A stretch of DNA of 64,000 bases from Rhodospirillales bacterium (GTDB taxonomy: Bacteria; Pseudomonadota; Alphaproteobacteria; Rhodospirillales; Casp-alpha2), in assembly GCA_021775095.1 (NCBI GenBank), contig JAJFII010000047.1, forward strand, positions 1-64,000. Direction: 5' to 3'. This document shows positions 1-64,000 of the stretch, piece by piece. The notes under the pieces were generated by a model, which was not told the origin of the DNA, did not search any database, and was given only the letters and a program-made list of their open reading frames with translations. The stretch's first letter is position 1. Each line of letters starts with the position of its first letter. The translations under genes were made by a program, and so were the position numbers.

Positions 1-729
1 ATGGATCCCTATTGTATGGCCAACTTCCTTAAATATTATCCAAAAGCGCAATTTTTGACGATTATCCGCAACCCCTTACAAAGTTGTGAATCCTGGTGCA
101 TAAAATCCATCAATCAAAATCAGAATGACAAATATAAAAAATTTCATGATATCCAAATCAACATCATTGATATGTTGTCTGGTCTAAATAGTGATTCATT
201 TAACTCACAAGCATCAGCAGCGGTGCGTCTGGAGGATATCAAAAATGCCCCACAGAAAACCATGCGCCGGATATGTGCCTATCTGGGAATTGCAGAGACC
301 GCGTCCTTATATGATTCGACCATGCAGGGGTTGAAATGGTGGGGCGACCCAAGCAGTAAGCTTTACGGGAGAACCCATAGTACCGCAACTTGGGATGACG
401 ACCCAACCCAGAAAAAGGTTGGCAAAATTTTCAGTGAAAAAGACCAGTATATTTTAGCAACGTTGTTTTATCCGTTAAGTGCCAGATTTGGTTATGTGCA
501 GCCCAATAACCAAAAATTCAAAATAGACTTATCAGAAATTCGCCCGCTGCTTGAGAAACCCATGGATTACGAACTACGGCTCGCTAAGGATTTTCCACCC
601 GACTACCCGGACCTGGAAATGACCGCAGGTTATAAATCGCTGCATGGTGTTTTAATCGGATTGTGGAGGGTGTTGGACGAATTCGGGACTTATCCGAATA
701 TGTTTAGGCCGCTACCCGAATTAAAATAA
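1..729 (+). CDS. Sulfotransferase family protein, 5'-truncated by the window edge
   Basis: The visible 242 residues resemble the C-terminal part of PAPS-dependent sulfotransferases, which move a sulfuryl group from PAPS to a hydroxyl or amine acceptor. The motif TIIRNPLQSCESW at about residues 20-32 fits the 3'-phosphate-binding strand-loop (R-[ND]-P-x-x-x-x-x-S). RLEDIKNAPQKTMRRIC resembles the region after it in sulfotransferase domains. The N-terminal PAPS loop is not visible, so the gene very probably begins upstream of base 1, and the ATG at base 1 is only the first in-frame codon available. The DNA is visibly AT-richer than most of the window and the protein is rich in Asn, Lys and Ile, which suggests foreign origin. 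The acceptor substrate cannot be told. No operon partner is visible downstream. Confidence 0.6.
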   Translation: MDPYCMANFLKYYPKAQFLTIIRNPLQSCESWCIKSINQNQNDKYKKFHDIQINIIDMLSGLNSDSFNSQASAAVRLEDIKNAPQKTMRRICAYLGIAETASLYDSTMQGLKWWGDPSSKLYGRTHSTATWDDDPTQKKVGKIFSEKDQYILATLFYPLSARFGYVQPNNQKFKIDLSEIRPLLEKPMDYELRLAKDFPPDYPDLEMTAGYKSLHGVLIGLWRVLDEFGTYPNMFRPLPELK

Positions 730-1058
730 ATTCATTACTTTACATCGACCAACAGCCCGTCTCGCCAATGCTTGACAGGACGCGTGAAAAAATTGAATGA
801 CAGAATAAATTTGGCCCATCGAATCAATCGTTCACCGTGTGATTTGTGTCATCGTGTTCCGATGCGAGACCTACGCGTACGGCTGGTCGTGCTTGTGTTT
901 TGGGACCGACGGTCAGTGACAGTGAATTGTATCCACATAATGATTTGGTGGTCACAGGAGCACATTCTGAGATTTGATTAAATATTAGATCTGCCAACAG
1001 ATAACCCGCTTATATCAACGACTTGCCGCCCTATCCTCGATCAATGTTCCGATGATGC
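730..1058. other. Intergenic stretch between sulfotransferase gene and IS66
   Basis: No convincing gene is present. The only open frame (69 codons at 772-981, plus strand) has no recognisable motif and no Shine-Dalgarno sequence. Bases 1031-1058, read on the minus strand, appear to be the displaced 3' tail of the pyruvate-kinase-like pseudogene on the other side of the IS66 element, ending in a TAG at 1031-1033. Confidence 0.5.
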
Positions 1059-1066
1059 GAAGATGT
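1059..1066. repeat. Target-site duplication, left copy (GAAGATGT)
   Basis: This is an exact 8-bp direct repeat of 2833-2840 flanking the IS66 termini. The perfect match implies a fairly recent insertion, with no later rearrangement of the two junctions. Confidence 0.93.
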
Positions 1067-1193
1067 GTAAGCGGTTCTCCGCCCCCACTTTCCACCAACT
1101 TTCCTGATCCCTTATTTTCTCTGGAACGTTTCTTTTTCAGTTGAGGTTTTTATGGATGTACAAACGGAGGTCTATTTGGAACCTCTTGATTAA

Positions 1194-1565
1194 GTGGAGG
1201 TTTTGGCCGGGCCGACGGGTCGGCGAACGTGGCCCGATGAAGTGAAAGGCCGACTTGTTGCTGAGAGTATGGTTGCCGGCGTAAGCGTGCGGGAAGTTGC
1301 TGAGCGTAACGGTCTTGTGGCCAATCGCTTGTCGAGTTGGCGTGGGTTGGCAAAGCGGGGCCTATTGGTCGTTCCTAAGCTGGCCGGAGAGGATTTAGCG
1401 AGCGTTGTTTTGGATGACACAGATACAGTCCCGGCCCTCCCGACGGCGACGCCTTGCTTAAACGCGATTGAGTTGGAGATCGGCGGTGTTAGGTTGCGAC
1501 TTGATGTGAATACTTCGGTTAGCCGGATTGCCGAGCTTGTCTCGGCCTTGAGATCAACCCCATGA
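1194..1565 (+). CDS. tnpA: IS66 accessory protein TnpA (helix-turn-helix)
   Basis: This is the 123-aa IS66 OrfA/TnpA protein, a small DNA-binding accessory needed for IS66 transposition. The start MEVLAGPTGRRTWPDEVK matches the family N-terminus and uses a GTG codon directly after an in-frame TAA, so the start is well fixed. GVSVREVAERNGLVANRLSSW at about residues 30-50 is the helix-turn-helix of the IS3/IS66 OrfA type. The C-terminal part (IELEIGGVRLRLD) is also typical. Length is normal for the family. Its stop overlaps the tnpB ATG by the ATGA arrangement, consistent with translational coupling. Confidence 0.9.
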   Translation: MEVLAGPTGRRTWPDEVKGRLVAESMVAGVSVREVAERNGLVANRLSSWRGLAKRGLLVVPKLAGEDLASVVLDDTDTVPALPTATPCLNAIELEIGGVRLRLDVNTSVSRIAELVSALRSTP

Positions 1566-1933
1566 TGCTTCCAGCCAATGGTCTGCGTATCCTTGTCGTC
1601 ACCAAGCCTGTTGATTTCCGCAAGGGCCATAATGGGTTGGCGGCTCTGGTCAGTAACATCCTTGGTGAGAAGCCCTTTTCCGGCACGGTCTTTATCTTCC
1701 GCTCCAAGCGTGCTGATCGTTTGAAGCTGTTGTACTGGGATGGCACAGGACTGGTGATGATTTACAAGCGTTTGGAGGATCACAGGTTCGCTTGGCCTTT
1801 GCTCAAGGACGGCTTGATGCGGCTCAATTCTGCGCAGTTTGAAGCCTTGTTTTCAGGCCCAGATTTACAATCGCCAGGGCATCGAGTTGGATCGCTCGAC
1901 CCTGGCAAACTGGGTCGGCAAAGCGGCCTTTGA
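1562..1933 (+). CDS. tnpB: IS66 accessory protein TnpB, C-terminus replaced at the deletion junction
   Basis: Residues 1-98 are typical IS66 Orf2/TnpB (PF05717-like). They include RILVVTKPVDFRKGHNGLAALV, FIFRSKRADRLKLLYWDG and RLNSAQFEALFSG. Family members normally continue with a short tail such as GLDWRR and then stop. Here the frame instead runs on for about 25 unrelated residues (PDLQSPGHRVG...), which are the tnpC sequence read in the wrong frame. The join lies at about 1853-1862. The protein is thus a nearly full TnpB with a foreign tail. Whether it still functions cannot be judged. Confidence 0.85.
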   Translation: MMLPANGLRILVVTKPVDFRKGHNGLAALVSNILGEKPFSGTVFIFRSKRADRLKLLYWDGTGLVMIYKRLEDHRFAWPLLKDGLMRLNSAQFEALFSGPDLQSPGHRVGSLDPGKLGRQSGL

Positions 1934-2816
1934 ATTAAAGCCGGTGTTTGAGTGTCTGCTGGAAAACCTCAAAACATCTAGCAAGCTATTGATGGATGAA
2001 ACCCGGGCACCAGTGCTTGATCCCGGGAGAGGTAAGACAAAAACCGATTACTTCTGGGCTCTGGCGCGAGATGATCGAGCCTGGGGCGGTGATGATCCAC
2101 CGGGTGTGGCCTACAGCTACGCGCCCGAACGCAGCGGTGCGTACGGTGAATCCATTGTTGAAGGATTTGGTGGTATTCTCCAGGTCGATGGGTATGCCGG
2201 TTATAACCGGCTGACCAAACCAGACAGGCAGGGGCCGCCGATTGAGCTCGCCTATTGCTGGGCGCACGCCCGGCGCAAGCTGCATAAGGTTGCCAAAAAC
2301 AGTAAAGCACCGATTGCCGAGGACGGGCTCAAAAGGATTGCTGAGTTGTACCGCATCGAGGCCGACATCAGGGGCCAGCCCCCGGAAGAGCGCCTTGCCG
2401 CACGCCGTCAACGCAGCGCACCACGCATCGAAGCCTTCGAACTCTGGTTAGCCAAACATCGCGCCTGCGTTTCTGGAAAGTCCCCTCTCGGCGAAGCGCT
2501 GCGTTATATCACCAAGTTCTGGAAGAGGCTAACCCTGTTCCTCAGTGATGGTCGTATCGAGATCGACAACAATCCCGTCGAGCGAACCATCCGTCCGATT
2601 GCTCTCAACCGAAAGAATGCGCTCTTCGCCGGTCATGATGCCGGGGCTCAAAACTGGGGCATCATCGCATCCCTGATCGAAACGTCTAAACTTAACAACA
2701 TCGAACCGCAGGCCTATTTGACGGCAACGCTCAGGGCTATCGTCGACGGACACCGGCAAAGCCAGATCGAGCAACTGCTGCCATGGAACTTTGACGCCCA
2801 AATTAATCACGTGTGA
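1839..2816 (+). pseudogene. tnpC: IS66 transposase TnpC, N-terminal region deleted
   Basis: This is the C-terminal 60 percent or so of the IS66 DDE transposase. Homology begins at QIYNRQGIELDRSTLANWVG, normally about residue 190-200 of a roughly 510-540 aa protein. The usual N-terminal leucine-zipper and zinc-finger regions are missing. The three acidic catalytic residues are all in the surviving part: LLMDETRAPV, LQVDGYAGYNRL and NNPVERTIRP. The C-terminal tail with LTATLRAIVDGH and QIEQLLPWNF is intact. The ATG at 1839 lies inside tnpB sequence in another frame and is probably not a natural start. The short string CAGGC shared by the expected tnpB and tnpC sequences at the join suggests deletion by short-homology recombination. 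Confidence 0.85.
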
Positions 2817-2828
2817 TTGCCGCACCGC

Positions 2829-3230
2829 TTACGAAGATGTTGCGACAGGTGAATATTTGGCCTTCAGCATTTCATGGTTCATTTTGAGAGGGTTGATTCG
2901 GACCTTATCGTAAATCGACTGATGGTCAGACAGCAGCTCTTCAAAACTCGTATTTGGTTTCCGGCGTTCAAAATGTCCTACCAATTTACGGGCGGTAAGA
3001 ATAGAACCTACCGGATTGTCGACGATCACCGTCTCCGCCGCCAAAACAAGTCCGACGACTCCCATTTCCAAAGTGCTGACGACATCATTGATTTCAGCCC
3101 ACATTGGTTGCTGTGAACCAATCATCAATTCAAGTAAATTTTTCACCACGCAGACGGGTTTTGCACGGGCCCTGACGCTGGAAATGATACGGCGTCGCAG
3201 AAAGGGAAATTTCTGGATTGAAGAAATTTT
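2829..3230 (-). pseudogene. Pyruvate-kinase-like gene fragment, disrupted by IS66
   Basis: Read on the minus strand from 3230, an open frame without a good start gives FPFLRRRIISS, KPVCVVKNLLELMIG, MWAEINDVVSTLEMGVVG and LVLAAETVIVDNPVGSI. These align in order with the pyruvate kinase segments RII, KPVI-ATQMLESM, PTRAEVSDVANAV and MLS-ETA-G-YPVE. The frame starts after a TAA at 3231-3233, so the N-terminal barrel with the catalytic lysine is missing. Its 3' end runs into the IS66 right inverted repeat, which supplies the stop. Beyond the element the same frame continues from the second target-duplication copy for a few codons (HHRNIDRG) to a TAG at 1031-1033. The gene was therefore 5'-truncated and also interrupted by the IS near its last codons. 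There is no C-terminal pyruvate kinase domain in either part. Confidence 0.7.
2833..2840. repeat. Target-site duplication, right copy (GAAGATGT)
   Basis: This is the right-hand partner of 1059-1066, directly abutting the right inverted repeat of the IS66 element. Confidence 0.93.
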
Positions 3231-3251
3231 TTATAACACTAACATATTAGC

Positions 3252-3971
3252 ATGGAACATGACAAAAATAGCCAATACCTGTTCTTAGATACCACCGTCC
3301 TGTCGCGGGAGCTTCCCAAAGCTACCCAGGTTTACGAAATTATGCGCAGCGCAATCATCGATATGAAACTGCGCCCGGGTGTGCCAATTAACAAGGATCT
3401 GATCAGCTGCAAACTGAAAGTCTCCAAAACCCCGGTCTCCGAGGCCGTCAGCCGGCTCGAGGAAAACGGCCTTTTGGAGGTTTTCCCACAGCATGGAACC
3501 TTCGTCACAAAAATTCGCAAATCCGACGTGCGCCAGGGTGCGTTCCTGAGAAAAGCCCTGGAAGTTGCCGCCGTCCGCGAAGTCGCCGCCCAGGCGACGG
3601 TCGCGCAGGTTGACCAGCTTAGAAAAAACATGCGTTATCAGAAAAGTGCCCTTCAAGCTGGCGATCTGGAAGATTTCCATAAATTTGACGAAGAGTTCCA
3701 TACGCTGATTTGCCGGTTCACCGGATACCCACGCCTGCCCAGACTGGTCGATGGCTCGCGCGGCCAATTGGATCGGGTCCGAAAACTCCTGCTGCCCGAT
3801 GCCAAACGCCCGGACGAAACCCTAAAAGAACATAAAGCCATTTTAAAAGCCATCGCAGCCCATGACCCGGATGGCGCGGCCCTGGCAACCAAGGCGCATC
3901 TCGACAAAATCCCAAATCGACTGGAGGATTTGGTTCAACACCAACCGGAAATGTTTGAAACCGAAGCGTAA
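3252..3971 (+). CDS. GntR-family transcriptional regulator (FadR/FCD subfamily)
   Basis: This 239-aa regulator has an N-terminal winged helix at about residues 22-90 (VYEIMRSAIIDMKLRPGVPI, then LKVSKTPVSEAVSRLEENGL and VFPQHGTFV). The C-terminal helical FCD effector domain covers about 100-230 and includes FHKFDEEFHTLICRFTGYPRL, EHKAILKAIAAHD and AHLDKI. The conserved Asp and His residues in those helices fit the metal-dependent effector pocket of the family. It lies 392 bp upstream of, and co-directional with, the sugar ABC importer, so it probably controls that locus in response to a substrate or intermediate. The start ATG at 3252 gives a short extra N-terminus. A downstream start cannot be excluded. 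Confidence 0.88.
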   Translation: MEHDKNSQYLFLDTTVLSRELPKATQVYEIMRSAIIDMKLRPGVPINKDLISCKLKVSKTPVSEAVSRLEENGLLEVFPQHGTFVTKIRKSDVRQGAFLRKALEVAAVREVAAQATVAQVDQLRKNMRYQKSALQAGDLEDFHKFDEEFHTLICRFTGYPRLPRLVDGSRGQLDRVRKLLLPDAKRPDETLKEHKAILKAIAAHDPDGAALATKAHLDKIPNRLEDLVQHQPEMFETEA

Positions 3972-4363
3972 CCCCGACCACTAAGGACAGCTCCGGCCAA
4001 AACAAGGGAAAACCGACACAGGCGAGGCAAAAAAATCCACAGCGAATGACCACCAATTGAAAAAGGAGAAAACCCGTTTAACATCCATTTGATACTCAAA
4101 ACCCCGGCTCTGTGAACTGCCAGCGGATTTATGTAGAAAAAGTGGCAAGAAAAACATTTGTCTGCATTCACTATTTGGCTATCGTAAGCGAAGGAGGAAA
4201 TCCGGTCCTTTATATTTTTGGGGGTTCCTGGCGCATTGGGAATCAACCAACTGCAACCTGGTGGCCCAACCACCGACAAAAAACAGAGATAAAAACAGAG
4301 ATAAAAAAAGAATTTAAAAAACAGAGTTTAAAAACACAGTTTTAAAACATAAGGGAGTTCATT
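3972..4363. promoter_or_regulatory. Leader and promoter region of the sugar ABC operon
   Basis: This 392-bp non-coding stretch precedes the binding-protein gene. I see no convincing protein. Its 3' part, about 4277-4348, is strongly A-rich and contains repeated variants of AAAACAGAG (two exact copies about 12 bp apart, then degenerate ones with TTTAAAAACA). The sequence AAGGGAG lies 7 bp before the ATG at 4364 and is a good Shine-Dalgarno. The region presumably holds the operon promoter and GntR operator, but I cannot assign either exactly. Confidence 0.4.
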
Positions 4364-5857
4364 ATGAGACATCATTACACAGGTTTAGGGCGCTCACGGC
4401 TTGCCGTAGCCACCGCAGTTGCCGGTGTTCTCGCCGTCAGTTCAGCCGCACAGGCCCAGTACAACGACGTCACCATTAATATTCTGACCCGGCCCGGGCC
4501 GGTAATCGCCCAACGGATGGTCGAACGGGGGGAAGAATTTACAAAAATGACCGGTGCCAAAGTCAAGGTCGCCGAAGTTCCGTTTGCCGAACTGTTCCAG
4601 AAACTGCTGACCGACTGGTCGACCGGTACCAACTCCATTGACGTCGGGGTGTTTGCCTCGGGCTGGGGCGTTGAAATGGTCGATGGCGGATTGTTGGAAA
4701 ATCTCGATCCTTATATTGCCAAAGATACAAAAATCCACCTGCAGGACATTGCCCCCTATTTCCGCGAGTACAACCAAAAAATTGCCGGTAAAACCCATCT
4801 GATCACCATCGATGGCGATTTCCAAATGCTTTATTACCGCAAGGACATCCTCGAGCAAAAGGGTCTGAAGGCGCCGCGCAACTGGGCCGAATATATGAAC
4901 GTTGCAAAAGCCACCCATGGTATGGACATGAACGGTGACGGCGACGCCGACTATGGCTCATGTATCTTCAAAAAACGCAACGCCCAATCCTACTTCGCGA
5001 TTATGTCGATTGCCGCGGCTTTTGTTCAAACCAAAGGCACGGGTCACGGTATTTTCTTTGATCCAGAAACCATGGAACCGAAAGTGAACAACGAAGCCTG
5101 GGTCGAGGCCTTTAAGATTTACAAAAGCACCGGTGAATACGGGCCGGCCGATGAGTTGAACCAAGATATTGGCGATACCCGGGCTTTGGTTACCGGTGGC
5201 CGTTGTGCCCTGGCCATTGACTGGGGTGACATTGGACCGCTTTCCATCGACAAAGACGGTGCTGCCATCAAAGACAAAATGGGTGCGGTGATCATGCCGG
5301 GCACCAGCAGGGTGCTGGATGAAGCCTCCGGTAAACTGGTCGCCTGCAACGCAACCACATGCCCCTATGCGGTTGACGGTATCAACTATGCACCGTTCGC
5401 CGCATTTGGTGGCTGGTCCGGTGCGATCAACGCCAAGTCTCCTGCAAAAACCAAACAGGCGGCTTATGAGTTCCTATCCTATATGAACCAGGCCGCCCAA
5501 TCGAATGTGGATGTGACCATGGGATGGACCGGCTATAATCCTTACCGGAACTCACAATTGGACAACACCGCCAATTGGGTCAAAGCCGGTTTCAGTCAAG
5601 CCTTTGCGGAAAACTACCTGGGTGCCATCAAGGACAGCCTGAACAGTCCAAATATGGCCTCTGACATCCGCATTCCCGGTGCCCAACAGTACACGGGTGT
5701 GGTTTTAGACCGCGAACTTGCGCGTTTCCTGGCCGATGAAATCACCGCCGAAGAAGCGGTCGAAAATATTGAAGAGGGTTGGGAGGAAATCACCGAAGAC
5801 TTCGGTCGTGAGCGCCAGGCAACCTTGTACAAACTGTCCCTAGGCATCACCAACTAA
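4364..5857 (+). CDS. Sugar ABC transporter, periplasmic substrate-binding protein (family 1)
   Basis: This 497-aa extracellular solute-binding protein of the MalE/UgpB type would capture a carbohydrate or polyol in the periplasm and deliver it to the permeases encoded next. A Sec signal peptide is clear: positively charged start, hydrophobic AVATAVAGVLAVSSAAQA, then cleavage near AQA-QYND. The mature part has the usual lobes (GAKVKVAEVPFAELFQKLLTD, LENLDPYI, DGDFQMLYYRKDIL, FAAFGGWSGAINAKS). Around residue 190, DMNGDGDADYG looks like an EF-hand-like calcium loop (D-x-N-x-D-x-D). Cysteines in YGSCIF and ACNATTCP could form a disulfide. It is the first of four tightly spaced importer genes. The ligand cannot be inferred from sequence alone. 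Confidence 0.92.
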   Translation: MRHHYTGLGRSRLAVATAVAGVLAVSSAAQAQYNDVTINILTRPGPVIAQRMVERGEEFTKMTGAKVKVAEVPFAELFQKLLTDWSTGTNSIDVGVFASGWGVEMVDGGLLENLDPYIAKDTKIHLQDIAPYFREYNQKIAGKTHLITIDGDFQMLYYRKDILEQKGLKAPRNWAEYMNVAKATHGMDMNGDGDADYGSCIFKKRNAQSYFAIMSIAAAFVQTKGTGHGIFFDPETMEPKVNNEAWVEAFKIYKSTGEYGPADELNQDIGDTRALVTGGRCALAIDWGDIGPLSIDKDGAAIKDKMGAVIMPGTSRVLDEASGKLVACNATTCPYAVDGINYAPFAAFGGWSGAINAKSPAKTKQAAYEFLSYMNQAAQSNVDVTMGWTGYNPYRNSQLDNTANWVKAGFSQAFAENYLGAIKDSLNSPNMASDIRIPGAQQYTGVVLDRELARFLADEITAEEAVENIEEGWEEITEDFGRERQATLYKLSLGITN

Positions 5858-5867
5858 ACCGATCCCT

Positions 5868-7043
5868 ATGACCAACCTGGGGACACACCAAGACGACAAC
5901 CGGCCGGGGACGATAACCCCGGTCGGCGTCGCCCGCATGGCACCGCGCCGCACTCGGATCAGCGAATGGTTTGATCAGCGCGCCGGTACCTATTTCATCA
6001 TGCCCGCCGTGGTCATGATTTTAATCTTTTCCATTTTCCCCCTGGTCGCGTCGCTGATCATGTCGGTGTCGCGCATCCGGTTGCGTGGCGGCGGTTACAA
6101 TGTGCGATATGTGGGAACACAAAATTTTGAAAAACAGTTTTTCGGCTCGGAGCAGTTTCATTTTTTGGGCACTTTTGCCGACCTCAGCCCGATCGCCTGG
6201 ATCCTGATTCTCGCCTCGGCCGCCGGTATTTTGTGGTGGCTGTTTCGATATGTGACGACGCGCTTCAGTGTCATTGGTTTTGCCGGCCGGCTGGTCACGG
6301 CAAGTATGGTTTTTGGCCTTATTGTTTTGTTTTCGGCGACTCTCGTCAGTGGCGGTCGTATGGGCACCTTGGGTGTCACCTTGTTTTATGTTTTTGTTGG
6401 TTGCGGCGTGCAATTTTTGATTGGCCTTGCTCTGGCCCTGTTGTGTTCGCAACAAATTAGGGGCCGGACGTTTTTCCGCATTGTCTTTTTTATTCCCCTG
6501 ATGGTGACACCCATTGGCATCGGTTACGCCTTTCGCATGATCGCCGATACCACCAAGGGGCCGTTTTCGCCGTTTTGGCAGTGGGCGGGACTGGGTGACT
6601 TTGCCTGGGCCGCAGATGCCTGGACCGCCAGAATTTTCATTACAGTCGGCGATTCCTGGCAATGGATTCCTTTCATATTTGTCATATTGCTGGCCGCCTG
6701 TGAAAACATCCCCCGCGATTTTGTCGAAGCTGCGGAAGTCGATGGTGCTTCCCAGCGTCAAATCTTTTTCGAAATTACCTGGCCACAGATCATGCCGGTC
6801 GCCGCCTCGGTCATGTTGATCCGGATGATCGAGGCCTTTAAAATCGTCGATTTGCCCAACATTATGACCTCCGGCGGGCCCGGCATCGCGACAGAATCCA
6901 TGAGCCTGCATTCCCTGTTCGCCTGGCGATCCCTCGACCTCGGCCAATCGGCGGCCATTTCTTATTTGCTGTTGTTTGTCACCGTCGTGCTTTGTGTCTC
7001 GTTTTTTAATTTGGTTGTCTTGCAATATGTGAGAAAAACATGA
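5868..7043 (+). CDS. Sugar ABC transporter permease, MalF/UgpA-like, with inserted helix pair
   Basis: This inner-membrane permease of the binding-protein-dependent family is 391 aa, about 90 longer than typical UgpA/MalF-short proteins. The first membrane helix (FIMPAVVMILIFSIFPLVASLIM) is followed by YVGTQNF. Then comes an extra block at about residues 100-165 with two hydrophobic segments (PIAWILILASAAGILWWLF and LVTASMVFGLIVLFSATLV), before the usual core resumes at FYVFVGCGVQFLIGLALALL. The EAA coupling motif is EAAEVDGASQRQIFFEITWP. It begins 10 bp after the binding-protein stop and overlaps the next permease by ATGA, so translation is likely coupled. Confidence 0.92.
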   Translation: MTNLGTHQDDNRPGTITPVGVARMAPRRTRISEWFDQRAGTYFIMPAVVMILIFSIFPLVASLIMSVSRIRLRGGGYNVRYVGTQNFEKQFFGSEQFHFLGTFADLSPIAWILILASAAGILWWLFRYVTTRFSVIGFAGRLVTASMVFGLIVLFSATLVSGGRMGTLGVTLFYVFVGCGVQFLIGLALALLCSQQIRGRTFFRIVFFIPLMVTPIGIGYAFRMIADTTKGPFSPFWQWAGLGDFAWAADAWTARIFITVGDSWQWIPFIFVILLAACENIPRDFVEAAEVDGASQRQIFFEITWPQIMPVAASVMLIRMIEAFKIVDLPNIMTSGGPGIATESMSLHSLFAWRSLDLGQSAAISYLLLFVTVVLCVSFFNLVVLQYVRKT

Positions 7044-8113
7044 CAACAGAACCTTCACTTTCCCCCATGAACCGGTCGCTTTTTGCCCGCTTGTTTACAC
7101 CCCAGGTGATCGGAAAAATGCCGCCGGGCACGCAGTTTTTTGTTTATACGGCGTTGATCCTATGGTCGCTTTTTGTGTTGTTTCCCATTTATTGGGTGTT
7201 TATCACCTCTTTTAAGGAGGCCGTCGATGTCAACCGGGGGCCGTTTTTTATTCCCTGGGTCGATTTTACACCCAGCCTGCATGCCTGGCGGGAGCTGTTT
7301 ATCATTGACTATGAAGACACCCTGACGGCCTACGCAAACTCCATTGTCATTGCCCTGTTTTCCACCGGGCTGTGTGTGATGATCGGTTCCATGGCGGCCT
7401 ATGCCCTTGCCCGCATCCAGTACAAACCAAAATTTGGCACCATAGCGCTTTTTGTCGGTATCATGATCGTCGCTTCTGTCGCCATTGCCAAAGCCGGACT
7501 GGACTGGCGCATTGCCATGGCCGTCGCCATCGCCGTGTTTGTCGTCCTGGCCCGCGCTCTGGGGCCGAAGTTTAAGGCCAGCCTGGGCAATGGTGATATT
7601 CTGTTCTGGATGATTTCCCAAAGAATTTTACCGCCCATTGTGGTTGTTGTGCCGATTTATATGATGTTTCAAAATGTCCGATTGCTCGACACCCACCTCG
7701 CTCTCATTCTCACCTACAGTGTTGTTAATCTGCCCATTGTGGTTTGGTTGATGTACGACTTTTTTGTCTCGATCCCCAAGGACCTGGAAGAAAGCGCCCA
7801 GCTCGACGGAGCAACCCGGTTTACAACCTTTTGGGAAATCGTCCTGCCGATGGCCAGGCCCGGGTTGGCGGCGACGACCCTGCTGGTTATGATTCTCGCC
7901 TGGAACGAATATTTACTGGCCCTGTTCATATCGACAACAAAAGCTCAAACCATGCCCATTCTGGTCGCCGCCATGAACGCCGGTGAGCGGGGCATCCTGT
8001 GGTGGAGCATGTCGGTGGTTATTGTCGTTATGATCATACCGGTTGTCGCCATGGCCATTGTCCTGCAGCGATTTATTTCAAAAGGTGTTCTGTTAGGAGC
8101 GGTAAAAGGGTGA
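7040..8113 (+). CDS. Sugar ABC transporter permease, MalG/UgpE-like, with inserted helix pair
   Basis: This second permease subunit is 357 aa, compared with about 275-300 in typical MalG/UgpE relatives. The N-terminal helix (LILWSLFVLFPIYWVFITSFK) and the segment AMAAYALARIQYK-like region are normal. Then about 55-60 residues with two hydrophobic stretches (FVGIMIVASVAIAKAGL and IAMAVAIAVFVVLARAL) interrupt the protein before FWMISQRILPPIVVVVPIYM. The EAA loop is EESAQLDGATRFTTFWEIVLP. It overlaps the upstream permease by 4 bp, and its TGA overlaps the GTG start of the ATPase gene. The matching insertion in the partner permease suggests the two extra helix pairs pack together. Confidence 0.92.
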   Translation: MTTEPSLSPMNRSLFARLFTPQVIGKMPPGTQFFVYTALILWSLFVLFPIYWVFITSFKEAVDVNRGPFFIPWVDFTPSLHAWRELFIIDYEDTLTAYANSIVIALFSTGLCVMIGSMAAYALARIQYKPKFGTIALFVGIMIVASVAIAKAGLDWRIAMAVAIAVFVVLARALGPKFKASLGNGDILFWMISQRILPPIVVVVPIYMMFQNVRLLDTHLALILTYSVVNLPIVVWLMYDFFVSIPKDLEESAQLDGATRFTTFWEIVLPMARPGLAATTLLVMILAWNEYLLALFISTTKAQTMPILVAAMNAGERGILWWSMSVVIVVMIIPVVAMAIVLQRFISKGVLLGAVKG

Positions 8114-9240
8114 CCATACAATCGAACGGCGCGCCGGGTTCCGCCGCATTACGAGCTGCAAACAAAGCCTCTGCCAAGGGCCTTGTCATAAAAAATCTGA
8201 ACAAATCCTTTGGCAAAACCCATGTCGTCAAAGACCTCAATCTCGACGTGCGCCCCGGCGAGTTCCTGGTCCTTTTGGGGCCGTCCGGTTGCGGCAAAAC
8301 AACGGCCCTGCGCATGGTTGCCGGGCTCGAGGAAGTGCAGTCCGGATCGATAACTCTGGGGGATAGGGATGTCACAACCCTGCCACCTAAATATCGCGAC
8401 GTTGCCATGGTGTTCCAGTCCTATGCCCTGTATCCCCACAAGACCGTGGCGGAAAACATTGGCTTTCCCCTGAAGATGCAGGGGATAGACATCGCCGCCC
8501 GGACGCAGGCCGTTGAAGACGCCGCCAAACAGGTCCAGCTCGACTCCCTGCTGGCAAGATATCCGCGCCAATTGTCCGGCGGTCAACGCCAACGGGTCGC
8601 CCTGGCGCGGGCCATTATTCGCCGTCCGTCGGTGTTTTTGATGGATGAGCCCCTGTCGAACCTGGACGCCCAATTGCGCGGTTTTATGCGGGCCGAATTA
8701 AAACACATGCAGCACGAACTGGGGGTAACGACGCTTTACGTCACCCATGACCAAATCGAGGCGATGACCCTGGCCCACCGGGTGGCGATTATCAGCGATG
8801 GTGCCTTACAACAATTGGGCACGCCAAAAGAAGTCTATAACGATCCGGCCAATCTTTTTGTTGCCGGGTTTATGGGATCACCGCCCATGAACTTCATCAA
8901 GGGACGGGTTGCCGACAACCGACTGCAGGGGTCGGGCATTGACCTTACCTTGTCGGGCTCCCTGGAAGGTGCCGAGGTGACCCTGGGTTTTCGCCCGGAA
9001 GATGCCGAAGTTGTTGACCCGGGCCTAGGTCTTTTTGACGCTGAGGTATATGCCGTCGAAATGACCGGCGAGCAGACCCTGGTAACCATCACATTGGACG
9101 ACGCCCATTTTGTTGTGAAAATGCCGAAGGACTATGAGGCGGAAGTGAACAGTCTGGTCGGCGTGCAGTTTGCCAGCGCCAACGGATATCTGTTCGACAC
9201 AAACTCGGGCGAACGCCTGCGTTCTGGTGCGGTTGCCTGA
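8110..9240 (+). CDS. Sugar ABC transporter ATP-binding protein (MalK/UgpC type)
   Basis: This 376-aa ATPase powers the importer encoded upstream. It has the Walker A motif GPSGCGKTTALRM, Q-loop MVFQSYALYPHKTV, signature [15 protein letters not shown], Walker B FLMDEPLSNLDA, D-loop and switch His in YVTHDQIEAM. The C-terminal regulatory OB/TOBE region (TLGFRPEDAEV) is typical of the MalK subfamily. The start is taken as the GTG at 8110, which overlaps the preceding TGA (GTGA). An upstream in-frame extension exists but lies inside the permease gene and has no similarity. Such ATPases can be shared among several importers in one cell. Confidence 0.93.
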   Translation: MTIQSNGAPGSAALRAANKASAKGLVIKNLNKSFGKTHVVKDLNLDVRPGEFLVLLGPSGCGKTTALRMVAGLEEVQSGSITLGDRDVTTLPPKYRDVAMVFQSYALYPHKTVAENIGFPLKMQGIDIAARTQAVEDAAKQVQLDSLLARYPRQLSGGQRQRVALARAIIRRPSVFLMDEPLSNLDAQLRGFMRAELKHMQHELGVTTLYVTHDQIEAMTLAHRVAIISDGALQQLGTPKEVYNDPANLFVAGFMGSPPMNFIKGRVADNRLQGSGIDLTLSGSLEGAEVTLGFRPEDAEVVDPGLGLFDAEVYAVEMTGEQTLVTITLDDAHFVVKMPKDYEAEVNSLVGVQFASANGYLFDTNSGERLRSGAVA

Positions 9241-9291
9241 GGCCGGCTGGCGGCTTGAATTTTTATCCAACGGATTGAAAAACAGAACAAA

Positions 9292-10296
9292 ATGAACAAA
9301 CGGAAAATTGGTCAAACCGCAGTTGAAGTGCATACTCTGGGCGTCGGCGGTGCGCCGTTCGGGGGCAATTTTGCCGAACTGGGCCGCACCGAAGCGGCCG
9401 AAGCTGTGCAGACCGCCCTCGATGCCGGTGTCGGTTATGTGGATACGGCACCGTTCTACGGGTTCGGTCGCTCGGAACGGGTGATCGGTGATGTCCTGCG
9501 CGGCCAGCCTTATGTTCTGTCGACCAAGGTCGGCCGTTTGTTGGCACCCGGTGCCGCCGCCAATCCCATGGATTACGGCATGATCGACCCGTTGCCGTTC
9601 CATCCGGTCTATGACTATACCTACGACGGTGTTATGCAGTCCTTTGCGGCCAGTCAGCATCGCCTGGGCCTCGACCGAATTGATATCCTGCTGGCCCATG
9701 ATATTGGCGAATTTCAGCATGGCGTTGCCGATAATGCCCGGCATTTTGGCGATTTGGCGCGGGGCGGTTACCGAGCCCTTGAAGACCTTAAAACCTCCGG
9801 TCAGGTCGGTGCCATTGGCTTGGGAGTCAACGAAAACGAAATTTGCCTGAAGGCCCTGGAGATCGGCCAGTGGGATGTCTTCCTGTTGGCCGGGCGATAT
9901 ACCCTGCTGGAACAGACCGCCCTCGATAGTTTGTTGCCGGCCTGTAAGGCGGCGGGAACGTCTATAATCTGTGGCGGGCCGTTTAATTCCGGCGTCCTGG
10001 TGGGCCGCGAAATGTGGAACTATGCCAAGGCACCGGCTGATATTGTCGAGCGTGTTGGCAAACTCAAGTCTTTGGCGGCGGCCCATGGCGTGCCCCTGCC
10101 GGCGGCTGCCCTGCAGTTTCCCCTGGGCCATCCGGTGGTTTCCAGCGTCATCCCCGGGTCCCGTTCGGCGGCAGAGTTTGCCGGCATTTTGAAATGGGCC
10201 GCGCATGACATTCCGGCGGCATTTTGGCAGGACTTGCAGGCGGAAAACCTCCTGCACAGCGACGCGCCGACGCCCGCGGGAAATCCCTTTTATTAA
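9292..10296 (+). CDS. Aldo/keto reductase (aldose dehydrogenase-like)
   Basis: This 334-aa NAD(P)-dependent TIM-barrel oxidoreductase belongs to the group annotated as D-threo-aldose (L-fucose) dehydrogenase or pyridoxal 4-dehydrogenase. The catalytic tetrad is visible: Asp in VDTAPFYG, Tyr five residues later, Lys in LSTKVGRLL, and His in ILLAHDIG. The C-terminal SVIPGSRS is the cofactor phosphate-binding stretch. It follows the importer genes by about 50 bp on the same strand and is followed by an aldolase and a sugar kinase. Oxidation of an imported aldose or reduction of a sugar aldehyde is therefore a likely first catabolic step. The specific substrate is not determined. Confidence 0.88.
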   Translation: MNKRKIGQTAVEVHTLGVGGAPFGGNFAELGRTEAAEAVQTALDAGVGYVDTAPFYGFGRSERVIGDVLRGQPYVLSTKVGRLLAPGAAANPMDYGMIDPLPFHPVYDYTYDGVMQSFAASQHRLGLDRIDILLAHDIGEFQHGVADNARHFGDLARGGYRALEDLKTSGQVGAIGLGVNENEICLKALEIGQWDVFLLAGRYTLLEQTALDSLLPACKAAGTSIICGGPFNSGVLVGREMWNYAKAPADIVERVGKLKSLAAAHGVPLPAAALQFPLGHPVVSSVIPGSRSAAEFAGILKWAAHDIPAAFWQDLQAENLLHSDAPTPAGNPFY

Positions 10297-10566
10297 AGCT
10301 TTAGTGTCGGCGCAGGGACAGCGACGCAGAAAAATCGCCTGGGTTTTCTGACGAGGAAGGGTTTTATGGGTGCGGAACAGGCGCTTAGGGCCCTCGCCGT
10401 TCCGTCAACGAACGGTGATTTACCCTTGTCGCCTCACAATAAGGAATGGCAGCTGGACTTGCCCTGGCGGCGAAACTTCGACTAAACTCCCGAAAAGTCC
10501 TCTTGCCAGTACGGGTCGTATGACTCAATACCACCTCGTCTGTCGTCCAACTTGAAAGGAAAGAAC

Positions 10567-11559
10567 GTGAGCACGTTAACTCAAAAGCTCGACACCATCC
10601 GAACCGGGTCCTATGGGCCGGCAGATTTTATTATCGCCGACGCAAAAGATGGCGATATGGCCATGGGCATCGTCGCTCCCGGACCGAGGCGCGATGACAA
10701 AGGCAAAATTACGGCGGTCCCCAAAACCCTTTCGGAATATCTGGCGGCGATTGAGGAGATGAGCAAAAGTGGCCTGGTCGATATTATGTTGATGTCGGCG
10801 TCCAATGCGGAAATTTTATCGAACAGGGGCGTGTTCGCCGACGGCAAAGTGACTCCGGCCATTCGCCATAACGACACCACCGACATCTGGAGCGCGCGGG
10901 GCTCCAGTTACCGGGACCATCCGTCCATGCCCTTTCGCTCTGCCGATCTGGAAATGGTTCGGGGCATTTCCAAACTGGGTCTGTATTCGATTACTTTTTC
11001 CAACGACATCGACCAGGACCTGGAAACACTGGAAGCCTATGGCGCGTACCGTGAAGACGTGGTGGAACTGGGGCTGGATCATTTTCTTGAAGTATTTAAT
11101 CCGGCTTTTGATATCGGGATATCCGGGGCGGCGCTCGGCGACTATATTAACGATTGTATTTTAAAAACCCTGGCGGGACTGGTCCGTGCCGAACGACCGC
11201 AGTTTTTGAAAATGCAATACAATGGTCCAAAAGCCATGGAGGAACTGGCCGCTTATGATCCAACCGGCCTGATTGTTGGCATTTTGGGCGGCGCCAAGGG
11301 CACGACCCGCGATACCTTCGAACTGGTCAGCCAGGCCGAAAAATATGGTGCCCGGGTTGCTCTGTTCGGTCGTAAGATTAACCTGGCCGAAAACCCGCTG
11401 GCATTGGTTGCCATGATGCGACAGGTGGTTGAACGAACGATCAGCCCGCTCGATGCGGTCAAAGCCTATCACGCAACCTTGAAAAAAGCCGGACAGGTAG
11501 CGGATCGTGATATCGCTGACGATTGCGAAATCACGGATCCCATATTGAAGGCTGGCTAA
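10567..11559 (+). CDS. Class I aldolase family protein (DeoC/LacD/FbaB-like barrel)
   Basis: This 330-aa TIM-barrel protein resembles DhnA-type class I aldolases, which cleave a ketose phosphate through a lysine Schiff base. FLKMQYNGPKAM at about residues 214-225 is a candidate for the Schiff-base lysine strand. ILGGAKGTTRDTFELV and GARVALFGRKINLAENPL resemble the phosphate-binding end of the barrel. The start is set at the GTG at 10567, which has GAAAGGAAAG upstream. A TTG 15 bp earlier would add five residues. The PfkB kinase gene starts 2 bp after its stop, so the two enzymes are likely coupled: the kinase would make the phosphosugar that this enzyme cleaves. Some family members are annotated only as hypothetical, so the reaction is an inference. 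Confidence 0.7.
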   Translation: MSTLTQKLDTIRTGSYGPADFIIADAKDGDMAMGIVAPGPRRDDKGKITAVPKTLSEYLAAIEEMSKSGLVDIMLMSASNAEILSNRGVFADGKVTPAIRHNDTTDIWSARGSSYRDHPSMPFRSADLEMVRGISKLGLYSITFSNDIDQDLETLEAYGAYREDVVELGLDHFLEVFNPAFDIGISGAALGDYINDCILKTLAGLVRAERPQFLKMQYNGPKAMEELAAYDPTGLIVGILGGAKGTTRDTFELVSQAEKYGARVALFGRKINLAENPLALVAMMRQVVERTISPLDAVKAYHATLKKAGQVADRDIADDCEITDPILKAG

Positions 11560-11561
11560 GG

Positions 11562-12575
11562 ATGCGCAGCGGAATCATTTGCGGCGGCAGTTTCTGTGTT
11601 GACCACAACAAACAGATTGATCACTGGCCGGACCAGGAAACCGTCGCGCTTATTTGTCAAGAACACGCATCGGGCGGTGGATCGTGCCATAATCTGGGGG
11701 TAGATCTGAAGAAGTTGGGTGCACCGTTTCCCGTCGAAATCGTCGCTCTGGTTGGCGATGACGCGGACGGTGTTTTTTTGCGCAGGATCGTCGTCGATCA
11801 CGGCATTGATGATCGGCAAATTCATACCATCGACGGTGTACAGACCTCTTATACGGATGCTCTGATGCCGGCCGATTCAGGACGTCGAACCCATTTTTAT
11901 CACCAGGGAACGAACGGTTATATCAGCCCGGCGCATTTTGACTTCGAAAAAACCAATGCCCGTATTTTACATTTGGGATTGCCGGGTCTCCATGAAACCA
12001 TGGACCAGCCCTGGGAGGACGACGCGAGCGGTTGGATTACGGTTCTGAGAAAAGCCCGGGTCGCCGGTTTAAAGACCAACCTGGAACTGGTTTCCGTCGA
12101 CGAACAAACCATTCATCGCATGGGTCGCCCGTGCCTGGCGGAACTCGATTATTTGATTATCAACGATACCGAAATTGGCGGCCTGGCCGGCATCCCGACC
12201 GTAACAGACGGTGCCGCAAATATTGCGGCCTGTGAACAAGCCATCGAGCTGGTAATGGGGCTCGGGCCCATGGAATTTGTCATTGTCCATTTCCCCACCG
12301 GGGCGATCGGCTGTACGCGTGATGGGCAAAAAATTAAGCTGCCATCCGTCGCCGTTCCGCAAAAGGAAATCGCCGGAACCAATGGTGCCGGGGACGCATT
12401 TGCCGCCGGTGTTCTGTTCGCTGTGCATGAAGGATGGCCCCTGAGCGAGGCGATGCGGCTTGGCCATGCCAGTTCAGCCAGCAGTCTTCGTCATATGACA
12501 ACAGTTGGTTCCGTTGAAAACGTCAAAACCTGCCAGGACCTTGCACGCGGATGGGGGAACAGGGCCGATTTTTAG
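11562..12575 (+). CDS. PfkB-family carbohydrate kinase
   Basis: This 337-aa ribokinase-fold kinase would transfer phosphate from ATP to a sugar or sugar derivative. The N-terminal substrate region has CGGSFCVDHNKQIDHWP and the glycine-rich ASGGGSCHNLGVDLKKLG (PfkB signature 1). The C-terminal signature 2 is GTNGAGDAFAAGVLFA, with the catalytic Asp in GAGDAF. The anion hole and ATP-binding stretch VIVHFPTGAIGC precedes it. The ATG at 11562 is 2 bp after the aldolase stop, with AAGG just upstream. An in-frame TTG-type upstream extension overlaps the aldolase and is rejected. It ends 11 bp from the convergent ROK gene. Together with the aldolase and aldo/keto reductase it forms a short catabolic chain. 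Confidence 0.88.
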   Translation: MRSGIICGGSFCVDHNKQIDHWPDQETVALICQEHASGGGSCHNLGVDLKKLGAPFPVEIVALVGDDADGVFLRRIVVDHGIDDRQIHTIDGVQTSYTDALMPADSGRRTHFYHQGTNGYISPAHFDFEKTNARILHLGLPGLHETMDQPWEDDASGWITVLRKARVAGLKTNLELVSVDEQTIHRMGRPCLAELDYLIINDTEIGGLAGIPTVTDGAANIAACEQAIELVMGLGPMEFVIVHFPTGAIGCTRDGQKIKLPSVAVPQKEIAGTNGAGDAFAAGVLFAVHEGWPLSEAMRLGHASSASSLRHMTTVGSVENVKTCQDLARGWGNRADF

Positions 12576-12586
12576 CTGAGTTGGCT

Positions 12587-13813
12587 TTAACCCAAATCCG
12601 TTTGTTTGAACAGAACGTCGCGATCAAGGGTAAAATTGGCAAGAATGGGAAGCATGGCCGCGCCCACGGACCGTGCGTCATAACCCACATGGCCGGTCAA
12701 TATTTCAACATCCGACAGGCCTTTTCTGTCCTGGCGGGCATAGATTTTTTTTACCGCTTCGACCAGCCGGTCGCGGACCGCAGCCGGAAATGAGCCATCG
12801 ATCACAATACATTCGAAATCAAGAATGGAGATTGTCGCGATGATCGCCATGCAAAGTGCCTCAGAGACCTCAGCAATCCATTTGTCTATGGTTTTATCCG
12901 CATCTGCCCATCCGGCTTGCGGCGACCAGATAATAGAGGGGTCATGACCGTCTTCAATCAGTTTGTCTTCCAGCGTATAAAGCGAGGCTTTTCGTAACAG
13001 AGGAACCGGCCCCTCTTTCGAAAAAATCGGCAGCGCTCCATAGGCGCCGGCATTGCCGGTCGGTCCCGGAAACAATGATCCATTGAGGACGATGCCGCCG
13101 CCGATGAACCAACCTACATACAAATAAGCGAGGTTCAGGTGTTGGCCGTCGTCGGCAATTGAAATTTCTGCCGCACAGGCGGCCGTTGCATCGTTGACCA
13201 CAAGAACCGGCAATCGGGAGATCGTGCCGATTGCTTTTTTTACATCAAGGCTCCGCCAGGGTTCCAAGGCACTTTTGGGGGCTTTAATCTGTTCGTGCCA
13301 GTTCCAGATCTCGAACGGTATGGCCACCCCGACGCCGATGATCCGGGATCGGGTTTCTTTTGGCAGGGTTTTTTTCATGTCTCTGATATGTTGTTTTATG
13401 AATCCCAAAATCGGATTCGGGGTCGGATATGGATAGGGTTCGCGCGCGCGCGCGATAATTTCTCCGAGAAAGTTGCACAAGACAATTTCTGCACTGCGTC
13501 GGCCGATTTTCACGCCAAACGAATACATGGCATCTGGATTAAGCGAGTAGGGAACCGAGGGCTGCCCGACCTTCCCCCGGGTGAGATCGGTTTTTTGAAC
13601 CAGATTCTCCACTTCCAGGCGGTTGACGATGAGCGTTAAGGTTTGCGCCGAAAGGCCCGTCTTGCGGGCCAATTCGGCTTTTGCCAGGCGCCCATGCCGG
13701 CGGATAAGTGACAAGACAAGACGTTCATTGTAGGCGCGGGCACCAATTTGATTGGTTCCACCCCCCAGGCGCATTGATTTTGTTTGTTTCATGTCAAAAG
13801 TTTCAGGGCCCAT
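12587..13813 (-). CDS. ROK-family transcriptional repressor, FrcR-like
   Basis: This 408-aa regulator combines an N-terminal winged helix (RHGRLAKAELARKTGLSAQ, then TLTLIVNRLEVENLV) with a C-terminal sugar-kinase-like ROK domain (VNDATAACAAE, YLYVGWFIGGGIVLNG, and GNAGAYGALPI). The usual ROK zinc cluster (CxCGxxGC) is absent: where it would follow GNAGAYG the sequence is FSKEGPVPLLRKAS. It is divergent from the Frc-like importer and is the obvious candidate to repress it in response to the imported sugar. It could also act on the kinase operon, which converges on it 11 bp away. The start could alternatively be an ATG 21 bp downstream. Confidence 0.87.
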   Translation of the reverse strand: MGPETFDMKQTKSMRLGGGTNQIGARAYNERLVLSLIRRHGRLAKAELARKTGLSAQTLTLIVNRLEVENLVQKTDLTRGKVGQPSVPYSLNPDAMYSFGVKIGRRSAEIVLCNFLGEIIARAREPYPYPTPNPILGFIKQHIRDMKKTLPKETRSRIIGVGVAIPFEIWNWHEQIKAPKSALEPWRSLDVKKAIGTISRLPVLVVNDATAACAAEISIADDGQHLNLAYLYVGWFIGGGIVLNGSLFPGPTGNAGAYGALPIFSKEGPVPLLRKASLYTLEDKLIEDGHDPSIIWSPQAGWADADKTIDKWIAEVSEALCMAIIATISILDFECIVIDGSFPAAVRDRLVEAVKKIYARQDRKGLSDVEILTGHVGYDARSVGAAMLPILANFTLDRDVLFKQTDLG

Positions 13814-13874
13814 ATGTCAGGCGTCGGACGGGATTCGATGCGGTTCTTTCACGATGGCAACGGCAAGCTGGTTC

Positions 13875-13915
13875 GTCAATAATAATATATAAATCAATTT
13901 GATTATCTTATTGAC
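13875..13915. promoter_or_regulatory. Inverted-repeat candidate operator in the ROK/frcB divergent region
   Basis: GTCAATAA at 13875-13882 is the exact inverse complement of TTATTGAC at 13908-13915. The half-site starts are 33 bp apart, about three helical turns. The AT-rich spacer contains TATATAAAT. The site lies between the ROK gene and the binding-protein gene. ROK repressors usually bind AT-rich inverted repeats, so this is a reasonable but unproven operator. Confidence 0.4.
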
Positions 13916-13993
13916 AATCGTTTATTCCCCTGTGAAATTGTTTGCTGAAGTTACTGCACTGTCGACGTAACGACGCGGCAATGCGACGAAGCC

Positions 13994-14032
13994 ATATAAC
14001 CATGAGATATAACCATGTAATATAATCATGGA
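13994..14032 (+). repeat. Three tandem 13-bp repeats upstream of the Frc-like binding protein
   Basis: The units start at 13994, 14007 and 14020. The first 11 bases are ATATAACCATG in two copies and ATATAATCATG in the third. Exact 13-bp spacing and near-identity rule out chance similarity. The repeats end about 54 bp before the start codon, so they lie in the promoter or 5' leader. They could be iterated protein-binding sites or part of the leader RNA. Confidence 0.75.
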
Positions 14033-14085
14033 AGTGCGTAACGGTAATAACAGCGAGCGAACACCAACACTAGGGAGAGAAAAAA

Positions 14086-15123
14086 ATGTCACTTAAGCAC
14101 GGAATGTCGAAACTATTAGCTGCGGGTGTTGTTTCCGTAGGCGCACTCATGGCCACGTCGGCCTTGGCCGAGAGCCCGATCGTCGGTTTGATTACAAAAA
14201 CCAACAACAATCCTTTCTTTGTCAAAATGAAGGAAGGTGCGCAAGCCCGGGCCGAGGCGTTGGGTGTTACCCTTCGGACCTATGCCGGTAAAACCGATGG
14301 CGATGTGGCGGCTCAGGTTTCCGCAATCGAAAGTCTGATGGCGTCGGGTGCGACGGCCATATTGATCACGCCTTCCGACCCGAAGGCTTTGGCCGATACG
14401 GTCAAGCGCGCGCGCGATGCCGGTATTCTGGTGATCGCCCTGGATACGCCGTTTGATCCTGCTGATGCGGCCGATGCGACCTTCGCGACGGACAACTTCA
14501 GGGCCGGTGAGCTCATCGGTATGTGGGCAAAAGCCAAATTGGGTGACGCGAAAGTCAAATCGGCGAAAATCGCAACGCTTGATATTAACGAAAAACAGAT
14601 CACCGTTGACGTGCTGCGGAACCAGGGTTTTATGACCGGGTTTGGGATTGATGTGAAAGACGTCAAGCGCATGTATGACGAGGATGATCCCCGAATTGTC
14701 GGTCATGCGGGAACCGATGGGGCTGAAGAAGGCGGCCGCACAGCCATGGAAAATCTTCTGCAAAAGGATCCGGGAATTACCCTGATCCATACGATTAACG
14801 AACCGGCTGCCGCCGGTGCCTATGAGACCCTTAAGGCCTTTGGAAAAGAGAACGACGTGACCATCGTTTCCGTTGATGGCGGTTGCCCCGGCGTCAAAGA
14901 TGTCAGGGATGGTGTGATCGGTGCAACTTCCATGCAGTTCCCGCTTCTGATGGCGGCGCTGGGTGTTGAAGCTGCAGTTCGCTTTGCAAATACCGGCAAA
15001 AAGCCGGGCACTTCAAAAGGCCTGGATTTTTACAATACCGGTGTGACGTTGATTACCGACAACCCGATGCCGGGTATCCCGTCGATTTCCAGTGCTGAAG
15101 GTTTGACGAAGTGTTGGGGATAA
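14086..15123 (+). CDS. frcB: ABC transporter substrate-binding protein, FrcB/RbsB-like
   Basis: This 345-aa periplasmic-binding-protein type I (family 2) resembles the fructose/mannose/ribose binding protein FrcB of rhizobia. The signal peptide runs to about residue 28 ([19 protein letters not shown], cleavage before ESP). The mature N-terminus [20 protein letters not shown] is characteristic of Frc[21 protein letters not shown] and [15 protein letters not shown] lie in the ligand cleft. AGGGAGAG precedes the ATG at 14086. It is the first gene of the importer and is followed by a hairpin that may let it be expressed above its membrane partners. Fructose is plausible from family resemblance, but a related polyol or cyclitol is equally possible given the last gene of the operon. 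Confidence 0.85.
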
Positions 15124-15186
15124 AATGCCGCTGAAGTTGATCGTTGGCTAGATTGGCGATTAAATTGGCAATTGCCTCCTTGAACG

Positions 15187-15219
15187 GGGGGAGGGTACCA
15201 TCTTGGCTCTCCCCCTTTT
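15187..15219 (+). terminator. Hairpin with short T-run between frcB and frcC
   Basis: GGGGGAG at 15187-15193 pairs with CTCCCCC at 15209-15215, with a 15-nt loop, followed by TTTT. It lies between the binding-protein gene and the permease gene. It probably works as a partial terminator or mRNA-stabilising stem that keeps the binding protein in excess. Confidence 0.65.
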
Positions 15220-15256
15220 CTGTTTATCAATTAAATAGAAGTGTAATTTTGAGGCT

Positions 15257-16315
15257 ATGAACAACAACCAAAATTATGAAGATTCTGTTGCAGAGGATGC
15301 ATCTGTTGCGGAATTTGAGCATGAGCGCCACGGGTTGATGTCGCGTATTCATCATTTCCTGCACGCCAACCCGACGGCAGCCCCAATTATCGTATTGCTG
15401 ATAAGTCTGGGGGCTTTCGGATTGATTGCCGGCGAGCGGTTTTTTACGCCGTTTAACTTTTCGCTAATCATCCAGCAGGTGACGGTGATTGGAATTCTCG
15501 CGGCTGCACAGACCCTGATTATCCTTTCGGCGGGTATCGATTTATCGGTTGCCGCCATCATGGTTCTCAGTTCAGTCGTGATGGGCCGAATTGCGGTGAC
15601 GCTCGGCTTGCCGGTGGAACTTGCTATTATTGCCGGTTTCTTTGCCGGGACCTTATGCGGGATGGTCAACGGGGTTATGATTACTTTGTTCCGATTGCCG
15701 CCTTTTATTGTGACCCTCGGTACCTGGTCGATCTTTTATGCCTTAAATTTGTGGTATTCAGGGGCCCAGACCATCCGCTCGGCGGATATAGATGCAACCG
15801 CACCAGTGCTTAAGTTTTTTGGCGAACGTGTCGGATTCTTCGGAGCCCAGTTTACCTATGGTTCTTTTTTGATGATATTTCTGTTTGCTGTGCTTTGGTA
15901 TATTCTCAACTGGACGGCGTGGGGCCGGCATGTCTACGCCGTTGGTGATGACAAAGAGGCGGCTGAACTCAGCGGTATTCGCACCAACCGGACGCTGATT
16001 TCAATTTATGGCGTTGCCGGTCTTTTGTGCGCCATTGGCGGGTGGATTTCCATCGGCCGGCTGGGCTCGATCAGCCCGCAAAGTTTTTATGAGGGCAACC
16101 TGGATGCAATCACCGCCGTGGTGATTGGCGGCTGTTCCCTGTTCGGTGGCCGTGGCTCGATCATTGGCACCTTGATTGGTGCCCTGACTGTGGGCGTTTT
16201 CCGGTCCGGCCTGAAAATTGCCGGCGTTGAAGTGCTTTGGCAGGAATTTACCGTTGGCGCATTAATCATCGCGGCTGTCGCCATCGACCAATGGATCAGG
16301 AAGGTATCGGCATGA
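15257..16315 (+). CDS. frcC: ABC transporter permease, FrcC/RbsC-like
   Basis: This 352-aa inner-membrane permease of the ribose/fructose family (BPD_transp_2) has about eight to ten hydrophobic helices. Clear family segments are TLIILSAGIDLSVAAIMVLSSV, LPPFIVTLGTWSIFY, YAVGDDKEAAELSGIRT and ITAVVIGGCSLFGGRGSIIGT. The N-terminal 35 residues are acidic and cytoplasmic (SVAEDASVAEFEHERHG). The stop overlaps the ATPase start by ATGA, so subunits are translationally coupled. Paired with the preceding binding protein it imports a monosaccharide-like solute. Confidence 0.9.
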   Translation: MNNNQNYEDSVAEDASVAEFEHERHGLMSRIHHFLHANPTAAPIIVLLISLGAFGLIAGERFFTPFNFSLIIQQVTVIGILAAAQTLIILSAGIDLSVAAIMVLSSVVMGRIAVTLGLPVELAIIAGFFAGTLCGMVNGVMITLFRLPPFIVTLGTWSIFYALNLWYSGAQTIRSADIDATAPVLKFFGERVGFFGAQFTYGSFLMIFLFAVLWYILNWTAWGRHVYAVGDDKEAAELSGIRTNRTLISIYGVAGLLCAIGGWISIGRLGSISPQSFYEGNLDAITAVVIGGCSLFGGRGSIIGTLIGALTVGVFRSGLKIAGVEVLWQEFTVGALIIAAVAIDQWIRKVSA

Positions 16316-17103
16316 CAAATGATCCAATAAAGCCGGTTCTCGAAGCCACCGGGCTGGTTAAACGTTATGGCCGGGTGGTGGCGCTCGATCACGCCGACTT
16401 CGAGTTGCGTCCCGGCGAAGTCCTCGCCGTTATTGGTGACAATGGTGCGGGCAAATCCAGTTTAATCAAAGTCCTTTCGGGCGCCGTTTCTGCTGACGAA
16501 GGGGAAGTTCGCCTCGATGGCGAAGTGGTCAATTTCAGCTCGCCCATGGAAGCACGGGAACGCGGTATTGAAACCGTTTATCAAAACCTTGCCTTGTCAC
16601 CCTCCCTATCGATTGTTGACAATATGTTTCTGGGCCGTGAAATTCGCTCGCAGAGTGTCCTTGGTAAAATCGCGCGCCGGCTGGATCGGGCCAAAATGCG
16701 CGATATTGCCCGCGAAAAACTGACGGAATTGGGGTTGTTGACCATCCAGAATATAGATCAGGCTGTCGAGACGCTTTCTGGCGGTCAACGTCAGGGCGTT
16801 GCGGTTGCAAGAGCTGCGGCCTTTGGCTCAAAGGTGATCATCATGGATGAACCAACGGCGGCCCTGGGGGTCAAGGAAAGCCGACGTGTGCTGGAACTGA
16901 TACAGGATGTGAAATCGAAGGGAATGCCGATCGTCTTGATTTCGCACAATATGCCACACGTTTTTGAGGTGGCGGATCGTATCCATATCCACCGCCTCGG
17001 TCGTCGCATTGCCATTATTGATCCAAAAAAACACTCCATGTCGGACGCCGTTGCGATCATGACCGGTGCCCAGGAGCCGCCCGCCGATACCATCGCCGCT
17101 TAA
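16312..17103 (+). CDS. frcA: ABC transporter ATP-binding protein, FrcA-like (single domain)
   Basis: This 263-aa single-domain ATPase resembles FrcA and, unlike RbsA/MglA, is not duplicated. Motifs are Walker A GDNGAGKSSLIKVL, Q-loop TVYQNLALSPSLSI, signature LSGGQRQGVAVARAA, Walker B VIIMDEPTAALGVKES and the switch His in LISHNMPHVFEVADR. The signature has Gly instead of the common Arg after RQ, which is usual for this subfamily. The start at 16312 overlaps the permease stop. The longer in-frame frame from 16237 would overlap the permease and is not supported. The next gene starts 15 bp downstream and belongs to the same transcript. Confidence 0.9.
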   Translation: MTNDPIKPVLEATGLVKRYGRVVALDHADFELRPGEVLAVIGDNGAGKSSLIKVLSGAVSADEGEVRLDGEVVNFSSPMEARERGIETVYQNLALSPSLSIVDNMFLGREIRSQSVLGKIARRLDRAKMRDIAREKLTELGLLTIQNIDQAVETLSGGQRQGVAVARAAAFGSKVIIMDEPTAALGVKESRRVLELIQDVKSKGMPIVLISHNMPHVFEVADRIHIHRLGRRIAIIDPKKHSMSDAVAIMTGAQEPPADTIAA

Positions 17104-17118
17104 CTCCGGGAGACGCAG

Positions 17119-17970
17119 ATGGCAGCCAATTTTAAAGCCGAACTGGTCGGGTCGTTTTCCACCCCCTGCGCCGAAAACCCAACCGTCGCCATGATGGAGG
17201 CGGCATTTGTCCATCACGCGATGGATTGGCGGTATATCAATGCGGAAGTGCAGCCCGATGGGTTGGCTGCCGCCGTTGCCGGAGCCCGTGCCATGGGGTG
17301 GCGCGGGTTTAATCTGTCGATCCCCCATAAGGTTGCGGTGATTGAACATCTGGACGGATTGGGCGAATCCGCGTCGCTCATCGGTGCCGTTAATACGGTT
17401 GTCCGCCGGGACAATAAACTGGTTGGCGAGAACACCGACGGCAAAGGTTTTTTAAAAGCCCTGCAGACGGTTGTTGATCCGCAGAACAAATCGGTGGTTA
17501 TGTTTGGCGCCGGTGGTGCCGCCCGGGCGGTGGCTGTTGAACTGGCCCTGGCCGGCGCATCCCGGATCACCGTGGTTAATCGCAGCGTTGAGCGCGGTCA
17601 GGGGCTGGTCGATCTGCTTAATGACAAAACCCCGACCGATGCCCGTTTGCAGGTATGGCAGGCGACCTTTGAGCTTCCAGCGGAAACAGATATTGTCATC
17701 AACGTCACGTCCATCGGACTTTATCCAGATCTCGATGCCCGCATCGACTATAATGTGGAAACCCTGAAATCCAATATGGTGGTTGCCGATGCCATTACAA
17801 ACCCGCCCCGCACTCATTTTGTCAGGGACGCCGAAAGTCGCGGATGCCGGGCCCTCGATGGTTTGGGTATGCTGGTTAATCAGGGTGTGATCGCGCTTAA
17901 ATATTGGACCGACAGAGACGTCGATCCCGAACCCATGCGGACGCGGGTCGAACAAGTCCTGGGCCTTTGA
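17119..17970 (+). CDS. Shikimate/quinate dehydrogenase family protein with atypical substrate pocket
   Basis: This 283-aa protein has the AroE two-domain fold. The catalytic Lys and Asp are present (NLSIPHKVAV and ENTDGKGFLKAL). The Rossmann loop is MFGAGGAARAVAVELA, followed by the NADP-type VNRSVERG. The segment that normally holds the shikimate-carboxylate serines (S-x-S in SLSP) reads STPCAENPTVAMM instead, so the pocket differs from true shikimate dehydrogenase. The gene is the last in the Frc-like importer operon, 15 bp after the ATPase gene, with no other aromatic pathway genes nearby. In rhizobial frc operons the corresponding place holds a kinase. I infer a catabolic dehydrogenase for an imported polyol or cyclitol rather than aromatic biosynthesis. 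Confidence 0.8.
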   Translation: MAANFKAELVGSFSTPCAENPTVAMMEAAFVHHAMDWRYINAEVQPDGLAAAVAGARAMGWRGFNLSIPHKVAVIEHLDGLGESASLIGAVNTVVRRDNKLVGENTDGKGFLKALQTVVDPQNKSVVMFGAGGAARAVAVELALAGASRITVVNRSVERGQGLVDLLNDKTPTDARLQVWQATFELPAETDIVINVTSIGLYPDLDARIDYNVETLKSNMVVADAITNPPRTHFVRDAESRGCRALDGLGMLVNQGVIALKYWTDRDVDPEPMRTRVEQVLGL

Positions 17971-18182
17971 CGTGACGCCAGGGACGGCGTCAAAACCGCA
18001 AAAATCAAACGATTATTAAATCGTTATGGCCGAAATTTCGACCTGATTGGGGCCTTTGATTTGTGCCTAAATGATCAGGGTCTGTTGACAAAAAGGACGT
18101 AATATCAAAGGGTTTTGCACTTTGGGAAATTCCGTGGCAGGGTGCCGCCTGATCATTTTCATTCCCCAATTCTGAGGTCCCC

Positions 18183-19307
18183 ATGGCAAGCCAGTTATTC
18201 ACGCCCATTCAACTTCGTGACGTCCAACTTCCGAACCGCATTATCGTTGCTCCCATGTGCCAATACAGTGCCGATGAGGGTTCCGTAACGGACTGGCATT
18301 TGATGCATTTGGGGCAATTTGCGGTTGCCGGTCCGGGGCTTGTTTTTGTTGAGGCAACGGGGGTTGAACCGGCAGGCCGAATTACCCCGGGTTGCGTCGG
18401 TCTTTATTCCGATGCCAACGAAGCCGCCTTAAAACGGGTTGTCGATTTTTGCAGAGGATATGGAAACTCAAAGATCGGCATGCAGCTGGCCCACGCCGGG
18501 CGCAAGGCCTCAACGGACTTCCCGTGGGCCGGTGGCAAACCGATACCGGCGGATAACGAGCGCGGTTGGCGGACGGTCGGGCCATCGGCAACGCCCTATG
18601 CCGAGGGATGGCAGGTCCCTTTGGCGCTCGACGAACAGGCCCTGGCGGCGACCAAACAGGCTTTTGTTGAGGCCACGGAACGGTGCATCCGAATCGGTTT
18701 TGATGTGTTGGAACTGCACATGGCGCATGGATACCTGTTCCATCAATTCCTGTCGCCGATCAGTAATGAACGGACCGATGGGTATGGCGGCAGCCTGAAA
18801 AATCGCATGCGATTCCCGCTCGAAGTCTTTGACGCGGTCCGCGCCGTATGGCCTGACCACTTGCCGCTCGGCGTTCGCTTCTCCGCCACGGACTGGGTCG
18901 ACGGATCCTCTTGGAATGTGGATGAAGCTTGTGCATTTGCAAAAAACCTGAAAACCCATGGGTGTGATTTTATTGACGTCTCGAGCGGTGGAAATACGCC
19001 GGCACAGGAAATTGACGCGGGCCCCGGATATCAAACCGATTTTGCTGCACAGGTACGAAAGGCCGGCGAAATTCCAACCATGGCGGTTGGCCAGATTACA
19101 TCGCCGCAACAGGCTGAAGCGATCATTCGAAGCCACCAGGCGGATATGGTCGCCCTGGCCCGGGGGATGCTCTACAACCCCCATTGGGCCTGGCATGCAG
19201 CGGAAGCGCTGAACGCAGATGCGGCTTACGCACCGCAATACATGCGCACCCACAGTTCCCTGCGCGGGCTGCCGATTCCTGGAAACCCGCCGGCCCCGAA
19301 AAACTAA
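18183..19307 (+). CDS. NADH:flavin oxidoreductase, old yellow enzyme family (YqjM/NamA class)
   Basis: This 374-aa FMN-dependent TIM-barrel enoate reductase begins with FTPIQLRDVQLPNRIIVAPM. It carries the YqjM-class cysteine in MCQYSA, the flavin-contacting QLAHAGRK, the substrate-binding His pair in LHMAHGYLFHQFLSP, and NERTDGYGGSLKNRMRFPLEV. The C-terminal LARGMLYNPHW is typical. It reduces activated C=C bonds of enones or other electrophiles in the cytoplasm. The 212-bp upstream gap contains an inverted repeat AACGAT-TATTAA-ATCGTT at 18008-18025 that could be regulatory. The gene appears to be monocistronic. Confidence 0.92.
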   Translation: MASQLFTPIQLRDVQLPNRIIVAPMCQYSADEGSVTDWHLMHLGQFAVAGPGLVFVEATGVEPAGRITPGCVGLYSDANEAALKRVVDFCRGYGNSKIGMQLAHAGRKASTDFPWAGGKPIPADNERGWRTVGPSATPYAEGWQVPLALDEQALAATKQAFVEATERCIRIGFDVLELHMAHGYLFHQFLSPISNERTDGYGGSLKNRMRFPLEVFDAVRAVWPDHLPLGVRFSATDWVDGSSWNVDEACAFAKNLKTHGCDFIDVSSGGNTPAQEIDAGPGYQTDFAAQVRKAGEIPTMAVGQITSPQQAEAIIRSHQADMVALARGMLYNPHWAWHAAEALNADAAYAPQYMRTHSSLRGLPIPGNPPAPKN

Positions 19308-19507
19308 GCGGGCACCGCCGATCAGGCGCGCAGAGCTTAACAAAATAAAACGGCGGGTGTCGCGGCGCGGCGCGCCTGTATAGATTGAATATGCCCCAAT
19401 AATGCCTGATAGGTCAGCGAATTGTACCAAAAAATTGCTATATTTGTGGACTCTAAATTGTTGGAGGGAGTAGACTTCGCCAGTCCAAAATTTCAGAGGA
19501 TAACGGC

Positions 19508-21109
19508 ATGGGGGCACCATACAGGCCACTTGTGATTGGTGACCCGCACTTCGCGGTTGAGGATTTGGCGGGATTAAAAAAACAATCTGCCTATTTTTCC
19601 AACGCCAGAGTTGTGCATTCGCTGGCCGAATTATTGACCGTTCTGGGCCAGGAAAGGTTTTCCTTTGTGGTGCAGCTGTGCCGGGCGGCGAACGATATTC
19701 CCTCCCCTGAAGGCGCCCTGAAAATCATCAAAGCGCAACTATTGCCTGTTCCCTATATTGCCGTGGGCGCCGGATTAACGGCGACAACAGCCCGCCATTT
19801 GATCGACGCCGGTGCCAAGGATTGTATCTCCCGGGAGGATCAACGCGATGTTGATCAGGTCATCCGCCGGGTTTGTGCGCCAATCGATGCTAAGCCGAAT
19901 ATATCATTGCAAGAGACCCCGGTTCTTGACGATCAGCGGTTATTTGACGTTTTGGCGGAGGGATTGGTTCTCATTGACCCGGACCTGCGGATCCAGGCGG
20001 TTAACCCGGCCCTGCAGAACCTCACCGGTTATGGAAATTCGGATCTGAAAGACACGTCGGTTTTTGCCCTCGACGCGGGCGGATTAACCCGTCACTTGCG
20101 CGAAAGCCAAAAAACCGCTGTCGAATGGCGCGGCGAAGTCAAAATCCGCCGCCAGGACGGTTCGGTCTTCCCTGCTTGGGCTGTCATGTCGTCGGTTGCC
20201 GCCGACGATACAAATACCGGAGGGATTGCCCTTCTTTTGAGCGATATATCCGAACAGATTGACCGCGAACAACGGATACGACGCCAGGCGAGTTTTGATG
20301 TGTTGACCGGACTGCCCAACCGCGCCCTGCTGCAGGATCGAATGGATCAGGTTTTGGCGACCGCCAAACGTAAAAAAACCGGTGCTGCGATCCTGTTTGT
20401 GGATCTTGATCATTTTAAGGAGGCCAACGATACCTGGGGTCATGGTGTCGGCGACGAAATTCTGACTGAAGCGGCAAAACGTCTGCAGTCATGTATTCGT
20501 CAATCGGACACGGTTGCGCGCATCGGTGGTGATGAATTTGTCGTTGTTCTAACGGATATGAATGAAGACCATTTGGCTGAAAAGGTCGCGTCGAAGATTG
20601 CCGGGGCGATTGAGCGGCCTTTTGTTCTCTGCGGCGCTGGTATTTACCTGTCTGCAAGTATTGGAATCGCCCTCTATCCGATCCATGGGGAAACGGCGGA
20701 AACCCTTTTTGCCAATGCCGACGCGGCCATGTATGAGGTCAAACGCAACGGTCGCCGCGGTTATCGCCTGTTTGGTGATTTAGCCGCCATATCCCACACG
20801 GCTGCAGCGACCGGTCGCCCGGATGTTGCCAAGGCTGCAAGCGGGGTAAAACCAACCGTGTTCAATCGTTTGGCTGAGTTTCTCGCACGGGACATTACCA
20901 TTTCCGCCAAATCACTGCTCCCGGTCGGTGCGGCCGCTGCCTCAATTGTCGTGATTTTTGCCTGGTTGTTCGCAAGCGGAATGGTTGGATTTATGGCCGG
21001 CCCGACGGATGAGTTGTATTCGGAATCGGAGCTGAACGACTTTGGTACGGCGGCCGGGTCGGAAGACGGGCCTGACCAGCTCGAGTCGTTTGGTGCCGGG
21101 TCAAACTAA
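19508..21109 (+). CDS. Diguanylate cyclase: receiver-like, PAS, GGDEF, C-terminal membrane helix
   Basis: This 533-aa protein would make cyclic di-GMP. Residues 1-130 look like a degenerate receiver domain (ending IDAGAKDCISRED). A PAS domain follows at about 145-255 (EGLVLIDPDLRIQAVNPALQ). The GGDEF domain is at about 265-430 (DVLTGLPNRALLQDRM, FVDLDHFKEANDTWGHGVGD, RIGGDEFVVVL). An RQSD motif five residues before GGDEF fits the RxxD inhibitory I-site, so it is probably active and product-inhibited. The unusual feature is a hydrophobic helix near the C-terminus (about 478-505, including IVVIFAWLFASGMVGF) followed by an acidic tail, which suggests tail-anchoring to the inner membrane. Flanking genes give no functional link. 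Confidence 0.92.
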   Translation: MGAPYRPLVIGDPHFAVEDLAGLKKQSAYFSNARVVHSLAELLTVLGQERFSFVVQLCRAANDIPSPEGALKIIKAQLLPVPYIAVGAGLTATTARHLIDAGAKDCISREDQRDVDQVIRRVCAPIDAKPNISLQETPVLDDQRLFDVLAEGLVLIDPDLRIQAVNPALQNLTGYGNSDLKDTSVFALDAGGLTRHLRESQKTAVEWRGEVKIRRQDGSVFPAWAVMSSVAADDTNTGGIALLLSDISEQIDREQRIRRQASFDVLTGLPNRALLQDRMDQVLATAKRKKTGAAILFVDLDHFKEANDTWGHGVGDEILTEAAKRLQSCIRQSDTVARIGGDEFVVVLTDMNEDHLAEKVASKIAGAIERPFVLCGAGIYLSASIGIALYPIHGETAETLFANADAAMYEVKRNGRRGYRLFGDLAAISHTAAATGRPDVAKAASGVKPTVFNRLAEFLARDITISAKSLLPVGAAAASIVVIFAWLFASGMVGFMAGPTDELYSESELNDFGTAAGSEDGPDQLESFGAGSN

Positions 21110-21941
21110 ATCAAAATCCATTGATATCCCCAGCCCGCGAATGCACTCATTTCCCTGCGGTCGCAGCGCGGTCTCCTGCTTGGCCAGTACCAGGCCGCCA
21201 ACAGGGTTGTTTCGGTTCGCGATGGTCTATCAAAAAAATTCGATACTTAGGTGGCAAGGGATTGATACTAAATAATTAAAATAGTATCGATACCGGAATA
21301 TAATTTTATTTTCCTCGATAAACCCATCCCCCTCGACGTGTTTGTGGTTGCGGGCGAGGCCGACGCATTGGTTGCCGATGGTTGCAGCGGCACTGCCCTT
21401 TGACCGTCGTTTGCAACCAGGATCAACACCGTTCCCGGGCAGCTTTTTGATCCGGAGGGTTCGGTCGGGATATTGTTTTGATGGAGACATCAAAAGATCT
21501 TTACGGCGATCAGCGACGGCTTACGACACGGGTGTCCCAACGGAAAGAGTCCCGGCAGTGGGTTTCCGTTTTAAAACGGAAACGAAGCCTCCGGGACAGA
21601 TTGATAGCCGCTTGACCTTCCTGCGGAACGGCCAACGATTCTTTTTAACGGCGTAGTTTGTTAACCATAGGATGTCACACGATACTGTTTTTTATCACCA
21701 GAAAACCGGATTTCGAGTGTTTCAAGGGATTATGGTTAATGGAAAGTAAAGGCCTACAGGCCTTTATTCCTGTGGCGTTTTTAGCAAATTTTTGTGAACG
21801 GGATGGTTCTCGATCAAAATTTGCAAAAAAATTCCAAAAAAACAACTTATGCAGTTGATTTTTGCCCGTTAACCCTTTTTAAAATTCCCTTATCGATTCA
21901 AATCCGTTGATACTTCTTGGGTTTTCCGATGGAAGGTACGA
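21110..21941. other. 832-bp region without a supported gene; several hairpins
   Basis: The open frames here (for example 104 codons at 21342-21656 plus, 87 codons at 21230-21493 minus) show no family resemblance and low-complexity composition. What is visible is structure: a two-tier palindrome at 21549-21597, and an AT-rich hairpin at 21784-21824 with arms GCAAATTTTTG and CAAAATTTGC and an inner GAAC/GTTC stem, followed by seven A residues. The base composition is lower in GC than the flanking genes. It could hold a small RNA, or decayed coding sequence. I cannot decide. Confidence 0.4.
21549..21597. repeat. Two-tier palindrome
   Basis: The outer arms GTCCCGG (21549-21555) and CCGGGAC (21591-21597) enclose a perfect 22-bp inner palindrome at 21562-21583 with arms GTTTCCGTTTT and AAAACGGAAAC and no loop. 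No T-run follows, so it is not a standard terminator. It could be a protein-binding site or the core of a structured RNA. Confidence 0.6.
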
Positions 21942-22610
21942 ATGGCCGAAAAACAGATAAAACAGTCCTATACGGTCACCTGCTCCCGCGCCTTTCGGGA
22001 TGATGTCCTGAAAATGGCAGAAAACCGGGGTGTAAATGCAGCTGACTTGGCCCGGTCCGTCGCTCTGGTGGTGTCACGCGATGCCATCAATGCCTTTTCG
22101 GATCCGGGCGAACCGGAACACACTGACCGCGAAACGGTCCTTCTGAAGTCCGGGCGATCGAAGGGGCGGCCCTGGCAACGAAAACCCCGCCTCCAGATCC
22201 GGATGGCGGCGGGCTACGATCGCGTGTTTCTGCGCAAGGTTTTGGCGGTGGCCCTGGAACTCGACCGGGGAGCGGCGCACCTGCATTTGGAGGCTCCGTC
22301 GCACGGCCTCGAGCCCCAGGCCATATATAAAAAAACGCACAGGGAACAGGCCCAACTGGCCGCAGAAAAACTGCAGAATATGGTTTCAGTGCTCGCCTTT
22401 CAGCCCTTGCCGAGCGGCGTTCAGACAACGGAAGATGCGCTGTATGTGCTTGGGTTTCCGCCGAGAACCGTTCCCAGCCCCGTGGCCCTAAGGACACGGT
22501 TTCGGGCCCTGGCGTCGGTTTTGCATCCGGATTCCGGAAATGGCAGCCACGCCCACATGAGCCAATTGAACAGCGCCATGGATCTGATGCGTGATTTCGA
22601 TGCGCTTTGA
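21942..22610 (+). CDS. J-domain (DnaJ-like) protein with unrelated N-terminal region
   Basis: This 222-aa protein ends in a J-like domain. LRTRFRALASVLHPDSGNG holds the HPD tripeptide, between helix II and MSQLNSAMDLMRDF as helix III. Such domains stimulate the ATPase of a DnaK-type chaperone. The first 50 residues (SYTVTCSRAFRDDVLKMAEN, GVNAADLARSVALVV) are compatible with a ribbon-helix-helix-like or other small helical module. The middle is basic and proline-rich. There is no zinc-finger or substrate-binding DnaJ region. The start is the ATG at 21942, with GAAGGTACGA upstream. It is probably a specialised co-chaperone whose client is set by the N-terminus. Confidence 0.7.
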   Translation: MAEKQIKQSYTVTCSRAFRDDVLKMAENRGVNAADLARSVALVVSRDAINAFSDPGEPEHTDRETVLLKSGRSKGRPWQRKPRLQIRMAAGYDRVFLRKVLAVALELDRGAAHLHLEAPSHGLEPQAIYKKTHREQAQLAAEKLQNMVSVLAFQPLPSGVQTTEDALYVLGFPPRTVPSPVALRTRFRALASVLHPDSGNGSHAHMSQLNSAMDLMRDFDAL

Positions 22611-22782
22611 GGGAAATGATCCTGTTCGACCAGGCGGCGAGCTGCTGAGCGGTGGATAACCGAGCGTAAAACCGCAGCAAACGGATTGCATCTTGCACAG
22701 GGCGAGCCGTCGTCGTAGGACTCCACACAGAACCTCCAGAAGGGGCGATCCACTTGAAACACATGAATTTAGGGGCAGGAAA

Positions 22783-23526
22783 ATGCGACTTTCAGGGAAA
22801 TCGACAATTGTGACGGGAGCCGGTTCGGGTTTTGGCGAAGGTATCGCCCATCGTTTCGCCGAGGAGGGCGCCAGGGTTATGGTTGCCGACATCAACGAAG
22901 AAAACGGCAAACGTGTTGCGGGTGCCATAAAAAATGCTGTCTACTGTAAGGTTGACGTCACCAACACGCTTCAGGTGCGGGCCATGGTACAAACCGCTGT
23001 TGATGAATTTGGCGGTTTGGACGTGCTGGTAAATAATGCCGGCATTGCCCAGCGCAACATGCCGATGCTCGATGTGCCCGAGGAGGTCTTCGACAGGATC
23101 TACGCGGTTAACGTCAAAAGTATTTATTTATCGGCCATCCACGCGGTTCCGGTACTGCGGAAAAACGGTGGTGTCATTATCAATACGGCATCGACGGCAG
23201 CGGTGAGCCCCCGTCCCGGCCTGACCTGGTATAACGGATCAAAAGGTGCCGTTGTAACCCTGACCAAGTCGATGGCGGTCGAATTGGCGAAGGACAATAT
23301 TCGGGTCAATGCGATAAATCCAGTGGCCGGTGAGACCGCCTTGCTGGCAGAGTTTATGGGCGGCGAAGATACCCCTGAAATTCGCCAAAAATTTATCAAT
23401 ACGATCCCATTGGGTCGATTGTCGACGCCAACGGATATCGCCAATGCGGCGCTTTTTTTGGCCTCTGACGAAGCCGAATTTATTACTGGAGTCTGCCTCG
23501 AGGTCGATGGCGGTCGGTGCGTATAA
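22783..23526 (+). CDS. Short-chain dehydrogenase/reductase (SDR)
   Basis: This 247-aa classical SDR has the cofactor motif TGAGSGFGEGIA at residues 11-22, the acidic residue in VADINEENG that favours NAD, LVNNAGIA, the catalytic Ser in INTASTAAVSP, and YNGSKGAV with Tyr and Lys. The C-terminal LASDEAEFITGVCLEVDGG is typical. The start is the ATG at 22783, preceded by GGGGCAGG. The longer frame upstream lacks similarity. It lies 11 bp before a 2-hydroxyacid dehydrogenase gene, so the two probably form an operon for oxidation and reduction of a hydroxy or keto acid or polyol. The substrate is not evident. Confidence 0.9.
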   Translation: MRLSGKSTIVTGAGSGFGEGIAHRFAEEGARVMVADINEENGKRVAGAIKNAVYCKVDVTNTLQVRAMVQTAVDEFGGLDVLVNNAGIAQRNMPMLDVPEEVFDRIYAVNVKSIYLSAIHAVPVLRKNGGVIINTASTAAVSPRPGLTWYNGSKGAVVTLTKSMAVELAKDNIRVNAINPVAGETALLAEFMGGEDTPEIRQKFINTIPLGRLSTPTDIANAALFLASDEAEFITGVCLEVDGGRCV

Positions 23527-23537
23527 AGGATCTACAG

Positions 23538-24500
23538 ATGCCCAAACCAAAAATATTACTGACCCGCCATTACCCCGAAGCGGTTATTGAACGGGCCCAT
23601 CGGGACTATGACATGGTCCTGCCGGATAGGGACGTGTCAGCCAATGGCGATGATTTGATCGCCCAGTTGCAGGGGGTGGACGGGGCGCTCATATGTGCAT
23701 CCAACAAGTTCTCCGCCGATATTATTGCCAAACTTCCCGAGCAATTGAAAATCATCGCCAGTTTTTCCGTGGGTTATGAACATGTGGATATTGACGCCGC
23801 CAATTCAAAAGGTCTGATTGTCACCAATTCACCGGACGTTTTAAACGACGCGACGGCGGATACGGCGTTGCTGCTGTTGCTGGCCGCGTCGCGGCGGGCC
23901 CGCGAAGCTTCAGAGATGGTCATTCAAGGGCAATGGCATGGCTGGAGCCCGACCAAATTATTGGGTGTTCAGCCGACCGGCAAACGCCTCGGCATTATTG
24001 GTATGGGCCGAATTGGCCGGGCGATGGCGGATCGTTGTCGGGCCCTGGGTATGAAAATCCATTATCACAACCGCAGCCGGCTGAGCGCCGATCTGGAAGG
24101 CGACGCGACCTACCATGCAACCAGCGACGCGTTGTTTAAAGTCGCCGACTTCCTATCCATACATTGTGAAATGACGCCGCAAACGACGAAACTGGTGAAC
24201 GCCAGGACGATTGCTCTGATGCCCCCGTCACCGGTGATCGTCAACACCGCACGCGGCGGTATTGTCGACGACACGGCGTTGATCGCGGCCTTAAAATCGG
24301 GCCGGGTCGTGGCCGCCGGGCTCGATGTGTTTGACGGCGAACCCAATCTCAACCCGGAATATTTGACCCTGCCTACGGCGTTTTTATTGCCGCATATTGG
24401 CTCAGCCACCGTCGATACCCGTAACGCCATGGGATTTCGCGCCCTCGATAACCTGGACGCCTATTTTGCCGGGGAACAACCGGGCGACCGACTGGGATAA
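23538..24500 (+). CDS. D-isomer 2-hydroxyacid dehydrogenase (glyoxylate/hydroxypyruvate/2-ketogluconate reductase type)
   Basis: This 320-aa NAD(P)-dependent dehydrogenase has the family Rossmann motif GIIGMGRIGRAMA and the catalytic triad: Arg in NTARGGIVDD, Glu in DVFDGEPNL, and His in LLPHIGSAT. The N-terminal SVGYEHVDIDAANSKGL is the usual substrate-loop region. After the Rossmann motif, HYHNRSRL suggests a basic residue for NADPH. The gene follows the SDR by 11 bp. The start is the ATG at 23538, with AAAGGA 10 bp upstream. It would reduce a 2-keto acid such as glyoxylate, hydroxypyruvate or 2-ketogluconate. Confidence 0.9.
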   Translation: MPKPKILLTRHYPEAVIERAHRDYDMVLPDRDVSANGDDLIAQLQGVDGALICASNKFSADIIAKLPEQLKIIASFSVGYEHVDIDAANSKGLIVTNSPDVLNDATADTALLLLLAASRRAREASEMVIQGQWHGWSPTKLLGVQPTGKRLGIIGMGRIGRAMADRCRALGMKIHYHNRSRLSADLEGDATYHATSDALFKVADFLSIHCEMTPQTTKLVNARTIALMPPSPVIVNTARGGIVDDTALIAALKSGRVVAAGLDVFDGEPNLNPEYLTLPTAFLLPHIGSATVDTRNAMGFRALDNLDAYFAGEQPGDRLG

Positions 24501-24631
24501 AGAAAGATACCAAAAACCAACCTGTTTTAGATGACGCGGACTGCCTTTTAACAAACCCGTAAAAGCCATATGGGTACCGTCATGACCCTGATCGGAGGCT
24601 AAGTAAATTTTCAGTAGGAGCTAATAATCCC

Positions 24632-24723
24632 ATGCAATCGCCTGCGACAATTTGCCTTTTGGTGCCCGACTATGATCCGGCCATCGCCTTCTATAGGGGG
24701 ATTCTGGGTTTCCATTTGATCAT
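24632..24723 (+). pseudogene. Glyoxalase/VOC-family gene, 5' fragment cut by an IS110 remnant
   Basis: A good Shine-Dalgarno (TAGGAG) precedes the ATG at 24632. The first 30 codons (ATICLLVPDYDPAIAFYRGI, LGFHLI) match the N-terminal beta-alpha unit of VOC/glyoxalase I-like proteins. From about 24722 the frame enters sequence that, on the opposite strand, encodes an IS110-type transposase start. The remaining codons to 24898 are therefore foreign and the gene is dead. Confidence 0.7.
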
Positions 24724-24834
24724 CGCCGCAAAACCACGACAATCATTTGTAAATTGCCGACCAGCTCCATCGGGAAGCCGATGCACATCAAGATGGTCTT
24801 TAGAAATATCCACTCCGATTGTATACTGTGTCAT
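24715..24834 (-). mobile_element. IS110-family transposase, N-terminal fragment
   Basis: Minus-strand translation from the ATG at 24834 gives MTQYTIGVDISKDHLDVHRL, then PDGAGRQFTNDCRGFAAM. This is the canonical N-terminus of IS110-family DEDD transposases, with the first catalytic Asp in GVDISK. After about 38-41 codons it ends at the junction with the glyoxalase fragment, so only the start of the transposase remains. No downstream part is in the window. The remnant suggests insertion followed by a large deletion. Confidence 0.8.
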
Positions 24835-24839
24835 CTTTT

Positions 24840-25166
24840 TTCATGTCCTATGCTTGTCATACGGGCCAAATGCCCGTGTATCCGTTCAGGCCTCATGAAA
24901 AGACGCGGGTGATCACACTCTAACACGGTCCCATATCCGCAAGGATATCGACCAAGCCCGTCCCGATCCTTCCCCCACCACTGCCAGGAATAGCTGCTCC
25001 TTGCAGAGGTTTATCTTCGCAGAAAAACCACAATAATCATAAGACAAGCGCGTCTTCCCTAATTGGAACCACTGAGTCAGCGCGTCCAGCCCACCGAACC
25101 GCGTCAGGCGCCGTTTGGTAACAAATGGGATCTGATCGAGCGTAAACCCTAGGTTTTGCCAGGCGA
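24840..25166. other. Degenerate region next to the IS110 fragment
   Basis: I find no supported gene. A minus-strand frame without a recognisable start stays open for more than 80 codons across about 24915-25170 (including LTQWFQLGKTRLSYDYCGFS), but I cannot match it to a family. It may be part of the IS110 element, or a remnant of whatever was deleted with it. Confidence 0.35.
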
Positions 25167-25856
25167 CTAAAACGTCTCCACCGACGGTCGTAATTCGATT
25201 TCCCAGGTCCAGGCGCTGGGATTTTGCCGGGTCACATGGAAATAGGTTTCAGCAATATCGTCAGGATTGAGGGACGTTTTCGGGTCATTATAGGGGGCAC
25301 CGCGCTGTTCATTTAAAATGGTGCCATCAATGACAAAGTGGGCCACATGGATGTTTTGTGGGGCCAGTTCCCGGGCCAGACTTTGGCACAGGCCGCGCAG
25401 GGCAAACTTGCCCATGGCAAAGGGTGCGGAGCGCGGGTATCCCTTTATGCCGGCCGACGCGCCGGTGAACAACAGGGTCCCGGAGCCGGCCTTTACCATT
25501 CGTTTTGCGGCTTGCTGGGCCGCCAGAAAAGCCCCGTAGGCAGTGACCATGAGGGCATTTTTGGTGGCTGCGGCGTCGACCTCGGTTATCGCCCCTCGGG
25601 CCCGGGCACTGGGGTTATAAACAACCACATCCGGGCTTCCCAGGTCGCGATCAAAGGCGTCGAACAGGGCCGCCACCTGGTGCGGTTCCGTGGCATCGCA
25701 GGCATAGGCGGTGGCATTGATTTCCTGGGCCAGATCGGAAATTTTGTCCGGCGTGCGGGCGGCCAGTCCAACCCGTGCCCCGGCCTTGGCAAACCGCCGG
25801 GCAACAGCGGCGCTTAATCCATGCCCGGCACCAATGATTAATACGTTTTCACCCAT
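25167..25856 (-). CDS. SDR-family oxidoreductase with Tyr-to-Phe at the usual active site
   Basis: This 229-aa Rossmann protein has the motif VLIIGAGHGLSAAVARRF and the active-site Ser in LFTGASAGIKGY. The expected Y-x-x-x-K appears as SAPFAMGKFALRG, with Phe in place of the catalytic Tyr. The NNAG motif is changed to VVYNPSARA. These changes recur in a subgroup of SDR-like proteins and may mean altered or lost dehydrogenase activity. The start is the ATG at 25856, with GGAAGGG upstream. A longer frame to 25943 would run into the leader. The gene lies downstream of the Bax-inhibitor-1 gene, with a strong terminator between them, so it has its own promoter. Confidence 0.85.
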   Translation of the reverse strand: MGENVLIIGAGHGLSAAVARRFAKAGARVGLAARTPDKISDLAQEINATAYACDATEPHQVAALFDAFDRDLGSPDVVVYNPSARARGAITEVDAAATKNALMVTAYGAFLAAQQAAKRMVKAGSGTLLFTGASAGIKGYPRSAPFAMGKFALRGLCQSLARELAPQNIHVAHFVIDGTILNEQRGAPYNDPKTSLNPDDIAETYFHVTRQNPSAWTWEIELRPSVETF

Positions 25857-25953
25857 ATTTGATTCCCTTCCTGACTCGTGATTTGGGTATAAACCGGGCC
25901 CACAGGGCTGATGATTAGGGGGCAAGCCTAGATTCAAAACCAACGATAACCAA

Positions 25954-25990
25954 TAAAAAAGCCGTCCCGGAGACCCGGGACGGCTTTTTG
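25954..25990 (-). terminator. Strong intrinsic terminator after the Bax-inhibitor-1 gene
   Basis: A perfect 10-bp stem, GCCGTCCCGG (25961-25970) with CCGGGACGGC (25975-25984), has a 4-nt loop. It is flanked by six A on the left and five T on the right, so it can work on both strands. On the minus strand it lies just after the stop of the gene at 26010-26735. Confidence 0.92.
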
Positions 25991-26009
25991 TTTGATCGGC
26001 GCAGCGCGT

Positions 26010-26735
26010 TTATTCGCGGTTGCCAAACAGATGCAGCAGCATCAGGAACATGTTCAAGAAGTCCAGATAAAGGCGCAACGCGCCCATGATGGCCTTCTTT
26101 TCGTGGGTTTCGGAATGATCGCCTTCCTGGTAGATCGCTTTGATGGCTTGCGTGTCGTAAGCGGTCAAACCGGCGAATACCAATACACCGACCACGGAAA
26201 TGACAAACATCAGGGCGGAACTGGCCAGGAAGATATTTACAACGCTGGCAATAATGATCCCGATAAGCCCCATAACCAGGAACGATTTCATGCCGGAAAG
26301 ATCACGCTTGGTTGTATATCCATAAAGGCTCAGGCCGGCAAAGGCCGCCGACGTAATAAAGAATACCCGGGTGATGCTGGCACCGGTGTAGATCAGGAAA
26401 ATATAACTGATCGACAAACCCACCAAGGCCGAATAAACCCAGAAGACGGTTTGTGCGGTTTGCGCTTTCATCTTGTTAATGCGCGCACTCAGGAAAAACA
26501 CCAGGCCCAGCGGTGCCAACATAACTACCCACTGCAAGGGCGTGCCATAAATGGCGGCCATCAACGATTGAGAGGTCGAGGCCGCATAGGCGACAGCGCC
26601 GGTCAATCCGAGCGCGATGCACATGTAGTTGTAAACCTTGAGCATATAACTGCGCAGGCCTTCGTCTATCTGCGCCGCCGACGCTTGGGCGCCTGACATT
26701 TGAGCCGTGCGCAAAGTGAAACGATCATCAGCCAT
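26010..26735 (-). CDS. Bax inhibitor-1 / YccA family membrane protein
   Basis: This 241-aa inner-membrane protein has seven or so hydrophobic helices after a 28-residue N-terminal tail (ending IDEGLRSYMLKVYNYM). Family segments include YMCIALGLTGAVAYAAS, VMLAPLGLVFFLSARIN, YSALVGLSISYIFLIYTGAS, and the C-terminal LTAYDTQAIKAIY containing the conserved Asp of the BI-1 pH sensor. The protein ends LRLYLDFLNMFLMLLHLFGN. Members modulate membrane proteostasis (FtsH in E. coli) or calcium leak. GGAGTTTCC lies just upstream of the start. The gene is monocistronic, bounded by the terminator downstream. Confidence 0.93.
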   Translation of the reverse strand: MADDRFTLRTAQMSGAQASAAQIDEGLRSYMLKVYNYMCIALGLTGAVAYAASTSQSLMAAIYGTPLQWVVMLAPLGLVFFLSARINKMKAQTAQTVFWVYSALVGLSISYIFLIYTGASITRVFFITSAAFAGLSLYGYTTKRDLSGMKSFLVMGLIGIIIASVVNIFLASSALMFVISVVGVLVFAGLTAYDTQAIKAIYQEGDHSETHEKKAIMGALRLYLDFLNMFLMLLHLFGNRE

Positions 26736-26865
26736 TGGAAACTCCTTTTAATAGCGTGAACAGGACAGCCCTACTCTTGGGCTAAATATGGCATGAAACG
26801 CAACGAATTCAAGGACAACCGGCTTAATACCCGGCAAAAATCACAAAATCGCCATAATTGCGAAA

Positions 26866-29397
26866 TCAGTCATTTCTCAAATGTGGGCTGGCTTTCTGGC
26901 CAAGCGCCCGCCAGGTGCCAAGCAAACCAATGGATGTGGTCATTATGATGCACAAAACAACGGTCGTAAGGACAATCTCGGGGATAAAAATCCATTCAGC
27001 ACGCATTAAATAGGTAATCACTGCCCAGGCCGTCAGGGTGCCGATGACCGCAGCAACAAACCCCGTCAACAAACCGAGAACTCCGTACTCCAGCAGGTAA
27101 ATATACAGGACCCGTCGGGCACCTGCGCCCAATACCTTAAAAACCACAGCTTCGTAAACCCGTCGGCGATGTTCAGAGGCCATGATGCCGGCCAATACAA
27201 TCAGGCCGGCAACCAGAGTCAACGCCGCTGTGCCTTTTACCGCCGCGCCAATGCCAGCGAGAATTGTTGCCGCCGCCTGCAGGGCGTCGCGTACCCGAAT
27301 GGCTGAAATATTGGAAAATTGATCGGTCGCCGCCCGTTCCACCGCATCCTCAACCTCTGCCGTCGCTTCGATGGCTGCAATATGGCTGTGCGGTGCCCCT
27401 TCCAGGGTGCCGGGCGCAAACACGATGGCAAAGTCGAACTTCAGACTGCGCCAGTCGATTTCCCGCAGGCTGGCGATTTTAGCGGTGATTTCCCGGCCCA
27501 ATACATTCAGGGTCAGACTGTCGTTGATCCCGACCCGGAACCCCCGCGCCAATCCCGCATCGAGAGAAATCAACGGCGGGCCGGCATAGTCGGCGGCCCA
27601 CCATTTTCCCTGTGACACCGTCGATGCGATGTCTTCTTCATGTGCCGCATAGGTAAGGGCCCGGTCGCCGCGGATCGCCCATTGACTTTCGTTCGCAACG
27701 TATGCGTCTTCGACCGCCGTGCCATTTATTTTTACGATGCGCCCGCGCAGGCTTGGCACCCGCTTGTAAGCGCCGGTACCGGGGATCTCGGTCACCGCCT
27801 TGTCGAAGGCGCTGACCTGATTGGGTTGAATATCAAGAAAGAAAAAGGCCGGTGCCCGCTCGGGAAGCCGTTCGGAAATCTGCCGGCTTAAATTGCCTTC
27901 GATCAAACCGATGGCAACCAGGACCGTCAGGCCAAGACCCAGGGAGACAACGATATGGGGGGTTGCGGCGCCGGGCCGATATAAATTGGTTTGCACCAAC
28001 CGCCACAGGGCACCGACATCCGGCTTCCAGGTGCGCGCGACGCGCATGACCAGATAAGCACCGAGACGCAACAAAATCAGGGTTAACAAAGATCCGGCAA
28101 TGAACCAGATGGCAAAGAACCGATCCGACGATGTCAGCAAGGTGCAAAGCGCCAGCAACCCGGCGCCCACAACCATCGCCACAATATAGGCCAGCCGCGG
28201 CCTTTGCCCGGTGCTATCGAGATTAAACCGAAACAGGTGTGCAGCACTTACATCGCGGGCCCGGCCCAGGGGCCACAGGGCAAAGGTCACCGTCGCCAAA
28301 AACCCGAACAGGGCGGCGATCACCGTCGGCGCAAAATAAACCCCGGTTTCGGCGCGCACCGGTAACCGGTCGCCGATCAGCGCCAACAATCCAACGGGGG
28401 CGGCGGTGCCGATCAGCAAACCACTGACGATACCGACAGAACCAATGACCAGAATCTGCATCATGTAGATGCTGAAGACCAGACGGCCCGGCGCTCCCAG
28501 GCATTTAAAGGTGGCAATGGTTTCGGTTTTGGTATCCAGATAACTGCGTACCGCACCGGTTATCCCGAGCCCGCCCACCAGCAGGACAGTCAGGCCGGTA
28601 AAGGACAAAAACAAGGTCATCCGCTCAAGAAACCGTTTGATGCCGGGTGCAGCTTCTTCCGGTGTTCGAACGCGCCAACCGGCCTGGGGAAAGGATTCCT
28701 GCAGGGCCTGTTGCCAGGCTTGCGAATTTGTTGCCGGCGGCAGGGTTAATTTATAATGGTAGCGCAGTTGACTGCCGGGCTGGACCAGCCCCGACAGGTT
28801 CAGGGCCTGCAGGGAAATCATCAGGCGCGGGCCCAAACTGAAGACACTGGCAACCCGGTCCGGTTCGGTTTTTATCAGACGGCGGATCTGCAGGGTAATA
28901 GCGCCGAGTTTGATGCGGTCTCCCAATTTAAGTTCGAGCCGGGTCAATAAATTGGGGTCGACGGCCGTTCCCCAGGCTCCGTCGGCCAATCCATAGGGGG
29001 CTACCGGTTCCATTGCCGGCTGGGTTTCCAGGGACCCGACCAGCGGATAGGCGGTATCGACAGCCTTCAGTTCGACCATGGCTCGGCGCTCGCGGGTTGT
29101 CGCCGGACGGACCATGGCGCGCAGGGTAATGGTCGCCGAAAGGGTTTGCGAACGGGCCCGCAGATAGGCCAGTTGTTCGGGTGAGGCCGACCGATGAAGC
29201 AGCCGGATATCGATATCACCGCCCAACAGCTTTTTACCGTCCGAGCGCAGGCCACCGAGCACCGATTCGCTTAAATTACCAACCGCAGTTATCGCCGCAA
29301 CACCCAGTATCAGGCAGGCCAACAGGATGCGAAACCGCCCGAAACCGCCGCGTAGTTCACGTCGGGCCAGGCGCCAGCTTAGGGTCAATTCAGACAT
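26866..29397 (-). CDS. ABC transporter permease, FtsX/MacB-like (YbbP type)
   Basis: This 843-aa membrane protein has the YbbP/LolE-like layout with a duplicated FtsX core. An N-terminal helix after RRELRGGFGRFRILLACLIL is followed by a periplasmic domain. Three helices come at about 265-380 (LSFTGLTVLLVGGLGITGAV, then VIGSVGIVSGLLIGTAA), then central helices at about 405-455, a second periplasmic domain, and a C-terminal three-helix group (ALTLVAGLIVLAGIMASEHRR, LLEYGVLGLLTGFVAAVIGT). It probably forms a transporter or mechanotransmission complex with the ATPase encoded next. The group sits beside tesA, as in Escherichia coli, suggesting a role in lipid or envelope handling. Confidence 0.9.
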   Translation of the reverse strand: MSELTLSWRLARRELRGGFGRFRILLACLILGVAAITAVGNLSESVLGGLRSDGKKLLGGDIDIRLLHRSASPEQLAYLRARSQTLSATITLRAMVRPATTRERRAMVELKAVDTAYPLVGSLETQPAMEPVAPYGLADGAWGTAVDPNLLTRLELKLGDRIKLGAITLQIRRLIKTEPDRVASVFSLGPRLMISLQALNLSGLVQPGSQLRYHYKLTLPPATNSQAWQQALQESFPQAGWRVRTPEEAAPGIKRFLERMTLFLSFTGLTVLLVGGLGITGAVRSYLDTKTETIATFKCLGAPGRLVFSIYMMQILVIGSVGIVSGLLIGTAAPVGLLALIGDRLPVRAETGVYFAPTVIAALFGFLATVTFALWPLGRARDVSAAHLFRFNLDSTGQRPRLAYIVAMVVGAGLLALCTLLTSSDRFFAIWFIAGSLLTLILLRLGAYLVMRVARTWKPDVGALWRLVQTNLYRPGAATPHIVVSLGLGLTVLVAIGLIEGNLSRQISERLPERAPAFFFLDIQPNQVSAFDKAVTEIPGTGAYKRVPSLRGRIVKINGTAVEDAYVANESQWAIRGDRALTYAAHEEDIASTVSQGKWWAADYAGPPLISLDAGLARGFRVGINDSLTLNVLGREITAKIASLREIDWRSLKFDFAIVFAPGTLEGAPHSHIAAIEATAEVEDAVERAATDQFSNISAIRVRDALQAAATILAGIGAAVKGTAALTLVAGLIVLAGIMASEHRRRVYEAVVFKVLGAGARRVLYIYLLEYGVLGLLTGFVAAVIGTLTAWAVITYLMRAEWIFIPEIVLTTVVLCIIMTTSIGLLGTWRALGQKASPHLRND

Positions 29398-29447
29398 CTA
29401 TGGTATCCATCGGTCTATTACCCTTTGGCCTGAGCCCTATTGATTTG

Positions 29448-30164
29448 TTAACCATTTGATAGGGGAACGGTGGTGCCAACCACCTGCCCATCGGCCAGTT
29501 GAATCAGCCGCGCGCACTTGTTGGCCAGTTCCGGTGCATGGGTCACCAAAATCAGTGTGGTGCCATAGCGGTTTTGCAGATCAAACAACATTTGCATCAC
29601 CTGTTCGCCGGTTCCCTGGTCGAGGCTGCCCGTCGGCTCATCCGCCAGCAGCAGGTCGGGCTCTGTCACAAAGGCCCGGGCGAGGGCGACACGTTGCTGT
29701 TCACCGCCCGATAATTGACCGGGATAATGCTGGATGCGATGGCCCAAACCGACCGCTTGCAATTCGGTTTTTGCCCGTTCGAAGGCACCGCTGCGTCCGG
29801 CAAATTCGAGCGGCAGAGCGACGTTTTCCAGGGCAGTCATGGATGGCACCAGATGGAAATTCTGAAAGACAATACCAATGTGGTCCCGGCGGAAGGCCGC
29901 CAAACCATCCTCATCGAGGCCGTTAAAGGTTGTGCCGCAGGACTGGACCGAACCCGACGTGGTGTTTTCCAGGCCGGCTGCAATCATTAATAAGGAGGTT
30001 TTTCCGGATCCCGATGGCCCGACGACGCCGACGGTTTCGCCGCGCCCGATTTCCAGGTTTATGCCCTTCAGGATGTGGACCGGGCCGGCGTCGCTGGACA
30101 GTTGTAAATGCACATCTTGCAGTTTTAGGGCAGGTTCTAAAGAATGGGGTATGACCATATTCAT
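29448..30164 (-). CDS. ABC transporter ATP-binding protein, YbbA/LolD-like
   Basis: This 238-aa ATPase carries Walker [18 protein letters not shown]-loop [18 protein letters not shown], signature [15 protein letters not shown] and Walker [14 protein letters not shown] with the switch His in LVTHAPELA. These are typical of LolD/MacB-type ATPases. The permease gene starts about 50 bp downstream. The start codon is uncertain: ATG at 30164 or ATG at 30158, both immediately against the start of the divergent tesA-like gene. A longer frame to 30248 lies within tesA and lacks similarity. Confidence 0.9.
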
Positions 30165-30855
30165 GAAAAAACAAATTCCAGGCCGAGGTTCGAAGGTTAG
30201 ACAAGACAATCTCTCATTGCGATATGGGGCGCGGTTGTGGCTTGTCAATACGGGGCTCGTTCTGGTTGGTTTGTTCTTGTCCTTTCAGGCTGTGGCGTCG
30301 GAGCCGTACAAAATTCTTATGCTGGGTGACAGCCTTACCGCAGGTTATGGTCTCGTCAAGGGCCAGTCGGTTCCGGCCCGCCTGGAACGGGCACTCAATA
30401 AGGACGGCCTTCAGGTAACCCTGATCAATGCCGGGGTCTCCGGCGACACCTCGGCCGGCGGCCTGGCCCGTCTGGCCTGGGCCATGGCGGACAATCCGGA
30501 TATGGTGATTATTGAATTGGGGGCCAATGACGGGTTGCGGGGCCTGGACCCAAAACAGACCCACGCCAACCTGGATTCGATCATCACCCAGGTGAAACGC
30601 ACACCGGCCCGGATTTTGTTGACGGGAATGAAAGCACCGCCAAATTTGGGGCCGGAATATGGGGCCGAATTTAACGGCCTATTCGAGGATTTGGCGAGCC
30701 GCCACAAGGTCGCCTTTTATCCATTTTTCCTCGACGGTGTCATTGCCGATCCGACTCTCAATCAAGCCGACGGTATCCATCCCAACCCAGACGGGGTTGC
30801 CGTGATCGTCGAAAAGATCATGCCCATGATCAAAAAAATAATTGCCGACCGGTAA
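30163..30855 (+). CDS. tesA: Arylesterase / thioesterase-lysophospholipase I, TesA-like (SGNH hydrolase)
   Basis: This periplasmic SGNH hydrolase has block I ILMLGDSLTAGYGL with the catalytic Ser, block II Gly in NAGVSGDTSAGG, block III ELGANDGLRG, and the Asp-His pair in ADGIHPNPDG. A signal peptide is visible (ARLWLVNTGLVLVGLFLSF, cleavage after VAS). The start is uncertain. ATG at 30163 gives 230 aa with a long basic leader and overlaps the divergent ATPase start. A TTG at 30217, giving LRYGARLWLV, would leave a normal intergenic space and a classic signal peptide. It hydrolyses acyl esters or thioesters. The tesA / ybbA-ybbP divergent pair is conserved in other proteobacteria. Confidence 0.9.
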   Translation: MKKQIPGRGSKVRQDNLSLRYGARLWLVNTGLVLVGLFLSFQAVASEPYKILMLGDSLTAGYGLVKGQSVPARLERALNKDGLQVTLINAGVSGDTSAGGLARLAWAMADNPDMVIIELGANDGLRGLDPKQTHANLDSIITQVKRTPARILLTGMKAPPNLGPEYGAEFNGLFEDLASRHKVAFYPFFLDGVIADPTLNQADGIHPNPDGVAVIVEKIMPMIKKIIADR

Positions 30856-31035
30856 ACCACATCACCCGAATTGGGACCCCGCGCGCTGGCCATAGGGCGG
30901 GCACATTGTCCGGGGCATGCCGCTTGTTGGTCATTCGGCGGGCCGGTAAACACAAAATTAGGGCAAGACGTTGGTTGAATAATTGGCTAGCATGGATCCT
31001 GCGGGGGCGGCAAAGACGGAGGATCAGTCAAACCA

Positions 31036-32193
31036 ATGGCCGGAATTTCAAATTGCACGACCGCCCTGTCACAAGCGCCGGACTGGGTTGAAGCGGCCAA
31101 GGACCTTGAAGCCCAACTTATACCCCTGGCACGGCTCAAACCCGGCCATAGCTGGCTGGCTTTTATTTATGCGACCGATGCCCTGGCCGATGATTTATCC
31201 AGCATCCTCACCTACCTGAAACAAAAAACCGCCATTGGCCATTGGGTTGGCAGCCTCGGCGCCGGCATCTGTTGTGGCCGGCACGAGGTATTTGGCCGGG
31301 CTGGTGTCACGGTGATGATTTGTCAACTGCCGGAAAAGGCATTTAACGTGCTGCCGACAATATCGGCCGGCGCTGATGAAATTCCCGCCGCAAAACGGCA
31401 ATGGGCGCGCGATACCATGCCGCCCTTTGGCATTGTCCACGGCGACCCGACCAACCGGCACATTGTCGCGCTAATCGAAGGGTTATCTATGGATATAGAA
31501 AACCTGGCGCTGCAGGTCCCGGGTTTCCTGGTGGGCGGGTTAACGGCCTCCCAGGGGGCGTTTTATCAGGTCGCTCAAGTGGTCACACAAGGCGGATTGT
31601 CCGGTGTTCTGTTGGCCCCGGATATTGAGGTTGCGACGAGTTTAAGTCAGGGTTGTTGCCCGGTCGGGCCCAGTCACCGCATCACCGAAGCCCAGGGCGG
31701 CGTGGTCATGGCCCTGGATAACCAACCGGCGCTGGAGGTGTTCAAACACGATATCGGCGAACTGCTGGCCCGTGACCTGAGCCGCGTCGACGGTTACATC
31801 CATGCCGCCCTGCCCGTCAGTGGTTCCGATATGGGCGATTATGTGGTTCGCAGCCTGTTGGGTGTCGATCCGGAACACAAATGGATTGCCATCGCCGGTG
31901 ACCCGAAGGTCGGCGAGCAGGTGATGTTCGTGCGGCGCGACCCCAAGGCCGCCGAAGAAGATCTGATGCGTATGGCGGCGCAATTAAAAAGACGGGTTAA
32001 CGGCAAACCGCAGGGCGGTCTTTATTTCTCCTGTGTCGGTCGTGGTCCCGGTCTGTTTGGTGCTGAAGGTGCTGAGATGGCGGTATTGGCGCGGACCCTG
32101 GGGGATTTTCCCCTGGTCGGGTTTTTTGGCAACGGCGAAGTTTCCAATAACCGGCTGTATGGGTATACGGGGGTGTTGTGTCTGTTTCTTTAG
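31036..32193 (+). CDS. FIST domain signal-sensing protein
   Basis: This 385-aa protein has the FIST N-terminal domain (LAFIYATDALADDLSSILTY, then TAIGHWVGSLGAGICC) and FIST_C region (GLSMDIENLALQVPGFLVGG, SQGCCPVGPSHRITEAQGG, NDRPALEVF-like DNQPALEVF, and a C-terminal FSCVGRGPGLFG, FPLVGFFGNGEV). FIST proteins are thought to bind small ligands such as amino acids and are often next to signalling enzymes. None is adjacent here: neighbours are a TesA-like esterase and an RNA cyclic phosphodiesterase. No signal peptide is visible, so it is cytoplasmic. The start ATG at 31036 fits the domain start. Confidence 0.87.
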   Translation: MAGISNCTTALSQAPDWVEAAKDLEAQLIPLARLKPGHSWLAFIYATDALADDLSSILTYLKQKTAIGHWVGSLGAGICCGRHEVFGRAGVTVMICQLPEKAFNVLPTISAGADEIPAAKRQWARDTMPPFGIVHGDPTNRHIVALIEGLSMDIENLALQVPGFLVGGLTASQGAFYQVAQVVTQGGLSGVLLAPDIEVATSLSQGCCPVGPSHRITEAQGGVVMALDNQPALEVFKHDIGELLARDLSRVDGYIHAALPVSGSDMGDYVVRSLLGVDPEHKWIAIAGDPKVGEQVMFVRRDPKAAEEDLMRMAAQLKRRVNGKPQGGLYFSCVGRGPGLFGAEGAEMAVLARTLGDFPLVGFFGNGEVSNNRLYGYTGVLCLFL

Positions 32194-32439
32194 CGACCGG
32201 GCGGTTATTCAAAACCAACAGATAACCATCGGAAAATCGGCTCAGGACCCATTAATTTCATCCATTCTGCGGAGGGGATTTATCTTATCGGTTAGGCGGA
32301 AAGACGCAGGAAACCCTTGCGCGAAATCGCTGTTCGATGGGATCAACGCCATCCCTGCGGACAATCCGAATCCAGCCCACCTAAACTAGGGGTTTGCGTA
32401 AATCCCGTTCGGAGGTAAGCTCAAACAGGGGAGTTGCTC

Positions 32440-33021
32440 ATGCGGTTATTTGTGGCCCTGCCGTTACCAACGGAAATTCGCGCTTCGCTTGCCGGTCTGT
32501 GCGGCGGGATTGCCGGCACCCGTTGGATCGAACCGGAAAACTTCCACATTACCCTTCGATTTATCGGCGATGTCGGTCGTGGTGAAGCCGATGATCTGCA
32601 CACCGAACTGGCGTCCGTGCGTTTCCCCGAATTTGAAATGGCATTAAGTGGTATTGGAACCTTTGAGAGGCGCGGTCACGTGCACATGATCTGGGCTGGA
32701 TTGGATAGGCCGCAAATTATTGTTGACCTGCGTGACCGGATCGAAGCGGCCGCCGTGCGGGCCGGGTTCCAGCGCGAATCGCGAAAATTCAAACCCCATA
32801 TTACGCTGTGTCGGTTTAAATCACACAGCATGCCGGACATTGGGCCCTATCTGGCCATGAATAATGATTTTTCCACCGCAGCCTTTGCCGTGGATCACTT
32901 CAGCCTTTACCAAAGCCGCCTCGGGCACGGCGGCGCACGGTATGAGGTTTTATCGCAATACCGGCTCGAACAACGGGTTTATTATGGTGACGATGCCGTG
33001 GCCTTTGCTGACCGGTCATAG
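32440..33021 (+). CDS. thpR: RNA 2',3'-cyclic phosphodiesterase (2'-5' RNA ligase family)
   Basis: This 193-aa protein of the 2H phosphoesterase family carries both HxT motifs, NFHITLRFIGD and KPHITLCRFK. The start MRLFVALPLPTEIR is the usual ThpR N-terminus. The ATG at 32440 is chosen over a TTG 6 bp earlier because it matches that. It opens terminal 2',3'-cyclic phosphates on RNA and can ligate tRNA halves in vitro. GGAG lies about 10 bp upstream. It is likely monocistronic. Confidence 0.92.
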   Translation: MRLFVALPLPTEIRASLAGLCGGIAGTRWIEPENFHITLRFIGDVGRGEADDLHTELASVRFPEFEMALSGIGTFERRGHVHMIWAGLDRPQIIVDLRDRIEAAAVRAGFQRESRKFKPHITLCRFKSHSMPDIGPYLAMNNDFSTAAFAVDHFSLYQSRLGHGGARYEVLSQYRLEQRVYYGDDAVAFADRS

Positions 33022-33087
33022 ACCGATTGAGGACGCGGGTATTCTGAGTATTTAGGGTCCTGACCCAAGGATTGTCGGTCGGTAATT

Positions 33088-33312
33088 TTATGCGTGATCC
33101 ATCCAGGGGGCCAATTGCCGCGCCGCGCCTGTGGCCAGGTTTTCCGTTGTATATCGATTGTCGACGTAACCGCCAATGGGGAACCAGCCAGACAGATCTT
33201 CCACGTCGCGGCGGTAGATCTCGAATCCAAAACTGTTATCGGCGCGCTGGAAGATATCAACGCAGCGGTTGCCATCAGCTGTTTCAAGAGATTTAAGGAC
33301 GGTTTTTTTCAT
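33088..33312 (-). CDS. Small conserved hypothetical protein, 74 aa
   Basis: The frame from the ATG at 33312 encodes MKKTVLKSLETADGNRCVDI, then FQRADNSFGFEIYRRDVEDL and SGWFPIGGY, ending PWMDHA. The even composition and aromatic beta-strand pattern suggest a real small folded protein rather than a shadow frame, and no better gene competes here. The frame extends upstream to 33456, but that part overlaps the divergent iron-sulfur protein gene and looks non-coding. I do not recognise a characterised family. There is no signal peptide or membrane segment. Confidence 0.6.
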   Translation of the reverse strand: MKKTVLKSLETADGNRCVDIFQRADNSFGFEIYRRDVEDLSGWFPIGGYVDNRYTTENLATGAARQLAPWMDHA

Positions 33313-33429
33313 GCAGCGGCCTGTCGGTTTGTTAATTTGTATCCATACAATAAATCCCACGTACGGGACAATAGGTCCTTTGCGTCGCGCCTGGGGTATG
33401 ATTATCTGAAACTGGCAAATATCAGATAA

Positions 33430-34779
33430 GTGGTGGCGACAGTGGCGACGGATCATCGGATTGCAGACTTAGATACCCGTATTGGCGGGATTTTGCACGC
33501 CTGTACGGCCTGCGGCGCATGCGTTAAAGCCTGCCCGACGCCGGCGGTCACGGGCACCGACGTGAGCCAGCCGCAAGCGGTCGCCGCCGGGGTTCTCGAC
33601 ATTTTGCGGGATCGGCCGGCAGCGAATCAGGCCAAACGATGGGCAACCGAGTGCTGTGGCAGTGGAAACTGCCTGTCGGTTTGCGAGGAAGGGATCAATC
33701 CGCGATTTATGCTGACCATGGCACGCCGCGCCCTGGCCGAAAAAAAACCGGAATCCATTCGGCGGGTCGAAGGCAAACGGGCCTTTAAGGCCATGAGCCG
33801 CGGGGTTCGGGTCCTGTCGCGGTTGCAATTGCCGCCGGACCAAATGGAACGTTTGAGCCCGGCGTCCCATCCCGAGCGCGATACCCCGCCCGACCTGATC
33901 TTTTATACCGGCTGCAACATGTTAAAAACGCCGCACATTGGTCTGTTGTGTCTGGATGTTCTGGATCGGCTGCAGGTTACCTATGAGGTCTACGGTGGCC
34001 CTGCCAACTGTTGTGGCATTTTACAATTACGCCCCGGCGACACGGCCAACGCGGCCCGCCAGGCTGGCCGCACCCTGCAACGGTTTGCCGAAAGAAATCC
34101 GGCGACCCTGGTTTCCTGGTGCCCAACTTGCCAAATGCAATTCAGCGAAACGCTGACGCCGGTTACCGCACGGGATCAGCAAATGGACATGAAAATGCTG
34201 CCCGTATACCTGGCGGCACGGCTTGAAGAGCTGCGCCCATTGATGACCCGCCCGGTCCCGAAACGCGTCGCCCTGCATGAATACCCCGGGTCCCCTGAGG
34301 TGGTTGAAAGCGTGACCGCCGTGTTGGCGGCAATCCCCGGCCTGGAAATTGTCGATCTGGGCATTGAGAGCCTGGGGTATCAATTAACATCGCTGTCGCA
34401 GATGCCAGATAAACAAAATCAACATATCGCCGAGAGCCTGCACAGGGCCGAACAGGCTGGGGTGACAACCCTGGCCGGGATCTACCATGCGGATCACCGG
34501 GAATTGGTGGCGCATGAAAACCAATGGCCGTTTGAAATTGTCAATTATATGGAACTGCTGGGCGAAAGTATGGAATTGCATCGTCCGGATCTGTTCAAAC
34601 GCCTCAAACTGATGCAGGACGTCACTTCCATTGTCGCCGAATCCGAGGCCATGATTGCCGCTTACAATCTGGACCTGGAAGAAGTCCGCGATGTTATTTT
34701 GAAAGACCTTCTGGCTGACCAGTATTTGCCCATTGACCGGACCAAACATCCGCTGATTGATGTGGGCGTTGCAAGTTAG
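33430..34779 (+). CDS. Iron-sulfur oxidoreductase with CCG domains (GlpC/HdrD-like)
   Basis: This 449-aa protein has two N-terminal 4Fe-4S binding segments (HACTACGACVKACP at about 22-35 and ECCGSGNCLSVCEEG at about 72-86). These are followed by two CCG domains used by heterodisulfide-reductase-like proteins (YTGCNML with GGPANCCGILQL, then WCPTCQMQF and a degenerate second half with HEYPGSPEV and GIYHADHRE). Such proteins pass electrons between flavin partners and quinones or thiols. No flavoprotein partner is adjacent, which is unusual. The start is a GTG directly after an in-frame stop. The HlyU-like gene follows 23 bp downstream on the same strand. Confidence 0.82.
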   Translation: MVATVATDHRIADLDTRIGGILHACTACGACVKACPTPAVTGTDVSQPQAVAAGVLDILRDRPAANQAKRWATECCGSGNCLSVCEEGINPRFMLTMARRALAEKKPESIRRVEGKRAFKAMSRGVRVLSRLQLPPDQMERLSPASHPERDTPPDLIFYTGCNMLKTPHIGLLCLDVLDRLQVTYEVYGGPANCCGILQLRPGDTANAARQAGRTLQRFAERNPATLVSWCPTCQMQFSETLTPVTARDQQMDMKMLPVYLAARLEELRPLMTRPVPKRVALHEYPGSPEVVESVTAVLAAIPGLEIVDLGIESLGYQLTSLSQMPDKQNQHIAESLHRAEQAGVTTLAGIYHADHRELVAHENQWPFEIVNYMELLGESMELHRPDLFKRLKLMQDVTSIVAESEAMIAAYNLDLEEVRDVILKDLLADQYLPIDRTKHPLIDVGVAS

Positions 34780-34802
34780 CCCGGGTCTGTTAAATTACGG
34801 AT

Positions 34803-35117
34803 ATGGTTTCTTTCTTTGCAAAATTATTTGGCGGCGGCTCATCGGACACCAGCGCCAGCCCCAAACGGAGCGACCCCGTCGAACATGAGGGTTTGACCAT
34901 TCGCGCCGCGCCGATGCCCGAGGGCAGCCAGTTTCGGCTGGCCGGTGTTATCATAAAAACCACCGATGCGGGCCCCCTGGAACGCCTGTTTGTCCGTGCT
35001 GATCTGTTCACAACCCGTGAAGAGGCCGAAGACTTTACGGTCCGTAAGGGCAAACAGATCATTGATGAACAGGGCCAACGCCTGTTTGCCGACGGCGCCG
35101 AGACCGGCCGCGCCTGA
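34803..35117 (+). CDS. HlyU-like small protein
   Basis: This 104-aa protein has the alphaproteobacterial HlyU-family pattern. The hydrophobic start FFAKLFGGGSS is followed by a linker, then EHEGLTIRAAPMPEGSQFRL, the LFVRADLFTTREEAEDF stretch, and KGKQIIDEQGQRLF. The family name comes from a Vibrio regulator, but this group has no helix-turn-helix and its role is unknown. The gene lies 23 bp after the iron-sulfur protein and may be co-transcribed with it. It converges on the 2-hydroxyacid dehydrogenase with a 12-bp gap. Confidence 0.75.
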   Translation: MVSFFAKLFGGGSSDTSASPKRSDPVEHEGLTIRAAPMPEGSQFRLAGVIIKTTDAGPLERLFVRADLFTTREEAEDFTVRKGKQIIDEQGQRLFADGAETGRA

Positions 35118-35129
35118 GGGGTCTTGATC

Positions 35130-36134
35130 CTATGGTGCCAGCGGTTCCTGTTTACCCTGAAAAACAAAACACTGTGGTTCTTCACCGCGGGCAACCCGGT
35201 TAAAGTTCTCGGCGACAAATTTCCAGCGGCGCTCCCACATTTTGTGGCTGGAGGCACTCTCGTGTGCGCTTAACAAAACATTGTCGAGCGATTCAAACGG
35301 GTAGGCGCTGGGCCACACCTCGTCCGTGTCCGGCGCATTATAATTGTACCAGACGTCAATAACGGCACCGCCGATTTGCCGGGCTTTTAAGGTCTCAAAC
35401 AGGGCCGTTTCATCAATCACCCGGCCCCGCGCCACATTGATGATAATGCCATCGGGTTTCATTAACGCCAGCTGCGCGGTGCCAATCATGCCCTCGGTTT
35501 CGGCGTTTAAGTCGCAGGCAACAACAACAAAGTCACTTTCCTGTAACAATTGCGGCATTTTGTCGGGGGTCGCCAACCAGTCGAGAACGTCCGGTGTGGG
35601 TTGTTGGCGCCGTCGGGTGCCGATCACCCGCATATCGAAGGCGCGGGCGCGTTTTGCCACTTCAAATCCAATATGCCCGTAACCGATAATGCCGACGGTC
35701 GCATCGCGCAGCTCGCCATGGGAGGTATTTTGGCCCGGCGATTTGCCGTTCCACCCGCCGCTGCGAAATTTACCATCCATGACCCGCAACCCCAGGCGCA
35801 TCTCGAGCATTCCGGCCAGCACGTATTCGGCGATGGCGCTTTCATGTTCGAAGGTGTTGCAGACCGGAACCCGGGCCGGCATCGATTCCGGTGAGCAAAA
35901 ATCATAGCCGGTCCAGGGGATTTGAAACAGTTTGAGATTGGGTATCGCCGGCCACTGGTCCACGGGAATGCTGCCGCCCACCATACAATCGGCTTTTGCC
36001 GCCATTGCAATAAATTCGTCCGGATGGTTTTTGGCCGGATCCCAGACCAGAATCTGCCAGCTCTCGTCGAGAAAGTTTTCGAGCAAATGGCTATATTGAA
36101 CGGCAATGCGGCCTTGAACGAGCGCTGTTGGCAT
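35130..36134 (-). CDS. D-isomer-specific 2-hydroxyacid dehydrogenase family protein
   Basis: This 334-aa NAD-dependent enzyme has the Rossmann motif VGIIGYGHIGFEVAKRA followed by VIGTRRRQ (Arg-rich, NADP-compatible). The catalytic Arg is in INVARGRVIDE. The Glu position is less standard (IDVWYNYNAPDTDE), and the His is in LLSAHESASSH. The active-site region thus deviates from canonical D-lactate or phosphoglycerate dehydrogenases. It lies downstream of the HAD phosphatase on the same strand, 56 bp away, and may be the last gene of the phosphatase/kinase cluster. The substrate is unknown. Confidence 0.85.
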   Translation of the reverse strand: MPTALVQGRIAVQYSHLLENFLDESWQILVWDPAKNHPDEFIAMAAKADCMVGGSIPVDQWPAIPNLKLFQIPWTGYDFCSPESMPARVPVCNTFEHESAIAEYVLAGMLEMRLGLRVMDGKFRSGGWNGKSPGQNTSHGELRDATVGIIGYGHIGFEVAKRARAFDMRVIGTRRRQQPTPDVLDWLATPDKMPQLLQESDFVVVACDLNAETEGMIGTAQLALMKPDGIIINVARGRVIDETALFETLKARQIGGAVIDVWYNYNAPDTDEVWPSAYPFESLDNVLLSAHESASSHKMWERRWKFVAENFNRVARGEEPQCFVFQGKQEPLAP

Positions 36135-36190
36135 GGACCTGTCCTCCTGGGAAAATCAATTGTCTACGGGCTTAACCCGGAAATGCACTA

Positions 36191-36859
36191 TCAGGCACCG
36201 GCCCGTTTGGTAATGAGCGACGGCAACAGGGCCATGTCCGAAAAAATAGTTTCGATTCCGGTTGTAACCAGTCGGGCCCGATAGGCGTCGTTGCAATGGC
36301 TGCCGCCGGCGAAACCCAGAACCGGCATTCCCGCCGCCTGTGCCGCCTGAATGCCGAGGGCTGTATCTTCGATCACCAGGCAGTTCCCAGGATCCACATT
36401 AAATTGTTTGGCGGCGTGCAGGAACAAATCCGGTGCCGGTTTGGCATTTTTAACCATATGTGCGCTATACAGATGGGAATTGAAATAATCAATCAGGTGG
36501 GTTGTCGTCAGATTCCGGCGGATTTTGTCCGGTGCGCCGGACGAGGCGACACACTTTTTATGGGGCAATTGCGCCAGCACATCGGCAACGCCGGGGATGG
36601 CTTTCAATTCCGCAGCGAACAGGTCTTCATCATTTCGCTTTAGAAATGGTTCAAAATCGTCGGGTAAATCAATGCCACTGGATGTCACTTCGGCTATAAT
36701 TTTTGCCGTGGAATAACCGACAAACCGGGCCAGGCATTGTTCTGTCGTTACCGCATATCCCAAGGCCGTGAGGCGCTCTGAGAGAATTCGATTGGCGATG
36801 ATTTCGCTGTCGACCAATACGCCGTCGCAGTCAAATATCAGGAGTTCAGGGCTGGCCAT
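36191..36859 (-). CDS. HAD-superfamily phosphatase (beta-phosphoglucomutase/YniC-like)
   Basis: This 222-aa HAD subfamily IA protein carries motif I ELLIFDCDGVLVDSE, motif II CVASSGAPDKIRRNL, motif III Lys in KNAKPAPDLFLHAA and motif IV LVIEDTALGIQAAQAAG. The helical cap sits after motif I. Such enzymes hydrolyse sugar phosphates or isomerise beta-glucose phosphates. The gene starts 3 bp after the stop of the fructosamine-kinase family gene, so the two are tightly linked and its substrate may be a phosphosugar released in the same pathway. Confidence 0.9.
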   Translation of the reverse strand: MASPELLIFDCDGVLVDSEIIANRILSERLTALGYAVTTEQCLARFVGYSTAKIIAEVTSSGIDLPDDFEPFLKRNDEDLFAAELKAIPGVADVLAQLPHKKCVASSGAPDKIRRNLTTTHLIDYFNSHLYSAHMVKNAKPAPDLFLHAAKQFNVDPGNCLVIEDTALGIQAAQAAGMPVLGFAGGSHCNDAYRARLVTTGIETIFSDMALLPSLITKRAGA

Positions 36860-36862
36860 GTA

Positions 36863-37720
36863 TTAAAATCCAAATCGTTTTAAGGTGGTGTCTACGGAAA
36901 TCGCATAAGTGCCGCCAAAGAGACATAGGTGAACCAGCAGCGGGTAGAGGTTGTATAAACCACAACGCTGTTCAAAGAAACCCGGTTTAATCGGCCGATG
37001 GGCCTGGTAGGTATCAAAAAAAGCCCCGTCAAACGTCGAGAACAGGGTGGCGAAGGCCAGTTCGATTTCCGGATCGGCAAAATACAGGGCCGGGTCAATA
37101 AATGCCGCTATTTTGTTATCGAAACAAAGGATGTTTCCGGCCCACAGGTCGCCGTGGATCAGGCCTGGGCGATCGGGTTCGATCAAATAATCACCCAGAT
37201 GACCGGCCAGGGACAGCAAACGCCGCCTGAAACCAGATGGCAATCGTCCCGATTTCCAAGCCTGCTCTGTCATTGCAATCAACCGGTGATCCCTGAAAAA
37301 CGGAATCCATTCTGTGGTCTTTTGATTTATTTGGCACAGGGGGCCAATGACCGTATTCCAATCGAAGCCGAAATGATCAGCGGAGATGGCGTGTAAGTGA
37401 GCCAGATGACCGGCGGCATCGCGTTGCGAAAGTTGCGATAGGGATGCGTTATTTGGAATGTGTTCCATGACCAGCAGGTTTTGGCTGGCATGGACGACCT
37501 GTGGCACCGGCAATTCCGTGTGGTTCGCCAGATAGTTTAACATTTGCCCTTCGGTCGTCAGATCGACGCCCCCGGACAGGGTTTTGGCAACCCGGCGCTG
37601 GCCATTGTCCAGGACCACCTCGTAGACGCTGGCAATACAGCCTCCGTTCAGGGCGGTCAATGAGCGCACCGGTGATCTGCATACCCGCGACAGGGTTTGG
37701 TGGATCGAAGGGCGCTCCAT
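36863..37720 (-). CDS. Fructosamine kinase family protein (protein deglycation)
   Basis: This 285-aa aminoglycoside-phosphotransferase-fold kinase fits the FN3K family. The nucleotide region is LNGGCIASVYEVVLDNGQRR with VAKTLSGG, the catalytic loop LIHGDLWAGNILC, and the metal-binding IDPALYFADPEIELAF. The usual C-terminal NLYPLLVHLCLFGGTY is present. Bacterial members phosphorylate ribulosamines, erythrulosamines or fructosamines on proteins, destabilising the glycation adduct so it falls off. The gene starts 1 bp from the stop of the low-molecular-weight phosphatase gene and ends 3 bp before the HAD gene. The start at 37720 (MERPSIHQTLSRV) fits the family. The longer frame overlaps the upstream gene. 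Confidence 0.9.
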   Translation of the reverse strand: MERPSIHQTLSRVCRSPVRSLTALNGGCIASVYEVVLDNGQRRVAKTLSGGVDLTTEGQMLNYLANHTELPVPQVVHASQNLLVMEHIPNNASLSQLSQRDAAGHLAHLHAISADHFGFDWNTVIGPLCQINQKTTEWIPFFRDHRLIAMTEQAWKSGRLPSGFRRRLLSLAGHLGDYLIEPDRPGLIHGDLWAGNILCFDNKIAAFIDPALYFADPEIELAFATLFSTFDGAFFDTYQAHRPIKPGFFEQRCGLYNLYPLLVHLCLFGGTYAISVDTTLKRFGF

Positions 37721-37721
37721 C

Positions 37722-38192
37722 CTACAGGGTGTGCGTCGTCCGAATTTCCGCCAGGAGCCCGAAGCAGGCGGTTTCGATGAGGTCGAATACCCTATCGAAG
37801 CGGCCTTCGTAGTAGGGGTCGGGGACGTCGGTTTTGCCGCTTTCGGGGGCAAAGGACAAACACAGGTGGATCCTGTCCTGCTGACCGGCGGGGCACAAGG
37901 CCAGGAGTTTTTGCCGGTTCGACCGGTCCATGGCGATCACATAGTCGAAGGCAAAAAAGTCGTCTGTACGGGTTTGTCGGGCCCGCAGGCCACCTAAATC
38001 AATGCCCCGGGCCTGGGCCGTGGCCTGCGCCTGTTCATCGGGCGGGCCGCCAATATGCCAGTCGCTGGTCCCGGCGGAATCGACATCGATGGCACCCGCC
38101 AAACCCTGCTGGTCAACGAGCTTCCTAAAAATGCCCTCGGCTGTGGGTGAACGGCAGATATTGCCCAAACAGACAAACAACACTCGGATCAA
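37722..38192 (-). CDS. Low-molecular-weight protein-tyrosine-phosphatase family protein
   Basis: This protein of about 156 aa has the P-loop LFVCLGNICRSPTAEG (C-x5-R-S) near its N-terminus and the general-acid Asp in DVPDPYYEGRFD, both diagnostic of LMW-PTP. The start is uncertain. The TTG at 38192 gives the usual short LIRVLFVCLGN and has AGGGGAAA upstream, while an ATG at 38231 would add 13 residues. In the fructosamine-kinase context this may act on ribulosamine 5-phosphates, a described activity of LMW-PTP-A, rather than on phosphotyrosine. The sirtuin gene is divergent from it. Confidence 0.9.
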   Translation of the reverse strand: MIRVLFVCLGNICRSPTAEGIFRKLVDQQGLAGAIDVDSAGTSDWHIGGPPDEQAQATAQARGIDLGGLRARQTRTDDFFAFDYVIAMDRSNRQKLLALCPAGQQDRIHLCLSFAPESGKTDVPDPYYEGRFDRVFDLIETACFGLLAEIRTTHTL

Positions 38193-38265
38193 TGGATTTC
38201 CCCTTGGCCTGCGGTGATTGGTGATTATCATGACCCGAGGCGGAGATCGCAAGGATTTGGTGGGC

Positions 38266-38979
38266 ATGCGTGATAACAAGATCGTGGTGTTAACGGGCGC
38301 TGGTATATCGGCTTGTTCGGGGGTGTCGACGTTTCGCGATGCGGACGGGATTTGGTCCCGTGTATCGATCGACGATGTCGCTACTCCCGAAGCCTTTGCC
38401 CGGGACCCGGCGCGGGTCCATGGCTTTTATAACGACCGTCGTCGTGCCCTCCTGGATCCTCAAATCCAGGCGAATTCCGCCCACAAGGCCCTGGCAGTGC
38501 TGGAAAAGACCTGGCCGGCAGAGGTATGGATCGTCACCCAGAACGTTGATGATTTGCACGAAAGGGCCGGATCCGAAAATTTGATCCACATGCATGGTGA
38601 GCTGATCAAGGCCCGGTGCGACGCCTGTTCAGGGATCCACCGCTGGCGCACGGATCTGTCGGTCGACAGCCGGTGCCCCGTGTGCAACCGGATCGGCAAT
38701 CTGCGTCCCGACGTGGTCTGGTTTGGTGAACAGCCGCAGGCCATGGAAATGATTTACCAGGCGCTTAAGGACTGCCAGCTGTTTATTTCCATCGGCACTT
38801 CCGGCACTGTCTACCCAGCCGCCGGTTTTGTTGACGCCGTCGCCGCTCGCCCGCAGGTGCGGACCGTCGAGCTTAACCTGCAGCCGTCCGAAGGGGCCAG
38901 CCTGTTCGCCGAAACCCGCTATGGGCCAGCTAGCCAAATCGTCCCGGAGTTTGTTGCGGAGTTATTGTCTGAACGATGA
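38266..38979 (+). CDS. cobB: NAD-dependent protein deacylase, sirtuin class III (CobB-like)
   Basis: This 237-aa sirtuin has the NAD motif VVLTGAGISACSGVSTFRD, TQNVDDLHERAGS, and the catalytic His in MHGELIKARC. The zinc cysteines are CDAC and CPVC. The pair Tyr and Arg in HGFYNDRRR matches the Y-x-x-R signature of class III sirtuins that remove succinyl and malonyl groups as well as acetyl. The start is placed at the ATG at 38266. ATG at 38230 and GTG at 38218 are in frame and would give a 12-16 residue extension. The gene overlaps the next gene by ATGA and is divergent from the LMW-phosphatase gene. Confidence 0.92.
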   Translation: MRDNKIVVLTGAGISACSGVSTFRDADGIWSRVSIDDVATPEAFARDPARVHGFYNDRRRALLDPQIQANSAHKALAVLEKTWPAEVWIVTQNVDDLHERAGSENLIHMHGELIKARCDACSGIHRWRTDLSVDSRCPVCNRIGNLRPDVVWFGEQPQAMEMIYQALKDCQLFISIGTSGTVYPAAGFVDAVAARPQVRTVELNLQPSEGASLFAETRYGPASQIVPEFVAELLSER

Positions 38980-39560
38980 GCAAATCCTTTGAGCAGTTGG
39001 TCAAAGATATTCGGGCCTGCCAAATATGCGCCGACCATTTGCCGTTGGGCCCGCGCCCCATTGTCCGTGGTACCGATGATGCCAGAATTTTGATTATCGG
39101 TCAGGCGCCGGGTACCCGTGTGCACGAATCCGGCATCCCCTGGGATGACAAATCGGGCGAGCGACTGCGGCAATGGTTAAATGTTTCGCCTGAGTTGTTT
39201 TACGACGAAAGCCGGATCGCCATTATGCCGATGGGGTTCTGTTATCCCGGGCGCGTCGAAAAGGGCGGTGATCTGCCGCCCCGGCCGGAATGTGCACCGC
39301 AATGGCATGGTCCGTTCAGGGATCACCTTAAACGGCTTGAATTGACACTTTTGGTCGGCAGCTACGCGCAAAATTATTATCTCGCCGATAAAACCACCAA
39401 AACCATGACCGATACCGTCAGGGCGTGGCGTGATTACATGCCATCCGTGCTGCCGACACCCCATCCCAGTTGGCGATCGGCAATGTGGCTCAAAAAAAAC
39501 CCGTGGTTCGAGGCCGAAGTTTTACCTGAACTGCAGAGCCGTGTTGCCCAATTGACGTGA
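38976..39560 (+). CDS. Uracil-DNA glycosylase superfamily protein with Fe-S cysteine pattern
   Basis: This 194-aa protein starts with RACQICADHLPLGPRP and motif A ILIIGQAPGTRVHESGIPWDD, and ends with motif B PTPHPSWRS. Four cysteines follow the pattern of family 4/5 Fe-S uracil-DNA glycosylases: C-x2-C near the N-terminus, then two cysteines separated by 16 residues (GFCYPGR and PECAPQW). It would remove uracil or deaminated bases from DNA. It overlaps the sirtuin stop by 4 bp and is likely co-translated with it. Confidence 0.87.
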   Translation: MSKSFEQLVKDIRACQICADHLPLGPRPIVRGTDDARILIIGQAPGTRVHESGIPWDDKSGERLRQWLNVSPELFYDESRIAIMPMGFCYPGRVEKGGDLPPRPECAPQWHGPFRDHLKRLELTLLVGSYAQNYYLADKTTKTMTDTVRAWRDYMPSVLPTPHPSWRSAMWLKKNPWFEAEVLPELQSRVAQLT

Positions 39561-39564
39561 ACGG

Positions 39565-40182
39565 TTAGCGTTTTTGAGCGCCAACTTCAGCCATTAACTG
39601 TTCAAGAACTTCGTAGGGTTGCGCCCCGACCAGACCCTGGCGGTTGCAGACAAAGGTCGGCACTCCGGTGACCCCATAACTGCGCGATTTGGCCCAGTCG
39701 GCGTCAACAGCGTCGCGAAAACGCCGCTCCTCCAGCACCGCCCGGGCTTCGGTTTCATCGAGGCCGACAGATTTGACGATGTCGATGATAACCTCAATAT
39801 CGCCGACATTGCGGCCTGCGACAAAATAGGCATCAAAGAACTTGTCGTGGATCGCTTCACCGCCCGGTTGGGTTTCTGCCCAGGTCCCGATTTCCTGGGC
39901 CAGACGGCTGTTGAAGGTGTGGCTGCGGTCCTTAAAAGGCAAGCCCTCGGCTTCCATCAAACCTTTCATGGTGCGATTTTTTTCGGCGATGGCTTCCGGC
40001 CCGGTGGCAAACATGTCTTGCAGTGTCCGGCCTTCTTCCGGGGTTTCAGGATGCAGGGGGAAATGCACAATTTTTACTTCGATATCGTAGTTTTGTTTTA
40101 ATTTTTTGACCCGGTTATCGCCCAGATAACACCACGGACAAACGTAATCGGTAAAGACTTCAAGGGTAATCGGTTCGGCCAT
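39565..40182 (-). CDS. DsbA-family oxidoreductase, FrnE-like
   Basis: This 205-aa cytoplasmic thioredoxin-fold protein (no signal peptide) has VFTDYVCPWCYLG with a CPWC active site, a helical insertion, and the cis-proline loop GVTGVPTFVCN. FrnE-type proteins act as cytoplasmic disulfide isomerases or oxidoreductases, in some bacteria linked to oxidative stress. The C-terminal AQPYEVLEQLMAEV is typical. It converges on the glycosylase gene with a 4-bp gap and probably has its own promoter upstream of 40182. Confidence 0.92.
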   Translation of the reverse strand: MAEPITLEVFTDYVCPWCYLGDNRVKKLKQNYDIEVKIVHFPLHPETPEEGRTLQDMFATGPEAIAEKNRTMKGLMEAEGLPFKDRSHTFNSRLAQEIGTWAETQPGGEAIHDKFFDAYFVAGRNVGDIEVIIDIVKSVGLDETEARAVLEERRFRDAVDADWAKSRSYGVTGVPTFVCNRQGLVGAQPYEVLEQLMAEVGAQKR

Positions 40183-40316
40183 TTAAGATCTCCAGTGGGG
40201 TGGGTTGTCCCTCAATTTAGGTCGCTCGGACGAATTTGCAATTTGCATTTGGGAAAATTGTTGGAAATTCCCCTTCAGGGCTTGCAAATGGTTGTGCAAA
40301 GGCGAATGGATGGCAG

Positions 40317-41213
40317 ATGAATATGGCAACCGACAACCTCCGTGCCGCCGCCTTTATGAGCCTGAGTATGGCCGGGTTTGTGCTGAACGATACCTTGATG
40401 AAAATCACGTCGGAAGACCTCAGCCTGTTTCAGTCGATTTTCCTGCGGGGGATATTTGCAACATCGCTTATTGGCCTGATGGCGTGGTATCAAAAAGCCC
40501 TGTTTGTTGTTATTTCGAAACCGGATTGTATAATTATGGGGGTGCGGCTGGTTGGTGAAATTGGTGGTACCGTCTGTTTTTTGACGGCCTTGTTCAACAT
40601 GCCCATCGCCAATGCGACGGCCATCCTGCAAGCCCTGCCCCTGGCCATTACCTTGGCGTCGGCGGTGTTTTTGAAAGAACAGGTCGGGTGGCGACGTTAC
40701 ACCGCCATTGCCATTGGTTTTATCGGTGTTTTAATCGTTATTCGCCCCGGATCGGAGGGTTTTAATGACTATTCCTTCTGGGCCATTGGTGCGGTAATTT
40801 TTATTGTGATACGCGATTTGGTGACCCGCAAATTGTCGACCACCGTGCCGTCAATGTTTGTTGCCTTCACGACCGCCCTCGGCATTACCTGCGCCGGTGC
40901 CCTGATGAGCCCGCTCACGGTATGGCATCCGGTCGAAGCCGGCCACATCGGTATGCTGGCGATCGCCGCCCTGTTCCTGATTATTGGGTATCTGTTCAGC
41001 GTCATGACCATGCGCGTCGGTGACGTTAGTTTTGCGTCGCCATTTCGCTATACCAACCTGTTGTGGGCTTTGCTCATCGGATTTGTGATTTTTAACGACC
41101 CCCTGGACAGCTGGACCCTGACGGGCAGTCTGATCATCGTTGGTACAGGGCTTTATGCCTTTTATCGCGAACGCCGACGGCTGCGCGCCTCGGGGCGGGT
41201 CATGCTGTCATGA
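40317..41213 (+). CDS. EamA/DMT-superfamily transporter
   Basis: This 298-aa inner-membrane protein has ten hydrophobic helices arranged as two EamA repeats (first starting AAAFMSLSMAGFVLNDTL, second FWAIGAVIFIVIRDLVTRKL). The first-repeat end has LPLAITLASAVFLKEQVGWRRYTAIAIGFIGVL-type features in parts. The start is set at the ATG at 40317, which gives a short N-terminus before helix one. The longer frame to 40236 adds an improbable non-hydrophobic leader. The substrate is unknown; relatives export metabolites or amino acids. The gene stands alone. Confidence 0.87.
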   Translation: MNMATDNLRAAAFMSLSMAGFVLNDTLMKITSEDLSLFQSIFLRGIFATSLIGLMAWYQKALFVVISKPDCIIMGVRLVGEIGGTVCFLTALFNMPIANATAILQALPLAITLASAVFLKEQVGWRRYTAIAIGFIGVLIVIRPGSEGFNDYSFWAIGAVIFIVIRDLVTRKLSTTVPSMFVAFTTALGITCAGALMSPLTVWHPVEAGHIGMLAIAALFLIIGYLFSVMTMRVGDVSFASPFRYTNLLWALLIGFVIFNDPLDSWTLTGSLIIVGTGLYAFYRERRRLRASGRVMLS

Positions 41214-41262
41214 GACGCCTTGACTTCTGATTATAAACGGCGCAATGATCCGAAATAAGTCC

Positions 41263-41286
41263 TTAAGGTCATTACATTGACCTTAA
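41263..41286. promoter_or_regulatory. Perfect 9-bp inverted repeat, operator candidate
   Basis: TTAAGGTCA at 41263-41271 is the exact inverse of TGACCTTAA at 41278-41286, with a 6-nt spacer. The centre lies about 48 bp upstream of the ATPase start at 41323, a position suited to repression. No regulator gene is next to it. Confidence 0.6.
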
Positions 41287-41322
41287 AATTGAGTAAGTCC
41301 GGCGGAAAGGGTCGTCACACGC

Positions 41323-42735
41323 ATGCATACCATTGCAGACAACGACTTGTTTCATCGACTGGCTTTTGATAACCCCTGGTGGGAATTAAAGGCCGATACC
41401 AAAATCCAGTTCAGAAATCCTCCCAAACGAATTTATTACAAGTCCTTCTATAAACGCCTGACCGGCAGCAAATCAGGCCAGATTCTGGCCCTCGCGGGGC
41501 CCTTGCGCGCTGGCAAAACGGTGATGTTGCGACAGGCCGTTTCAGGTTTGATCGAGCAGGGTGTGAAACCGACCAGCGTGTTTTATTGTAACATGACGGT
41601 GCCCAGTTACACGGCGACCGATGTGGCAACCCTGTTTGAAATGTTCTGTCGGCGTTATCGCCATGGCCCCGAGGCGGAATTATATATCCTTTATGACGAA
41701 ATTCAGTACGTCAAGGATTGGGAAAAGGCGCTCATCAAACTTTCGAAACTGCGGCCCAACGCACGTATTGTTGCGGCGGTTTCTTCCGGTGCGCCGGCCA
41801 AAACCACCGGTCAGAAGAGCCACGATGGACAGATCACTACCCATGTTTTGCCACCCCTGACTTTTTTGGAGTTTTTGCGGTTTCGCGATTCGGAGCGCGC
41901 TTTGTTTGGTGACCTGTCCGAAAAGAGTGACACCAAAATGGCGCTCAGGGCCAACGCATTACCTGCCCTCAACACGGAATTTTATCGATACATCAATTTC
42001 GGCGGCTTTTTAGAAGGCATTGTCATGTCAAAGGAAGGCACACCGGCACCGACCTTTATCCGCGACGGCGTTGCTGATCGGGTTTTGCACAAAGATTTGG
42101 CCAGCCTGAACGGCATTAACGATGCCCAGGAATTGAACCGGTTATTTGGTGTTCTGGCCTTTAATACGGCCCGGGAAGTGACCATCGACGACCTGGCCAA
42201 ATCTGTGGGGATCGCCAAAAACACCCTGCGTAAATATCTCGATTATTTGGAATCGGCGTTTCTTATCCGCCGCCTGCCCCGTGTCGACCGCGACGCCAAA
42301 CGATTTCAGCGCGCCGTTTCCTTTAAGGTCTATCTGACAGCACCGTGTTTGTATGCGGCGCTTTTTGCGCCGGTTGCCAAGGACGATCAATTTTTTCACC
42401 GGCTGGCAGAAACCGCCCTGGTCGGACAATGGCTCGGCACCCCGGAAATGGCCAATCTGGCTTACGCCAGTTGGCGCGGCGGCAGCATTGATTTGCTGAT
42501 CATGAACCCCGACACCGGCAAACCCGATCACGCCTACGAACTTGACTGGAATAACAGATATGGAAAACCCGGCAAAGGCCCGGAAGAACTTGTCAATTTT
42601 GTCGAAGGTACCAACCGTAAGGCCGAAACCTATATCCTGACCGGCGGCATTGCCCGTCCGGCGTCCATGCGTGGAATCAACATTACCCTGGCCCCCATGG
42701 CCCTATATGCCTATTGGCTTGAGCGCCATCATTAA
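41323..42735 (+). CDS. AAA-type ATPase with DUF4143-like C-terminal region
   Basis: This 470-aa protein has the P-loop LALAGPLRAGKTVMLRQAV and the Walker B ELYILYDEIQYVKDWE. A winged-helix segment follows (TIDDLAKSVGIAKNTLRKYL, DYLESAFLIRRLPR). The C-terminal region (GSIDLLIMNPDTGK, YELDWNNRYGK) corresponds to the nuclease-like DUF4143 part, but Asp replaces the usual Lys of the E-x-K motif, so cleavage activity may be lost. The function of this family is not settled; members are often patchily distributed and may be horizontally transferred. It sits alone behind a palindromic operator candidate, with about 200 bp of non-coding DNA after it. Confidence 0.82.
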   Translation: MHTIADNDLFHRLAFDNPWWELKADTKIQFRNPPKRIYYKSFYKRLTGSKSGQILALAGPLRAGKTVMLRQAVSGLIEQGVKPTSVFYCNMTVPSYTATDVATLFEMFCRRYRHGPEAELYILYDEIQYVKDWEKALIKLSKLRPNARIVAAVSSGAPAKTTGQKSHDGQITTHVLPPLTFLEFLRFRDSERALFGDLSEKSDTKMALRANALPALNTEFYRYINFGGFLEGIVMSKEGTPAPTFIRDGVADRVLHKDLASLNGINDAQELNRLFGVLAFNTAREVTIDDLAKSVGIAKNTLRKYLDYLESAFLIRRLPRVDRDAKRFQRAVSFKVYLTAPCLYAALFAPVAKDDQFFHRLAETALVGQWLGTPEMANLAYASWRGGSIDLLIMNPDTGKPDHAYELDWNNRYGKPGKGPEELVNFVEGTNRKAETYILTGGIARPASMRGINITLAPMALYAYWLERHH

Positions 42736-42938
42736 AAAAAATCGATTCCTTTCAATGAGTTATGAGATAATTCCCTAATTTTTGACATTCAGAGATGTTG
42801 TAAGGTTTGCTTCAGCCTTTTCCAGTATGTTTATGCCTAGACGATTCGCTACTTCTTTTAGCTGCATTAGCGCATGGCGTTGCCTTTAATTTTGTCGCCC
42901 CTATGCAGCCCAAATGACTTAAAACTCAGACGGAACCA

Positions 42939-43721
42939 ATGAAACCAAGAGAAATAATCCAAACCTTATTTGCAACTGCGTTTGCGGCCCTGATGATAGC
43001 CGTGCCGGTTACCGCCTATGCAGCTGCCGAATGTGGCGACATCCCTCAACTCAAAGCGTGGGGCGGCATGACAAATGCCCGGGTCGAGCGTTATGTCGAC
43101 CGCAAATTGAAAGGCGATTGGCAGCCCTATGTTGACCATCTGGCCGCCCAGCTGGAGAGCGTTAAAACCATTCAGGCATCCGGGGCGTCGGCGAAAATAC
43201 GCTACAAGGACAAATCAATAAAGCTCACGGGCAAAACCCTGGATTCTTATGTGAAAGCCTCGGAAAAACGGTATCAGGTGGTTTCCTGTCTGGCGGATCA
43301 GGCGACCGGTGTCCTCGCTGCCAGCCTCAACGATTTCTCCACAGCTGCCGGCGGTGCCACGGACGAAGCCAGTGAACAGGAAATTTCAACAGATAAAGGA
43401 GTTCCAGAGCTCCAGAAGTCGGCCATTCCCGCCGGCGCTCTTAAACTCAACATTGCGACGTCATGTGAAAACGGCAATGCCATTTTTAAGGTGACCAATC
43501 GCGGCGGTGCTTGGCCCAAATCCAGCACCTTCGGTATTTATCGTATGGGCAGTGGTGACAAACAGGTTGTCAGTTCGCGCCGCATGCGACTGAAGGCCAA
43601 CCAGACATCGACCTTTCGGATAAAGGCCTCGAAAAACCCAACGGGACAATTGGGCCTGTTCGTCGATCCGTCCTGGTACAAACGGGGTTTCGACTACGAC
43701 GCAACGGTACGCTGCCGCTAA
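42939..43721 (+). CDS. Secreted hypothetical protein
   Basis: This 260-aa protein has a Sec signal peptide (TLFATAFAALMIAVPVTAYA, cleavage near AYA-AAE). The mature N-terminal half (residues about 30-130) is helical and basic and contains two cysteines (ECGDIP and VSCLAD). After a Ser/Ala/Glu linker, residues about 165-260 look like an immunoglobulin-like or CARDB-like beta domain (LNIATSCENGNAIFKVTNRG, RLKANQTSTFRIKASKN), ending in ATVRCR. I do not recognise a family for the N-terminal half. It is likely periplasmic or exported. There is no operon partner, and a 203-bp gap lies before it. Confidence 0.65.
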   Translation: MKPREIIQTLFATAFAALMIAVPVTAYAAAECGDIPQLKAWGGMTNARVERYVDRKLKGDWQPYVDHLAAQLESVKTIQASGASAKIRYKDKSIKLTGKTLDSYVKASEKRYQVVSCLADQATGVLAASLNDFSTAAGGATDEASEQEISTDKGVPELQKSAIPAGALKLNIATSCENGNAIFKVTNRGGAWPKSSTFGIYRMGSGDKQVVSSRRMRLKANQTSTFRIKASKNPTGQLGLFVDPSWYKRGFDYDATVRCR

Positions 43722-43767
43722 CGCGCCCTATGCGCCCGCAGATGTGCGAGCTCTTTTTTGTTTATTC

Positions 43768-43783
43768 TGTGATCCCAATCACA
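43768..43783. promoter_or_regulatory. CRP/FNR-family-like binding site (TGTGA-N6-TCACA)
   Basis: TGTGA at 43768-43772 and TCACA at 43779-43783, with flanking C and G, form a perfect inverted repeat with the exact spacing of the CRP consensus. It lies about 190 bp before the next gene start at 43966, with a 17-bp tandem duplication in between. Confidence 0.6.
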
Positions 43784-43802
43784 GACCGCGCGTTGCCGAC
43801 AC

Positions 43803-43836
43803 GCTAGTTTGGCTTATCAGCTAGTTTGGCTTATCA
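43803..43836 (+). repeat. Exact 17-bp tandem duplication
   Basis: GCTAGTTTGGCTTATCA occurs at 43803-43819 and immediately again at 43820-43836 without mismatch. It lies in the leader of the gene at 43966 and just after a CRP-like palindrome. It may be a recent slippage duplication. Confidence 0.85.
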
Positions 43837-43965
43837 AAAGCAAAAACCGATCAACAACTCGGTCCTCGAAACGGCAAACCGCTCGGAAACGACGGGACGC
43901 AAAGCAACCGGCCTAAATTTCATCCATTGAAACAAGGCAGCGGATCCTCCGATAAGGACAATACG

Positions 43966-44430
43966 ATGATTACATTCAGGAAGTCTCAAGCCTTTCAAAA
44001 CCCCCAGGTAAGCCGCCGTTCGCTTATCATCTTGGTTCTGGTGGTCGGCTTGCCGCTGGTGCTAATTGGTGCGGCCCGGCTGTTTTCAACGTCCCTGGCG
44101 AAGGCAGATGTTATGGAAGTGGCGCGCGCAGTTCTTGAAGAACATGTCCGTCGAAATCCACCCAACCGAGAGTGGAAAATGACAGCGACGCGGATTTCGG
44201 ACGACGACAATCTGGAGATGGATGTTGAAGTGGTTAATTACGATCAAGCGCAGTTCATCTTGTCCCGGACCGGCAGAATTCGCCATTCTTATATGAAGCT
44301 CGCCTGTCCAGATTTCGGTGCCGAGGTCTATCGCCAGTTACCAAAAAACGAAACCATATGGATCCAGCTTCATTACAATGGATCACCCATCGTCAGAGGC
44401 GCCTGTCCGTTGGCAAAATCACTTTTTTGA
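43966..44430 (+). CDS. Hypothetical single-pass membrane protein
   Basis: This 154-aa protein has one membrane helix near the N-terminus (residues about 18-38, SLIILVLVVGLPLVLIGAAR). A short soluble domain follows (KADVMEVARAVLEEHVRRNP, RISDDDNLEMDVEVVNYDQA, MKLACPDFGAEVY, GACPLAKSLF). The start is the ATG at 43966, with AAGGACAA upstream. An earlier TTG at 43927 is less likely. Two cysteines lie in the C-terminal part. No known family is evident. It is tail-to-tail with argG, separated by only 13 bp. A possible CRP-like site and a tandem repeat lie in its leader. Confidence 0.6.
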   Translation: MITFRKSQAFQNPQVSRRSLIILVLVVGLPLVLIGAARLFSTSLAKADVMEVARAVLEEHVRRNPPNREWKMTATRISDDDNLEMDVEVVNYDQAQFILSRTGRIRHSYMKLACPDFGAEVYRQLPKNETIWIQLHYNGSPIVRGACPLAKSLF

Positions 44431-44443
44431 CGGAAACGCCGCC

Positions 44444-45640
44444 CTATTTGCCGAGCCGCAGGCGCAGGGCATTGAGCTTAATAAACCCTTCCGCGTCCCG
44501 CTGATCGTAAACGTCGTCTTCTTCGAAGGTGACAATGTCTTCATCGTACAGGCTGTTTGGAGATTTCCGCCCGGTCACCATGACGTTGCCTTTGTAGAGT
44601 TTGAGGCGCACGGTTCCTGTTACACGCTCGCTGGCTGTGTCGATAAGCGCCTGCAGCATCTCGCGTTCCGGGGCAAACCAGAATCCGTTATAAACCAGCT
44701 CCGCATACTTGGGCATGATTTCATCCTTTTGATGCATGGCACCGCGATCCAGGGTCAAACTTTCGACGGCGCGACGGGCATGGAACAAAACCGTGCCGCC
44801 CGGTGTTTCATAAATGCCCCGTGATTTCATGCCAATAAATCGGTTTTCCACAATATCCAAAATACCGATACCATTGTCGCCACCCAATTTATTCAATTTT
44901 GCCAGTAATTCGGCGGGCGACAGCTTTTCTCCATTTATCGCCGTCGGATCGCCTTTTTCAAAATCGATGGTAATTTCCGTTACCACGTCAGGTGCATCCC
45001 AAGGCGGCACCAGGCGCGTGTATATATTGTCCTCGGCACCGATCCAGGGATCTTCCAGGACTTTTCCTTCCGATGAAATGTGCAACAGATTAGCGTCCTG
45101 CGAATAGGGCGCTTCTCCGCGTTTGTCCCTAGGTACGGGAATTTGATGCTTTTCGGCAAAGTCGATGAGTTTGCTGCGGCTGGTTAAATCCCATTCGCGC
45201 CAGGGGGCAATAATTTTAATAGCCGAATTGCAGGCATAATATCCCAGCTCAAACCGCACCTGGTCGTTGCCCTTGCCGGTCGCACCATGGGAAACGGCGT
45301 CGGCGCCGACTTGCCGGGCGATTTCGATTTGCCGTTTGGCGATAAGTGGCCGGGCAATGGCCGTACCCAAAAGATAAGTCCCCTCATAGAGGGCATTGGC
45401 GCGAAACATCGGAAAGACATAGTCGCGCACGAACTCCTCGCGCAGGTCTTCAATAAAAATGTCCTTAATACCCATCATTTCGGCTTTTTGGCGGGCCGGT
45501 TCCAGTTCTTCACCCTGGCCCAGGTCGGCCGTAAAGGTAACAACTTCGCACTTATAGGTGTCTTGTAACCAGCGCAGAATGACGGATGTATCGAGGCCTC
45601 CAGAATAGGCGAGAACGACTTTTTTAATGGCTTCGGGCAT
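44444..45640 (-). CDS. argG: Argininosuccinate synthase
   Basis: This 398-aa cytoplasmic enzyme condenses citrulline and aspartate with ATP to argininosuccinate, in arginine biosynthesis. The PP-loop [16 protein letters not shown] is at the N-terminus, and [15 protein letters not shown] is the second ATP/citrulline signature. Further family segments are [19 protein letters not shown] and [10 protein letters not shown]. Length is the usual 395-400. The gene appears monocistronic here and is divergent from the D-threonine-aldolase-like gene, with a 117-bp gap. The other arg genes are not in the window. Confidence 0.97.
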
Positions 45641-45757
45641 ACGGGAGAAATCCTATCTGCATCAGTTTGGGAGGAACGGGGCGCAGTATAATAAAATGTG
45701 CGGCTGGGGCAAGGACCGGTCTTGTCAATTGACGGCTTGCATACGTATAAGGTTTTT

Positions 45758-46882
45758 ATGAGCTTTTCAGATATTCAGACCCCGGCGTTGATTTTGGACA
45801 TATCCAAAGTTAAATCCAACATTTCACGCATGACGTCCCATATCAAATCCTTAGGTGTCGACCTGAGGCCCCATCTCAAGACGTCAAAATCCATCGACGT
45901 GGCACGCTTGGCAGTAACTGGCAATTTTGGCGGCATTACCGTATCGACATTGCGCGAAGCGGAATATTTTGCAGAACGGGGATTTGTCGACATTACGCTG
46001 GCCGTTTGTTTGGTACCGTCCAAACTGGATCGGGCCGCCGCGCTCACTGCCCGGGGGGTCAATCTCAAGATCCTGATTGATCATCCGACCCTGGCCCGGG
46101 CCCTTGCAGAACATTCCGGTGATCACCAGGTGCTCATTGAAATCGACTGTGGAGAACATCGAACGGGGCTCGCCTGGCAGGCACCGGAATTATTGGAGAT
46201 TGCACGCCTATTGGACGGCGCAGCGAACGTCCAGTGCGCCGGCGTTTTAACCCACGCCGGCCATTCCTATGGCTGTCGCAGTGCCGGCGAAATGACAGCA
46301 CTTGCCGAGATTGAGCGCACCGCCGTGGTTGGTGCCGCTGGTCGGCTGCGGGAAATCGGTATCACCAGTTCGATTGTTAGCGTCGGCTCGACGCCGACGG
46401 CAGTCTTTGCCAGTGACTTGACGGGGGTAACCGAGGCCCGGCCGGGGGTCTATATGTTTGGCGATCTTTTCCAGGCGGGAATTGGCTCCTGTGGCATTGA
46501 TGACGTGGCCTTAAGCGTCCTGTCAACGGTGATCGCCCATCAGGAAAAACAGAATATATTGGTCATTGATGCCGGTGGACTGGCCCTTTCCAAAGACCGT
46601 TCAACCCAGTCGCTTGCGCACGATTGTGGCTATGGCCTGGTTTGTTCAGCCCACTCAGGCAAGCCGTTTCCGGGCTGGACCGTCGGCGCGGTTCATCAGG
46701 AACACGGGCAAATCATTAGCCAAAATCCCATCGATTTTTCGAACCACCCGATCGGCTCTCAGGTCCGGATTCTGCCCAACCACGTGTGTATGACGGCCGC
46801 AGCCCATGAGCAGTATCATGTCATCGATGGCAGCGATCCCCATGCACCCATGGAAATGTGGCCGCGCTGCAATGGCTGGTAA
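45758..46882 (+). CDS. D-threonine aldolase / D-serine dehydratase-like PLP enzyme
   Basis: This 374-aa fold-type III PLP protein has an alanine-racemase-like barrel. The PLP lysine lies in LRPHLKTSKSIDVARL near the N-terminus. The C-terminal DSD1-like beta domain ends with the metal pair His-x-Cys in LPNHVCMTAAAHEQYHVIDG, typical of zinc- or divalent-cation-dependent D-threonine aldolases and D-serine deaminases. It cleaves or dehydrates a D-beta-hydroxyamino acid. The start is the ATG at 45758, with AAGG upstream. An earlier frame to 45698 is unsupported. The gene converges on the histidine kinase gene with a 32-bp gap. Confidence 0.9.
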   Translation: MSFSDIQTPALILDISKVKSNISRMTSHIKSLGVDLRPHLKTSKSIDVARLAVTGNFGGITVSTLREAEYFAERGFVDITLAVCLVPSKLDRAAALTARGVNLKILIDHPTLARALAEHSGDHQVLIEIDCGEHRTGLAWQAPELLEIARLLDGAANVQCAGVLTHAGHSYGCRSAGEMTALAEIERTAVVGAAGRLREIGITSSIVSVGSTPTAVFASDLTGVTEARPGVYMFGDLFQAGIGSCGIDDVALSVLSTVIAHQEKQNILVIDAGGLALSKDRSTQSLAHDCGYGLVCSAHSGKPFPGWTVGAVHQEHGQIISQNPIDFSNHPIGSQVRILPNHVCMTAAAHEQYHVIDGSDPHAPMEMWPRCNGW

Positions 46883-46914
46883 GGCGATCGCGTGATCCTC
46901 TGGCGTGCCGATGG

Positions 46915-48420
46915 TCACGCCAGGGGAAGGGAAAACTGAAAAGTCGAGCCTTTCCCGGCCTGGCTTTTGACATGGATGCTGCCGCCACATTTTTTGACCA
47001 ATGCGCAACACAAGTGGAGGCCCAGGCCACTTCCAACTTCACCATCGGTGCCAGGTGTCGATTTGCCGGCGTTAATTTCAAACAGGGTGATGATGCGGTC
47101 TTTGCATATACCGATACCCGTATCCGAGATGCTGATCCACATCCACTCATTGTCCGCATCGGCGGAAACCGAGACCTGACCACCGTCCGGGGTAAATTTA
47201 AGGGCGTTATGGACCAGGTTTCGAAGCACCGTATGGGCCATATTTTCATCTGTCAGAACCGGTGCCTTGGGTAAAACGCCCGTGCGCAGGCGAATATTCT
47301 TTTCCTTGGCGACGGCACCATACAAAGCAAAGGTCGAGCGCACCAGAGGTTCGAGCGGCAGGACTTCCGGGTTAAAGATCGTTGCGTTTTGCTGCAGGAG
47401 GGACCATTCCAGCAAATTTTCCAATAATTTAAATAAATTCTGACCTTCCTGATGCAGCGATAGGTGCAGGTGTGCAACTTCGTCATCATCCAATTGGTTG
47501 TCGCGATTTGCCAGCAGTTCGGTTACGCTGACAAGACTGGCGAACGGTCCGCGCAGATCATGGGCGATAATCGAAAAAAGTTTATCCTTTTCGGCGTTAA
47601 GAACTTCCAGTTCCCGGCGCGCCCTGTCCATCTTTTTGGCCTGGGAAACCAGTGTTTCAGCCTGGTTTTCCAGGCGTTCTTCCCGGTCGCGCAGTTCAAG
47701 CACCTGGCGGCGCAGCATCTCTTCATTTTTTATCAATTTGGTTTCATTGGACTTTAGTTTGGTAATATCGGTCTGGGTGGTGATATGACCATATCCGGGC
47801 ACATAATACCGCCGCACGAATAAGATTGTGCCCGATGCCGTGGTTACCGTCACGTCGCCGGCATCCCGTTCACCGATAATCTTTTGATATTGGTCCTGGG
47901 CGATGACATCCGGATCACCGCTGCCATAGGTTCCCAATTGGGCCTGATAAAATATGCAGGCAAACAACGAGGTCCCCGATTGCATCAGGCGATCGGGATA
48001 TCCCATGAATTCCTGGTATTTTTTGTTGCAGGCGAGCAACTGGTTTTGTTCATTCCAGATGACAAAACCCTGGTCAATCAGGTCGAGGGCGATTTCCAGG
48101 TGTAGGGACGGTTCGGAAGCCTCAAGGTGTCGGTCCTTTTGATTCGCTTCCGCCGTTAGGCGCGAAAGGCCAAATCCGATGGTCATCAAGCCGCTTGTCG
48201 ACGCCGCTAGGGCAAGCCCATGAGGCCAAGCCGCCCATCCCAGGTTGTCCAGCAGCAATAGGCCAAACCCGGCGAGCAGCAATACAAAACCCGTCGCCAG
48301 GCCATAGCGGCAGATCCGACCGCTTGCCAAAACCCGTCCGTCACGAAAAACAAGGATTATCAGGCCAACAACACTCAGTGTTTGCAGACTATACAAGAGG
48401 GTATCAATTGTTGGCGGCAT
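46915..48420 (-). CDS. Membrane histidine kinase with PAS domain (orphan)
   Basis: This 501-aa sensor kinase has an N-terminal membrane region of about three helices (LQTLSVVGLIILVFRDG, GFVLLLAGFGLLLLDNLG). A PAS domain follows (GFVIWNEQNQLLACNKKYQEF), then a coiled coil (EEMLRRQVLELRDREERLEN). The HisKA domain has its phosphoacceptor in FSIIAHDLRGPFASL, and HATPase motifs include LRNLVHNALKFTP, ISISDTGIGI and GSGLGLHLCC. No periplasmic sensor domain is evident, so it probably senses through the membrane part or PAS. No response regulator gene is adjacent, so the partner is encoded elsewhere. Confidence 0.93.
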   Translation of the reverse strand: MPPTIDTLLYSLQTLSVVGLIILVFRDGRVLASGRICRYGLATGFVLLLAGFGLLLLDNLGWAAWPHGLALAASTSGLMTIGFGLSRLTAEANQKDRHLEASEPSLHLEIALDLIDQGFVIWNEQNQLLACNKKYQEFMGYPDRLMQSGTSLFACIFYQAQLGTYGSGDPDVIAQDQYQKIIGERDAGDVTVTTASGTILFVRRYYVPGYGHITTQTDITKLKSNETKLIKNEEMLRRQVLELRDREERLENQAETLVSQAKKMDRARRELEVLNAEKDKLFSIIAHDLRGPFASLVSVTELLANRDNQLDDDEVAHLHLSLHQEGQNLFKLLENLLEWSLLQQNATIFNPEVLPLEPLVRSTFALYGAVAKEKNIRLRTGVLPKAPVLTDENMAHTVLRNLVHNALKFTPDGGQVSVSADADNEWMWISISDTGIGICKDRIITLFEINAGKSTPGTDGEVGSGLGLHLCCALVKKCGGSIHVKSQAGKGSTFQFSLPLA

Positions 48421-48463
48421 AGGACGATTCCCGGGGCCGGTGCGCAGACAATGCGCTTGGCGG

Positions 48464-49555
48464 TTATCCGACCGCAGCGCGCGGCGATTTTTTCAGGCGT
48501 TCGCTTTCCGATTTCAACTGTCCGCAGGCCGCCATGATATCGCGTCCCCGGGGAACCCGTATGGGTGCCGAATACCCGCCGTCCAGGAGGATTTCGGAAA
48601 ATCGTTTAATGGTCTCGGGTTTTGAGCAATGATAGTTGGAGCCGGGCCAGGGATTGAACGGAATCAAATTAAATTTGGCTGGAATTCCCTTAACCAACTT
48701 GAGCAATTCCCGGGCGTCGGTTTCACTGTCATTGATACCGTCGAGCATCACATACTCAAAGGTAATGCGGCGCGCGTTGTTTGACGCCGGATAGGTACGG
48801 CAGGCGTTGAGCAGTTCGTGAAGGGGGTACTTTTTGTTGATCGGCACCAGCACTTCGCGCAGGTCGTCGCGTACGGCATGCAGGCTGATCGCCAGATTGA
48901 CCCCCAATTCGGTGCCGCATCGCTCGATTTCAGGTACCACGCCTGAGGTCGACAGGGTTATTCGGCGTTTGGACAGGGCAATGCCTTCACCATCCATGAT
49001 AATTTTAAGCGCTGTTGCCACATTCTCATAGTTGAACAGGGGCTCGCCCATGCCCATCATGACAATATTGGAGATCATCCGACCGCCGTCCTGGGGGGTT
49101 GGCCATTCGTTGTAGGAATCCCGCGCCAGCATGAACTGGCCGACAATTTCGGCTGGGGTCAGATTGCGTACCAGGCGTTGGGTTCCGGTGTGGCAGAAGG
49201 TACAGGTCAGGGTGCAACCGACCTGCGAGGACATGCAGATGGCACCCCGATCGTCCTCCGGGATATAAACGGTTTCGGCTTCGTTCCCATCTTCAAACTT
49301 GACCAGCCATTTGCGGGTCCGGTCCGATGAGGTCTGCTCCAGTCCGACTTCCGGTTTGCGAACCTCGTAGGCCGCATGGAGTTTTTCGCGCAGCGGTTTG
49401 CCGATGCTTGTCATCAGGTCAAAATCGGTAACACCTTGATGGTAGATCCAATGCCACAGTTGTTTGGCGCGGAACGGTTTTTCATCGATCAGGGTTAACT
49501 CGGCCGCCAATTGTTCGCGGCTCAGTCCAACCAAATTTTTATGTGTATCCGTCAT
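48464..49555 (-). CDS. rlmN: Dual-specificity RNA methyltransferase RlmN (23S rRNA A2503, tRNA A37)
   Basis: This 363-aa radical SAM enzyme makes 2-methyladenosine. The iron-sulfur motif C-x3-C-x2-C is in [14 protein letters not shown]. The SAM loop follows ([14 protein letters not shown]), then [17 protein letters not shown]. The methyl-carrying C-terminal cysteine is in IMAACGQL. The N-terminal accessory domain begins [16 protein letters not shown]. Length is normal. The gene lies between a histidine kinase and an IalB-like gene on the same strand, with no obvious operon link. Confidence 0.96.
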
Positions 49556-49630
49556 CTTAAGGCGTCATATGGCACCTTGTGCGCCCCGGCAAAAGGAAAA
49601 AATGAAAAAATTTATACCGGCCGGCGATAT

Positions 49631-50146
49631 TCAGACCTTACAGGCCGCGCTTATCGCCTTGTAGGCGGCAGTAAACCCTTTGAGGGAATAGGTGTCTGTC
49701 GTCTCGGTATCGCGCAAGGATGTACCTTTTACGGTCATCCCGGCACCCCGTATCATGGCCTTTACCAGAGCATCGTCGGTTTTTGAATCATAGGCGAACG
49801 CAGTGCTTCCGGCGACGAACAGTTTGGTGCTGTCCTTGCCGATGATAATTTCAACTTCACTGTCTTTTTTATAGGTATATCCCGCCTCTATGCTGATCAC
49901 GTTAGTGCTCTTTTCGGCCGGGCGATGGGTGACAATCATATAGGTTATACCGCGTTTGTTATAATTGCCGCGGGCTTTTGTGGCTTCAGAGGCCATGTAA
50001 CAGATCAGGTTTTTGCCTTCCCGTTCGGTGAAGGCGTCCCAGGCACCAAAATTGCCCAAAGGTTGCTCTGCACGGATGTCATGGGCGACCCCGACAAGGG
50101 CGGCGAGCACGGCGAAAAGAGTAAGATTTTTCTGTAGGGGTTTCAT
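49631..50146 (-). CDS. Invasion-associated locus B (IalB)-like periplasmic protein
   Basis: This 171-aa secreted protein has a signal peptide ending near DIRA-EQPL. The mature chain follows the IalB pattern: FGAWDAFTEREGKNLICYMA at the start, YMIVTHRPAEKSTNVISI, and a C-terminal YSLKGFTAAYKAISAACKV with a second cysteine likely disulfide-bonded to the first. IalB-family proteins are widespread and small in alphaproteobacteria, mostly of unknown role. It is likely a single gene. Confidence 0.7.
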   Translation of the reverse strand: MKPLQKNLTLFAVLAALVGVAHDIRAEQPLGNFGAWDAFTEREGKNLICYMASEATKARGNYNKRGITYMIVTHRPAEKSTNVISIEAGYTYKKDSEVEIIIGKDSTKLFVAGSTAFAYDSKTDDALVKAMIRGAGMTVKGTSLRDTETTDTYSLKGFTAAYKAISAACKV

Positions 50147-50209
50147 ATGTTTTATTTATAACCTGATTGTGGCCTTGCCAAGGCTTAGTTGGAGTGGCAG
50201 AGATACCAA

Positions 50210-51223
50210 ATGATTGATAAAAATCCGTTAACCGTTGAGGTTACCCGCGGTGATATGGTTGAAAGCCGTCACCGAGTTCATGCCCTGGTTTGTGATGCCA
50301 GGGGAAATGTTGTCCACGGTTGGGGCAACCTGGATATGTCTATTTATCCGCGCTCCGCCATCAAACCCATGCAGGCTTTGCCGTTTATTGAGACCGGGGC
50401 GGCCGACGCCATTGCCGCCAATCCACAGGAAATCGCCTTTGCCTGTGCATCGCACAATGGCGAGCCCCATCATACGGCTATGGCCAACGCCTGGTTAACG
50501 CGGATCGGAATGAAGCCCACCGATCTGCAATGTGTCGGCCATTATTCACACGAAGAAAAAACCCTGCACCAACAACTGTCCGGCGGCGAAACCCTGTCAA
50601 ACGCCCATAACAACTGTTCGGGAAAACACTGCGGGTTTTTGTCCACTGCCCACCATCTGGGAGAAACCGTTAACGGATATAGTGCCCGCGACCATCCGGT
50701 CCAGGAACGGCTGATTAAAGTTTTGTCCGAACTGGGTGATTGTGACTTGTCGACCAGTGCCACGGGAATTGATGGTTGTGGGATACCGGTTGTTGCCATG
50801 CCGCTGTCCGCTCTGGCCCTGGCCTCGGCGCGCATGGCGGCGCCCGAGGGACTATCAACCGCGCGGGCGGCGGCGTCGGCGCGGATTACCCGGGCAATGG
50901 TTGACCACCCCTATAATGTGGCCGGGCAGAACCGCTTTGATACCAACCTTATGACCGCCGGCAAGGGCCGATATGCGACAAAAACCGGGGCCGAAGGTGT
51001 CCACGTCGGACTGTTTCTCAAGGAGGGTTACGGCGTCGCCGTCAAATGTGAAGACGGCACCAAACGGGCGACAGATGTGGCCATGGCAAATATCCTCGAG
51101 TTGCTGGGTGGACTGGACGATGATGGTCGCCTGACGGTTGCCCATCACCTCAATACCCCGATAAAAAATGCCGCAGGTGTCGTGGCCGGAGAAATCCGAC
51201 TGGCCGACGGCTGGCGCGGTTAA
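50210..51223 (+). CDS. Class 3 L-asparaginase (Rhizobium etli ReAV type)
   Basis: This 337-aa protein matches the class 3 asparaginases, which adopt a serine-hydrolase/beta-lactamase-like fold and hydrolyse asparagine to aspartate. The Ser-Lys tandem is in YPRSAIKPMQALPF. CASHNGEPHHTAM follows. The zinc ligands are suggested by NNCSGKHCGF (Cys, Lys) and GIDGCGIPV (Cys). The start ATG at 50210 gives MIDKNPLTVEVTRGD, the family beginning. The gene is on the plus strand, tail to tail with the GT-C gene, with 4 bp between them. Confidence 0.9.
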   Translation: MIDKNPLTVEVTRGDMVESRHRVHALVCDARGNVVHGWGNLDMSIYPRSAIKPMQALPFIETGAADAIAANPQEIAFACASHNGEPHHTAMANAWLTRIGMKPTDLQCVGHYSHEEKTLHQQLSGGETLSNAHNNCSGKHCGFLSTAHHLGETVNGYSARDHPVQERLIKVLSELGDCDLSTSATGIDGCGIPVVAMPLSALALASARMAAPEGLSTARAAASARITRAMVDHPYNVAGQNRFDTNLMTAGKGRYATKTGAEGVHVGLFLKEGYGVAVKCEDGTKRATDVAMANILELLGGLDDDGRLTVAHHLNTPIKNAAGVVAGEIRLADGWRG

Positions 51224-51227
51224 ACCG

Positions 51228-52853
51228 TTATTGCAGATTGCCCTGGCAATCGACCCGGGCCGTCAAAAGGGTCTCGTGGCCGCCCTGCGGTGAACAGGCC
51301 CGGCTGAAGCTGTAATTCGGCAGCAGGCGTTGCAGTTCGGGAACAAGCGTATTGGCATAGACACCGCGGGCATAAAGGCACGGGTAAGAAGTGGCCACCT
51401 GGCGGATGTCGCGCGGGCCGCGCCAATCCCGAAATGTCTTGCTGACGATTTCATACCAGTAGTCATTTGTCGGGTATAAGTTTTCAAGCTGTTGGGAAAA
51501 CGGATTGCCGACCATGTTATTGCCAAGTTGCAGGGCATAGGACGGGCTCGCCGCCGACCAGAAAAAAATGCGGGCGCATCGATTGAACCGGTCGTCATCC
51601 AGGGCCGTCGCCACCCCTGCCCGTTCCCGGAACTGGCGACTGAGCTTCACGGTGGTCAGGGTTTGCGCAACAATAAGGGCCAGACACAGGGTGGTAAACA
51701 GGCTGCGGAGGTAACGGCTGCCCCGGTCCTCTGGGGCTAACATCTCTAGCCATAACCGGTATATGAGAGCCAGGCCAAGGGGGGCGAGGACCAGAATAGG
51801 GATCATATAATGACCCGACGGGTGGCGTGCGACAATCAGCGCCTGGACAAGCTCAGCAAAGCAAAGCCCGGCCAGCAACCGACCGGCCAGGGGAAAGTGA
51901 ATCGCCAGGAATTTCCACCGATAAGACAGGATCGCGAGCATTGTCAGAGATGCAAAAAACACAACAAAAATCGCCGGTCGGCTTGTGACCCGACGGAACT
52001 GGGTCCAGTAATCCTGTAAAGGGTTACTGTCCATCGACCCATCGCCCAGTTTTGCCGTCACCCCGGACACGGACTGCAGGTGGGCGATCAGATCGCCGTA
52101 GGAACCGGCGGCAGGCAGAGTGAAAATCACCAGTCCGGCCAAACCGGCACAGCCATAGACAAACAGCGGTCGGGGCGCCCATAACAAAAACACCGGCAGG
52201 AAATAAACCCCTACGGATGTGACCTTTGTGGCCATACCAAACCCGGCAATAAGGCCGAAGAGGAGGGCATACCGATCGCGGTTTTCGGCCAATTGCCCCG
52301 GTCGCAAAGCCAACAGGGAAACGCCGGATAAAACCAGGACAACAATAATCAACAGGGGTTCGGGGGCGACATGGGTCATCCACTTGATGGTTAACTTGGA
52401 AATGAACGGTGCCAATTGCAACAACACGATGACGAGCCGGTCGTTGAACAGCAAATACCCGGACCAGCCAATAAATCCGAGGGCCAGCGCGTTGGCAATG
52501 ATCAGGACGCCGTTGATCAGCTGCAGATAAGGCTCCGGATTGGCAAGCACAAGCTGGGTAATCTGGTCTGCCGACGTCAACGGATGCAGGCTTTTAATGA
52601 GAAACGCGCCGAGCACCTGCAGGGGTGTGCCCGGATGGGCAATATGGACCGGCCAGTTCAGGTTGATCAGGTTCAAGGAATCAAGCAGATACCAGTAATC
52701 CGGATCAAGATTAGACCATAACCAAAAGGGCCCGGCATGATCGCGTAAAATAATACCACTGATCAAACCGACCAGGGGAAGGGCGCCGACAATCATCCAC
52801 ACCGGCACCACCACGGCACGAACCTGGGAGAACGGGAAATGCCGAAGGTTCAA
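51228..52853 (-). CDS. GT-C-type membrane protein (dolichyl-phosphate-mannose mannosyltransferase-like)
   Basis: This 541-aa inner-membrane protein has about ten to twelve hydrophobic helices and a C-terminal soluble domain. The first periplasmic loop carries SNLDPDYWYLLDSLNLINL, where Asp residues resemble the catalytic Asp of GT-C glycosyltransferases, followed by HIAHPGTPLQVLG. The C-terminal part (LENLYPTNDYWYEIVSKTF, ATSYPCLYARGVYANTLV) is typical of large PMT-like proteins. It would move a sugar from a lipid carrier to an unknown acceptor. Its start overlaps the stop of the RNA methyltransferase gene by ATGA, so the two are transcribed together. Confidence 0.75.
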   Translation of the reverse strand: MNLRHFPFSQVRAVVVPVWMIVGALPLVGLISGIILRDHAGPFWLWSNLDPDYWYLLDSLNLINLNWPVHIAHPGTPLQVLGAFLIKSLHPLTSADQITQLVLANPEPYLQLINGVLIIANALALGFIGWSGYLLFNDRLVIVLLQLAPFISKLTIKWMTHVAPEPLLIIVVLVLSGVSLLALRPGQLAENRDRYALLFGLIAGFGMATKVTSVGVYFLPVFLLWAPRPLFVYGCAGLAGLVIFTLPAAGSYGDLIAHLQSVSGVTAKLGDGSMDSNPLQDYWTQFRRVTSRPAIFVVFFASLTMLAILSYRWKFLAIHFPLAGRLLAGLCFAELVQALIVARHPSGHYMIPILVLAPLGLALIYRLWLEMLAPEDRGSRYLRSLFTTLCLALIVAQTLTTVKLSRQFRERAGVATALDDDRFNRCARIFFWSAASPSYALQLGNNMVGNPFSQQLENLYPTNDYWYEIVSKTFRDWRGPRDIRQVATSYPCLYARGVYANTLVPELQRLLPNYSFSRACSPQGGHETLLTARVDCQGNLQ

Positions 52854-53425
52854 TCGTTGTACCCCTCTGGCGGGACGTCGCGATAGGGTTCCATACCCGA
52901 GCGAAAGATCTGTCCGCCGTGCTGGTGGGTTGGCATGGCGTCAAAGTCGGTCGGTCCGCCGGGCCGGGCCGGGCGACGCGGAAATTTGCCCCGGCTTTTG
53001 ATCCGATCATACATGACAATGGCACCGGCGATGCCGACATTGACACAAAAGGCAGTAGGAATCTTGATCACGTGATCGCACCGCTCGGTCAGTTCAGGCG
53101 AAATGGAACCGCGCTCCGGGCCCAATACGTAAGCCGCCTGACTGGGGTGATGAAAACTCGGTAATTCAACCGCGTCGGGGGTCAGCTCGATGCCCACCAA
53201 CGCACATTTTTCCGGCAGCTGGATCGTCGCCAAATCGGGGAAACTATAAAACGGCACATGGCCCAAACTGTCCGAGGTGTCGGATCTGCCACCTTCTTCC
53301 CGGCTATAGGTGGCGGCGACGGTGAACACAAAACTGGCGCCAAAGGCATGGGCCGTGCGGAACAGATTGCCGACGTTCATGACCTTGTTTATGCCTTCGA
53401 CACCGATGCCAAAATAACCGCGCAT
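52850..53425 (-). CDS. SpoU/TrmH-family RNA 2'-O-methyltransferase
   Basis: This 191-aa SPOUT protein has motif 1 MNVGNLFRTAHAFGASFV, motif 2 AAYVLGPERGSIS and motif 3 KIPTAFCVNVGIAGAIVMYD, in which the canonical Asn-Ser/Asn-Val segment is present. The last 45 residues form a proline-rich tail (GKFPRRPARPGG, MPTHQHGGQ). It methylates a ribose in tRNA or rRNA. The short N-terminus is like TrmL-type enzymes. The gene overlaps the downstream GT-C gene by 4 bp. Confidence 0.9.
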   Translation of the reverse strand: MRGYFGIGVEGINKVMNVGNLFRTAHAFGASFVFTVAATYSREEGGRSDTSDSLGHVPFYSFPDLATIQLPEKCALVGIELTPDAVELPSFHHPSQAAYVLGPERGSISPELTERCDHVIKIPTAFCVNVGIAGAIVMYDRIKSRGKFPRRPARPGGPTDFDAMPTHQHGGQIFRSGMEPYRDVPPEGYND

Positions 53426-53501
53426 AGGGAATTCCTACTGGATGATTTACCTGTCAGCGCCTAACCTCAGGGAAAAGCCGGAAGATTTCAAGGAGAGCGT
53501 T

Positions 53502-54476
53502 ATGTGGGCGATTGTTTGCCGCGACTGGTGCGAAGCGGACCAGTTAGAATTGGCCGAAGTGGCACCGCCGCCGATGCAGTCCGGTGCGGTGCGCATCGCG
53601 GTGCGCGCCGCCGGCCTGAATTTTGCTGACAGCCTGATGATCAAAGGCCAATATCAGGTGAAACCGCCGCTGCCCTTCAGTCCCGGCCTGGAAATTTCCG
53701 GCCATGTAGTTGACGTTGCGCCCGATGTGACCGGTTATGCGCCGGGTGATCGGGTGATGGCGGTGCTGCCCTATGGCGGGTTCGCCGAACAGGTGGTCGC
53801 CCAGGCAACGGATGTTTTTTCGATCCCCGATTCGCTGGACGATGTGCAGGCGGCCGGGTTCCCCATTGCCTACGGCACCTCACATGTCGGTTTACGTGAT
53901 AAACTGAACCTGCAAGCTGGTGAAACCCTGCTGGTCCACGGTGCCGCCGGCGGGGTCGGTCTGACCGCCGTCGAAATCGCTAAAAAACTTGGGGCAACGG
54001 TCATCGCCACGGCGGGTGGCGCGGAAAAACTGCAGATCGCCAAAGACTACGGAGCCGATCATCTGATCGATTACAAAACGCAAGATATCCGCGCCCGTGT
54101 CAAAACCCTGACCGCTGGTCGCGGCGCAGATGCGGTTTATGATCCCGTTGGCGGTGAGGTGTTTACGTCGTCGTTGCGGGCCACGGCCCAGGGCGGTCGC
54201 ATTTTGGTGGTCGGTTTCGCCAGTGGCACCGTCGCCCCGATACCGGCCAACATCCTGCTGGTCAAAAACATCTCCGTCATCGGCTTTTACTGGGGTGCCC
54301 ATCGGGTCCTGGATCCGGCCCTGATCAGCCGGTCCTTCCATGAACTGCTGGCCTGGTACGACGCCGGCACCCTGCGCCCCCATGTCTCCCATAGGTTCGA
54401 CCTGGCCGACGCATCGACGGCCCTGAACTTGTTGAAAAGCCGAAAATCCACGGGAAAAATTGTTTTAAAAACCTAG
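53502..54476 (+). CDS. NADPH:quinone oxidoreductase family protein (zinc-independent MDR)
   Basis: This 324-aa medium-chain reductase has an N-terminal GroES-like domain (VRIAVRAAGLNFADSLMIKG, LPFSPGLEISGHVVD), with no zinc ligands visible, and a Rossmann domain with LVHGAAGGVGLTAVEIAKKL and VIATAGGAEKL. The C-terminal ISVIGFYWGAHRV and STGKIVLKT are characteristic of the QOR family. It reduces quinones or enoyl compounds with NADPH. The start ATG at 53502 has AAGGAGAG upstream and replaces the longer frame from 53442. It runs plus strand, with a methyltransferase 34 bp downstream. Confidence 0.91.
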   Translation: MWAIVCRDWCEADQLELAEVAPPPMQSGAVRIAVRAAGLNFADSLMIKGQYQVKPPLPFSPGLEISGHVVDVAPDVTGYAPGDRVMAVLPYGGFAEQVVAQATDVFSIPDSLDDVQAAGFPIAYGTSHVGLRDKLNLQAGETLLVHGAAGGVGLTAVEIAKKLGATVIATAGGAEKLQIAKDYGADHLIDYKTQDIRARVKTLTAGRGADAVYDPVGGEVFTSSLRATAQGGRILVVGFASGTVAPIPANILLVKNISVIGFYWGAHRVLDPALISRSFHELLAWYDAGTLRPHVSHRFDLADASTALNLLKSRKSTGKIVLKT

Positions 54477-54510
54477 TTGACCCTGGGTGACAGCCAATGG
54501 CAGGTGATCT

Positions 54511-55095
54511 ATGACAAACGAATGGGATGATTACGCGCAAGCTTGGGACGACGACCCGGCTGTGCTTATTTATGCGGAAAAAACCTACGGTGAAGTGATC
54601 AAGCAGATAAATCCGAAAGGTCTGCGAATTCTTGATTTTGGATGTGGGACCGGGCTGCTGGCGGAACGGCTGGCGCGAACGGCAGCCCGGGTCATTGCCC
54701 TTGACGGATCCGAAAAAATGATCGACCGGGTGATCCATAAAAACCCGGCACGGGTATCGCCAATTGCCGGATTTCTCTCCCGTGAGCTGATCGCCAGCCA
54801 TCCCCAATTCCAGCAAAAATTTGATTTAATTACCGCGTCATCGGTTTGTGCCTTTCTTTCTAACTACGACGAGGCGTTGGCGCTGTTGCGGTCTGTTTTA
54901 CTGCCCGCTGGCACCTTCCTGCAATGGGACTGGCTGGCAAATCCCGCAATGTCCGGGTTTGGGATGACAGAGGATCGCGTACAAAAGGCGCTTGAAAACG
55001 CCGGCTTCAGCGACATATCCCTGTCGTTTCCGTTCCAGATGGAAACCCCAAAGGGATCCCTTGTGGTTCTCATGGCGGCGGCAAAAAACACCTGA
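54511..55095 (+). CDS. Class I SAM-dependent methyltransferase
   Basis: This 194-aa Rossmann methyltransferase has motif I LRILDFGCGTGLLAERLA, acidic motif II region VIALDGSEKMIDRVI, motif for post-I FDLITASSVCAF and a C-terminal strand FSDISLSFPFQM. It resembles small-molecule methyltransferases of the Methyltransf_11/25 type. The substrate is unknown. It follows the quinone oxidoreductase by 34 bp on the same strand and may be co-transcribed. Its 3' side runs into the palindromic repeat region. Confidence 0.85.
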   Translation: MTNEWDDYAQAWDDDPAVLIYAEKTYGEVIKQINPKGLRILDFGCGTGLLAERLARTAARVIALDGSEKMIDRVIHKNPARVSPIAGFLSRELIASHPQFQQKFDLITASSVCAFLSNYDEALALLRSVLLPAGTFLQWDWLANPAMSGFGMTEDRVQKALENAGFSDISLSFPFQMETPKGSLVVLMAAAKNT

Positions 55096-55150
55096 CGGTT
55101 TTTGCCAAGAATTAAGAATAAGACCCGCCCCCCCGCATCGCACCCCGCTC

Positions 55151-55434
55151 CTAACCTCCCCCCATGTGGGGGAGGGTTGGGGTGGAGGGTAAAGGATCGG
55201 CACCTTCGGGCTCACAGCTTATCCGACGGTGTCACCCCCATCCTAACCTTCCCCCATCAAGGGGGAAGGGATTCTTTTGGAAGTGGTCGTGGGATTTTTA
55301 TCTATTTTCGCAAGATCCCCCTCCCCCCGTGTGGGGGAGGGTTGGGGTGGGGGGTAAAGGTCCAGCGAACTCTCACGCCCAGATTATCTGGCGCTATCAC
55401 GTCGCTCCTAATCTTCCCCCACGTGGGGAAGGGA
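55151..55434. repeat. Two diverged units of palindromic intergenic repeat
   Basis: Four GC-rich palindromes occur in two kinds. Type A (about 55155-55194 and 55317-55360) reads CCTCCCCC-GTGGGGGAGG followed by GTTGGGGTGG and GGGTAAAGG. Type B (55243-55271 and 55408-55434) reads CTTCCCCC, then a complementary GGGGGAAGG or GGGGAAGGG. The order A-spacer-B occurs twice, and the two spacers align imperfectly (shared CTCAC, TTATC, TCAC, TCCTAA). So it is a tandemly duplicated unit of about 130 bp. Such Pro/Gly-rich palindromes (translating as LPHVGED or similar) are common in alphaproteobacteria and other phyla. They are presumably mobile or structural elements of unknown role. Confidence 0.75.
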
Positions 55435-56511
55435 CAGGTTGAATTCAACCGCTGCCATGGTGCGGCCATTGATCACGATTTCGATTTTATGGTTGCCGGC
55501 GTAATGTTTGCGGGTAGTGAAGTCCTTGAAGACTTGTGATTTGCTTAGGCTCACAGTGTCTTTGGGTTCAAGGGTCAGTTCCTTTAACTTAAAAACCTTC
55601 GGTGCCCGATGGCCGGATTTTTTCACATAATGGATTTTGTAATCGACGCGAAGTTTTTGCCGCGTCGATTTTTGTGAAGTGAGATCAAAGCTGAATTTAA
55701 TCTTTTCACCCAGTTCGATGTGGGTTTTGTCGAGCTTGAGATTGGTGGCGGCGATCTGCGGTTTCGCCGCAAAATCGAACAGGGCAAAGGCGCGGGGGTG
55801 CCCCTGTTTCAAAAGACTACGGGACGCATGTTTGGCGATCCATGCGCTATGGGGATTGGACCGGTCCCAGCCATTGAGCCAATCGAGCATGGTGTCCGGG
55901 TTATCTTTGGAAATATCGTTTAAATGATTGGCAACGGATTTACGCACATACAGCGCGTCATCGGCTTTCAGTCTGTCGAGGATTTTGTGTGTCGGGGTTG
56001 GATCTTTAATCAGCATGGGTAATTTGAAGGACCAGGGAAGGCGGGGGCGGCTGCCTTCGGAAGCCAGCCGGCGGATGTGTTGATTTTCGTTTTCCGCCCA
56101 TTTTACCATGTGATTTAGGGTTCGCTCGAAGTCAATTTTCAGAAATTCGCGGATCGCAAACTCACTTGACGAATAGCGGGTGAAATGTTCAAGGGCGGCG
56201 ATCGAGCGGTCATAATGATCGCGTCCATAGCGGCCCACATAGTCCGGGAATAACATGCTGGCGAAGGACATGTCGTAGGGCACAACCAGAGGATAGAGAA
56301 TCTCCAGGGATTTGCCATAATCATCGGGCAAAACGCCGTGCATCAATTGACTTGTGCGTCGCAATCGGTCCATTAATTCCAATTGATCAAGTCCAGCAAG
56401 GGCGGACTTGAGAAAAAGATCCGTGTCGAATTTTGGATAGGCCTCATAAAGCCGGCCGACGAAGGTGCGGTAAAAATTTTCGTTGAACCCGTTTTTAAGT
56501 TGTTCCGCCAC
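55408..56511 (-). CDS. DNA alkylation repair protein (AlkC/AlkD-like HEAT repeat)
   Basis: This 367-aa helical-repeat protein fits the PF08713 DNA alkylation repair family. It has many repeated helices, with segments such as ALEHFTRYSSSEFAIREFL, MVKWAENENQHIRRLASEGS, RPRLPWSFKLPMLIKDPTPT and ADDALYVRKSVANHLNDISK. The conserved RRLASEG and VRKSVANHLND patterns are AlkC/AlkD-type. It would excise 3-methyladenine-type lesions. About 100 C-terminal residues (from about 265) look like a beta-sandwich add-on. The last residues NLSLPHVGED are encoded by the palindromic repeat. The gene begins overlapping the downstream end of the EamA gene by 17 bp. Confidence 0.87.
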   Translation of the reverse strand: MAEQLKNGFNENFYRTFVGRLYEAYPKFDTDLFLKSALAGLDQLELMDRLRRTSQLMHGVLPDDYGKSLEILYPLVVPYDMSFASMLFPDYVGRYGRDHYDRSIAALEHFTRYSSSEFAIREFLKIDFERTLNHMVKWAENENQHIRRLASEGSRPRLPWSFKLPMLIKDPTPTHKILDRLKADDALYVRKSVANHLNDISKDNPDTMLDWLNGWDRSNPHSAWIAKHASRSLLKQGHPRAFALFDFAAKPQIAATNLKLDKTHIELGEKIKFSFDLTSQKSTRQKLRVDYKIHYVKKSGHRAPKVFKLKELTLEPKDTVSLSKSQVFKDFTTRKHYAGNHKIEIVINGRTMAAVEFNLSLPHVGED

Positions 56512-57403
56512 GCAGTTCCTCTTTCAGGGTTGATTTGGGTTTTCTCAAAATAAAGACATTGCCCGTCAAAATAAGCGCTGTGCCGACCATAGCCAGAGGC
56601 GTCCAGCGAAAATCCTCAAAGATGACGGACAAAGTCAAGGCGATGATCGGGAACAGGACCGATGAATAGGACGCCCGGTCGGCACCGATTCGCCCGAGCA
56701 AAGTCAAATAACAGCTAAATCCAATGACCGAGGCGAACAGGGCGAGGAAAGCCAGGGCCGCCAGGTAACTGACACGGCTATCGATAACAAAGGGTTTTCC
56801 CAAAATCAACGCCAGCAAAACCATATATGCCGCACCGTAGGCCATGGCGATGGCGGTGGTTTCGATGACTGGCAAGCCGCGTTTTTGATAAACCGCCGAA
56901 GACAACATGCCGATGGATGCCGCCAGAGTTCCGCCGATCGCCAGGGTCAGGCCCAAGGCCGTGTCGGATGATAAATCAAAACCCATCAGGTCGCGCCAGA
57001 ACACAGTGGTGATGCCGCACAAACCCAACAGGCCACCCACGGCAACACGGCCGGAAATGGCATTGCGAAACAACAGGGCACCGCCCAGAATATTCATGAC
57101 AACTATGGTTGAGAAGATCACCGCAACCAACCCCGTCGTCAGATATTGTGACGCATGATACAGCAGCAGGTAATTGGTGCCAAAAAGCATCACCCCCTGA
57201 AACGCCATGCGCAGGTGATCACCGCGGTTAAAGGACAGTCGCCTGCCGCGGATGGCACAAAAGAGTAGCAGGATGGCCGCCGCCAGAAGAAACCGGTAGG
57301 CGACGGAAACCTCCGGCGGAACGATCCCCAATTGAAATTTGATGGCGAGCCAGCTCGATCCCCAAATGGCAACGGTGGTCACATACAAAAAGATATTGTT
57401 CAT
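56495..57403 (-). CDS. EamA/DMT-superfamily transporter
   Basis: This 302-aa membrane protein starts with TTVAIWGSSWLAIKFQLGIV, the classical EamA helix 1, followed by ten helices in two repeats. EVSVAYRFLLAAAILLLFC and GVMLFGTNYLLLYHASQYL lie in the first half. Its gene ends inside the start of the DNA alkylation gene (17-bp overlap) and begins 8 bp after the DinB-like gene, so DinB-like, EamA and alkylation repair genes form one transcript. The substrate is unknown. Similar transporters expel amino acids or drug-like metabolites. Confidence 0.9.
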   Translation of the reverse strand: MNNIFLYVTTVAIWGSSWLAIKFQLGIVPPEVSVAYRFLLAAAILLLFCAIRGRRLSFNRGDHLRMAFQGVMLFGTNYLLLYHASQYLTTGLVAVIFSTIVVMNILGGALLFRNAISGRVAVGGLLGLCGITTVFWRDLMGFDLSSDTALGLTLAIGGTLAASIGMLSSAVYQKRGLPVIETTAIAMAYGAAYMVLLALILGKPFVIDSRVSYLAALAFLALFASVIGFSCYLTLLGRIGADRASYSSVLFPIIALTLSVIFEDFRWTPLAMVGTALILTGNVFILRKPKSTLKEELRGGTT

Positions 57404-57411
57404 GGGAACAG

Positions 57412-57915
57412 TTAATCGTCGACGTCGCGCAAATAATAAATCAGGTCCAGGGCGGGCGGCTCGATTTTGGCCTGCGACAACAGTCCGTGGACATGTCCCC
57501 GGTGATGGGTTGCGTGATTAAAAACGTGGGTCAGAACCTGGCTCATGGGGGTCACCAGGGTCGTCGGATTGAGAATTGGTGAGTAGGTCAGCGACCCGCC
57601 CAGGGCCGCCGCATCCATATCGTCGATCACCTGGCTAATGCGTCGGTCTTCACTTTCCCGGGCCGCAGCAACGCCTTCTAAGGTATCGAACAGCTGCGCG
57701 CCCAGATCGGTCAGGCCACTGTCGACGCCGGTGATCCGGCCAAACCAGATCCGGTCGCCCACAAGAATATGGTTTAAGGTGCCGTGGATGGATCCAAAAA
57801 ATGCCCCACGGTCCAGGAAATAGGCATCGGCAGCGAGAGTTCGCGAAGCGGCAATCAGTCGCTGATTTGCCCACGCCCCATAACCAGCCATCATTTGGAA
57901 ATGTGGTTTATCCAT
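57412..57915 (-). CDS. DinB-family (YfiT-like) putative metalloenzyme
   Basis: This 167-aa four-helix-bundle protein has the metal-binding histidines of the DinB family: one in GTLNHILVGDRIWFG and a C-terminal cluster in FNHATHHRGHVHGLL. The start is MDKPHFQMMAGYGAWANQRL. Members are thought to be thiol- or metal-dependent transferases, and some are induced by DNA damage. The name is historical and does not imply a polymerase. It is the first gene of a likely operon with an EamA transporter and a DNA alkylation repair enzyme, which makes a damage-related role plausible but unproven. Confidence 0.82.
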   Translation of the reverse strand: MDKPHFQMMAGYGAWANQRLIAASRTLAADAYFLDRGAFFGSIHGTLNHILVGDRIWFGRITGVDSGLTDLGAQLFDTLEGVAAARESEDRRISQVIDDMDAAALGGSLTYSPILNPTTLVTPMSQVLTHVFNHATHHRGHVHGLLSQAKIEPPALDLIYYLRDVDD

Positions 57916-57944
57916 GTTACCTGTTCTCGCACAGTTGAACTTAT

Positions 57945-57973
57945 AAAAAAAGGACCGGTGCGGTGACCGGTCC
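57945..57973 (-). terminator. Intrinsic terminator, distal hairpin after the DUF1127 gene
   Basis: GGACCGGT (57952-57959) pairs with ACCGGTCC (57966-57973), with a 6-nt loop. On the minus strand the stem is followed by a run of seven T (complement of the A run at 57945-57951). It is the second of two terminators after the small gene at 58044-58292 and insulates the DinB-like operon from it. Confidence 0.8.
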
Positions 57974-57984
57974 CCAAGGCGGAG

Positions 57985-58022
57985 AAAAAACCCTGCGGAA
58001 CTGCGTGTCCCGTTCCGCAGGG
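57985..58022 (-). terminator. Intrinsic terminator, proximal hairpin after the DUF1127 gene
   Basis: CCCTGCGGAAC (57991-58001) pairs perfectly with GTTCCGCAGGG (58012-58022), with a 10-nt loop. Read on the minus strand, six T follow the stem. It ends the transcript of the DUF1127 gene, and with the second hairpin at 57952-57973 makes a tandem terminator. Confidence 0.87.
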
Positions 58023-58043
58023 TAATGACGGTGGGTCACACCG

Positions 58044-58292
58044 TCAGGGGATTAAAAAAACCTTGCCGGCTTCCGCATCGGCGGCGGACCGGGTCCAGCC
58101 AATATCCTTCAACTGGGCATCGGACAATTGGCGAATATGTTGGCGTTCGTCGATGCGGGTCTGCCAGATGTATAAGTGGCCGATTGTTTTTTCTGGAAGT
58201 TGCACAACCGCACGGAAAAGATTTGTCAGGACGGCGCTCAAATCGCCTGTTTGAACAGTGGAGGATAAAGCGTTGTTTTCAAATCTAGACAT
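58044..58292 (-). CDS. DUF1127 small protein
   Basis: This 82-aa protein has the DUF1127 pattern in the C-terminal half: IWQTRIDERQHIRQLSDAQL followed by KDIGWTRSAADAE (W, RxxR, L, LSDAxLxDIG, R). DUF1127 proteins are small, basic and in alphaproteobacteria affect RNA turnover, phosphate and carbon storage. The N-terminal half is a non-conserved leader. It stands alone, with a double terminator after it and a 240-bp gap before the divergent LysR gene. The upstream region (58293-58532) is AT-rich, with no obvious gene. Confidence 0.85.
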   Translation of the reverse strand: MSRFENNALSSTVQTGDLSAVLTNLFRAVVQLPEKTIGHLYIWQTRIDERQHIRQLSDAQLKDIGWTRSAADAEAGKVFLIP

Positions 58293-58532
58293 TTTAATGT
58301 TCCTTTCCGAACGGTCCCGGACTTTCCAAGTGCCGGGGTTTTGGTTTGTGTCGATGGCCCATTTGTATCGGTGATTGGTTCAGGCGACAAACGATCTTTT
58401 TTGATGAGTGCATAAGAAAAAATAATGCCAATGTATGGGTGCAATCCTTGAAAATCCCAGCTTTTATGAATTTTCTATGAATATCTGACGAATTGGCTTG
58501 TGTAGAAGATAATAATTTTTTATTAAAATTTT

Positions 58533-59420
58533 ATGTCACGTCGCCTGCCACCGCTAAATGCCTTAAAGTCCTTTGAAGCGGCAGCTCGACACCTGAGCTT
58601 TACCAAAGCGGCCGAGGAGTTGTTTGTCACTCAGGCGGCGGTCAGCCACCAGATCAAAACCCTTGAGGAGTTTTTGGGCCTGCCCCTGTTTCGGCGCCTG
58701 AACCGATCGCTGCTGTTGACCGACGAAGGACAAATTCTGTATCCGGCAATGAGTGAGGCCCTTGATCTGATTATGGTGACCACCGATCGTCTGCATCGGT
58801 ATCAACAAACAGGTATGCTGAATGTGGCGACAATGGATTCACTTGCCGCCAATTGGCTGGTGCCGCGCCTCGGCCGGTTCCGGCGTGCCAATTCGGATAT
58901 CGATGTCAGGGTGACAACGTCTGACCAGTTGGTTGATTATGTCCGTGATGGCATCGATTTGGGCATTCGCTATGGCCGCGGCACCTGGCCGGGAATGCAC
59001 GTCACCCACCTGATGACCGAGGAGGTGTTTCCGGTCTGCAGTCCCAAACTGCTGGAACAGGGCCCGCCTCTGAACAAACCCGACGATTTGAAACATTACA
59101 CGCTTTTGCACGACGACATGCGTGAAGACTGGCGCATGTGGTTAATGGCGGTTGGCGCAACGGAAGTAGACCCGACTCGCGGTCCCGGATACAAACATTC
59201 AAATTTTGTCTATCAGGCGGCCGTGTTTGGCGATGGTGTTGCCCTCGGTCGCAGTGTCCTGGTGGCTGACGAAATTGAGCAGGGCCGGCTGGTTAAGGTC
59301 CTGGATTTTGCCCTGCCCGCCAATTATGCCTACTGGATAGTATCGCCGCAGGCGATGGCCGATAACCCAAAAGTAAAGCTGTTTCGCGACTGGTTGTTGG
59401 CGGAAGCCCAGGATAGCTGA
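58533..59420 (+). CDS. LysR-family transcriptional regulator (GcvA-like)
   Basis: This 295-aa regulator has the LysR helix-turn-helix at the start (PPLNALKSFEAAARHLSFTK, AAEELFVTQAAVSHQIKTLE). The effector-binding domain follows, with LGRFRRANSDIDVRVTTSDQ and DLGIRYGRGTWPGMHV. The motifs are typical of GcvA-type regulators of catabolism. It runs convergently with the TPP-decarboxylase operon, whose end is 75 bp away, and its likely target promoter is not adjacent. The upstream gap of 240 bp separates it from the DUF1127 gene on the opposite strand. Confidence 0.92.
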   Translation: MSRRLPPLNALKSFEAAARHLSFTKAAEELFVTQAAVSHQIKTLEEFLGLPLFRRLNRSLLLTDEGQILYPAMSEALDLIMVTTDRLHRYQQTGMLNVATMDSLAANWLVPRLGRFRRANSDIDVRVTTSDQLVDYVRDGIDLGIRYGRGTWPGMHVTHLMTEEVFPVCSPKLLEQGPPLNKPDDLKHYTLLHDDMREDWRMWLMAVGATEVDPTRGPGYKHSNFVYQAAVFGDGVALGRSVLVADEIEQGRLVKVLDFALPANYAYWIVSPQAMADNPKVKLFRDWLLAEAQDS

Positions 59421-59494
59421 GCGGGCCGTCGTCGATCGGCACCGACCAGAAAGCAGGCAAAAGCATCGTTCAGGGGATATCGCCAAGACGCGCT

Positions 59495-60085
59495 CTAGTG
59501 GCCCGTCGACGCCTGATAGGCGGAACGAAAGCGCAATCGGCATTCGGCCAAATTCATATTTCTTTTGTATGGGGTGGGCGGTCCATCCCTGACACGCAGG
59601 TGGACGAAGCGCGGTCCCGGTGCTTCTGTCAGGAACTTTGCCGCCGCCATCAACTCGGCTTGCGTCTCGACCCGAAGGGTTGACGTGAACCCGGCACCCC
59701 GGGCCATCACGGTCAAATCGGTTTTGTTTGATGTGTGCCCGGTCTGGCCACCGGTTTCACCGTGGCAGCCATTATCGATACAAACAATTGACAGATTATC
59801 GGGGGCAATTGTCGCAACCGTGGCAAGCGATCCAATGTTCATCAAAAGTTCACCATCGCCGGTGACGACCGCCACCGGGCGATTTGGCGCCGCCATCGCA
59901 ACTCCCAATCCCATGCTTGTTGCCGCCCCCATGGCACCAGCCATGGTGAAAAGGTTGTCGCCATCTTCGGTCAGGCCCGCCGTATCGCGGGCCGAGCCGG
60001 CAAGGCCTGTAATGAATAAATAGTCGTCGGGTTTTGGAAACAGGTTAGCGAGAACGTCGCGCCTGTCGAGAGTTGCCGGGATCAT
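59495..60085 (-). CDS. TPP-dependent decarboxylase, beta subunit (sulfopyruvate/phosphonopyruvate decarboxylase-like)
   Basis: This 196-aa subunit is the C-terminal (PP) half of a thiamine-diphosphate enzyme. The TPP signature is VAVVTGDGELLMNIGSLATV, ending with IVCIDNGCHGETGGQTGHT (GDG...N pattern). AGAMGAATSMGLGVAMAA precedes it. The ATG at 60085 starts MIPATLDRRDVLANLF; a longer frame upstream overlaps the alpha gene. With the alpha subunit it resembles ComDE-type sulfopyruvate decarboxylase and phosphonopyruvate decarboxylases, which decarboxylate 3-substituted pyruvates to aldehydes. The real substrate here is not known. Confidence 0.87.
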   Translation of the reverse strand: MIPATLDRRDVLANLFPKPDDYLFITGLAGSARDTAGLTEDGDNLFTMAGAMGAATSMGLGVAMAAPNRPVAVVTGDGELLMNIGSLATVATIAPDNLSIVCIDNGCHGETGGQTGHTSNKTDLTVMARGAGFTSTLRVETQAELMAAAKFLTEAPGPRFVHLRVRDGPPTPYKRNMNLAECRLRFRSAYQASTGH

Positions 60086-60101
60086 GATAACCGTCTCCAC
60101 C

Positions 60102-60623
60102 TTAAAAGGGTTTTGCGCCGAGGAAGCGCTGGGAAAGAATAAGGGCGGCTGAATTTCCGCCTTTGAAGGTCGCAGCAATGGCGGCTTCTGTCGCCGGTGC
60201 CAGATCATCGAGACAATCAACCCGGAACAGCAACACGCCCATAGCCGTTAAAATCGGCTCCACGGCCTGGCCCATGGGATACTGCCAGGGGTTTTGTTCA
60301 CCGTAATCACCGCGCATGGAAACCATCATCAGAATCGGAAACCGCCCGCCGTTCACCAGGGACAAAAAGTTCGGGATGTTGCCGACGCCGGACGATTGCA
60401 TGCATATGACGGCTTTTTTGGCAACCAAATCAGCCCCCGCCGCAATCGCCACGCCTTCTTCTTCCGTCGTTAACAGGATCGGCCTGACGCCGTTATGCGC
60501 TTCGGCATATTCAATCAGGCGTTTGTTGCCCGCATCGGGAATATAAGGGAAAAGTGTGACCCCGGCCTCAACCAGGGCATCGAACAACTGCTTCGGCCAA
60601 TCCGTGTCCTTTTGATCATTCAT
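60102..60623 (-). CDS. TPP-dependent decarboxylase, alpha subunit (sulfopyruvate/phosphonopyruvate decarboxylase-like)
   Basis: This 173-aa subunit is the N-terminal (PYR) half. The catalytic Glu that activates TPP is in LLTTEEEGVAIAAGADLVA. CMQSSGVGNIPNFLSLVNGG and MRGDYGEQNPWQYPMGQAV are typical of ComD-like proteins. The start ATG at 60623 gives MNDQKDTDWPKQLFDAL. A longer frame overlaps the cupin gene. It ends 16 bp before the beta gene, so the subunits are co-expressed. It belongs to a five-gene operon with cupin, hydrolase and epimerase genes. Confidence 0.87.
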   Translation of the reverse strand: MNDQKDTDWPKQLFDALVEAGVTLFPYIPDAGNKRLIEYAEAHNGVRPILLTTEEEGVAIAAGADLVAKKAVICMQSSGVGNIPNFLSLVNGGRFPILMMVSMRGDYGEQNPWQYPMGQAVEPILTAMGVLLFRVDCLDDLAPATEAAIAATFKGGNSAALILSQRFLGAKPF

Positions 60624-60669
60624 TCCGCCAGACCCTTTCTTTTTTTTACCATTGCAAATTTTTTTAACC

Positions 60670-61614
60670 TCACGCGAAGGAAAATCCCATGGTCCGGCCG
60701 TAACTGTAAAGCCCACCGTCCTGGACGATCAGGAAGCGGGCCTGCCTGGAGCCTTCATTGTGATGGGAATGTAAACTTTGCGGTGGCGTGACGGTGGTTG
60801 CCCAGGGGGTCCAGTCCTTACGGTTCCCATCGACCATTGAATAACAGTTTTCACCCTGGACAACCAACGTCACGGCAACCGAATTATGGCGGTGTGCACG
60901 CTGCATATCGCCGGGTGGTAGGGTGTTCATTGCCAAGGTCGAAATCGGGATTATGCTGCGGCCTGTCCTCTGCTTTTGCGATGAGAACATAACCGCAAGG
61001 CCTGCCGTCTCGGCTTTTCTGGCGAGTTCGTAGACCCGTTCGATCTGGCGGTCGATTTCAGCCGCCGGATAAAAAACAACTTCGATACCGCTATTTGCGG
61101 GTTCCAGCGGGCGGACGTTTTCAAATTTCATCTGAGGTTCGTTGGTTACCACCCATAAAACCGCATCGGCTCCGCTGGCTTTTAAGGTCGCGGCGGCACC
61201 ACCGGGAAGCAAAAAAACATCGCCCGGGTTCCAAAGAATGGACTGCCCGGCGATTTCTGTTACCCCTGACCCCTGAATGACATACCAAATTGAGCCAACT
61301 GTATTAAATTCGGCTTCGAGGGTATCGCCGTCATTGATCCGCGCGTAACGGGCCAGCATAAACGGTGAGGTTGCCGGACCGACATCATCCCTACCGAGCT
61401 GGCTGTCGCAAACGATCAACCCGGTTGGCGTCCCCGCCGCCAAGGCTTTTTCCGGCTCCGCCTGAAACACCCTGTCCGGCACTGGCTGCAAGACCCTGTT
61501 AAAAGCGTCATCCGAATTGAAAAAAAGCGCGCGCCTTGCGGCGGCGTTTGCCGGCTTCAGGGGCCGGTGGGCCTTATGCGATGATGCACCGTGTAGCGAG
61601 AGTTCATTTGGCAT
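60670..61614 (-). CDS. Bicupin protein (gentisate 1,2-dioxygenase-like fold)
   Basis: This 314-aa double-cupin protein has an N-terminal cupin with WYVIQGSGVTEIAGQSILWN, whose metal-binding histidines are missing, and a C-terminal cupin with HRHNSVAVTLVVQGENCYSM and a further His in SLHSHHNEGSRQARF. The HxH plus downstream His suggests one iron or divalent metal site. Members near gentisate dioxygenases open aromatic rings, but many are of unknown function. The gene lies between a hydrolase gene and the TPP alpha gene, with 46 bp to the latter. It could act on a diketone or aromatic ring, upstream of decarboxylation. Confidence 0.8.
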   Translation of the reverse strand: MPNELSLHGASSHKAHRPLKPANAAARRALFFNSDDAFNRVLQPVPDRVFQAEPEKALAAGTPTGLIVCDSQLGRDDVGPATSPFMLARYARINDGDTLEAEFNTVGSIWYVIQGSGVTEIAGQSILWNPGDVFLLPGGAAATLKASGADAVLWVVTNEPQMKFENVRPLEPANSGIEVVFYPAAEIDRQIERVYELARKAETAGLAVMFSSQKQRTGRSIIPISTLAMNTLPPGDMQRAHRHNSVAVTLVVQGENCYSMVDGNRKDWTPWATTVTPPQSLHSHHNEGSRQARFLIVQDGGLYSYGRTMGFSFA

Positions 61615-61742
61615 TTTTTGGTTCCACCTGGTTATAAGGAAAGCAAAAATTCAGGTCGTAAAATGTTGAGCTGTCGTCCCCTAAGAATTTTTTGCCGGAC
61701 GTGTAAAAATCCGCCGGTAACCACCGAGCATTTATGCGTCGG

Positions 61743-62606
61743 TTATGGCGTTGCATTTGTTGGCCCCGCATCTCGGGTTTTCCATCGCCGGTTCTCGACC
61801 GTCGAAAAAAAATCCGCACACAGTTCATTAAACCGCGCGGGTTCTTCCAGATTAATCAAATGGCCGGCTTTCGGCATGACCGATAACCCGGCCATCGGCA
61901 TGGTCCGTTTGAGCCAAAGATTGACGTCCAGACAGGCATCGTCCTCATCACCCACCATCAAAAATGTTGGCACCATAGAGGCCGCCAGCTGATCGGCAAA
62001 ATCGTGCATTCCGGGCCGCGCCGCCTGAACGCGCCTGTAGGTATAAGCGCAGCCCATGGCCGGATGTTCCGCCAGGTGGTCGCGAAACTCGGCCCAACCT
62101 TTCGGGTCTTTGTGTTTAAGCTGGATACGGCTCGGGCTGCTGGCCATCTCATCGGCCGCAAACACACCGCTTTTGAGCGTTCGATCCGCTGCCGCAAGGG
62201 TCTCAGCAATAAACGCTTCACGGGTTGGCGGATGGGCACCGGATCCACCGCTGGCGGCAACCAACGCAGAAACCCGATCCATGTGCCGAATGGACATTAA
62301 TAACCCGATATAAGCGCCCATGCTCAAGCCGATCACATGGGTTTTTTTAATCAGCAGATGGTCCAGAACGGCGATCGCATCGGCGAGGTTTTGCTCCCAC
62401 CCATAGGCCGTTTCCTGTTCCGGCACTTGCGACGGCGGATAACCGCGGGCCGCCATAACAATGCAGCGATAGCGACGCGAGAAAAACCGCACTTGCAGTT
62501 CCCAGGCCCGGGCATCACCGGCAAACTCATGCAGAAACAAAAGCGGGTGGCCGCTTCCCGTTTCTTGATAAAAAATCTCAACGCCTTCGTTGGTTACAAA
62601 TGCCAT
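61743..62606 (-). CDS. Alpha/beta-hydrolase
   Basis: This 287-aa alpha/beta-hydrolase has the oxyanion HEFAGDARAWELQVRFF, a nucleophile elbow VIGLSMGAYIGLLMS (G-x-S-x-G), the acid region LMVGDEDDACLDV, and the catalytic His in MPKAGHLINLEEPARFN. This is the dienelactone or C-C hydrolase type used in aromatic and other catabolic operons. The start at 62606 (MAFVTNEGVEIFYQ) is chosen; an in-frame extension upstream lacks similarity. It lies between the epimerase and bicupin genes, about 130 bp from each. Confidence 0.87.
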   Translation of the reverse strand: MAFVTNEGVEIFYQETGSGHPLLFLHEFAGDARAWELQVRFFSRRYRCIVMAARGYPPSQVPEQETAYGWEQNLADAIAVLDHLLIKKTHVIGLSMGAYIGLLMSIRHMDRVSALVAASGGSGAHPPTREAFIAETLAAADRTLKSGVFAADEMASSPSRIQLKHKDPKGWAEFRDHLAEHPAMGCAYTYRRVQAARPGMHDFADQLAASMVPTFLMVGDEDDACLDVNLWLKRTMPMAGLSVMPKAGHLINLEEPARFNELCADFFSTVENRRWKTRDAGPTNATP

Positions 62607-62739
62607 TTTTTGCCATCCCTCGAACTCTAATCCGCGGTCTTTAAGTGCCCCTCGCAACCCCGACCGGCTTCCAACCTTAACCGGCCGTTCAGACCATTGT
62701 GATCAAATAAATAGACTTTTGGATATGATTTATAAGGCC

Positions 62740-63717
62740 TCACTGCAGGGAGCCGAGCAGACGTCGAAGACCGTCTTCCAGGGGCATTTCCGGCTTCCAG
62801 CCTAACAGGGAATGGGCTTTTGAATTGATGTAATGCAGGCCTTTTCCGGTTTTCAACCGCACCCGACCATCGTCTTCGATATATTCGGGCTGAATTGGCG
62901 AGCCGACGATATCGGTGATCATTTGCACCAGGTCTTTGGTCATAATGCTGCGCCCACCGGAAATATTCATCGCCGCATCGGTTGCCTCACTTTCCAGCGC
63001 CATTACGAGGGCGCGCGCCACATCGCCGGCGTAAACGAAATCCTTGCTTTCGGTTCCGTCGCCAAAAAGCTGCGGTGCCTGGCCGCGCGTCAAACGCTCG
63101 TAAGTTTCGATGATATAAAGGGCGTTGGCGGCGCGATGATGCTGACCTTCACCGTAAACGGTTGAAAAGCGCAGGGCGAGATAGTCCAGACCGTATTTCT
63201 GTTGGTACATCCGGCACAGCTGCTCGCCGATAATCTTGCTGCTTCCATACGCCGCCGCCGGTGCCGGAATGCCATTGGTTTTATGGGGCATGTCCTCAGC
63301 AATGCCGCCGCCAATGCCAAACCCGTAAACCGCGCTGGACGAGGCAAAAACCACTTTTTTAAGATTATTCAGGCGGGCACTTTCCAGGAAATTGAGATGG
63401 CCTTTTATGTTGACGTCGATGGCATCCCATGGATTTTGTGAAAATCCCAGCGACATGTAGGCCGCCAGATTGACCGCCCCGTCAATGCCATCCATCTGTT
63501 CGATAAACTGATGCAACTTGGTCACATCACCGGGCACAAGATGAACCCGTGGGTCCTCTTTAAGCGCCCCAAGGGAATCCGTTTTATCAAACAGTACGGG
63601 ATCATAAACAAGGATTTTCGCCGCATTGCCGGCAATCATCGCCTTGACCAGATGCGAGCCGACCAGCGAAGCGCCGCCTGCTATGAGGAATTTTCCACCG
63701 TCTATTTTGATTGCCAT
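62740..63717 (-). CDS. NAD-dependent epimerase/dehydratase (extended SDR)
   Basis: This 325-aa extended SDR has the NAD motif FLIAGGASLVGSHLVKAM, the active-site Ser in VVFASSSAVYGFG, and the Tyr-Lys pair in AAYGSSKIIGEQLCRMY. The N-terminal region and C-terminal LGWKPEMPLEDGLRRLL are typical of nucleotide-sugar epimerases and dehydratases. The start ATG at 63717 (MAIKIDGGKFLIAGG) is favoured; a TTG-starting longer frame has no similarity. It is the first gene of the minus-strand operon that ends in the TPP decarboxylase subunits. Its substrate may be a sugar or other hydroxy compound. Confidence 0.87.
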   Translation of the reverse strand: MAIKIDGGKFLIAGGASLVGSHLVKAMIAGNAAKILVYDPVLFDKTDSLGALKEDPRVHLVPGDVTKLHQFIEQMDGIDGAVNLAAYMSLGFSQNPWDAIDVNIKGHLNFLESARLNNLKKVVFASSSAVYGFGIGGGIAEDMPHKTNGIPAPAAAYGSSKIIGEQLCRMYQQKYGLDYLALRFSTVYGEGQHHRAANALYIIETYERLTRGQAPQLFGDGTESKDFVYAGDVARALVMALESEATDAAMNISGGRSIMTKDLVQMITDIVGSPIQPEYIEDDGRVRLKTGKGLHYINSKAHSLLGWKPEMPLEDGLRRLLGSLQ

Positions 63718-63838
63718 TACCCCGCCCCGCGTCACTGCCGACCCACCGTTTACCAATTATATGGATTTTATGTCCCGATAAAAGCGGGTTTCAGGACTAA
63801 CAGCTGTGCCGACTACGACCGATAGGAGGGCGCTAACG

Positions 63839-63952
63839 ATGGCCAAGGATATCGCCGTAGAATTGTTTGGCTGCTACCAGGTCTGTGGCATGGATGTTGG
63901 CGACACTTCGCTTAACGGTCATATTTTAAGGGCCCACACAATTGGCACCTAG
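63839..63952 (+). CDS. Short open reading frame of 37 codons (uncertain)
   Basis: The ATG at 63839 is preceded by an excellent Shine-Dalgarno (TAGGAGGG) and the frame runs to a TAG at 63950-63952, starting MAKDIAVELFGCYQVCGMDV. I do not recognise the product. It may be a small protein or leader peptide, or the 5' fragment of a gene whose remainder has been lost. The divergent epimerase gene begins 122 bp away, so promoters for both lie between. Sequence after 63952 to the window end shows no clear gene. Confidence 0.35.
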   Translation: MAKDIAVELFGCYQVCGMDVGDTSLNGHILRAHTIGT

Positions 63953-64000
63953 ACCTTTATTTCTGTGCGATTTTTAAAAAACCCGAGGGCTTCCGGATTG

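What the first reader, a model, noticed from the sequence alone, without database searches (positions are those of the whole stretch)
59495..63717. Unassigned operon: epimerase, hydrolase, bicupin, and split TPP decarboxylase
Five genes in one direction combine an extended SDR, a GxSxG hydrolase, a bicupin with one metal site and a ComDE-like decarboxylase of 3-substituted pyruvates, with a convergent LysR. I know no described pathway with this set. A route through a ring- or C-C-cleaved intermediate to a 2-oxo acid and then an aldehyde is conceivable. A sulfonate or phosphonate substrate is possible but unsupported, as no sulfolactate or phosphonate genes are nearby.
Basis: partly seen in the sequence, partly recalled or inferred. 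Interest (0 to 1): 0.65.

Follow-up and report, generated by a model that had tools for sequence, protein, structure and literature searches.

The report
Non-conserved cluster of uncharacterised catabolic genes
Five real metabolic genes sit in a row here, but relatives keep them in separate places, so they are probably a local assembly rather than one pathway; two of the enzyme families in it are uncharacterised.

Summary
In detail: five intact genes on one strand (extended SDR, alpha/beta-hydrolase, bicupin, split TPP decarboxylase alpha and beta) with a convergent GcvA-type LysR. The decarboxylase is in 33 of 47 other genomes of the family, and none of 20 such loci examined has bicupin or hydrolase beside it. 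The SDR has 77-79% orthologues in three sister genomes, on other contigs. Of 80 named bicupin loci, 1 has the decarboxylase and 12 the hydrolase nearby. Only one sister genome (ANT-23) keeps decarboxylase, bicupin and hydrolase within 10 kb, interleaved with other genes on both strands. The decarboxylase passes neither the sulfopyruvate nor the phosphonopyruvate decarboxylase cut-off; other genes of the same genome pass each. The bicupin is nearest gentisate/salicylate dioxygenases, but its metal site is in the C-terminal barrel and it lacks the arginine essential in salicylate dioxygenase. Best reading: separately inherited catabolic pieces side by side, some perhaps recruited together in two species. 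Interest lies in the two uncharacterised enzyme families, not in a conserved operon.

The parts
62743..63717 (-). extended SDR (NAD-dependent epimerase/dehydratase superfamily)
   Evidence: Pfam PF01370 145.6 bits; below the cut-off of each of the 25 NCBIfam families shown; 77-79% orthologues in three sister genomes on other contigs
61746..62606 (-). alpha/beta-hydrolase, PcaD-like, GLSMG nucleophile motif
   Evidence: 44-48% relatives within the held flanks (up to 10 kb) of the bicupin in 12 of 80 named loci
60673..61614 (-). bicupin of the gentisate/salicylate dioxygenase fold, metal site H241/H243/H282 in the C-terminal barrel
60105..60623 (-). TPP decarboxylase alpha subunit (PYR domain, ComD-like), PDAG and TTEEEG motifs
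59498..60091 (-). TPP decarboxylase beta subunit (PP domain, ComE-like), GDG...DNG motif
58533..59420 (+). convergent LysR regulator, GcvA subfamily; no evidence that it controls the five genes

Best explanation
The array is a lineage-specific juxtaposition of at least three separately inherited pieces, not a conserved pathway operon. Piece 1, TPPa-TPPb, is a two-subunit TPP enzyme: the alpha (PYR) and beta (PP) chains form the cofactor site between them and decarboxylate a 2-oxo acid to an aldehyde (shown: domains, motifs, family-wide distribution; inferred: activity and substrate). It belongs to a clade separate from the genome's own sulfopyruvate and phosphonopyruvate decarboxylases. Piece 2, hydrolase plus bicupin: the bicupin binds one metal through H241, H243 and H282 and acts on a small oxygen- or nitrogen-bearing ring or an opened derivative, and the serine hydrolase then splits its product (shown: motifs, fold, recurrent neighbourhoods with amidohydrolases and NMT1/THI5-type transporters; inferred: chemistry). 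Piece 3, the SDR, is a genus-level enzyme that in sister genome G003 lies beside an enolase-superfamily and a mannitol-dehydrogenase gene, so probably an acid-sugar dehydrogenase or epimerase (inferred).
For: TPPb orthologue (at least 53% identity, my threshold) in 33 of 47 other family genomes, two of them partial, and in 3 of the 102 further relatives searched; in the tree the three genus members group together and the other genera form groups too; 0 of 20 such loci hold bicupin or hydrolase, and their neighbours vary: sucAB-lpd, his genes (by eye), TctABC, TcuAB. Bicupin in 4 of 47 other family genomes; in three of these, all genus g4, no TPPab or hydrolase in the held flanks (contig ends close in two). 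SDR orthologues on other contigs in 3 of 3 sister genomes. Named bicupin loci: TPPab in 1 of 80, hydrolase in 12 of 80; a TauD-type dioxygenase directly downstream in 38 of the 73 loci where my script called the bicupin. Of 21 class genomes with the bicupin, 2 (G000, G204) have the hydrolase within 10 kb (positions).
Against: In ANT-23 (G003) TPPab, bicupin and hydrolase still lie within 10 kb, which chance alone would rarely give. G002 has the same TPPab-HrpB-glycerol gene order, but its contig ends before the place where the bicupin would lie, so it does not tell. The three proteins co-occur across the class (bicupin-hydrolase 19 of 21 genomes; bicupin-TPPb 8 of 21; TPPb-hydrolase 19 of 20, read), but a control gene, gentisate dioxygenase, also co-occurs with the bicupin (12 of 17), so this is not specific. 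G001 and G003 each have a different extended SDR downstream of TPPab. Several loci are cut by contig ends.
Confidence: 0.6

Rival explanations
1. One reading: hydrolase, bicupin and TPPab (with or without the SDR) form one real pathway private to this and the sister species. The bicupin opens a ring or C-C bond, the hydrolase releases a 2-oxo acid, TPPab decarboxylates it to an aldehyde and the SDR changes its redox state.
For: Same strand, short gaps; linkage within 10 kb kept in ANT-23 despite rearrangement; hydrolase near bicupin recurs; two-subunit TPP decarboxylases do occur in heterocycle catabolism (LumK/LumL, PMC12746152, abstract and passages read); an acetoacetate--CoA ligase lies just upstream.
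Against: The set was not seen outside two genomes; 0 of 20 relatives' TPPab loci have bicupin or hydrolase; SDR on other contigs in three of three sisters.
Confidence: 0.25
2. TPPab is a sulfopyruvate or phosphonopyruvate decarboxylase and the array serves a sulfonate or phosphonate.
For: Nearest characterised families are sulfopyruvate and phosphonopyruvate decarboxylase; best solved chain is 9iz3, a phosphonopyruvate decarboxylase beta subunit; the genome has Xsc over cut-off.
Against: Below both cut-offs, while the same genome's C59 pair passes sulfopyruvate decarboxylase beside a 2-hydroxyacid dehydrogenase, and C111 passes phosphonopyruvate decarboxylase beside PEP mutase; Xsc sits with ald- and pta-like genes (read by eye); separated from both in the tree with 100/98 support; alpha chain has PDAG where ComD and Ppd have VPC.
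Confidence: 0.07
3. The bicupin is a gentisate- or salicylate-type ring-cleaving dioxygenase and the array is an aromatic degradation operon.
For: Best fold matches are salicylate and gentisate dioxygenases (VIA Z 25.4, rmsd 3.0, 257 residues); three metal histidines and the His162 equivalent invariant apart from one ambiguous residue.
Against: 57.8 bits against a 442.1 cut-off; metal site in the other barrel; Arg127, essential in salicylate dioxygenase (PMC10306065, passages read), is never Arg here.
Confidence: 0.1

Closest known systems
Sulfopyruvate decarboxylase ComDE and phosphonopyruvate decarboxylases Ppd / RhiEF
   Same: Split PYR and PP subunits in adjacent genes (ComDE, RhiEF), GDG...DNG cofactor motif, conserved E-x-E region
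   Different: Below the curated cut-offs; PDAG and TTEEEG motifs instead of VPC; separate well-supported group in the tree; no sulfolactate or PEP mutase genes beside it. RhiEF itself was not in the tree
LumK/LumL quinoxaline-carboxylate decarboxylase (PMC12746152, passages)
   Same: Two-subunit TPP decarboxylase in a catabolic cluster that also has a cupin protein and ends in acetoacetate and pyruvate
   Different: Sequences not held, so not compared; no Rieske, P450 or xanthine-oxidase gene among the five
Gentisate/salicylate 1,2-dioxygenases
   Same: Bicupin fold, HxH...H site and the following histidine
   Different: Functional site in the C-terminal instead of the N-terminal barrel; substrate arginine missing; far below the family cut-off
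(S)-ureidoglycine aminohydrolase AllE
   Same: Bicupin with the site in the C-terminal barrel (recalled); VIA Z 18.6 for 4e2q; carbamoylase-type neighbours of bicupin relatives in 8 loci
   Different: 19.5 bits against 445
3-oxoadipate enol-lactonase PcaD
   Same: alpha/beta-hydrolase fold and triad
   Different: 89.1 bits against 255.85

Membership tests
Sulfopyruvate decarboxylase (TIGR03845/TIGR03846) | curated cut-offs, alpha and beta | tested here: not met
   101.9 against 147.95 and 124.5 against 221.5; positive control in the same genome passes with 160.7 and 236.4
Sulfopyruvate decarboxylase | two adjacent genes for PYR and PP subunits | tested here: met
Sulfopyruvate decarboxylase | VPC motif of alpha seen in a pair that passes the cut-off and its near relatives (derived here, not from a paper) | tested here: not met
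   PD-x-G in 36 of 36 window- and C6-type alpha chains; VPC in the own-genome pair that passes and two relatives (3 of 3) and in the Ppd (1 of 1)
Sulfopyruvate or phosphonopyruvate decarboxylase | activity on the substrate | not testable with these tools
   needs purified enzyme
Phosphonopyruvate decarboxylase (TIGR03297) | curated cut-off, 312.5 bits | tested here: not met
   54.0 (alpha) and 114.6 (beta); C111 control 422 bits. The model is for a single chain, so a split pair such as RhiEF could also fall short
LumK/LumL | sequence similarity | not tested
   sequences not held
Gentisate/salicylate 1,2-dioxygenase | family cut-off TIGR02272, 442.1 bits | tested here: not met
   57.8 bits
Gentisate/salicylate 1,2-dioxygenase | bicupin fold | tested here: met
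   model pLDDT 85.5; Foldseek E 6.2e-17; VIA Z 25.4
Gentisate/salicylate 1,2-dioxygenase | three-histidine metal site | tested here: met
   H241, H243, H282 in 24 of 24 (A2) and 40 of 40, save one X at 243 (A4)
Gentisate/salicylate 1,2-dioxygenase | iron site in the N-terminal barrel | tested here: not met
   site in the C-terminal barrel; N-terminal placement, with two-site exceptions, stated in PMC10306065
Gentisate/salicylate 1,2-dioxygenase | catalytic Arg127 | tested here: not met
   T249 position, never Arg in 24 and 40 sequences (one X), by the alignment
Gentisate/salicylate 1,2-dioxygenase | same barrel order (or a swapped one) | tested here: inconclusive
   N-half scores higher on the C-barrel in 5 of 5 chains shown; C-half higher on the N-barrel in the 4 of 5 shown (one of these, 8ch4, is a monocupin; 2d40 and two SDO chains are the informative ones), opposite in 3bu7, which has both sites; VIA aligns the barrels in sequential order
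(S)-ureidoglycine aminohydrolase | NCBIfam cut-off | tested here: not met
   19.5 against 445
PcaD | NCBIfam cut-off | tested here: not met
   89.1 against 255.85
GcvA-subfamily LysR | NCBIfam subfamily cut-off | tested here: met
   390.5 against 288

The most novel reading that the evidence does not exclude
Hydrolase, bicupin and TPPab form a new heterocycle or aromatic catabolic route in this genus: a C-terminal-site bicupin without the dioxygenase arginine opens or hydrates the ring, the hydrolase cuts the product, and a further clade of two-subunit TPP enzyme decarboxylates the resulting acid, parallel to LumK/LumL and unrelated to sulfonates and phosphonates.
Probability: 0.12. Interest if true: 0.6.

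Novelty: new variant of a known kind. Interest (0 to 1): 0.3.

Why it matters
It warns against reading a same-strand run of enzymes as one pathway: conservation splits this one into pieces. It also points to two uncharacterised enzyme families: a clade of split TPP decarboxylases found in 33 of 47 other genomes of the family, and a broad bicupin family (242 relatives among the candidate stretches of one scan of a species-level genome set) often directly followed by a TauD-type dioxygenase. Either would be a tractable biochemical target; this genome's own sulfopyruvate- and phosphonopyruvate-type decarboxylases would serve as controls.

Tried and rejected
Rejected: a sulfonate or phosphonate role for TPPab (own-genome controls pass the cut-offs, it does not). 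Rejected: a plain gentisate dioxygenase (cut-off, arginine). Not upheld: phyletic co-occurrence as proof of a functional link. Bicupin-hydrolase is 19 of 21 genomes against 48 of 364 without bicupin, bicupin-TPPb 8 of 21 against 12 of 364, TPPb-hydrolase 19 of 20 (read); but a control gene, gentisate dioxygenase, gives 12 of 17 against 35 of 310, assuming that all 17 bicupin genomes with handles up to G447 were in that smaller sample, which the output does not list in full. Left open: a barrel swap relative to gentisate dioxygenase. Led nowhere: first genome-contig scan with the single protein (no relative); plasmid search (7 records: 3 hypothetical proteins, 1 cupin protein, 3 without annotation); promoter/terminator scan. 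My simple gene caller chose wrong frames in some GC-rich loci (seen), so layout counts are lower bounds; tblastn counts do not depend on it.

Rows dropped or not used: A2 holds 24 of 25 bicupins then at hand (L020, near L018, left out). A4, used for the fold, holds the window and 39 of the 80 named loci; L149 and L171 were left out because the tool reported a stop in the translation, L160, L161, L164 and L201 as a precaution without test, the rest to keep the list short. A5 and A6 hold 20 of the 40 rows of A4. Of the 36 near TPPb places, 20 were fetched with wide flanks, besides G003 and fragments of G002.
Full report
Observation. The five genes and the convergent LysR are in the sequence at the stated place and intact. 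The hydrolase has the GLSMG motif, and the bicupin one metal site (H241, H243, H282, with H284 beside it). All five are below the cut-off of every NCBIfam family shown (at most the best 25 per protein). The contig runs on beyond the window; an acetoacetate--CoA ligase in the same direction precedes the SDR (873 bits against 520.9), followed further out by Gfo/Idh, VOC-like, DctP-like, Ldh_2 and TctAB-like genes (several named by eye).

Is the set conserved? The searches cover 150 genomes: this one, 47 others of the family and 102 further relatives. The bicupin was found in 4 of the 47 and 0 of the 102 at E 1e-10. In the three g4 genomes no TPPab or hydrolase is in the held flanks. TPPb orthologues of at least 53% identity occur in 33 of the 47 (two partial) and 3 of the 102. 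I fetched 20 of these loci with wide flanks: none has bicupin or hydrolase; neighbours include sucAB-lpd, histidine genes, TctABC-type transporters with an Ldh_2 gene, or FabG-EthD-SDR-TcuAB. Some of these loci are cut by contig ends. G002 shows the same TPPab-HrpB-GlpD-GlpK order as ANT-23, but its contig ends there and no bicupin was found in that genome. The SDR has 77-79% orthologues in all three sister genomes, on contigs other than TPPab; in G003 it is beside an enolase-superfamily and a mannitol-dehydrogenase gene, in G002 beside the same enolase-like gene before the contig ends, in G001 near gpsA-like genes. Sisters G001 and G003 have another extended SDR (48% to each other over the 146 residues first held, 25-26% to the window's) downstream of TPPab.

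Named relatives of the bicupin. One scan of species-level genomes gave 242 confirmed relatives among matching stretches, the best 80 with flanks up to 10 kb, some shorter. By tblastn the hydrolase (44-48%) is near it in 12 of 80: ANT-23, Bradyrhizobium, Xanthobacter (2), Methylobacterium (3), Pseudomonas (2), Azorhizobium, a Ramlibacter MAG and a Rhizobiales MAG; TPPab is near it in 1 of 80, ANT-23. In Bradyrhizobium, both Xanthobacter and P. viridiflava the called order is SDR, aminotransferase, hydrolase, M20 carbamoylase, bicupin, opposite an ABC transporter of the NMT1/SsuA kind, in some with a class II aldolase. In a different sample, 21 of 385 class genomes had the bicupin and 2 of these 21 had the hydrolase within 10 kb. 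In 38 of the 73 loci where the script called the bicupin, a TauD-type dioxygenase follows directly. Clusters of luciferase-type monooxygenase (5 loci), nucleoside hydrolase (3) and Amidohydro_2 proteins (10; COG3618 label recalled) also recur within three genes. This suggests N- or O-heterocycle catabolism, but no substrate.

What TPPab is. In the same genome, pair C59 passes both sulfopyruvate decarboxylase cut-offs (160.7 and 236.4) beside a 2-hydroxyacid dehydrogenase; C111 passes phosphonopyruvate decarboxylase (422) beside PEP mutase (388.6); C30 holds Xsc (961 bits) between genes read by eye as ald and pta; C6 holds a second sub-threshold pair between TctCBA-type genes and an aldehyde dehydrogenase. 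The window pair fails all these cut-offs. In a tree of 40 beta chains, window and C6 types separate from ComE and Ppd with 100/98 support. The three genus members group together (96/89), but the window-like rows as a whole are not one clade: those of G074 and G090 fall with the C6 type, deep forks are open, and long branches are flagged. Alpha chains of window and C6 types have PDAG or a close variant (36 of 36) where ComD (3 of 3) and Ppd (1 of 1) have VPC.

What the bicupin is. The AlphaFold model (pLDDT 85.5, 40-row alignment) matches salicylate and gentisate dioxygenases best. Metal histidines are invariant save one ambiguous residue, but Arg127, essential in salicylate dioxygenase (PMC10306065, passages), is replaced, and the site is in the C-terminal barrel, whereas that paper states that the N-terminal barrel carries it in bicupin dioxygenases, with two-site exceptions such as the S. 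pomeroyi enzyme. Whether the barrels are swapped is open.

Co-occurrence control. Bicupin and hydrolase co-occur in 19 of 21 bicupin genomes of 385, TPPb in 8 of 21, but gentisate dioxygenase, chosen as a catabolic gene with no expected tie, co-occurs too (12 of 17). I give this no weight either way.

Literature. By the passages read, ComDE, RhiEF and LumK/LumL are the described two-subunit TPP decarboxylases (PMC12141560 and PMC12746152). The listings of searches showed no operon with this set; they cover open-access text only and most papers were not opened.

Verdict. Observation confirmed; a single conserved pathway not supported; most likely a local assembly of separately inherited catabolic pieces (0.6), with a genus-private route as the main rival (0.25).

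Noticed in passing
L011 (own genome, contig C6, about 274000-280200): TctCBA-type transporter, a second sub-threshold split TPP decarboxylase and an aldehyde dehydrogenase in a row; TctC and TctA next to such a pair also in 6 of 15 further loci fetched, with the aldehyde dehydrogenase in 3 of them, once partial. An uncharacterised uptake-decarboxylation-oxidation set.
   Followed up: partly
L010, L213, L214 (own genome contigs C59, C111, C30): Same genome carries a pair over the sulfopyruvate decarboxylase cut-offs, a phosphonopyruvate decarboxylase with PEP mutase, and Xsc with ald- and pta-like genes.
   Followed up: yes
L134-L212 (named bicupin loci): Bicupin directly followed by a TauD-type dioxygenase in 38 loci; a strongly recurrent pair whose function I could not place.
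   Followed up: partly
L187, L191, L199 (Kaistia and other Rhizobiales; similar runs in L175 and L197): Amidase, bicupin, nucleoside hydrolase, luciferase-type monooxygenase, aldehyde dehydrogenase-like and NMT1-type proteins in one run; looks like nucleoside or heterocycle catabolism.
   Followed up: no
window 55100-55450: Overlapping frames give similar NLPP...GGGLGW-like stretches several times; probably an intergenic repeat element.
   Followed up: no
L095 (sister genome G001): TPPab between a FabG-like gene and an EthD-like gene, extended SDR, TcuA and TcuB (tricarballylate genes over equivalog cut-offs).
   Followed up: partly
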